DNA from: Syntrophomonadaceae bacterium
Lineage (GTDB): Bacteria > Bacillota > DSM-12270 > Thermacetogeniales > Thermacetogeniaceae
Assembly (NCBI GenBank): GCA_012839645.1
Contig: DUMY01000074.1
Coordinates: 1 to 34,202, forward strand
DNA: 34,202 nt
Direction of reading: 5' to 3'
The position numbers and the translations under genes are program-made. Shown in pieces: positions 1-34,202 of this stretch. Within the stretch, counting starts at the first letter, position 1; every line of letters starts with the position of its first letter. Under the pieces are notes generated by a model that was given only the letters and a program-made list of their open reading frames with translations, had not been told where the DNA came from and did not search any database.

Positions 1-333
1 GATTTTGGCTCTACATCGGTTGGTCCAATAGCCAAAGAGGTATTTAAGGAATACTTTGGGCTGAATAAAGAGGTGGAGAAGGATGAGGGGACAGAGGGCA
101 CAACTACTCCTACCCAGCCTTCTACTACACCTCAACAACCGCCAACAACTACCCCGGCTGAAACGACGACCCCTCAGAATACCAATGGGAATAATGGTGG
201 TGCTGAGGATAATGGAGGCGCGGGGAATAACGGGAATGGTGGGGGTAATGGAGACGGTGACGATAATGAAAATGATGGACAGGGGAATGGTGATCCTGGA
301 AACGAAGATACCGAGGTGCCTGAGGAGCCTTGA
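1..333 (+). CDS. C-terminal end of a penicillin-binding protein 2-like transpeptidase (partial), with long Thr/Pro and Gly/Asn/Asp-rich tail
   Basis: Open from base 1 in the frame of ORF 73..333: DFGSTSVGPIAKEVFKEYFGLNKEVEK...; the SVGPIAKEVF..YF ending and position upstream of minCDE/rodA fit PBP2 (mrdA). Confidence 0.7.
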   Translation, partial: DFGSTSVGPIAKEVFKEYFGLNKEVEKDEGTEGTTTPTQPSTTPQQPPTTTPAETTTPQNTNGNNGGAEDNGGAGNNGNGGGNGDGDDNENDGQGNGDPGNEDTEVPEEP

Positions 334-488
334 CCGACAAGTGAGATCAGGGGGACGGATCTCATGATCTATTTTTCAGATCCCCTTTTCCTCTTTTCCC
401 AATAACTAACGACCAGAGCTGCCTAGGTTCAGTGCGTGTGCCAAGGACCGTTCCCAAATAATAAAGGTAATAAAGTTATTTTTTGTAT

Positions 489-530
489 CTTCCGACATCT
501 GACCTCCTGCGTCTGACCTCTGTTTTTCAG
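489..530. repeat. Degenerate copy of a GGAGGTCRGAAGTC-type intergenic repeat (here on the minus strand), ending in oligo-T
   Basis: cttccgacatctgacctcctgcgtctgacctctgttttt resembles the arm at 24061-24090 (cctgactccggcctctgttttttt). Confidence 0.5.
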
Positions 531-623
531 GTAGGATGCCTAATATTGTCATATCAAAGGAAAAAAGGCTGGAAAAACGAGGAATATTTTTTCGGGTTTT
601 TTTTAGTTAAGGCAGGAATAAAA

Positions 624-1619
624 ATGCCACAGATAGAAAACATCTATCGAAAGAAGTGGGATTGGAGGGAACAGCATCCGGGCATGGAACATCTTGTTAC
701 AATAAAAGGCAGCAAGCGTTCCGGACTGATAATTGTGCTGGATCCGGAGGAGGACTTTCATAGTGTTATGAAATGTCTTGTGGAAAAACTCCAAGAAGCG
801 GATAGCTTTCTAGAGGGATCCTCAGTTTGCATTGATGTCAGTAAAAGGAATTTCAACTTCCAGCAGTTATCGGATTTAAGAAGGGTGCTTGCGTCCCACA
901 ATATGCACCTGCGCTATATTATGGCAGGGAACAGAAGGAAATACCAGGGGGTGAAGAGGATGGCTGAGGAGGCAAGAGAAACGGCGTCCTGGCGCAGCCG
1001 TAGAAAAAAGAAAAGCCGTAAAAAAGCTAAGGAGCGAATTGAGGTTCAAGATGTTCAGGATGCTCAGGGTGTTCAGGAGGAGACAGCTGCAGCAGCAGAG
1101 GTATCCCCAATCCTAGAGGAGTCTACCGGGGAGTTTACAGCGAATTCTGAGGAAAAAACTAGAATTGAAAAAGAGGAAGAAAAAGAGGACATACCGGTAA
1201 TTCTTTATACTCCGGTACGCCAGACCCGAGATGATATTGTTTCTGAGGAACAGACGATTCTGGTACAGCGTACTATTCGTTCAGGGCAGAGGGTTTTTTA
1301 TCCGGGGAATGTGGTAGTCTTGGGAGATGTCAACCCGGGAGGTGAAGTAATAGCCGGGGGTAATATTATTGTTATGGGTACCTTCAGAGGTATTGCCCAC
1401 GCCGGAGCCCTTGGCAAAAATGATGCAATTGTAGCGGCACTACGGCTGGAACCGTCGCAGTTGCGTATAGCCGGGTTCATTACCCGTGCTCCGGAAGGAG
1501 ATTATTCTATATCGTTCCAGCCGGAAATAGCCAGAGTCCAGGATGGAATTGTAATTATTGAACAGTACCAGCCTGGGTACGACCGTAATCATAGAGGCGA
1601 TAATAAAGGGGGAGCTTAA
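624..1619 (+). CDS. minC: Septum site-determining protein MinC
   Basis: ORF 483..1619; ATG at 624 likely (MPQIENIYRKKW). C-terminal MinC beta-helix signature VFYPGNVVVLGDVNPGGEVIAGGNIIVMGTFRGIAHAG; followed immediately by minD. Confidence 0.93.
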   Translation: MPQIENIYRKKWDWREQHPGMEHLVTIKGSKRSGLIIVLDPEEDFHSVMKCLVEKLQEADSFLEGSSVCIDVSKRNFNFQQLSDLRRVLASHNMHLRYIMAGNRRKYQGVKRMAEEARETASWRSRRKKKSRKKAKERIEVQDVQDAQGVQEETAAAAEVSPILEESTGEFTANSEEKTRIEKEEEKEDIPVILYTPVRQTRDDIVSEEQTILVQRTIRSGQRVFYPGNVVVLGDVNPGGEVIAGGNIIVMGTFRGIAHAGALGKNDAIVAALRLEPSQLRIAGFITRAPEGDYSISFQPEIARVQDGIVIIEQYQPGYDRNHRGDNKGGA

Positions 1620-2420
1620 ATGGGTGAAGTTTACGTAATTACTTCTGGTAAGGGTGGGGTAGGAAAGACCACCACAACCGCTAATATTGGTACCTCACTG
1701 GCTATGCAGGGTTACCGGGTGGTGTTGGTAGATGCTGATATTGGGCTGCGGAATCTGGATGTGGTTTTAGGGCTAGAAAACCGAATTGTATACGATCTGG
1801 TGGATTTAGCACATGGACGCTGCCGAATGAGACAGGCTTTAATTCGGGATCGCCGATTAGAGAACCTCTATCTTTTACCGGCTGCCCAGACGAAAGACAA
1901 AACAGCAGTTAACCCGGAACAAATGAAAGAGCTCTGTGAAAAACTAAAACTGGAAAGTGATTTTATTCTTATGGATTGTCCGGCCGGCATCGAACAGGGG
2001 TTTAGAAATGCTGTTGCCGGTGCTGATAAAGCTATTGTTGTCACAACACCTGAAGTGGCAGCAGTACGAGATGCAGACCGCATTATCGGCCTTTTGGAGG
2101 CATCGGAAATCAAAGATCCCCTTCTGGTTTTAAACAGGATTCGGCCTAAAATGGTAAGGATGGGAGATATGCTTGATGTTGAAGATGTGATTGAGCACCT
2201 AGCTATTGATATGCTGGGAGTTGTTCCTGATGATGAGTCTATTATTATTTCGACGAACAAGGGAGAGCCAGCGGTGTTGAATTCTGCTTCCAAAGCTGGG
2301 GAGGCCTATCGTAATATATCACACCGGCTTGCTGGGGATGAGGTGCCCTTGATGAATCTGGAAAACAGGGGAGGCTTTATGGATCGTGTCCGGCGTCTGC
2401 TGGGATTGCGAACGGGTTGA
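1620..2420 (+). CDS. minD: Septum site-determining ATPase MinD
   Basis: Deviant Walker A TSGKGGVGKTTTTANIG; VLVDADIGLRNLDVVLGLENR; C-terminal amphipathic MDRVRRLLGLR. Confidence 0.97.
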   Translation: MGEVYVITSGKGGVGKTTTTANIGTSLAMQGYRVVLVDADIGLRNLDVVLGLENRIVYDLVDLAHGRCRMRQALIRDRRLENLYLLPAAQTKDKTAVNPEQMKELCEKLKLESDFILMDCPAGIEQGFRNAVAGADKAIVVTTPEVAAVRDADRIIGLLEASEIKDPLLVLNRIRPKMVRMGDMLDVEDVIEHLAIDMLGVVPDDESIIISTNKGEPAVLNSASKAGEAYRNISHRLAGDEVPLMNLENRGGFMDRVRRLLGLRTG

Positions 2421-2435
2421 TCGGAGGAGATATAA

Positions 2436-2711
2436 TTGTTAGAATTTCTACAGCGTATTTTCGGTAAGGATTCGCTGAAATCAAGCAAAAGTGTTGCACA
2501 AGAAAGACTGCGCCTTGTACTTATGCATGACCGTCTGGATCTTTCTCCACAGGTGTTGGAAGAACTGCGGTGCGATCTCATGGATGTCATCAAGGATTAT
2601 ATGGAGATCGATGAAAATAAGATGGAGATCAACCTGGAGCAGGACAATAAATGTGTAGCTCTTGTTGCCAATATTCCTGTAGTTAAAATGAAAAGGCTGC
2701 CTAGTCACTAA
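2436..2711 (+). CDS. minE: Cell division topological specificity factor MinE
   Basis: LEFLQRIFGKDS..SVAQERLRLVLMHDR..LSPQVLEELRCDLMDVIKDYMEID; TTG start; follows minD. Confidence 0.95.
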   Translation: MLEFLQRIFGKDSLKSSKSVAQERLRLVLMHDRLDLSPQVLEELRCDLMDVIKDYMEIDENKMEINLEQDNKCVALVANIPVVKMKRLPSH

Positions 2712-2802
2712 AAATAGTGTTGTTATCCTTGAACTTCCTGGCCGAAAACCATAGACGCCGTCCTGAGAATGGATTATCATTATATTAATCCATACAGGAA
2801 GG

Positions 2803-3945
2803 ATGGGGCGGGAGTTGCCTTTTAACAAGCGCCTTTTAAAGAATCTTGATTATGTCCTAATCGGAAACATTATATTGATTATGAGTATGAGCCTACTCAT
2901 TCTGAGCAGTGCAACGGCGAATATTGCCGCGGATCCCCTATTCTATGTGAAGAAACACTTGCTTTCTATTGGGCTGGGGGTTATCTGTGCTGTTCTTATT
3001 ATTTCCTTTGATTATACAAAACTGTTGCGGTATGATAAATATATTTATCTCTTGTTGATTATCCTGCTGCTTGTGGTTGACATCAAAGGTATTGTCGCTA
3101 AAGGGGGGCGGCAGTGGCTCGCCTTAGGCCCATTTGTCTTTCAGCCCTCAGAGTTTGGGAAAATCATGTTCATTATCTGCTTTGCCACCTTTCTTGTGAA
3201 AAGGAAGGGAGAATTAAAGACGCTCAGGGATCTGATCCCTTCTTTTCTCTATTTTGCTGTGCCCTTTTTATTAATTGTAATCCAGGATCTAGGCACAGCA
3301 CTCGTTTACCTGGTGATCCTGTTTGGCATGCTTTACATTGCCGGTGCGAAACCCAGTCTTTTGCTGGGCATTATCGGTTCAGGATTGGCTGTGGTTATTT
3401 TAGCTGTGGGGCTGCATCTATCTCCCCTACAGCTTCCACTTCCCTTGGAGGATTACCAGATCAACAGGCTGACTGCTTTTATAGACCCCTACAAAGATCC
3501 ACATGGTACGGGCTATCATATTATCCAGTCCCTGGTGGCTGTCGGTTCTGGGGGCCCCTTTGGAAAGGGTCTTTATCACGGTACTCAGGTGCAGTTGAAT
3601 TTTTTACCGGAGCACCATACAGACTTTATCTTTTCAGTTGTAGGGGAAGAGCTTGGTTTTGTAGGAGCTGCTTTTATCCTTTTGCTTTACTATATTTTGC
3701 TCTCTCGGACGCTCCGTACGGCTTTTCAAGCCCGGGATTTATTTGGAAGGCTTGTGGTAGGTGGGATTGTCTGTATGTGGCTGTTCCATATTTTTGAGAA
3801 CGTGGGTATGGCCATCGGTTTGATGCCTGTCACGGGAATACCATTACCCTTCCTCAGCCACGGTGGCAGTTTTATGATTACCAATCTAGCTGCCATAGGC
3901 CTAATTCTAAATGTTCAACTGCGCAGGGAAAATATGTTGTTCTAG
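2803..3945 (+). CDS. rodA: FtsW/RodA/SpoVE family peptidoglycan glycosyltransferase, probably RodA
   Basis: Polytopic; GRQWLALGPFVFQPSEFGKI, FLPEHHTDFIFSVVGEELGF, GLMPVTGIPLPFLSHGGSFMI; located after minE. Confidence 0.92.
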   Translation: MGRELPFNKRLLKNLDYVLIGNIILIMSMSLLILSSATANIAADPLFYVKKHLLSIGLGVICAVLIISFDYTKLLRYDKYIYLLLIILLLVVDIKGIVAKGGRQWLALGPFVFQPSEFGKIMFIICFATFLVKRKGELKTLRDLIPSFLYFAVPFLLIVIQDLGTALVYLVILFGMLYIAGAKPSLLLGIIGSGLAVVILAVGLHLSPLQLPLPLEDYQINRLTAFIDPYKDPHGTGYHIIQSLVAVGSGGPFGKGLYHGTQVQLNFLPEHHTDFIFSVVGEELGFVGAAFILLLYYILLSRTLRTAFQARDLFGRLVVGGIVCMWLFHIFENVGMAIGLMPVTGIPLPFLSHGGSFMITNLAAIGLILNVQLRRENMLF

Positions 3946-3950
3946 TTATA

Positions 3951-4637
3951 TTGAACCATCTGCAGCCATATATAAAAAACGAGAGGTGGTTGCAGGTGAG
4001 AAGGAATTCTATTGTGGCAAGCCGTATCAGAGGTTTTTACCGGCGTCTGGTAGTGGCGCTGCTTATTTTTGGGATGATCTTTGGGATTTCTATTTTTGGT
4101 GGAGCACCAGGACAAGCTGTGCGAAATGGTGTCAATTATTTGCTGACAAAAAACTATGATTTTTCTGGACGTGAAAGAAGTATTGAGAAGGCACTTAAGT
4201 GGGTACCGGATCTATCCAGACTGGGGATTAAGCCGAAACGAGATTTAGATGTTGAAGTGAGTACACCCGGAAAATTGCCGGATCTTCCGGTTTCCGGGAG
4301 GCTTGTTAGGGGGTTTGGCTGGCAAAGAGATGCTTCAAACTGGCTGTACTTCCATGAAGGCATTGAGCTGGCTGTGACCAAGGGCACTATTGTACGGGCT
4401 GTGCTCCCGGGGAAGGTTGTAAGGGTTGAAACAGATAAAAGAATAGGGAAGGTTCTTGTTATCGAGCATGACCATGATTGTGCAACACTTTATGGAAGGC
4501 TCGGAGAGGCCGGGGTCAAAACCGGGCAGGAGGTGGTGCAGGGTCAGGTCATCGGTACCACCGAAGATACACTCTTTTATTTTCAGCTCCGGGATGGGGA
4601 CAAACTTGTTGATCCCACTTCACGACTTCAGCAGTAG
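3951..4637 (+). CDS. Membrane-anchored M23/LytM-like protein with degenerate catalytic motifs, SpoIVFA-like
   Basis: One N-terminal TM, M23 fold remnants FHEGIELA (HxxxD position is E), HDHDCATLYGRL (no YAHL His), VQGQVIGTT, YFQLRDG; locus next to rodA/min. Confidence 0.7.
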   Translation: MNHLQPYIKNERWLQVRRNSIVASRIRGFYRRLVVALLIFGMIFGISIFGGAPGQAVRNGVNYLLTKNYDFSGRERSIEKALKWVPDLSRLGIKPKRDLDVEVSTPGKLPDLPVSGRLVRGFGWQRDASNWLYFHEGIELAVTKGTIVRAVLPGKVVRVETDKRIGKVLVIEHDHDCATLYGRLGEAGVKTGQEVVQGQVIGTTEDTLFYFQLRDGDKLVDPTSRLQQ

Positions 4638-4638
4638 T

Positions 4639-4661
4639 TGGTGCCTGGCACCATTTTTTTT
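4639..4661 (+). terminator. Intrinsic terminator
   Basis: TGGTGC-CTG-GCACCA hairpin followed by 8 T. Confidence 0.7.
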
Positions 4662-4831
4662 ATTAATTTCCTTGTAATGGGGAGAATAATAAAATAAGCT
4701 TTAATAAGGGCAATATGGACAATTAACACCATGTGAATATTCTCAGTGTCCGGAGTTTCGGTAATAAGCGAAGAGTCAGCTTTAGAAAGTTTTTAACAAA
4801 TTTCCGACAGCTAATTTCAGGAGGCAATGTT

Positions 4832-6688
4832 GTGACTATAGAGCAGGTACTTTGGGAAAATATCTTACCCCGGGTGCGTAAACCCGCCCGTTATCTAGGT
4901 ACTGAGTGGAATGCTGTTTGCAAAAACTGGGATGCTGTTCCCATAAGGATGGTTTTTGCCTTTCCCGATCTTTATGAGGTAGGGATGTCACATCTGGGAC
5001 TACAGATTTTATATGGTTTAGTGAACAGCCGGGACGATTTCTTGATGGAGAGAGCTTTTGCTCCGGCCCTGGATATGGAAGGTGAACTTCGCCGGGCAGG
5101 GCTGCCGCTTTTCAGCCTGGAATCCCATAGATCCCTACAGGATTTTGATGTTATCGGGTTTACACTGCAGTATGAGTTGACCTTTACCAATGTGCTCAAT
5201 ATGTTGGATCTGTCAGGTATTCCCTACCGCGCAGAGGATCGTCATGACCACCATCCCCTGGTTATTGCCGGGGGCCCGAGTGCCTTTAATCCGGAGCCTC
5301 TTGCACCCTTTATAGATGCCTTTTTGATCGGGGAGGGTGAAGAGGGTGTTTTGGAGATCTTAGAGGCAGTAGGTGAAGTTAAAGGGGACCAGCCTAGGGC
5401 ATCCAGGTCTCAGGTGCTGGAGCGTCTTATAGAGGTTCCAGGTGTCTATATACCCTCCTTTTATCGCAAAGAATATACAGATGATGATAAAATAAAAAAA
5501 ATAGTACCTCTACATCCTCGGGCACCGGAGCGGGTGCGTCGGCGTGTCTTGGATAAACTGGAAACCGCCTATTTCCCTACATCCCCTCTTGTTCCACTGG
5601 CTGAGGCTGTTCATGAGCGGGGGATGTTGGAGGTATTTCGCGGATGTACCCGTGGCTGCCGCTTCTGTCAGGCGGGGATGATCTACAGGCCCGTGAGGGA
5701 GCGCTCTCCTGAAGTACTTTTATCTCAGGCTGGGGAGATCATTAAAAATACGGGATTTGAAGAGGTTTCCTTGGTCTCACTAAGCAGTCTTGATTACAGC
5801 AGTATCCAGGATCTGATTCCACGGTTAGCCGGTGGGTGCGAGGCCACCAGAACAGGACTTTCTCTCCCCTCACTGCGTGTTGACTCCTTCAGTATAGAAA
5901 CAGCAAAAAATCTTCCTGGTCGCCGAACAAGTGTTACCTTAGCTCCAGAGGCAGGAAGCCAGAGGCTGCGGGATGTGATCAACAAGGGAGTTACTGAGAA
6001 TGATCTTATGGATGCAGTGGAGGCTGCTCTGGATGCAGGGTGGTTTGCCATCAAGCTCTATTTTATGGTAGGTTTGCCTACAGAAACCAGAGAGGACCTG
6101 GAGGGTATTGCTGATCTGGTAGAAAAGGTAGTAAAGGTTGGGAAGAGATACAGCCGCGGCAGGAAAAGGCCCCGGGTGACGGTCAGTGCTTCCTCCTTTG
6201 TACCCAAGGCACATACTCCCTTTCAGTGGGAGGGCCAGGATAAAAGGGATCTACTGAAGGAAAAACATGAATATCTGAGGTCTCTTATTAAGAAAAGCAA
6301 GGCTGAGTACAACTGGCACAACATTGAAACAAGTTTTTTGGAGGCATGTTTTGCACGGGGTGACCGCAAGATGGCTGCGGTTCTGGAAGGAGCTTTCTTG
6401 AGGGGTTGTCGGTTTGACGGATGGACAGAGCATTTTCGCTTCCCCTTATGGATGGAGAGTTTCCAGGCTGCCGAAATTGACCCGGATGATTATGCCACAA
6501 GTCGTTTTACCTATGATCAGGTTCTGCCTTGGGATATAATTGATTCCGGGGTCTCTAAGGAGTATCTGGTCCGGGAACACCAAAGGGCCCTAGCGGGAGA
6601 AACAACCCCAGACTGTCGACAGGTTTGTGGAAAGTGTGGTGCCTGTGCATCCCTGGGGGTGACCACCCATCTGTTCAAGGAGAGATAA
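4832..6688 (+). CDS. TIGR03960-type B12-binding/radical SAM protein
   Basis: Radical SAM motif FRGCTRGCRFCQAGMIYRPVRERSPE; FPDLYEVGMSHLGLQILY; C-terminal CGKCGAC. GTG at 4832 preceded by aggaggcaatgtt; ORF 4733..6688. Confidence 0.88.
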   Translation: MTIEQVLWENILPRVRKPARYLGTEWNAVCKNWDAVPIRMVFAFPDLYEVGMSHLGLQILYGLVNSRDDFLMERAFAPALDMEGELRRAGLPLFSLESHRSLQDFDVIGFTLQYELTFTNVLNMLDLSGIPYRAEDRHDHHPLVIAGGPSAFNPEPLAPFIDAFLIGEGEEGVLEILEAVGEVKGDQPRASRSQVLERLIEVPGVYIPSFYRKEYTDDDKIKKIVPLHPRAPERVRRRVLDKLETAYFPTSPLVPLAEAVHERGMLEVFRGCTRGCRFCQAGMIYRPVRERSPEVLLSQAGEIIKNTGFEEVSLVSLSSLDYSSIQDLIPRLAGGCEATRTGLSLPSLRVDSFSIETAKNLPGRRTSVTLAPEAGSQRLRDVINKGVTENDLMDAVEAALDAGWFAIKLYFMVGLPTETREDLEGIADLVEKVVKVGKRYSRGRKRPRVTVSASSFVPKAHTPFQWEGQDKRDLLKEKHEYLRSLIKKSKAEYNWHNIETSFLEACFARGDRKMAAVLEGAFLRGCRFDGWTEHFRFPLWMESFQAAEIDPDDYATSRFTYDQVLPWDIIDSGVSKEYLVREHQRALAGETTPDCRQVCGKCGACASLGVTTHLFKER

Positions 6689-6693
6689 TAAGT

Positions 6694-7380
6694 ATGCCCA
6701 AGTACCGTCTTGAATATGCTAAACAGGATATAGCGCGTTTTCTTTCCCACCGCGAGCTGATGACCACACTGCAGCGAGCTTTACGGCGGGCTTCTTTTCC
6801 ACTTACTTATAGCAAAGGATATAATCAGCGTCCTAAGTTCTCTTTTGGTCCTCCTTTGGGAGTGGGGGCAGCGGGACTACGGGAGTATATGGATTTAGAA
6901 CTAGATGAAGATATTCAAACCATAGAGGATTATCTTGAGCGCTTGAACCGCCAGTTGCTGTCGGGTATCCGCGCACACCGCCTGGTTTTGGTTCCACCTG
7001 GTGATATAGGATTAGGTAAGTTGATCAACTGTGCACGCTACCTGGTGGAGCTTTCCTCTGATGATTATGCTGCTGATTGGGATCAACTGTTTAATGATAT
7101 AAAAAGTGTGGAATCCTGGTATTATGAGAGGCCTCATGATGGGAAGGTCTTTGATGTGTCAGCAGCCATCATAGAAAGCGGTTGTTATCATGAGGGCGGG
7201 CGGTTTTATCTGGAGTTTTTGATGAAAGTGGGTAGAGGAGAGGTTCCTGTGCGTGGTCTTCTAGATTTGATCATAAAAGCTGGTACCAAACCTCTGCTGC
7301 TTTCCCGGCTCACCCGTACCGGGCTTTTCCGCCTGGAGGGCAACCGCTTGATCGATCCGTTGGGACAGATAGAAAATTAA
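6694..7380 (+). CDS. TIGR03936/DUF2344 protein
   Basis: MPKYRLEYAKQDIARFLSHRELMTTLQRALRRASFPLTYSKGYNQRPKFSFGPPLGVG; SD aaggagag before ATG 6694; conserved partner of TIGR03960. Confidence 0.88.
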   Translation: MPKYRLEYAKQDIARFLSHRELMTTLQRALRRASFPLTYSKGYNQRPKFSFGPPLGVGAAGLREYMDLELDEDIQTIEDYLERLNRQLLSGIRAHRLVLVPPGDIGLGKLINCARYLVELSSDDYAADWDQLFNDIKSVESWYYERPHDGKVFDVSAAIIESGCYHEGGRFYLEFLMKVGRGEVPVRGLLDLIIKAGTKPLLLSRLTRTGLFRLEGNRLIDPLGQIEN

Positions 7381-7396
7381 TGAAGGTTGAGGGGAA

Positions 7397-9058
7397 ATGC
7401 AGAAAGAAATATATATTCATGTAACAAAGGAAGAAACGAAGGCTGCTGTGTTAGAAAACCGGAAGTTGGTTGAGGTTTACCTGGATCGTTCTTTTCAAAG
7501 GCGTTTAGCCGGGAACATTTATAAAGGAAGGGTAGCTAATGTACTGCCGGGGATGCAGGCTGCTTTTGTTAATATTGGTTTGGAAAGGAATGCTTTTTTG
7601 TATGTGGAAGATGCCCGGCCCAATAATCGCAGGTCACTTTCCATTCAAAACACGGTCCATGAGGGAGAAGAGATCCTGGTCCAGGTTGTCAAGGAACCCT
7701 TTGGGACTAAGGGTGCGCGGGTGACGACACATTTAACATTTCCGGGGCGCTATGTTGTTTTTATGCCAGAGTCCAAATCGGTCGGGGTTTCCCGGAGAAT
7801 TAGGTCCGAGAAGGAGCGCGACCGCTTAAAGGAAATTGCTGAAGAGGTGTGTGTTCCGGGCTGTGGCGTGATTGTGCGTACTGCTGCTGAGGGGGTCGTA
7901 GCAGAAGAACTGGAGCAGGATATGCAGGAACAGTATCGTCTTTGGAAGATGGTACAGAAGAAGGCTGTACACAAAAGTGCACCGGCTGTGATCCACCGTG
8001 AAGTGGAACTTGTCTCTTGGGTTTTGCGAGACCTCTTCGGGGAAGATGTTGATCGCTTAATCACGAATGACCAGGATACCTATGAAAAGATTTTAGAATT
8101 AGTCCAGGCATCTGCACCACACTTCAGCAGTAAGGTTTTCCTTGCTAGATCTGATATCGATGAATATGAGCTTGATCAGGAAATTGAGAAGGCTTTGCGT
8201 CCTAAGGTCTGGCTCAAAAGTGGGGGCTACCTCGTTATTGATGAGGCAGAGGCACTTACCGTTATCGATGTAAATACAGGGAAATACACTGGCTCCAAGA
8301 ATTTTGCAGAGACAATTTTTCGTACCAATATGGAGGCCATTCAGGAGATCGTACGACAGATCCGTCTGAGAAACTTAGGGGGCATCATTGTTATTGATTT
8401 TATTGATATGGAACTCCAGAAACACCGCAGTGAGGTGACGCGGCAGCTGGAGGAAGAGTTGAAAAAGGACAAGACAAGGACATGTGTACTTGGCCTTACC
8501 CAGTTGGGCTTGGTAGAGCTTACCAGGAAAAAGGTGCGTCCGAGTCTGAGCAGTCTGTTGCAGCGATCCTGCCCTTATTGTGAAGGAACAGGAAGGGTGC
8601 TCTCTGAGGAATCAGTGAGCATGCAGGCTTGCCAGGAGATCAGGTTCCTGGCTGACCAAGAGCAGGACACTGCTATGGGAATTCTTGTGGAGATGCATCC
8701 TACTGTGGCTGCGTTTCTCATCGGTGGAGGGGGCAGCCATCTCCGGGAACTGGAGAATGAGATCAGCAAGAAGATCATCATCAAAGGGAGTGACTCCTCT
8801 CACCTGGAGGATGTGCGGGTAAAGTCACTTTTCAGCAAGGAAGAGATTGATGCTCTTTCAGCACCGGTTAAGCCCGGGGAGATACTGGAGGTGGAGGTGG
8901 AAGAAGCGCATGCCACAATCCCAAAAGATGGGATCGCCCGCATTCAGGGCTATATCATAGATATTGAGGAGGGCAGCGACTGCATCGGCCAGAAGATAGC
9001 CATCAAAATCGACAAGGTATACCGCACCTGCGCCAGAGCACACATTCTCGAGCGGTGA
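7397..9058 (+). CDS. rng: Ribonuclease E/G
   Basis: GNIYKGRVANVLPGMQAAFVNIGLERNAFLYV (S1), DVNTGKYTG, IVIDFIDM, CPYCEGTGRV. Confidence 0.95.
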   Translation: MQKEIYIHVTKEETKAAVLENRKLVEVYLDRSFQRRLAGNIYKGRVANVLPGMQAAFVNIGLERNAFLYVEDARPNNRRSLSIQNTVHEGEEILVQVVKEPFGTKGARVTTHLTFPGRYVVFMPESKSVGVSRRIRSEKERDRLKEIAEEVCVPGCGVIVRTAAEGVVAEELEQDMQEQYRLWKMVQKKAVHKSAPAVIHREVELVSWVLRDLFGEDVDRLITNDQDTYEKILELVQASAPHFSSKVFLARSDIDEYELDQEIEKALRPKVWLKSGGYLVIDEAEALTVIDVNTGKYTGSKNFAETIFRTNMEAIQEIVRQIRLRNLGGIIVIDFIDMELQKHRSEVTRQLEEELKKDKTRTCVLGLTQLGLVELTRKKVRPSLSSLLQRSCPYCEGTGRVLSEESVSMQACQEIRFLADQEQDTAMGILVEMHPTVAAFLIGGGGSHLRELENEISKKIIIKGSDSSHLEDVRVKSLFSKEEIDALSAPVKPGEILEVEVEEAHATIPKDGIARIQGYIIDIEEGSDCIGQKIAIKIDKVYRTCARAHILER

Positions 9059-9102
9059 ATATTGAGAGGTGACTAACTACCAACCACTAACGACCAATTA
9101 GC

Positions 9103-9132
9103 TTGACATCAAGGGGTGTGAGGTGCTAAAAT
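9103..9132 (+). promoter_or_regulatory. Sigma-A-type promoter for rplU operon
   Basis: TTGACA (9103-9108) - 18 nt - TAAAAT (9127-9132). Confidence 0.7.
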
Positions 9133-9162
9133 TCCGTTGTGGCTATTATACAATAAAACGCT

Positions 9163-9212
9163 CGGGAAGGGTATATGAAGTGCATGCTTAAAGATGCCAC
9201 CCTGGGGTCCCG
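9163..9212 (+). promoter_or_regulatory. Structured rplU 5' leader (L21-leader-like)
   Basis: Nested helices CGGGA/TCCCG (9163-9167/9208-9212) and AGGGT/ACCCT (9168-9172/9199-9203) with a GGGG bulge, just upstream of the rplU SD; Firmicutes L21 leaders are established. Confidence 0.55.
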
Positions 9213-9229
9213 GCGAAGGAGGAAATATT

Positions 9230-9574
9230 GTGTTTGCAATTGTAGAAACCGGTGGTAAACAGTATAGTGTCCGCGAAGGGACCGTTCTGCGAGTAGAGAA
9301 GATTGATGCTGCTGAGGGAGACCAGGTGGTGTTGGATAAGGTTCTGGCGGTAAATGTCAATGGAGAGTTTCAGGTAGGTACTCCCTATGTACCCGGAGCA
9401 CAGGTGACAGCCCAGGTTCTCAGGCAGGGGAAAGCCAAAAAAATAATTGTTTTCAAGTATAAGCCTAAGAAGAACTATCGCCGGCGGAAAGGGCACCGGC
9501 AGTTATTTACAGAGTTAATGGTGCAGGATATCTCTTTGGGACAGCAGGAGGAGACCGCAGCTGCGGAGTCATAA
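9230..9574 (+). CDS. rplU: 50S ribosomal protein L21
   Basis: VFAIVETGGKQYSVREGTVLRVEKIDAAEGDQVVLDKVL; GTG start with gaaggagg SD; ORF 9194..9574. Confidence 0.96.
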   Translation: MFAIVETGGKQYSVREGTVLRVEKIDAAEGDQVVLDKVLAVNVNGEFQVGTPYVPGAQVTAQVLRQGKAKKIIVFKYKPKKNYRRRKGHRQLFTELMVQDISLGQQEETAAAES

Positions 9575-9598
9575 AGACTGGCGAAGAAGACGAAGACA

Positions 9599-9958
9599 AT
9601 GATTAATGCCACATTTTTTGAAGGTAAACACGGTGAGCTGCGAGGTTTTCTGGTTCGGGGTCATGCGGGATATGCCCCGGCAGGTGAAGATATAGTCTGT
9701 GCCGGTGTTTCGGCTCTTGTACAAACAGCGGCAGTGGGTTTAAGGTGCTTTCTTTCTGTGGAGCCGCTGGTAGATGACCGGACGAAAAGCTTGAACGACG
9801 TTTTTGTGAAATTGATACTGCCAGAAAATTTGACAAGAGAGGATAAAAGAACTGCCCAGGTGATCCTGGAAACCATGGAACTTGGTATACAGGGGATCGC
9901 CGGAAGTTACGGAAAATACCTTGAAGTGAGGAGGTGCTGTAAAAATGAAAAATTTTAA
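9599..9958 (+). CDS. prp: Ribosomal-processing cysteine protease Prp
   Basis: [33 protein letters not shown] (His and Cys motifs); between rplU and rpmA. Confidence 0.93.
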
Positions 9959-10235
9959 GTTTGATCTGCAGTTATTCGCAACTAAAAAGGGAGTAGGCAG
10001 TTCCCGCAACGGGCGTGACAGTGAGTCTAAGCGACTGGGTTTGAAAAGGCATGATGGCCAGTTTGTTAGAACCGGGAACATCATTATTCGCCAGCGAGGA
10101 ACAAAGGTCCATCCCGGCTGGAATGTAGGCCGCGGCAAAGATGACACCCTTTTTGCCTTGGCTGACGGTTATGTGAGGTTTGAGGCAAGAGGCAAAAAGA
10201 GGAAGCAGGTCAGTGTTTATGCTGAAACGGTCTAA
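9945..10235 (+). CDS. rpmA: 50S ribosomal protein L27 with Prp-cleaved N-terminal extension
   Basis: [41 protein letters not shown]; overlaps prp by 14 bp. Confidence 0.97.
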
Positions 10236-10255
10236 TACTGATAAATCGGAAGACA

Positions 10256-10280
10256 TCCCCTGGCCTTAAGGACCAGGGGA
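10256..10280 (+). terminator. Hairpin between rpmA and obgE (possible weak terminator)
   Basis: TCCCCTGG..CCAGGGGA 8-bp stem with an additional inner CC-TTAA-GG; only weak U-tract follows. Confidence 0.45.
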
Positions 10281-10320
10281 ATTTGTTATTACCCGCTGTG
10301 CGGTGAACTTGTGAGGTTAA

Positions 10321-11595
<1,275 letters not shown>

Positions 11596-11637
11596 AAGAT
11601 GTCACATTTGACATATGAAGGGTGAAGGTGGCAGGAA

Positions 11638-11931
11638 TTGTTGACTGGAAAACAGAAAAAGTATTTACGAGGCCTGGCTACCAAAATGGCTCCTGTTCTT
11701 CAAGTGGGAAAGTCAGGAATCAGTGATAATGTAATAAAACAGCTGGAGGAGACACTGATAGCACGGGAATTGCTCAAAGTGCGGGTACTGCCCAACTGTC
11801 CGGTTGAGGTTAGTGATGTCGCTTCCATTTTGAGTGAGCGAACACAATCGGAGATTGTACAGGTGATCGGCCGGAATGTGGTTTTTTACCGGCGGAAAAT
11901 GGAGGTCGGAGACCAGAAGTCGGATGCCTAA
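11638..11931 (+). CDS. yhbY: YhbY family RNA-binding protein
   Basis: LTGKQKKYLRGLATKMAPVLQVGKSGISDNVIKQLEETLIARELLKVRVL; TTG start (11638 or 11641). Confidence 0.9.
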   Translation: MLTGKQKKYLRGLATKMAPVLQVGKSGISDNVIKQLEETLIARELLKVRVLPNCPVEVSDVASILSERTQSEIVQVIGRNVVFYRRKMEVGDQKSDA

Positions 11932-11982
11932 TTGGTGGTCATCCCCGCGTCTCACGTCTCAGGGGAGAATGGAGAATTGTTG

Positions 11983-13128
11983 ATGCTCGGTTGCGAACGC
12001 GCACAAGTGAAAGAGGCGCGCCGGATTGTAGTGAAGGTAGGAACGAAGATTATCTGCGGGAGCAGTGGTCAGCTGGACCTTCGGCGTATGGAAAGCCTGG
12101 TACAGGATCTGTCAGCTATCTGGAAAGAGGGGCTGGAAGTGATACTGGTCAGTTCTGGGGCCATTGGTGCCGGAGTGGGAAGGTTAGGGCTTTCGAGCAA
12201 GCCCAGGACGATTCCGGAAAAGCAGGCAGCAGCTGCAGTTGGCCAGGGAATCCTTATGCAGCACTATGAAACATTTTTTACACCCCATAGGATTGTCGCA
12301 GCACAGGTGCTCCTTACCAGAGAGGATATCACTAACCGTGAGCGCTATTTGAATGCCCGCCATACCCTGCAGTCGCTGTTGGACTTTCGGGTTGTTCCTA
12401 TCGTCAATGAAAATGATACGGTAGCAGTGGAAGAAATTCGCTTTGGGGATAACGATAATCTGGCTGCCCTGGTGGCATGCTTGGTTGACGCTGATCTATT
12501 GATTCTGCTCACAGATCTGGATGGCTATTATACATCGGACCCCAACAAAAACAAGGATGCTAAACTGATTCCAGAAATTTATGAGATTACACCGGAGATC
12601 GAGGCTGCTGCCGGTGGGCGTGGATCTGCTTTGGCCACCGGTGGGATGGAAACAAAGATCATGGCAGCAAAGGTTTCCATGCAGGCCGGGATACCCATGG
12701 TTATTGCCAGCGGTATGAAAAAAGGAACACTGCCGGCAGTTATAAAGGGCAAGCAGATAGGAACACTTTTTGTGCCCCGGGAAGACCGCATGCAGGCACG
12801 CAAGCTCTGGATTGCTTTCGGTTCTCCACTACAGGGAAGGGTTGTTGTGGATCAGGGTGCTGCCAATGCGCTTTTAAAAAAAGGGAAGAGCCTGCTGCCT
12901 ACAGGTATTGTCAGGGTTGAGGGGTCATTTACATCTGGTAATGCTATAAGTATTGTTGACACTACGGGGCAGGAGATCGCCAGGGGTATCAGTAATTATA
13001 CTGCTCAGGCACTGCAGTTGATCAAGGGGCACAACAGCGGACAGATCAAAGAAATTTTGGGTTATCACGACTATGATGAAGTGGTCCACAGGGATAACCT
13101 CACGATTGTTTTTAATAACGGTACTTGA
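11983..13128 (+). CDS. proB: Glutamate 5-kinase
   Basis: RRIVVKVGTKIICG, VSSGAIGAGVGRLGL, NENDTVAVEEIRFGDNDNLAA; C-terminal PUA-type region. ORF 11932..13128; ATG at 11983 likely. Confidence 0.94.
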   Translation: MLGCERAQVKEARRIVVKVGTKIICGSSGQLDLRRMESLVQDLSAIWKEGLEVILVSSGAIGAGVGRLGLSSKPRTIPEKQAAAAVGQGILMQHYETFFTPHRIVAAQVLLTREDITNRERYLNARHTLQSLLDFRVVPIVNENDTVAVEEIRFGDNDNLAALVACLVDADLLILLTDLDGYYTSDPNKNKDAKLIPEIYEITPEIEAAAGGRGSALATGGMETKIMAAKVSMQAGIPMVIASGMKKGTLPAVIKGKQIGTLFVPREDRMQARKLWIAFGSPLQGRVVVDQGAANALLKKGKSLLPTGIVRVEGSFTSGNAISIVDTTGQEIARGISNYTAQALQLIKGHNSGQIKEILGYHDYDEVVHRDNLTIVFNNGT

Positions 13129-13147
13129 AAAGGAGGTCTAGCAAATT

Positions 13148-14401
13148 ATGCTGGAAAACCAGATGAGGGAGATCGGAGAGTCAGCAAAAAAAGCCTCATA
13201 TGTACTTGCAGGGATCTCTACTGAGGTCAAGAACCAGGCTCTACAGGCAATGGCTAGAGCACTGGAAGAGAGGGTCGAGATGATTATCGATGCCAACCGG
13301 CAGGATATGGATGACGGCAGGGCAAAAGGGCTGAGCGATGCTCTGCTGGATCGTCTGCTGCTGACTCCGGAGAGAGTCAAAGGTATGGCTGAGGGTTTGC
13401 GGGAGCTTATTGGTCTCCCTGACCCGGTCGGTGAGGTATCCAACATGCGCACAAGACCGAACGGCTTGCGAGTGGGGAAGATGAGGGTACCGTTAGGTGT
13501 CATCGGGATTATCTATGAGGCACGCCCTAATGTTACTGTAGATGCTGCCGGACTCTGCCTCAAGGCAGGAAATGCGGTAGTGATGAGGGGTGGTTCTGAG
13601 GCTTTGAATTCTAACATGGCTTTGGCTAATGTGATCAGTGCTGCAGCTACAAGTGCTGGGATTCCAGAAGGAGCCATACAGCTGGTACCGACAACGGATC
13701 GGGAAGCAGCCAACATGATGATGACTATGAATGAGTATATCGATGTCTTAATTCCTCGAGGAGGGACAGGCCTAATCAAGGTAGTCACTGCCCATGCTAC
13801 AGTGCCTGTACTACAGACGGGTGTCGGCAACTGCCATACATATGTTGAAGAGGATGCGGATCTTGATGCAGCCCTCAAGATAGTTGTGAATGCCAAAACG
13901 CAGCGTCCAGGTGTATGCAATGCCCTGGAGACACTTTTGGTTCATGATAAGGTGGCACAGGAGTTCTTGCCCATGGCTGCTGATGCACTTCAGGAAAAAG
14001 GAGTGGAGCTGCGGGGATGTCCGCGAACCCAAGAGATTATACGCGACTGCACACCGGCAGCAGAAGATGATTGGGGAACTGAATACCTGGACACAGTCAT
14101 GGCAGTAAAGGTGGTTAAAGATATAGAAGAAGCCATTTCACACATCCAAAGCTATGGCACTAAACACTCAGAAGCCATCATTACAAACAGCTATAAGAAG
14201 GCCTCCCTTTTTGTACAAAGAGTTGATGCAGCTGCTGTTTTTGTTAATGCTTCAACGCGCTTTACAGATGGAAATCAGTTTGGTTTGGGGGCTGAGATTG
14301 GGATTAGTACCCAGAAACTGCATGCCCGAGGGCCTATGGGCCTTGAGGAGCTTACCTCCAGCAAATTTATTGTTCTCGGGGATGGACACGTCAGGTCATA
14401 A
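13148..14401 (+). CDS. proA: Gamma-glutamyl phosphate reductase
   Basis: VPLGVIGIIYEARPNVTVDAAGLCLKAGNAVVMRGGSEA; VFVNASTRFTDGNQFGLGAEIGISTQKLHARGPMGLEELT. Confidence 0.97.
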   Translation: MLENQMREIGESAKKASYVLAGISTEVKNQALQAMARALEERVEMIIDANRQDMDDGRAKGLSDALLDRLLLTPERVKGMAEGLRELIGLPDPVGEVSNMRTRPNGLRVGKMRVPLGVIGIIYEARPNVTVDAAGLCLKAGNAVVMRGGSEALNSNMALANVISAAATSAGIPEGAIQLVPTTDREAANMMMTMNEYIDVLIPRGGTGLIKVVTAHATVPVLQTGVGNCHTYVEEDADLDAALKIVVNAKTQRPGVCNALETLLVHDKVAQEFLPMAADALQEKGVELRGCPRTQEIIRDCTPAAEDDWGTEYLDTVMAVKVVKDIEEAISHIQSYGTKHSEAIITNSYKKASLFVQRVDAAAVFVNASTRFTDGNQFGLGAEIGISTQKLHARGPMGLEELTSSKFIVLGDGHVRS

Positions 14402-14433
14402 TAGCTTTAATAAAGAGGGGTAGGAACGCACTC

Positions 14434-15081
14434 ATGAAGGAGCAGCGGATTGGGATACTGGGCGGCACATTTGACCCCATTCACTATGGACACCTGGTGG
14501 CGGCTGAGACAGCTAGAGAAAAATATTCCTTAGAGCAGATTATTTTTGTGCCAACAGGTATTCCACCCCATAAGGAACCAGATATGATAACAGATTTTTG
14601 GCATAGGCATCTGATGGTTGTGCTGGCCGTACTGGGGAACCCGTATTTCAAGGTCAGTAGCCTTGAGTATGAACGCGGTGGAATCACCTATACAGTTGAT
14701 ACCATGCGCCAACTGCGTCAAATATATGATGAAGACACAACTGACCTTTATTTTATAACCGGTGTTGATACTATTTTGGATGTCTTCGGTTGGCGAGAAC
14801 CGAAAGAGCTTTTTTCATTATGTAAGTTTATTGCTGCCGCACGCCCTGGATATGATCTACGAATTGTAAAAGAGGTTTTTGGGAAGTACTATGATAATGT
14901 TGTGGGCTTCCTTGAAATGCCGCAGATGGATATATCATCCTCAGATATCCGCAGTCGTGTTCAGGAAGGAAGGTCTATTAAGTACCTGGTTCCCGAGGCG
15001 GTAGAGAACTATATCAGACAGCAGGGACTCTATTCTTCTGATGTAGCAAAACCCACGCGGCGGTTGGTGAATAAAAGTTAA
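14434..15081 (+). CDS. nadD: Nicotinate-nucleotide adenylyltransferase
   Basis: RIGILGGTFDPIHYGHLVAAETAREKY; FVPTGIPPHK; ISSSDIRSRVQEGRSIKYLVPEAVENYI. Confidence 0.96.
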   Translation: MKEQRIGILGGTFDPIHYGHLVAAETAREKYSLEQIIFVPTGIPPHKEPDMITDFWHRHLMVVLAVLGNPYFKVSSLEYERGGITYTVDTMRQLRQIYDEDTTDLYFITGVDTILDVFGWREPKELFSLCKFIAAARPGYDLRIVKEVFGKYYDNVVGFLEMPQMDISSSDIRSRVQEGRSIKYLVPEAVENYIRQQGLYSSDVAKPTRRLVNKS

Positions 15082-15180
15082 TAATAGGGTGTCCGATACT
15101 GTTATCTGAAGGGATGTAAAGAACAGTTTGCTTATATTAGAATAGTATGCAGAGGAGATAGTAATTTAAAGGGGGGTTAT

Positions 15181-15780
15181 GTGAGAACGGCTGGAACTGG
15201 GTCAAAGATGCTGGAGTATGAAACAATATTAAGAGACAAATTAACCGGGAGTAGGTATGACCATGTTCGTGCTGTCTGCACGTGTGCAGGTGAACTGGCT
15301 GATCTTTATGGCATAGATCGGGAAAATGCGGAACTGGCAGGTTTGCTCCATGACTATGCCCGGGATATGCATCCGGATGATTTGCTACGCATCGGGCGGG
15401 CGAGGAAGCTGGTCACTTGTAATGTTGAGGAACAGGTTCCGGTTCTGCTACATGGGCCTGTGGGAGCAGTGCTCATTAAGGAAGAACTAGGTATCAATGA
15501 CATCCAGGTGTTGGATGCAGTTGCCCTACATACCCTCGCGGGTCCCGGTATGGGAAGGCTGGCCCAGGTGATCTATATCGCTGATCTTATAGCTGTGGGA
15601 AGAGATTTCCCAGCTGTGAGCCATCTGCGAAACCTAGCTAGGGAAAATCTTGATAAGGCACTGCTGGAATGCATTGCCTCTACTATTTGTTACTGTTTAG
15701 AAAGGCGACAACTTATCCACCCCCAGACTATTGAGGCGTGGAATTTTTATTCTATCGGTAACCGAGAGGAGGGAATTTAA
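15181..15780 (+). CDS. yqeK: HD-domain hydrolase YqeK (symmetrical Ap4A hydrolase family)
   Basis: YDHVRAVCTCAGELADLYG, AGLLHDYARDMHPDDL, VALHTLAGPGMGRLAQVIYIADLI; position between nadD and rsfS. Confidence 0.92.
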   Translation: MRTAGTGSKMLEYETILRDKLTGSRYDHVRAVCTCAGELADLYGIDRENAELAGLLHDYARDMHPDDLLRIGRARKLVTCNVEEQVPVLLHGPVGAVLIKEELGINDIQVLDAVALHTLAGPGMGRLAQVIYIADLIAVGRDFPAVSHLRNLARENLDKALLECIASTICYCLERRQLIHPQTIEAWNFYSIGNREEGI

Positions 15781-15783
15781 AGA

Positions 15784-16137
15784 TTGGATTGCGGCCAGGA
15801 AAGGGCCATCAATGCTGCACAAGCAGCCGCCAGGAAAAAGGCGCTTGATATCATAGTTCTCGATTTGAAAGGAATCTTTCCTGTAGCAGATTATTTTGTG
15901 GTCTGCAGTGGGCGTAGTACTGCACAACTCGCGGCGATAGTTCGTGAAGTCGAGGATGAACTCAAGAAGCACAGCGATAACGACGGATTTTACCGCAGGC
16001 AGGGCAGCCCTGAATCAGGATGGATTTTGCTGGATAATGGGGATGTGGTTATTCATATATTCAGCGAAGAAGCTCGAGAATTTTATGATATCGAACGCTT
16101 ATGGGGCGACGGCAGAGTAATAATGGAAAGTTCATAA
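15784..16137 (+). CDS. rsfS: Ribosome silencing factor RsfS
   Basis: ALDIIVLDLKGIFPVADYFVVCSGRSTAQLAAIVREVED; WILLDNGDVVIHIFSEEAREFYDIERLWGD. Confidence 0.94.
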   Translation: MDCGQERAINAAQAAARKKALDIIVLDLKGIFPVADYFVVCSGRSTAQLAAIVREVEDELKKHSDNDGFYRRQGSPESGWILLDNGDVVIHIFSEEAREFYDIERLWGDGRVIMESS

Positions 16138-16226
16138 ATAAATAAGTAAGTGGCAGGAATAATCAAATATTTCGTCGAAGTTCCTCAGTATGCTCAGTAT
16201 ACTGCCAAATAAAGGCGTGATCGGTT

Positions 16227-17177
16227 TTGCCAGAGCCTGTTACTAAATTAAAGCACAACCGGCCAACATTTTTCTTCTTGGCTCTTGTTTTTACAGTAAT
16301 AGTTCTGCTTAACTATTTCACAGTGAAGATTTATGAACAGGCAGCACGAAGAGGAATGATGTCAAGCTCTAGGTTTTTAGAGTACGGCAGCTTGATTGGA
16401 AAAGGGCTGCTGGTATTAATAGTTCTCTTTTGGATCATTTATTTGGCTGCTAGTTGTATAAGTCACTATCGGACGTTGAACAGGAATTATAGTGAACTTC
16501 AAAAAAGCCTAGTAGATACAAAGGATGAAGTTAACCGCGTTTACTTTGCGGCTTTGAATACCCTTACCGCAGCTCTTCAGGCCCGGGATGGAGCATCATT
16601 ACAGCACCTTGAACGTGTGGCACGTTATGCTGTTGCCCTGGGAAAGAAGGTAGAGTTGCCATCTAAAAACCTGGTTGATGTCTATTGTGCCGCCTTGCTG
16701 CATGATTTCGGCAAGATCGGGATACCTGAAAATATCTTAAATAAACCTGGTTCACTTACCAGTGAGGAGTTTGCTGAAGTACGCAAACATCCGGAGATTG
16801 GGACACAGATTCTGAAAACACTTATTCAATCGGAAAATGTTTCTTCGATCATTTTGCATCACCATGAATTCTATAATGGGGCAGGCTACCCGTCAGGATT
16901 GGCAAAGGATGAGATACCATTAGGTGCTCGTATAATCGCTGTGGTGGATGCCTATGATGCCATGATCTCCAACCGGCCGTATCGGAAGGCGATGACACAT
17001 GAAGAAGCTGTTGCCGAGTTGGTTCGCTGCGCCGGTGTTCAATTCGACCCCTGTATTGTTATGCACTTCCTGGAAATAGTTGAACAGGAGCAAGAGGGGG
17101 TACAGATCCTTCCTGAAGAAAACTACCTTGAGGACATCTCCTATGATATTTATGATATTCCCCATGTTATTAATTAA
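16227..17177 (+). CDS. Membrane HD-GYP domain protein (predicted c-di-GMP phosphodiesterase)
   Basis: Two N-terminal TM segments; HDFGKIGIPENILNKPGSLTSEE, HHHEFYNGAGYPSGLAKDEIPLGARIIAVVDAYDAM. Confidence 0.9.
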   Translation: MPEPVTKLKHNRPTFFFLALVFTVIVLLNYFTVKIYEQAARRGMMSSSRFLEYGSLIGKGLLVLIVLFWIIYLAASCISHYRTLNRNYSELQKSLVDTKDEVNRVYFAALNTLTAALQARDGASLQHLERVARYAVALGKKVELPSKNLVDVYCAALLHDFGKIGIPENILNKPGSLTSEEFAEVRKHPEIGTQILKTLIQSENVSSIILHHHEFYNGAGYPSGLAKDEIPLGARIIAVVDAYDAMISNRPYRKAMTHEEAVAELVRCAGVQFDPCIVMHFLEIVEQEQEGVQILPEENYLEDISYDIYDIPHVIN

Positions 17178-17397
17178 AGGTATACTGCGGGCAATTACTT
17201 GCGTTATCTTGAATCCTGTATAGCAGCAACTGCTCAGCCCAACTATACCATTCCTTCGGATGTCCCTTAGCCTTATCCTGGTGAAGAATGTGAGATTGTT
17301 AACGTACAAGATAGTCGAAATCTGCTGCACTTTGTGTTAATATATGCTATAAACTACATATATATGGGGAGGAATTTAGCGGAAGATAAAGAAGTAA

Positions 17398-17483
17398 TCC
17401 TTGAGTAAATATCATACCAGAAGGTATGGGCTAAGATTGCGCCGGTTTATATATATCCATAAGGAAAAGAAGTTACTCAAGGA
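17398..17483 (+). promoter_or_regulatory. Inverted repeat in 5' leader able to sequester the SD of the downstream LuxR-type gene
   Basis: TCCTTGAGTAA (17398-17408) is exactly complementary to TTACTCAAGGA (17473-17483), which overlaps AAGGAGG; inner hairpin CATACC-AGAA-GGTATG (17413-17428). Confidence 0.5.
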
Positions 17484-17492
17484 GGACCCAAA

Positions 17493-18110
17493 ATGGAATA
17501 TCGTCTTATAATCGGCAGTAATTCGGTGGAGTGGCGCGAGTGTCTGGCTGCGGCATTTAGGAGCAACGGTATCTTTCATGTTTTGGGTACATTTTCTACA
17601 TCCGAAATTATTGAAACAGCATCTGATCACTACCCGGATGTTGTTATCTGGGAAGTAAATGCAGCCGACCCTTTACCCGTTATTACTAAAATCAGTGTGA
17701 ACAGCCCCTTTTCCCTGATCGTGATCATCCTGCGGAACCCCATTGAATACGATATGTCGGAATTAGTTCGTTCGGGCATAAAGGGCTGCTTACCTGTACG
17801 TCTGCTGCCCAAACAGATAGTGCATGCGGTTGAACTGATTGTTGATGCCGGAGTGCTTTGTCTCCCGCGCTTTGGTCCGGAGTATAATGGCAAGAGCGGT
17901 TCTTCAGATATTCAAAATTATCTAAAGAGTCTCACCAAAAGGGAGCAGGATGTGCTGGCTTTACTCAACAAAGGGCATTCAAACCAGGAGATCGCTTCTG
18001 CCCTTTTCATCTCGACTTCTACGGTTAAATCCCATATGCGCAGTATTTTCCGCAAATTGGAGGCGCGCAATCGTAATGAGGCGCAGGCGCTGACCATGCA
18101 GTGTTTATAA
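17493..18110 (+). CDS. NarL/LuxR-type regulator with degenerate receiver domain
   Basis: C-terminal HTH SLTKREQDVLALLNKGHSNQEIASALFISTSTVKSHMRSIFRKLEARNRNEAQ; receiver-like N-terminus lacks the acidic pair, and VVIWEVN replaces the VxxxD site. Confidence 0.88.
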   Translation: MEYRLIIGSNSVEWRECLAAAFRSNGIFHVLGTFSTSEIIETASDHYPDVVIWEVNAADPLPVITKISVNSPFSLIVIILRNPIEYDMSELVRSGIKGCLPVRLLPKQIVHAVELIVDAGVLCLPRFGPEYNGKSGSSDIQNYLKSLTKREQDVLALLNKGHSNQEIASALFISTSTVKSHMRSIFRKLEARNRNEAQALTMQCL

Positions 18111-18191
18111 TTGGTAAGTAAAGGACATCCCCATGTGTTTTGGATAAATAAGGAACTCTATATGTATTGGTAAAATTATAAAAATATTTGG

Positions 18192-18219
18192 AAAGGCCTG
18201 GATTGGTCCAGGCCTTTTT
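18192..18219 (+). terminator. Intrinsic terminator after the LuxR-type gene
   Basis: AAAGGCCTGGA-ttgg-TCCAGGCCTTTTT, 11-bp perfect stem plus T-run. Confidence 0.88.
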
Positions 18220-18529
18220 ATTTTGTTGGTAAAAAAAACTTTACTCCTTCGACTGTACTAAATTTTTGTATAAATCAAGCATACACAAAATATTTAACAT
18301 ATGGCATTAATCGTTTAGATCGTTGATCGTCCTACATTCAGCCCGCTGGATGATGCCATTCCACTGTTGGCATAGTCTACGAACCAGTTCAGTAAGCAAA
18401 TAATTCGGGTTTTAAGTTAGAGGCTAGCGTTTATTTCCTAATGTTCATTGGGACATTCATAGTACAGGATTAGCTAGTAGTAGCAATTTAGTTATTTATG
18501 CTCACTTCTGTTTGTCCCAATTTCCCTCT

Positions 18530-18570
18530 TTTGGTCAATAGCAGTTGAGAAAGAAACCGTGATAAGGTAA
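18530..18570 (+). promoter_or_regulatory. Upstream box shared with the flp operon: GGTCAATAGcAGTTGAGAAA...TGATAA
   Basis: Nearly identical 20-mer occurs at about 24225-24244, in each case a few hundred bases or less upstream of a surface-appendage operon. Confidence 0.55.
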
Positions 18571-18766
18571 TAAAAGTCAAGATAAGCCTATTGTTACCAT
18601 TAGGCGGAAACGGCAGTATTTGTGATACCAGAACCTTGTTTGATCAATGTCGTGATTTTTGGTTCAACCACAGGAAAAAGGGACAACCGGAGGTGAGTGC
18701 CAGAAACAACAGCCATTAATTGTGTTTCTAATTTATTAAAACTCGAAAACTAGGAGGCTTGTGCGT

Positions 18767-19456
18767 ATGAAATCCAAAAAGACCATGTTAATTTGTTTGG
18801 TCGCAGTGCTTGCCCTGGCTATGATGGGCTTTGGGTTTGCTAAGTGGTCTGATTCTGTGAAATTTGAGGGCAAGGTAGCAACTGGTAATGTAGGAGTTAA
18901 TATTCAGGCACTTGGGACCAATGATGAGGGGCCCGACCCCAATTGTGGAGAAGGTGATAACTGGGAAGGCAAGGATGTTGCCAGTTGTGATATGTGGACA
19001 GAATGTGGTAAAACGGTTAAACTCCACATCAAAAATGCTTATCCATGGTATGCACCGTGTTTTACCTTCCGCATTAATGGTCTGGGCACTGTGCCTGTTA
19101 AGGTGGAGGATGTAAAACTTACCAATTGGTCCGGTGAGTTGGGCAAATTTATAGTAATGTCAGGCTGGGAGATTCATGTGGTTAACCCTGCATCCCATGG
19201 ACTGCCTGCGGAAGACAGGACAATTAATCCGTCAAAGGGTGGTTATCCCGCAAACTGGCAAGGCCTTGCAGAAGCCCTTAAGTATATTCAGCTTCATAAA
19301 GGTGGATATATTGATGTCTCGGTTTGCATGTATATTCAGGAAGATATATATGAATGTGGAAAGAAAAAGACTGCTCCGCAAAATGCCAGCAGTATTGGTA
19401 AAATCAAAATTGATGTTGCTCAGTGGAATGAAGTTGGGCCCAGCCCAGCACAGTAA
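18767..19456 (+). CDS. TasA/camelysin-like fibre protein with SipW-type signal peptide (copy 1)
   Basis: MKSKKTMLICLVAVLALAMMGFGFAKWSDSVKFEG; NAYPWYAPCF...GTVPVKV motif; SD aggagg 9 nt before ATG 18767. Confidence 0.75.
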   Translation: MKSKKTMLICLVAVLALAMMGFGFAKWSDSVKFEGKVATGNVGVNIQALGTNDEGPDPNCGEGDNWEGKDVASCDMWTECGKTVKLHIKNAYPWYAPCFTFRINGLGTVPVKVEDVKLTNWSGELGKFIVMSGWEIHVVNPASHGLPAEDRTINPSKGGYPANWQGLAEALKYIQLHKGGYIDVSVCMYIQEDIYECGKKKTAPQNASSIGKIKIDVAQWNEVGPSPAQ

Positions 19457-19490
19457 TGATTGTCTGTAAACTTTGATGAGAGCTATTGTA

Positions 19491-19524
19491 GGCATGGTGG
19501 GGGATTTATGACCCCCACCATGCC
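19491..19524 (+). terminator. Strong intra-operon hairpin between TasA-like copies 1 and 2 (attenuator or 3'-stabiliser)
   Basis: GGCATGGTGGGGG-atttatga-CCCCCACCATGCC, 13-bp perfect stem; no T-tract. Confidence 0.7.
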
Positions 19525-19570
19525 AGAATTAATGATACATCCTCAGCCTTGGCGGGAGGAGTAGCTGAAA

Positions 19571-20221
19571 ATGATGAAAAAGTCGATGATGGCTTTGTTA
19601 GTGCTGTTGTTAGCCCTGGCTGCTATAGGGGCTGGTTTTGCCCGCTGGTCAGATACTTTGCAGATCCGGTTGGATGCTGAATCGGGCAATCTGTCAGTGG
19701 GGGTAAGGTGTCTGGATTGCGGTAACCTGGGGCAGGAGCCCTGCCGCTGCAAAGAAAATGTGGAGCCTCCGGAAGGTGCGGAGTCGGAAGGTATGAAGTC
19801 TCCGGAAGATGTGAAACCTCCGGTTATCAGCTGCAGTACGGGTTCCCAGGTATGTAAGATTAAAGGGGTTAGCTATTACGAATATGTGGATATCAATATT
19901 CATTACAGCTGCGACTGCTGCAGCTGCCAAACCCCGTTCTGCAACCTGGAGATCGGCAACGAAGGGACGATCCCGGCCAGGATCAAGGACATTCATCTGG
20001 ATTGGTATGGCCAGGGAGGTTCTTTAAAAAAGTGGAAAGCTTACTTTCCCAATGGCGAAACGAGTAGCGGTGTTGACCTTGTTTCTTTGCAAGAGGCGGT
20101 CAATGCTGCCTTGCTGGAGCCAGAACAAACAATGCGCCTTGATTTGGAGTTTTCCTATGGTTGCAGTTCAGATACCTGTAGGATAAGGGTAGATTACAGT
20201 TTGTGGAACCGAAGGTTTTAA
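19571..20221 (+). CDS. Cysteine-rich TasA/camelysin-like protein with SipW-type signal peptide (copy 2)
   Basis: MMKKSMMALLVLLLALAAIGAGFARWSDTLQIRLDAESGNLSVGV; 13 Cys by my count; GTIPARIKDIHLDW parallels copy 1. Confidence 0.7.
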   Translation: MMKKSMMALLVLLLALAAIGAGFARWSDTLQIRLDAESGNLSVGVRCLDCGNLGQEPCRCKENVEPPEGAESEGMKSPEDVKPPVISCSTGSQVCKIKGVSYYEYVDINIHYSCDCCSCQTPFCNLEIGNEGTIPARIKDIHLDWYGQGGSLKKWKAYFPNGETSSGVDLVSLQEAVNAALLEPEQTMRLDLEFSYGCSSDTCRIRVDYSLWNRRF

Positions 20222-20310
20222 GTCTACACAAACGGGTTATTTTCGGTGCTGGAAGCAGAGTAGAGGCTGTCCAGTGGAATGAAAGCGATATTGGACCATG
20301 GCAGAAATAG
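20221..20310 (+). pseudogene. Remnant of a TasA-like C-terminus
   Basis: In-frame, no start: ...VIFGAGSRVEAVQWNESDIGPWQK*, resembling the copy 1 end IKIDVAQWNEVGPSPAQ*. Confidence 0.55.
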
Positions 20311-20325
20311 GGCATATTGATTTTA

Positions 20326-20367
20326 TTATGAATACAGGCAGGTTTTTTGCTCTGCCTGTATTCATAA
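20326..20367 (+). terminator. Long hairpin upstream of the signal peptidase gene
   Basis: TTATGAATACAGGCAG-gttttttgct-CTGCCTGTATTCATAA, 16-bp perfect stem. Confidence 0.65.
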
Positions 20368-20410
20368 ATTTGTCTGTATAAGCAGCAGAAACCGGGAATG
20401 AGCAAAAAAG

Positions 20411-21586
20411 GTGAGAGATGTGAACTGGAACTATAAACTACAGTGGAACTGGTTAGTTTTATTGGCAGTGGTACTCTGTGTTCCGTTGCTCTTAAATCTG
20501 GTTCTACCGCGCTTTTTTAATACGGTTAATATATCTTATATTATTCAACCTGCTTTTTGGGCGATGCTGGCTATTGTTACACTGCGCTTGCCGGGTACTA
20601 AGGGTTTAAGTAAAGCACGAATGCGTCCCTTCTTAATCAAATTTGCGCTGGGTGTCGCTGTTTTTCAAGTTTATTTGATGGTGGTGTCTGGGTTTCTTAA
20701 CGGTTTTGGTAAAAGCCCCTATTCGTTTACCATCAAATGGATTCTTATCAATCTGATTTATGTAGGGACAGCTCTTTTAGGGATGGAACTGAGCAGGGCG
20801 TGGCTTATAAACAGGATTCTGCGCAAGCCTTCATTTTTGCTTCCAGTATTAGTGGCTTTGCTCTACACCCTGATCAATCTTCCGCTGGGGCAGATACTTT
20901 CTTTGGGGAGCACACTGGAAGCATGGACAAGGTTCTTCGGTTCCACATGTCTTCCCTTGTCTATGGAGCATCTTCTGGCGTCAATTCTGGCTATGTGGGG
21001 CGGTCCACTCCCTGCCATAGCCTATAGAGGGGTACTACAAGCCTTTGAGTGGTTCAGCCCCGTTCTTCCCGATCTCAACTGGGCGATGAAGGCTCTCGTC
21101 GGTACGATTGTCCCGGTGGTTGCTCTGGCTATCATCCAGGAATTTTATTCTTTTCAATTCACTCACCGTTGTAAGAAAAAAAGCGATGAAAAAGGGGTTG
21201 TCGGTACGGCGGTCTTCAGTATAGCCGCGGTAATTGCCATCTGGTTCGCATTAGGGGTTTTTCCTATACGGCCTGCGGTTATCTACAGTGGGAGCATGCG
21301 TCCATCAATTGAAGTAGGTGATATTGTTATAGTTGCTCAAAAAAACCCCAGTTTGCTCCAAGTTGGTGATGTGATTTCGTATAGGGTCAAAGATTCACCT
21401 ATTCCTACGGTTCACCGGCTGATTACTATAGAGGGGGATGGTTCTTATCAGGCTTTTATTACCAAAGGGGATGACAACAACCACCTGGATCAACCGATCA
21501 AACCTGAACAGGTGATGGGAAAAGTAGTGCTGAAAATACCCCGGGTGGGATGGGCTTCCATAGCCATCAGGAAATTTTTGATCTAA
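20411..21586 (+). CDS. SipW/ER-type (S26B) signal peptidase fused to a large N-terminal multi-TM domain
   Basis: C-terminal YSGSMRPSIEVGDIVIV, VGDVISYRV, TVHRLITIEGDGSYQAFITKGDDN; about 250 aa of polytopic sequence precede it. Confidence 0.88.
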   Translation: MRDVNWNYKLQWNWLVLLAVVLCVPLLLNLVLPRFFNTVNISYIIQPAFWAMLAIVTLRLPGTKGLSKARMRPFLIKFALGVAVFQVYLMVVSGFLNGFGKSPYSFTIKWILINLIYVGTALLGMELSRAWLINRILRKPSFLLPVLVALLYTLINLPLGQILSLGSTLEAWTRFFGSTCLPLSMEHLLASILAMWGGPLPAIAYRGVLQAFEWFSPVLPDLNWAMKALVGTIVPVVALAIIQEFYSFQFTHRCKKKSDEKGVVGTAVFSIAAVIAIWFALGVFPIRPAVIYSGSMRPSIEVGDIVIVAQKNPSLLQVGDVISYRVKDSPIPTVHRLITIEGDGSYQAFITKGDDNNHLDQPIKPEQVMGKVVLKIPRVGWASIAIRKFLI

Positions 21587-21598
21587 GGATGGGTAGAA

Positions 21599-21700
21599 TG
21601 GAAGTCGGAAGCAAGAGGTCAGAAGTCGGAATAGAAGCCAGAAGCCAGATATTGGTAATGGGAGATTGGAAGTGGGATAGATGTTGGAGCCGGAGGTTGG
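21599..21700. repeat. GGAAGTCRGAAG-type purine-rich degenerate repeat
   Basis: tggaagtcggaagcaagaggtcagaagtcggaatagaagccagaagccag.. ; same family at 489-530, 11901-11926 and 24001-24083. Confidence 0.55.
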
Positions 21701-21726
21701 TATTATAAGGAAAGGAATGGTATGGT

Positions 21727-22830
21727 ATGTGCCTGCGGAAGATGGGTTTAGGAAAGAAAACAAGGCTTTTTCTTTTGGTGATAGCGGGTCTATTGATAGC
21801 CCTATCTCTCTATAATATTTACAGGGTTTTTCAAGAACCGCTCATGGTTAATAAACATGTTCCGGTTTATAGTTTCCGGCATCAGGGGAAGATGGATTAC
21901 AGGGTACAGCTCAAACCCAATACCATTATCAGTGAGACTGAAATGGGTCCGGATAAAACCTACTACTCCAAATTGGTAAAATCGATTGACACGGATTTCT
22001 CATATCACTATACAGCTGATCAACCAGCGAAGCTGAAGGTTATTTATGGTGTTATAGCTGTTGTTGAGTCCCCCAAGATGTGGAAAAAAGAATTTCCCTT
22101 GGTTCCCGAAACCGTATTAGAGGACGAGGGCAAGACAATTTCTTTCAACAGGCCATTTTCCTTCAACCTCGAGTCCTACCAGGAGTACCTAAAAAACGCC
22201 AATGAACAACTGGGAGTAAGTGCCAAAGAACCCAGGGTTGTTATTCGGGCTGATGTCAATGTGGTGGCTGATTCCGCGGCTGGGAAATCCAGTGAGAAGT
22301 TAACTCCTTCTATGGAGATTCCCTTGGATTCAGGGGAGTTCAAGATTGGCGGCACTTTATCTCCCGAGGACTCCGGTGCTTTGACGGCAGCGCAGATGGT
22401 TCCCAACCCAGGGCTGTGGGAGAGGAAGATAAGAGCTGTTCTGTTCTTGGGAATATTGATTTTGCTAGGGGCTATCCTTCTGCTGCGGACTGAAGTGAAG
22501 GAGTCTGTACCAATCAGGGAAGTAGATTTAATCTGCAAGCAGTACAGTGATCGCCTGGTAAAAGCGGGTAAGGATTTTTTAGTTCCTGATGACCTAGTTT
22601 TTGTTCCACTGGATTCGATGGATGATCTGATCAAGGTGGCTGATGAGGCAGGCAAACCGCTTATTTTTCAGGATGCAGCTGCTCCTGATATGAAACCTAT
22701 ATGTTGTGTCCTTGATGGGTTAACTGTTTATAAATACATGATCACGGATTACGGGGGTGTTGCAGTGCAAAATAATATGGAGACTGTTTTACCATCAGGT
22801 GGCGAAGAGGTCTGGCAGCAAGAGACTTAA
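21727..22830 (+). CDS. DUF5305-like membrane protein
   Basis: TM near each domain boundary; YSFRHQGKMDYRVQLKPNTIISETEMGPDKTYYSKLVKSIDTDFSYHYTAD..KLKVIYGVIAVVESPKMWKKEFPLVPE; typical neighbour of SipW-type peptidases. Start may be internal ATG (MGLGKK). Confidence 0.75.
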   Translation: MCLRKMGLGKKTRLFLLVIAGLLIALSLYNIYRVFQEPLMVNKHVPVYSFRHQGKMDYRVQLKPNTIISETEMGPDKTYYSKLVKSIDTDFSYHYTADQPAKLKVIYGVIAVVESPKMWKKEFPLVPETVLEDEGKTISFNRPFSFNLESYQEYLKNANEQLGVSAKEPRVVIRADVNVVADSAAGKSSEKLTPSMEIPLDSGEFKIGGTLSPEDSGALTAAQMVPNPGLWERKIRAVLFLGILILLGAILLLRTEVKESVPIREVDLICKQYSDRLVKAGKDFLVPDDLVFVPLDSMDDLIKVADEAGKPLIFQDAAAPDMKPICCVLDGLTVYKYMITDYGGVAVQNNMETVLPSGGEEVWQQET

Positions 22831-22886
22831 AATTTACGATAGGTCACCGGGGGGTCCTCTGTGGCCGCTAAGGGGGCTTTTGCAAA

Positions 22887-23693
22887 ATGAACAGATCTGC
22901 CTGTGTCATGCTTAGTCTGTTGATTGCTTTTTCTTTGATGAATTGTGGGTTTACGAACTGGTCTAACCGCGTTTCAGATTCTACCACCCAGACCAGCAAA
23001 TTAAAATGGGGAATTACTAGCGATTCCGTTTCCCAAGGTGACCGGGGTCCAGATGTAACCTGTGAGCGTGGGTTGAAAAATGTCCGCCCTATTTCTGAGG
23101 GGAAGGATGTTGGTGCAACTAACCTCAATCTAAAGGATACCAACAAAGATGGTGCAATTGATACTTTTAATATTGAGGTTAGCAATGCCTATCCCTCTTA
23201 TTATAATAAGATCGAAATCGGGGTGAAGAATTTCGGCGAAATTGCCGTGAAGGTAGGCAGAGCGATCATCAGCTGGCAGGGAAAAACATTTACACTAAAG
23301 AGTGGGACCGTATATTACCTATACGAGGATGGAAAAATTGTGAATAATGTCACTGAGCCAGAGGGTGCGGTCTTCGAAATTCGCTGGACTGAAGGCTCTA
23401 AAAAGAATCAGTACCCAGGTGAAATTTTACCTTGTGCCCTTGAGTTTCATGTACTGCAAGGTGCATCCCAAAATAACTCTTACCGCTTCGGGGTTACACT
23501 GGCTGCGGAAGCATTGGAAGTTGTGGGATCGATCAGTGATGAGGTTGAACCAGAAAAGCCCAAGGGAATTGCGGCAGCAAAGTCTGCACTAATGCCGAGA
23601 ACAGGGGGAAACGCTCACCTCTTTTATCTTGTGGGTGCAGCGGCGGTAGTGTTTGGCGTTTGGTTGAGGCAAAAGGTTCAAGAGGATGATTGA
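22887..23693 (+). CDS. TasA/camelysin-like protein with a C-terminal LPXTG-like (MPRTGG) anchor (copy 3)
   Basis: MNRSACVMLSLLIAFSLMNCGFTNWSNRVSDST; SNAYPSYYNKIEIGVKNFGEIAVKV; C-terminus LMPRTGGNAHLFYLVGAAAVVFGVWLRQK. Confidence 0.7.
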   Translation: MNRSACVMLSLLIAFSLMNCGFTNWSNRVSDSTTQTSKLKWGITSDSVSQGDRGPDVTCERGLKNVRPISEGKDVGATNLNLKDTNKDGAIDTFNIEVSNAYPSYYNKIEIGVKNFGEIAVKVGRAIISWQGKTFTLKSGTVYYLYEDGKIVNNVTEPEGAVFEIRWTEGSKKNQYPGEILPCALEFHVLQGASQNNSYRFGVTLAAEALEVVGSISDEVEPEKPKGIAAAKSALMPRTGGNAHLFYLVGAAAVVFGVWLRQKVQEDD

Positions 23694-23767
23694 ACTATGT
23701 CTGCATTTGCTAAAAGTTATTCCTTTAGGGTGCCAGAATAGCTGTTTTCACCAGAAATATTTGTGGG

Positions 23768-23878
23768 GTGACTACGGTTAAATCCCACCTGCGCAGCATC
23801 TTTTGCAAACTAGGGATTAAGAAGCGTCATGAAGCGCAGACGATAGCCTTACAGGAGGGGTTATCTGACTTGAAGTAG
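23768..23878 (+). pseudogene. Truncated LuxR-type HTH C-terminus (relic of a second regulator)
   Basis: VTTVKSHLRSIFCKLGIKKRHEAQTIALQEGLSDLK*; shares exact CTACGGTTAAATCCCA with the intact gene (23772-23787 vs 18019-18034). Confidence 0.8.
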
Positions 23879-23949
23879 AGTAGTAGTCTAGTGGTAGACC
23901 TTTCTGTCTTAGAAATTGCCAGTTAGGTATTGATGTCAAGGTATTTTGT

Positions 23950-23981
23950 GAAGCCGGATTATGTCGGCTTCTTTGTTTTTT
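23950..23981 (+). terminator. Intrinsic terminator
   Basis: GAAGCCG-gattatgt-CGGCTTC-TTTGTTTTTT. Confidence 0.85.
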
Positions 23982-24000
23982 AGCCTAACTGAAAAATGGA

Positions 24001-24090
24001 GGCCTGATGCCGGAGGTCGGAGGTCAGAAGCTTGTAGGAACTGCTTCGTCTGGTTTCGCAATGCTTCCTGACTCCGGCCTCTGTTTTTTT
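24001..24090 (+). terminator. Repeat-derived inverted pair followed by T7 (possible second terminator)
   Basis: GAGGTCGGAGGTCAGAAGC ... GCTTCCTGACTCCGGCCTC then tgttttttt; arms are inverted copies of the GGAGGTCRGAAG repeat. Confidence 0.55.
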
Positions 24091-24224
24091 ATCTGCCGGT
24101 GCTGCCTTGGTGGCGTGGGTCTCTCAGGGAACCAACGAGCAGCTTATAATGTAATTTTTTATTAATACGGGATTAATTCGGACACCGAATGGGTTAATTT
24201 GCCTCCCTCCTTTATCCACCTTTC

Positions 24225-24260
24225 GGTCAATAGAAGTTGAGAAAATATAATGATAATTTA
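24225..24260 (+). promoter_or_regulatory. Upstream box shared with the tasA-like operon: GGTCAATAGaAGTTGAGAAA...TGATAA
   Basis: See 18530-18570; TTGAGA may act as -35. Confidence 0.55.
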
Positions 24261-24386
24261 TTGTGGCAGGTACAATTTGCTAATACTCAGAGTTTGTATT
24301 CCAGCATGATAGCACTGCCTGTGTCGGACGATATTGGTTTTGTGATCTAGATGTTTGACGGTGGAATAAGTATAGGAGGTAAAGTT

Positions 24387-24542
24387 ATGGCAGCTTTATT
24401 AAAAAGACTTTACCTGGGTGAAGAGGGGCAGGGGCTGGTGGAGTACAGTTTGATTCTGGCCTTGATAGCTGCTATGTGTTTTGTGGCTGTGCGTGAATTC
24501 GGAGTGATGGTTAAGGGGCTCTATGAGAAGGTAACATTTTGA
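24387..24542 (+). CDS. Flp/Tad-type pilin 1
   Basis: MAALLKRLYLGEEGQGLVEYSLILALIAAMCFVAVREFG; class III/Flp cleavage motif G-QGLVEY; SD aggaggtaaagtt. Confidence 0.92.
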   Translation: MAALLKRLYLGEEGQGLVEYSLILALIAAMCFVAVREFGVMVKGLYEKVTF

Positions 24543-24672
24543 GCGGTGTTTGCTGACTGAAGAAGTTTTTGTGTGCGGAAATAATAGGGAAACGGGTTAG
24601 GAATAGGTTAGGGAAATAATAGGTCGGGTCTTTCTATAAGGTTTAGGTTCTATGGAAAGGAGGTGTAAGTTG

Positions 24673-24831
24673 ATGGGATTCCTCAAAAAGCTTTATAAGG
24701 ATGAAGCGGGACAGGGGCTTGTGGAGTATGGGTTGATTCTGGCGTTGATCGCGGTGGCGGTTATTGCTACGTTACAACTTTTAGGTGGCAAAGTTAATGA
24801 TATATTTACAGAAGTAAAAGATAGCATGTGA
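24673..24831 (+). CDS. Flp/Tad-type pilin 2 (52 aa, below ORF-track cutoff)
   Basis: MGFLKKLYKDEAGQGLVEYGLILALIAVAVIATLQLLGGKVNDIFTEVKDSM*; SD aaaggaggtg upstream. Confidence 0.93.
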   Translation: MGFLKKLYKDEAGQGLVEYGLILALIAVAVIATLQLLGGKVNDIFTEVKDSM

Positions 24832-24903
24832 TTCTTAGTAATCACCCCCACATTTAAGTGTAATTGGGCCCGTTTCCCCTATTTTTCTTTTTGGAGGTTT
24901 CAA

Positions 24904-25437
24904 GTGACTATCTATAGCTACACAGCTTTAGCTGTCGCCGGATTGGCGGCAGGCCTTGATCTAAAAACACATAAAATTCCCAACTGGCTCACTTTCAGCG
25001 CAACTGCTGTGGGGCTGTGCCTCTATCTGTACTTGCAAGGCACCGCCGGTTTGCTCTCCAGCGCCAAGGGGCTTCTATTAGGGCTTGTGGTGTTCATCAT
25101 TCCCTTTGCCTTGGGTGGCATGGGGGGTGGGGATGTCAAGCTGATGGGTGCCCTGGGTGCTGTGGTGGGGGTGTGGGGTATTATTGAGGTCGCCCTTTTT
25201 GGCGCACTCTGGGGTGGGCTTTTATCGCTGCTGGCCATTTTGGTTAAGAGAAAGCCCGCGGTCCTGCGTAGGTTCAGCATCGGTCTCAAGATGCTGGTGA
25301 TCACCCAAGGCAGAGCGGGAAAGGAGTTTATGCTTCCGGGGGAAGATGTGGTTGAACAGGAGCGTGTCTATGTCCCTTACGGGCTGGCTATCTTTCTGGG
25401 AGTTGTGACCAGTTTACTGGTTGATATCTTACCATAG
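24904..25437 (+). CDS. cpaA: Prepilin peptidase CpaA/TadV (A24 family)
   Basis: AAGLDLKTHKIPNWLTF and GGMGGGDVKLMGALGAVVG; GTG start. Confidence 0.92.
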   Translation: MTIYSYTALAVAGLAAGLDLKTHKIPNWLTFSATAVGLCLYLYLQGTAGLLSSAKGLLLGLVVFIIPFALGGMGGGDVKLMGALGAVVGVWGIIEVALFGALWGGLLSLLAILVKRKPAVLRRFSIGLKMLVITQGRAGKEFMLPGEDVVEQERVYVPYGLAIFLGVVTSLLVDILP

Positions 25438-25454
25438 TGCAGGTGAGAGAGAAG

Positions 25455-25934
25455 ATGAAACCTAGTGTGAAGCAAAATCAGAGATTAAGGTGTGAACGTG
25501 GGCAGACCCTGGTGGAATTTGCGTTGATTGTTCCACTCCTATTGCTGCTGCTCTTTGGAGTTATTGAATTTGGTCGTGTTTTTCATGCTCAGTTAGTGAT
25601 TACAAATGCTGCCCGGGAAGGGGCAAGAAAGGCAGTTGTAACATCAGGCACTGATGCTGATGTCAGTAATGTTGTCAAAGATTCCATAGCAAATATGGTT
25701 GCGAGTTTGCATCCGGACCAGGTTCAAGAAAAGAATGTCAACGACATAACAAATGGTGCCCCTGAGGGCAATGCTATTTGGTACGCAATAGAATATGCAA
25801 GCGGTCGTAACGTTGGGGAACCTATAAAAGTGTATGTAAAAGGAAGAGTAGAAATAATTGTACCATTAATAAGCTCCATTATTGATGATCCGAAACCTAT
25901 GGCGACAGCGGTGATGAGGATTGAACAAAAGTGA
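25455..25934 (+). CDS. tadE: TadE-like minor pilin
   Basis: ERGQTLVEFALIVPLLLLLLFGVIEFGRVFHAQLVITNAAREGARKA. Confidence 0.9.
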   Translation: MKPSVKQNQRLRCERGQTLVEFALIVPLLLLLLFGVIEFGRVFHAQLVITNAAREGARKAVVTSGTDADVSNVVKDSIANMVASLHPDQVQEKNVNDITNGAPEGNAIWYAIEYASGRNVGEPIKVYVKGRVEIIVPLISSIIDDPKPMATAVMRIEQK

Positions 25935-25953
25935 AAAGGGAGGCCCTGGTCCA

Positions 25954-26949
25954 ATGAAAGTTAGGTGCGGCAACAGTTCGAAGACCGGGAAACTATGTAT
26001 TTTCCGGTTGCAGGATGAGCGGGGAGCAGTTCTTGTTTTCGTGGTAGCGGCATTAGTTGTTTTATTGGGATTAGTGGCCCTGGTAACAGATGTTGGCATC
26101 CTTTATTACTGCCGGTCACGCCTTTCTAATGCAGCAGATGCCGCTGCTTTGGCAGGGGTGAGAGAGTTACCTGGAGATGTTGAAAAAGCTCGTACTAAAG
26201 CAAAGGAGTATGTTGGTAAGAACGGTTTTTCAGATGTGGATCTAGACGGAGATCCCGTAGTTTCCCCGGATAATAAGTCTATAACAGTTAACCTCAAGCA
26301 TAACCAGGAATTATTCTTCGCCCGTATTCTTGGACGATCCAGCTCATATGTCGGCGCATCTGCTACTGCCAAGGTAGGTCTTTTGAAGGGTGGTAAAGGT
26401 GTTATCCCATTAGGCATAGATAATGATGGTTACCGGGAAGGTGAAGAAGTTCTTCTTAAGTGGGATTCTAAGTCCGAATTTGATGGTCAAATATATGGTG
26501 TGGATGATGGGCTGGTAAAAGGCTGGTTTGGCGCCCTTGATTTGGATAATATACAGGGTGGCGGTGCAGATGAATATAGAGAAAGGTTAATAAACGGTTA
26601 CGAGGATGTGCTTGAATGGGGGGATCCCATCATTACTGAAAACGGGAATATGATAGGCCCGACAGAAGAAGGAATTAAAGCAAGATGTGCGGGTCATGAA
26701 AAATGTACTTTTGATAACCACGAAGAGGGTTGCCCTCGGGTGGTAATAGTTCCCGTTTGTGAAGTGGTCAAAATCAAAAATAAAGTGGAAGATCTCAAGG
26801 TAATCGGTTTTGCTGCCATGTTTCTTGAATCGATTCCTGATAACAAAAACGAGGAAGTCCATGGCCGCTTTGTGAAGACAATACACCCAGGTGAGATGGA
26901 TGATACTGGGACTGATTATGGTGTTTATACTACGGCTTTAGTCCGTTAA
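25954..26949 (+). CDS. TadG-like pilus assembly protein
   Basis: DERGAVLVFVVAALVVLLGLVALVTDVGILYYCRSRLSNAADAAALAGVREL. Confidence 0.85.
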   Translation: MKVRCGNSSKTGKLCIFRLQDERGAVLVFVVAALVVLLGLVALVTDVGILYYCRSRLSNAADAAALAGVRELPGDVEKARTKAKEYVGKNGFSDVDLDGDPVVSPDNKSITVNLKHNQELFFARILGRSSSYVGASATAKVGLLKGGKGVIPLGIDNDGYREGEEVLLKWDSKSEFDGQIYGVDDGLVKGWFGALDLDNIQGGGADEYRERLINGYEDVLEWGDPIITENGNMIGPTEEGIKARCAGHEKCTFDNHEEGCPRVVIVPVCEVVKIKNKVEDLKVIGFAAMFLESIPDNKNEEVHGRFVKTIHPGEMDDTGTDYGVYTTALVR

Positions 26950-26979
26950 TTAACTGTTTAACAGGGGGGGGTAGAGGCA

Positions 26980-27657
26980 TTGAACCTTACTAACCGTACC
27001 GTTCTAATTATCGCTCTGGTTCTTGCTGCTGTGACAGGCTTTGTTGCTTTTTATTATCTTTCCCAAACTGCTGCTGCTGAGGATGCTGTTCCTGTGCTGG
27101 TGGCAGAGGTGGATGTAAGTGCAAACACGGTGATGAGTCAAGAAATGGTCAAGGTGCAGCAGATCCCTGCCAAATACGCTCACCCTCATGCACTGCGTAG
27201 CCCACAGGCGGTGAACGGGAAGATTGCCAAGGCACAGCTGTTGAAAGGTGAGCAGATTCTGAACAGCAAGATTACAGACCGAAAGCAGCCGGGGGATCGT
27301 TTTTCTTATAAGATTCCCGATAAGATGAGGGCGATGACCCTGGCTGTTGATGAAGTATCAGGTGTTGCGGGATTCCCCACTGTGGGAGATATTGTCGATA
27401 TCCTGCTGACCAAAGGAAAGGATGAAGGGGCAGTGACTACAACGGTCTTTCAGAACAAGGAAATCCTAGCAACCGGCAGTGTCAACGTGTCACAGGAGGA
27501 TGGGGAGCAGCGTATTGTTCCAACCGTTACTCTGTGTCTAACTCCGGAGGAAGCGCAGCAGATCAGTACCTATGAAAGCGCAGGAAAAATAAGATTTACG
27601 TTGCGTTCACCGGCAGATAAAGAGGTTGCTGCACTAGCACCTGCATCAGCACAGTAG
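26980..27657 (+). CDS. cpaB: Flp pilus assembly protein CpaB/RcpC (SAF domain)
   Basis: VLVAEVDVSANTVMSQEMVKVQQIP..., MRAMTLAVDEVSGVAGFPTVGDIVDILLT. Confidence 0.9.
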   Translation: MNLTNRTVLIIALVLAAVTGFVAFYYLSQTAAAEDAVPVLVAEVDVSANTVMSQEMVKVQQIPAKYAHPHALRSPQAVNGKIAKAQLLKGEQILNSKITDRKQPGDRFSYKIPDKMRAMTLAVDEVSGVAGFPTVGDIVDILLTKGKDEGAVTTTVFQNKEILATGSVNVSQEDGEQRIVPTVTLCLTPEEAQQISTYESAGKIRFTLRSPADKEVAALAPASAQ

Positions 27658-27660
27658 GGG

Positions 27661-28896
27661 GTGTTTGACTTGAGTGTTTATACAATTAAGGTGTTTTTGG
27701 TCAATTCTGACCAGGAAGCAGCAAAGTCTCTGATTGAAGTTCTTTCCAATGTGGAAGACATTGAAATCGTAGGGGATTCCAGAATGAGTGAGAGTGCCCT
27801 GGCGATGCTCCCGGAATTACTGCCTAATGTGGTAATTATCGATGATGATCTGCCTGGTGGGGCTTACTCATTAGCTGAAGAGATCACCCAGAAGTTTGTG
27901 AACATGGCTGTGATCATACTGGCCAATCCGCCGATTGATCAGGCATTTCGCGATGCACTGCAGGCCGGGGCAAGAGATGTAATCGGTAAACCCTTCAACC
28001 CCCCGGATCTGGTGGATGCTATCTATGGGGCTTATGAGTATGAGAAAAAGCGGCGGGTGCTGCTCCCTTCCAAAACCATTGAAGAAGCACGCAAGCGGAA
28101 AGCAAAAGTGATCACTGTTTTCAGTGGAAAAGGTGGGGTAGGAAAGACCACAATCGCTGTCAACCTGGCTGCCACTTTGGCCAAAAAATATGAAGCGAGA
28201 ACTGTTCTCTGGGATCTAGACCTCCACCACGGGATCGTAGCTGTTGCCACCAATATCGTCCAGAGAAGGCATATCGCCGATCTGCTCAATGAAATCCAAT
28301 ACCTTGATGCGGATCTGCTGGAAAGTTACCTGGAAAGGCACGAATCCGGGCTGATGGTTCTTCCTGCACCCTTTACCCCTGAATTTGCTGACTTTGTTTC
28401 AGCTGAACATGTGACCAAAATCCTCTCGGTTGCCCGGGAAAATTGGGATTATGTTATTATCGACTGTCCTTCTTTCTTCCATGAACCGGCTGTTGCTGCT
28501 ATGAAGCAGTCAGACCTAATTATGCTGGTGGGTTCCCTGGACATGGGGACAATCAAGAACCTGAAGGCTTGTTTGATGATCATGGATAAACTTAATTTTT
28601 CCAGAGCGCGCCTGCGGCTTGTTGTCAACCGTGTCGGTAGGGAGTTCGGTGTTTTTTTGAAAGATATCGAGGCAACTTTAAAGATGCCGGTGTTTGCCAC
28701 CATACCTGCGGATGCCAACAGTGTACTGACCGGGTTAAACCAGGGTGTTCCTCCAGTATTCAGCCACCCTAATTCTGATTTTGGGCGGGGTATACAGATG
28801 CTGGCTGAGAAAGTGTTCGACCGTGTTGAGATCGAAGAAGAACAAAAAAAGAAGAAAAAGGTGTCTGGTTTCGGTTTATTCAATTTTATGAAATAA
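27661..28896 (+). CDS. cpaE: CpaE/TadZ-type receiver-like + ParA/MinD ATPase
   Basis: N-terminal receiver-like VVIIDDDLPGG; KVITVFSGKGGVGKTTIAVNLAATLAKK. Confidence 0.92.
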   Translation: MFDLSVYTIKVFLVNSDQEAAKSLIEVLSNVEDIEIVGDSRMSESALAMLPELLPNVVIIDDDLPGGAYSLAEEITQKFVNMAVIILANPPIDQAFRDALQAGARDVIGKPFNPPDLVDAIYGAYEYEKKRRVLLPSKTIEEARKRKAKVITVFSGKGGVGKTTIAVNLAATLAKKYEARTVLWDLDLHHGIVAVATNIVQRRHIADLLNEIQYLDADLLESYLERHESGLMVLPAPFTPEFADFVSAEHVTKILSVARENWDYVIIDCPSFFHEPAVAAMKQSDLIMLVGSLDMGTIKNLKACLMIMDKLNFSRARLRLVVNRVGREFGVFLKDIEATLKMPVFATIPADANSVLTGLNQGVPPVFSHPNSDFGRGIQMLAEKVFDRVEIEEEQKKKKKVSGFGLFNFMK

Positions 28897-28909
28897 AGAG
28901 GGGGATCTT

Positions 28910-30322
28910 ATGCAGAACGATCGGAATATCAAATTAAAGGCCAGTCCCCTTTTTGAGTTGGGCAAAGAGCTGGTAAATCAGAAGACAACACCTGAAGAAA
29001 ACCCGGAACTTGCCGAAAAGCTGGCTTTTATCGAGCAGATGGAGGAGACCGCATTAAAGAGGGCCATCGATGAGATGGAGGAACAGGATATAACGATCAA
29101 CATCGACAATGTTTCTCCGAAAGAAAAGGCACAGATTAGGATGCTGGTTTCCCAGGTGGTTAATAATCTGTTCGCGGAAGAACGAAAATTCATCGGGCGT
29201 GCCGGTCGTGAGCGGGTTATCAGTGATGTCACTGATGAAATTACCGGCTACGGGCCTATTGATGCCTTTATCCATGACCCTGAAGTATCTGAAATTATGG
29301 TCAACGGCCCGAAAAAAGTGTATATTGAGAAAAACGGGCGTATATTAAAAACCGATGTTCGTTTTCGTGGTGATCATCATGTGCGCCACACCATCGAAAA
29401 AATCATCAGTCCCCTGGGCAGGCGGCTTGATGATACATCTCCGATGGTTGATGCGCGGCTTCCAGATGGATCCCGTGTCAACGCCATCATCCCTCCCCTT
29501 GTTTTGAACGGGCCCACCCTGACCATTCGCAAGTTTGCTGTTGAGCCGTATACAGTAGAGGATATGATTGCTTTCGGCACCTTTACTACAGAGATGACGA
29601 TTTTCTTGAAGGCCTGTGTGGAGAGCAGGATCAACATCATTGTTTCCGGTGGCACCAGTTCCGGCAAGACGACTACCCTCAATGTGCTTTCAGGATTTAT
29701 CCCGGAAGAGGAGAGAATCATCACTATTGAAGATGCCGCTGAACTGCAGATACGGCAGGAGCATAATGTCCGCATGGAATCAAGGCCTCCTAATATCGAA
29801 GGTAAAGGAACGATAGCGATTCGCGATCTGGTGATCAACGCTCTGCGGATGCGTCCGGACAGGATCGTTGTGGGTGAGGTGCGAGGCGGTGAAGCACTGG
29901 ACATGTTGCAGGCTATGAATACCGGGCATGATGGTTCCATTACTACCGGACACGCCAATAGCCCGCGGGATATGCTTTTTCGCCTGGAAACTATGGTGCT
30001 CATGGCAGGGATGGATCTGCCGGTCAGGGCTGTAAGGGAGCAGGTGTCCACTGCCATTAACCTTATTGTTCACCAGGAACGCTTCAAAGATGGCACACGA
30101 AAAGTAACCAATATTACTGAGGTAACAGGAATGGAAGGGGACACGGTCACCCTGCAGGATATTTTTGTTTTCAAGCAGATGGGTGTTGATGAAAGAAACC
30201 GCGTTATTGGGCGTCACTTGCCAACAGGAGTTGTGCCCAAGTTTATTACTAAAATGGAAGCCGCGGGGATCTACCTGCCTCACCAGATCTTCCGCAACAA
30301 TGGGGACGAGGGGTGGTCATAA
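28910..30322 (+). CDS. cpaF: CpaF/TadA secretion ATPase
   Basis: GYGPIDAFIHDPEVSEIMVNGPKKVYIEKNGRI; Walker A SGGTSSGKTTTLNVLS; RMRPDRIVVGEVRGGEALDMLQAMNTGHDGSITTGHANS. Confidence 0.97.
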   Translation: MQNDRNIKLKASPLFELGKELVNQKTTPEENPELAEKLAFIEQMEETALKRAIDEMEEQDITINIDNVSPKEKAQIRMLVSQVVNNLFAEERKFIGRAGRERVISDVTDEITGYGPIDAFIHDPEVSEIMVNGPKKVYIEKNGRILKTDVRFRGDHHVRHTIEKIISPLGRRLDDTSPMVDARLPDGSRVNAIIPPLVLNGPTLTIRKFAVEPYTVEDMIAFGTFTTEMTIFLKACVESRINIIVSGGTSSGKTTTLNVLSGFIPEEERIITIEDAAELQIRQEHNVRMESRPPNIEGKGTIAIRDLVINALRMRPDRIVVGEVRGGEALDMLQAMNTGHDGSITTGHANSPRDMLFRLETMVLMAGMDLPVRAVREQVSTAINLIVHQERFKDGTRKVTNITEVTGMEGDTVTLQDIFVFKQMGVDERNRVIGRHLPTGVVPKFITKMEAAGIYLPHQIFRNNGDEGWS

Positions 30323-31299
30323 TGAAAATCCTGATGGCTGTATTAGTTTTTCTGACCACTTTTTTTATCATTATGGTTTTATGTAGCTGGCTGAGGAAGG
30401 ATCAGGCGAGAGTCGCCGGGCGGCTGGAGTTGATCAGGTCAGTACAAAGGGATGAAGAAGAAGATGAACCTGTAGCTGTTGCTAGGAAACAGTCACAAGG
30501 CTTTGGTCCATTAAATCGTTACTTCCAGTGGACTGCAGGAAAGCTCGAAGGGGCGCGCTTGCTTTACAGACCGCAGGAATTCTTGGCCATTTCTGTCTTC
30601 ACATCGCTGCTGGTTGTGATGCTTGCAGTGATGGGTTTCAAAAATACTTTCATTTTTTTCGGAGTGGGTCCAGTCGGATATTTTCTCTTAATCCTGATCA
30701 GTGCTGTTGTCGGTTTTCTGTTTCCGCAGCTCTATTTATCGATCAAGGAGGGGAAGCAGCGTGAACTTCTCAGCAGCCAGGTTGGTAATATGTTGATGCT
30801 CCTGGCCAATTACCTGCGGGCGGGTCACGGTTTTACCAGGGCTATGGAGATAGTAAGCCGTGAGATACCCTCACCCTTGTCAGAGGAGATAAAAAAGTTT
30901 GCCAAAGACATCACCTTGGGGCGGACGATTGAGGTTGCTCTGGATGAATTGGAAAAGAGAACAGGGGATGAGGATTTGGGGTTAGCGATTATAGCGGTCA
31001 ATATCCAGCATGAAGTAGGAGGCAACCTCTCTGAGATTCTGGATAAAATCAACCATACTATTAGGGAAAGGGTGCGCTTGAAGGGGGAGATCAAGACATT
31101 GACAGCTCAAGGAAGGCTGACAGCGGTTATCATCTCCCTGCTCCCCATCGCCCTGGCTGTAATTATCTTCTGTATCTACCCTGATTTTCTCAAAATTTTG
31201 TTTTCAGAACCGGTTGGCCGTCTAATGCTGATCTTTGCCATAGCAGCGCAGGTTGTGGGAATTTTGCTGATCCGGAAAATAGTCCAGATTGAGGTCTAG
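30322..31299 (+). CDS. tadB: TadB-type inner-membrane platform protein
   Basis: T2SSF domain: LLANYLRAGHGFTRAMEIVSREIPSPLSEEIKKFAKDITLGRTIEVALDELEKRTGDEDLGL; ATG at 30322 overlaps cpaF stop. Confidence 0.92.
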   Translation: MKILMAVLVFLTTFFIIMVLCSWLRKDQARVAGRLELIRSVQRDEEEDEPVAVARKQSQGFGPLNRYFQWTAGKLEGARLLYRPQEFLAISVFTSLLVVMLAVMGFKNTFIFFGVGPVGYFLLILISAVVGFLFPQLYLSIKEGKQRELLSSQVGNMLMLLANYLRAGHGFTRAMEIVSREIPSPLSEEIKKFAKDITLGRTIEVALDELEKRTGDEDLGLAIIAVNIQHEVGGNLSEILDKINHTIRERVRLKGEIKTLTAQGRLTAVIISLLPIALAVIIFCIYPDFLKILFSEPVGRLMLIFAIAAQVVGILLIRKIVQIEV

Positions 31300-31307
31300 G
31301 AGGTGAG

Positions 31308-32228
31308 TTGATGATTTATCTAGCTGCATGTTCCTCTTCTCTGCTGGTTTTTGCGCTGGTCATGCTGGTCGGTCAAGCAGCCTTTAAGGATCGCGGCAAT
31401 ATCAGAGGCAGGTTGAACAGCATCAAAGAGATGCGGCTTGAAGAAGAAGATGAGCCTTTGAGCCTTCCCTTTAGAATACGTGTACTGAAACCTCTGGAAA
31501 TAAAAATGGTGTATTTCTTTGTCAATCTCCTGCCGGTGAACCAGAAGGCCTGGGTTGAAAAGAAGCTGGTACAGGCAGGCAATCCCAAGGGGATGCGGGC
31601 CGGGGTATTCATGTCCGGAGTCATGATTACTCTGCTGATCGTTACTCCTACAGTTTTCTTTATTGCTCTGATCCTTACTCTGCAGCTGTCAAAAGCGCTG
31701 GTTGCAGCCCTTGCGGGCGCGCTTCTTTCTATACTGCTTCCAGCTGCCTGGCTGCAGATAGCTGCCGGCAGCAGGATCAAAGAAATAGATCGATCATTAC
31801 CTGATGCCATTGACCTCTTGGTGGTCAGTGTGGAAGCGGGGCTTGGTTTTGATTTGGCCCTGGCAAAAATATCGGAAAGGATGACTGGTCCCTTGCCGGA
31901 AGAGTTCGCACGGGTACTTCAGGAAATGAAGCTCGGCAAACCCAGGGAGGCCGCCCTGCGCGATATGTCTGAACGAGTGGGATCTCATAATTTGAGTTCC
32001 TTTTTGGCAATGGTTATCCAGGGAACACAAATGGGGATCAGTATGGCGCAAATCCTGCGGGTTCAGTCGGATACCATGCGGCTTGTTCGCCGACAGAAAG
32101 CAGAGGAAATGGCAATGAAGGCGCCCATTAAAATGGTGTTCCCTCTGGTTTTCTGTGTTTTCCCAGCACTGTTGATCATTCTTCTAGGGCCGGCATTTTT
32201 GAGTATTATGGAATCGTTGAATTTCTAG
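31308..32228 (+). CDS. tadC: TadC-type inner-membrane platform protein
   Basis: LPDAIDLLVVSVEAGLGFDLALAKISERMTGPLPEEFARVLQEMKLGKPREAALRDMSERVG. Confidence 0.92.
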   Translation: MMIYLAACSSSLLVFALVMLVGQAAFKDRGNIRGRLNSIKEMRLEEEDEPLSLPFRIRVLKPLEIKMVYFFVNLLPVNQKAWVEKKLVQAGNPKGMRAGVFMSGVMITLLIVTPTVFFIALILTLQLSKALVAALAGALLSILLPAAWLQIAAGSRIKEIDRSLPDAIDLLVVSVEAGLGFDLALAKISERMTGPLPEEFARVLQEMKLGKPREAALRDMSERVGSHNLSSFLAMVIQGTQMGISMAQILRVQSDTMRLVRRQKAEEMAMKAPIKMVFPLVFCVFPALLIILLGPAFLSIMESLNF

Positions 32229-32240
32229 GAGCAGGATTAT

Positions 32241-33905
32241 ATGAAAAACAAATGGAGGAGCATAGTAATTTTCGTTATGGCAGTTACTTCTTGTCTTTCC
32301 GGATTGTGTGCCTATGCTCAGGAAGGTGATGACAAAAGTGACCGTCTGGCGGTGGCTTTGATTATCGACAGTTCAGGGAGCATGAAACATAATGACCCGG
32401 GAAAGGAAAGGATCAAGGCTGCCCAAAATGCAGCTGCCATGCTTGGTGAGCAGGATGAGATAACAGTTGTTGAATTTGCCGACACTGCCAGGGTACTGGT
32501 GCCTCTTAAAAAAGTTGGTCCCGAAAGTTATCGTGATGAGATTCTCGAGAGTATAGCTGCTATTGGCAACAGCGGTGATACAGACATCAAAGGCGGCCTG
32601 GAAAGGGCATACCAAGAGCTTGATAAAGCAGCAAAAGGGAGCAAAAGTTTTGCCTTGTTGATATCTGATGGTGAGCCTGATCTTCCTTCTCTGACGAAAA
32701 GCTCTAGGAGGATGAACAAGTATCTCCAGGAGATAGATACGCTGGCTGGGCTTTATAAGAACAAGGGTTATGAAATTCACTGTATTGCTTTTCATAGGGA
32801 GCAAGCCGGCCCATTACTGCAGAAGATTGCTGGGCAGACCGGAGGGGAATATTTCTTTGTAAAGGATGCAGTGTCTCTTGCTGGTTTTTTCAGTTCAATT
32901 GTAGTGGTACACAAGCATGCCCCGGCCGCAAAGCCCGAAATGGAATATCAATTCAAAGCACAAGGATATCGAGTGGGTCAGAAGTTTCCTGTCAGAGCGT
33001 GGTTGAGCTTGGGGGATGACCGATTGGTACCTGGACCCCATTTGGAAGAAGCAAGGTTTACGATAGGTATGAGCAGTGGCAGTGAACCTGTAAAGACGGT
33101 GGAGATGCGGGATGATGGTGATACGTCTTCCGGAGATGAAGTGGCAGGGGATGGAATTTACTCAGCTGTAGTGGAGTGCCGGAAGGAAGGCGAAATGAAC
33201 CTCTCTTTGACCTTTGAGGGAAGGTACCGCGGGGAGGAAATCAAACAGGTGACTGCACTTGGCGGTATCATGATTAAATCGGCAGTATCTACGAAAAACT
33301 TGGTTGGTATAGGGGCCGCTATCTTCAGAAAGGAGTCCCTGCTTCCTGCCGTTTGTATTATTTCTCTACTGATTATCGCATCATTGATTATCAAATCAAC
33401 AACCAGGCGCAAATCAAGGTATATCCAAGGAAAACTCGTCTATTGGGCAGTAGACCAGGGTGCTGTACCGGAGGTAAAGGAGTTAAGACCCGATAAACTC
33501 AAAAAATATGAGGTAGTGGTGGCAACCGAGGATGCTGAGGGTACAGATATTGTTTTGCCTGTTCTATCAAAAGATTTTGCCTTCAAGATCAAGAAGTTCA
33601 GTGAAGACGCGAAGGATGCAGGTGTGGAGGACTCAAAAGACTTCGATTTGGCCGGCAAAAACGCCTATATTGCAGTAAGTTTACCTGGCACTTTCATCCA
33701 ATTTGAAGAAGGGCCTAAACTCTTTGAGACAATCCCGAGAAGCAGGAGGCAGATCTTTCATGGAGACCGCTTCCTGGTACGGGGCTATGTCTTTGAATTT
33801 CACTGCCCTGAAGCCACCGAAAAGCTAGCAGCTACCAAAGATACATCGCGTCTTTTGAAAAAGATTTCTAAGAAAAAAGGTTTTACAGCTTCACCGGAGG
33901 GATAA
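32241..33905 (+). CDS. Secreted/membrane VWA-domain protein at the end of the Tad operon
   Basis: Signal peptide; MIDAS DSSGSM, SGDTDIKGG, ISDGEPD; DDGDTSSGDEVAGDGIYSA; TM then basic anchor and about 170-aa C-terminal domain; 12 bp after tadC. Confidence 0.9.
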   Translation: MKNKWRSIVIFVMAVTSCLSGLCAYAQEGDDKSDRLAVALIIDSSGSMKHNDPGKERIKAAQNAAAMLGEQDEITVVEFADTARVLVPLKKVGPESYRDEILESIAAIGNSGDTDIKGGLERAYQELDKAAKGSKSFALLISDGEPDLPSLTKSSRRMNKYLQEIDTLAGLYKNKGYEIHCIAFHREQAGPLLQKIAGQTGGEYFFVKDAVSLAGFFSSIVVVHKHAPAAKPEMEYQFKAQGYRVGQKFPVRAWLSLGDDRLVPGPHLEEARFTIGMSSGSEPVKTVEMRDDGDTSSGDEVAGDGIYSAVVECRKEGEMNLSLTFEGRYRGEEIKQVTALGGIMIKSAVSTKNLVGIGAAIFRKESLLPAVCIISLLIIASLIIKSTTRRKSRYIQGKLVYWAVDQGAVPEVKELRPDKLKKYEVVVATEDAEGTDIVLPVLSKDFAFKIKKFSEDAKDAGVEDSKDFDLAGKNAYIAVSLPGTFIQFEEGPKLFETIPRSRRQIFHGDRFLVRGYVFEFHCPEATEKLAATKDTSRLLKKISKKKGFTASPEG

Positions 33906-33916
33906 AAAACTGCTTG

Positions 33917-33945
33917 TTGACATGGTGCGAGATCTTTCATATAAT
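33917..33945 (+). promoter_or_regulatory. Perfect consensus sigma-A promoter
   Basis: TTGACA (33917-33922) - 17 nt - TATAAT (33940-33945). Confidence 0.9.
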
Positions 33946-33957
33946 AGAATTCGGCAA

Positions 33958-34124
33958 ATGCGAGGAACGGGATTAGTAAACCGCTCCGGCAGGCCTCCAG
34001 AGAACCGGTTGAACGGGGTGCGAGCCGGTGGCCGAGCCGGGGTTGAACTCGCCCGGGAGCAGTACCGGTGAAGTGAATTAGCCGGTAACGCAGGCAGCGT
34101 TAAATGCCTTAATAAGTGGGTAGA
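33958..34124 (+). promoter_or_regulatory. T-box-like leader RNA lacking a recognisable T-box antiterminator sequence
   Basis: AGTA (33975-33978), CAGAGA..CCGG..GGTGCGAGCCGG distal motif, GGTTGAACTCGCCCGGGAGCAGTACCGG specifier/K-turn region, AGGCA..TGCCTTAATAAGTGGG; then no TGGNACCGCG. Confidence 0.72.
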
Positions 34125-34129
34125 TAGAT

Positions 34130-34202
34130 GGGGCTGTGGCGCAGTTCGGGAGCGCGCTTCCTTGGCATGGAAGAGGCCGCGGGTTCGATTCCCGCCAGCT
34201 CC
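34130..34202 (+). tRNA. tRNA-Ala (anticodon GGC), cut by window end at the discriminator
   Basis: GGGGCTG..CAGCTCC acceptor (one G-T), D arm GCGC/GCGC, anticodon arm CTTCC-TTGGCAT-GGAAG, T arm GCGGG-TTCGATT-CCCGC. Confidence 0.95.

Follow-up and report, generated by a model that had tools for sequence, protein, structure and literature searches.

A tRNA-Ala(GGC) gene at the tip of stem III in a leuS T-box leader: a candidate regulatory RNA with two outputs

Transfer RNAs and messenger RNAs can share one transcript, as in the E. coli thrU-tyrU-glyT-thrT-tufB operon, which gives rise to a tRNA-mRNA cotranscript. T-box leaders, in turn, can be subject to cleavage, and the leader of B. subtilis thrS is processed by RNase. 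In PMC7583486 the discriminator of T-box RNAs is described as a 5'-RRRxG-stem III-AA motif. We describe here a leuS T-box leader in which the tip of stem III is formed by a complete tRNA-Ala(GGC) gene. The literature open to search, which includes the main T-box surveys and reviews and lies outside the subscription papers, makes no mention of a T-box with a tRNA gene in it, and such an arrangement is probably previously undescribed.

The locus lies at the end of a stretch of 34,202 nucleotides from a Syntrophomonadaceae bacterium, hereafter the window, which is the entire contig C48 of a genome assembly of 2.19 Mb in 291 contigs. Positions 25921-33905 are occupied by a secretion- or pilus-type gene cluster (T2SSE ATPase, T2SSF protein, VWA-domain protein) that ends, with the stop codon of the VWA gene, 12 bases 5' of the leuS promoter. 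This sigma-70-type promoter, TTGACA-N17-TATAAT, is found at 33917-33945 on the plus strand, as are all features of the window named below, and matches the consensus at 12 of 12 positions (shuffles, mean 0.2). An earlier note, made from the sequence alone, had named a perfect promoter at this site and a T-box-like leader directly 5' of a tRNA-Ala gene, and both readings hold, the latter also against the Rfam T-box model. The 5' part of the leader, comprising stem I, specifier loop, stem II, the IIA/B element and the 5' flank of stem III, extends from 33954 to 34126 and matches RF00230 with 74 bits (E 2.5e-15), and tRNA-Ala(GGC) begins at 34130. The score lies below the gathering score of 93 bits because the leader is incomplete on C48 and its antiterminator falls past the contig end; relatives with a whole leader score from 81 to, at the highest, 125 bits and mostly exceed the gathering score. 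The RF00230 alignment places the specifier codon CUC (leucine) at 34048-34050, in the context GAA-CUC-GCC (34045-34053), stem II with its S-turn at 34063-34087, which is also seen in the MFE fold of the leader of the related genome G003, and stem IIA/B, the pseudoknot region with CGUUA, at 34088-34104. A purine string of the RRRxG type (AAGUG, 34114-34118), recognized in the sequence by the motif of PMC7583486, forms the 5' side of the discriminator and is followed by the 5' strand of stem III, GGUAGAUA, at 34119-34126 (sequence, covariation test and MFE fold). At the stem III tip, the tRNA-Ala(GGC) with its G3-U70 pair occupies 34130-34202, and its identity is supported by ARAGORN and by RF00005 (59.1 bits). 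ARAGORN lets the tRNA run to 34203, one base outside the window.

The end of C48 hence splits the leuS leader and deprives the tRNA of its last base. A second contig of this genome, C119, overlaps the window end by 29 bases (34174-34202, plus strand, equivalent to L016:102-130, L016 being the locus on C119) and, past this overlap, reads ...CUCC-A-CCA-AUAUAUUUACCAAAUUGGGUGGUACCACGG..., followed by a terminator (hairpin plus T run) and then by leuS. By sequence, L016 provides the last tRNA base A73 with the encoded CCA (131-134), a short linker holding the 3' strand of stem III, UAUUUACC (138-145), which pairs with the 5' strand, the adjoining AA (146-147), the T-box antiterminator GGGUGGUACCACGG (151-164), whose UGGN bulge matches the discriminator, an intrinsic terminator of the transcriptional class (170-205) and leuS itself (334-2844, 836 aa, TIGR00396 1154 bits). 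The earlier note had let the T-box end before the tRNA, which has to be given up, as antiterminator and terminator come after the tRNA and leuS is the target; among its three guesses, that of a tRNA inserted in a T-box is the one that the findings support. The start of C119 (L016:1-101) carries an inverted copy of the terminator/antiterminator present at 146-205, with the antiterminator part at C119:66-101. This copy is probably an assembly chimera and may, as the likely cause, account for the contig break at the window end. Together with the fact that the window stops inside the tRNA, it could raise the suspicion that assembly wrongly joined the end of a T-box to a tRNA gene. Such a misjoin is hardly conceivable and was ruled out, since the relative G003 (95% identical) has the full arrangement of T-box, tRNA-Ala, antiterminator, terminator and leuS on a single contig (L018) and many independent assemblies, among them the single-contig genomes G034, G040, G117 and G284 and named isolates, show it without interruption.

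The elements are ordered 5'-RRRxG-GGUAGAUA-[tRNA-Ala-CCA]-UAUUUACC-AA-antiterminator, and the discriminator motif RRRxG-stem III-AA is present around the tRNA, with AAGUG before and AA after it. Because complementary strands flank the tRNA inside this motif in the aligned leaders, the tRNA-Ala is, as judged from sequence, the tip of stem III in the leuS T-box. In the MFE fold of the G003 leader the tRNA cloverleaf sits atop the stem III helix, and the terminator hairpin is formed as well. Where related leuS T-boxes lack a tRNA, stem III is a short hairpin at this site, for example GGUAA-UUUA-UUACC-AA (L223) and GGCA-UUC-UGCC-AA (L220). The locus combines the features of a T-box, namely a covariance-model match, a specifier fitting the target gene, a UGGN antiterminator, RRRxG-stem III-AA and an alternative terminator, with those of a tRNA-Ala(GGC) gene, namely cloverleaf, GGC anticodon, G3-U70, A73 and encoded CCA. 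The helix closing the tRNA was evaluated by the pairing energy between the 30 bases 5' of the tRNA and the linker 3' of it, compared to pairs in which the flanks had been swapped between species. Native flanks reach a mean of -10.15 kcal/mol versus -6.90 (sd 0.20) for swapped ones, and 0 of 5000 permutations reach the native value. With 30 representatives below 70% LeuRS identity z is -8 (0/20000), and 7 of these 30 pair no better than the median swapped pair. By these values the closing helix covaries. Conservation is also seen at single positions of the 121 listed loci: the two A residues that follow stem III are conserved in 117 and 120 of them, the UGGU bulge in 118, the discriminator A73 in all 121 and a U at tRNA position -1 in 100, and a terminator-like hairpin lies downstream in 105.

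The specifier reads GAACUC by exact motif in 111 of the 120 readable leaders among the loci listed; by eye, the remaining ones have CUC in a slightly altered context, the exception being L036, which is without stem I. The cognate of this specifier, tRNA-Leu(GAG), is present in the window genome (L211). The leuS T-box is predicted to read tRNA-Leu(GAG), a CUC specifier being what fits a leuS target. A tRNA dose feedback switch, in which the T-box would sense the tRNA-Ala encoded right behind it, had been another of the early guesses. Adjacency would suit it, as would the UGGU bulge common to tRNA-Ala and tRNA-Leu T-boxes and the invariant A73, but the specifier is the leucine codon CUC and no alanine codon in every readable case, and the target is leuS or ilvE-leuS. 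On account of the specifier we reject alanine feedback as very improbable.

For the occurrence of the arrangement we used a pattern that joins the tRNA T-arm and CCA to the T-box core within 35 bases, with the reversed pattern as control. In a sample of 398 genomes of the phylum it had matches in 67, compared to a single match for the reversed control, which rules out chance adjacency. When GTDB contigs were scanned, at least 119 stretches matched, and after duplicate removal there are at least 124 loci with a tRNA, at least 121 of them with tRNA-Ala(GGC) and 3 of them apparently chance matches. The latter, two with tRNA-Leu and one with tRNA-Pro, come from Proteobacteria and Acidobacteria MAGs, have no leuS downstream and were set aside. 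Viral contigs scanned with the pattern gave no match. The loci listed belong to Bacillota, Chloroflexota, Thermomicrobiota, Armatimonadota and other phyla, and the carriers include Syntrophomonas, Thermosyntropha, Desulfallas, Desulfofundulus, Pelotomaculum, Symbiobacterium, Ktedonobacter, Dictyobacter, Sphaerobacter and Armatimonadota MAGs. The earlier note would have abandoned its reading if a normal antiterminator and a synthetase gene followed a tRNA peculiar to this assembly; antiterminator and synthetase gene do follow, but the tRNA occurs in more than a hundred genomes and not in one assembly.

At all of the 121 listed loci with enough downstream sequence leuS follows directly or after one gene, except at L024 (G007), where the examined sequence ends after group II intron sequence that comes behind the leader. 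This locus (103-1342 on the minus strand and 1992-2079) has matches to group II intron domains, in two sets arranged in tandem, just 3' of the leuS leader and a c-di-GMP-I riboswitch on the other side, and leuS is absent from the 1.5 kb examined. The single gene that can separate T-box and leuS is ilvE or a gene of the acyl-CoA ligase family. In Armatimonadota it is ilvE, identified as such in L102 and L114, whose role in branched-chain amino acid metabolism agrees with a leucine-specific T-box; in L117, from Desulfallas, leuS is preceded by a member of the acyl-CoA ligase family. L136 and L150, as well as L081, L088, L107 and L132, have an open reading frame before leuS or before the end of the contig piece. 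Five Ktedonobacteria loci (L078, L110, L128, L129, L141) have a tRNA-Ala(CGC) gene shortly 5' of the T-box, so that two alanine tRNA genes bracket the sensor. In a LeuRS tree with 131 rows carriers are scattered among non-carriers, with at least 13 state changes, which suggests that the tRNA in the T-box is of old date and was repeatedly lost and/or transferred. L162 (Desulfovibrio MAG) and L099 (Proteobacteria MAG) are labelled Proteobacteria/Desulfobacterota and have their LeuRS among Bacillota or Chloroflexota rows; they probably reflect mis-binned contigs or transfer.

By pattern, 60 of the 64 genomes that gave a match have no tRNA-Ala(GGC) besides this one, and no second tRNA-Ala(GGC) is among the tRNAs found in the window genome. 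Being usually the only such gene, the embedded locus has indirect support as a source of mature, aminoacylated tRNA-Ala(GGC). A few lineages have lost T-box parts and yet retain the tRNA-Ala before leuS: L033 has lost the antiterminator core, L036 stem I, and in L231 only promoter, tRNA-Ala, a terminator remnant and leuS are left. Because of these cases, the coupling of T-box and tRNA appears not to be indispensable everywhere. L038, a further decayed state, has a tRNA-Ala without a T-box. In L097 and L111 (Coprothermobacterota MAGs) tRNA-Ala and a T-box core lie before leuS, stem I was not found by a simple pattern, and these are possibly reduced T-boxes. The constant pairing of tRNA-Ala(GGC) with leuS may reflect a probable single origin and lock-in by single copy. 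The single copy in most genomes and the tRNAs that outlived a decayed T-box would also be expected from a frozen accident, in which a tRNA that had come to lie in the leader could no longer be lost once it was the only copy, and is tolerated by the T-box without any structural role. We regard this as possible, though somewhat unlikely, as the tRNA is located exactly at the tip of stem III, its closing helix covaries and the RRRxG and AA purines are kept, all of which points to a tRNA that is structurally built in. As to why the tRNA persists, the frozen accident may nevertheless be right.

We consider it likely that the locus is a two-output leader, that is, a leucine-specific leuS T-box riboswitch with stem III tipped by a complete tRNA-Ala(GGC) gene. 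Transcription would start at the TTGACA/TATAAT promoter, and stem I would read tRNA-Leu(GAG) via the CUC specifier. The polymerase would next make stem III, a short helix of about 5-10 bp whose loop is replaced by the tRNA-Ala cloverleaf, and go on to the antiterminator/terminator. With uncharged tRNA-Leu the antiterminator would be stabilised and transcription would proceed into leuS; with charged tRNA-Leu it would terminate. Since the tRNA lies upstream of the terminator, short and long transcripts alike would contain tRNA-Ala, and the supply of this usually single-copy tRNA would therefore be independent of the leucine decision. RNase P, for which a U is present at -1, and 3' processing would free the tRNA and in doing so detach the sensor half from the leuS mRNA. 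The cuts that mature the tRNA must then fall between sensor and antiterminator, presumably after the decision; an RNase P cut that is faster than the decision could in principle disrupt regulation. This position of the cleavage sites, between the tRNA-Leu-reading half and the antiterminator, the conserved U(-1) and the persistence of the arrangement over great distances might indicate that tRNA-Ala maturation is itself regulatory, so that leuS output would report processing capacity, or that the cuts set the life time of leader and leuS mRNA. However, lock-in of a single-copy tRNA gene also explains the persistence, and termination decisions are normally made within seconds, and we judge a processing-coupled switch to be quite unlikely. 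Rather doubtful as well is the idea that the embedded tRNA takes an active part in the switch, serving as scaffold of the discriminator's stem III, with RNase P excision resetting or limiting leuS expression. If true, tRNA maturation would be a regulatory step of the T-box.

In the two-output leader, a T-box, an RNA that reads tRNA, has a tRNA gene built into its own structure, and this arrangement is kept across phyla and is usually the sole source of tRNA-Ala(GGC). Stem III, which is required to dock against the antiterminator, can apparently bear a folded RNA of 76 nt at its tip, and the short transcripts left by termination, which go to waste in other T-boxes, would gain a use. This raises the question by what means the regulatory decision is protected from RNase P processing. 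The several T-box decays in which the tRNA was retained offer a natural experiment on the lock-in of tRNA genes and regulators.

With the T-boxes of RF00230, transcriptional leuS class, the leader described here shares stem I, specifier loop, S-turn stem II, IIA/B, RRRxG-stem III-AA, the UGGU bulge antiterminator, the terminator and an aminoacyl-tRNA synthetase as target. It differs in that stem III, in place of a small hairpin, is a helix topped by an entire tRNA gene, and in that a second product is predicted. As in tRNA-mRNA cotranscripts of the thrU-tyrU-glyT-thrT-tufB kind, a tRNA gene lies 5' of a protein gene, one transcript is expected and excision would be needed; in contrast to them, the tRNA is placed inside a regulatory RNA domain and 5' of a conditional terminator, which would separate its supply from that of the mRNA. 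Similar to RNase-cleaved T-box leaders such as that of B. subtilis thrS, a cut 5' of the terminator would part the sensor from the mRNA, whereas here this cut is predicted to be the maturation of a tRNA by RNase P.
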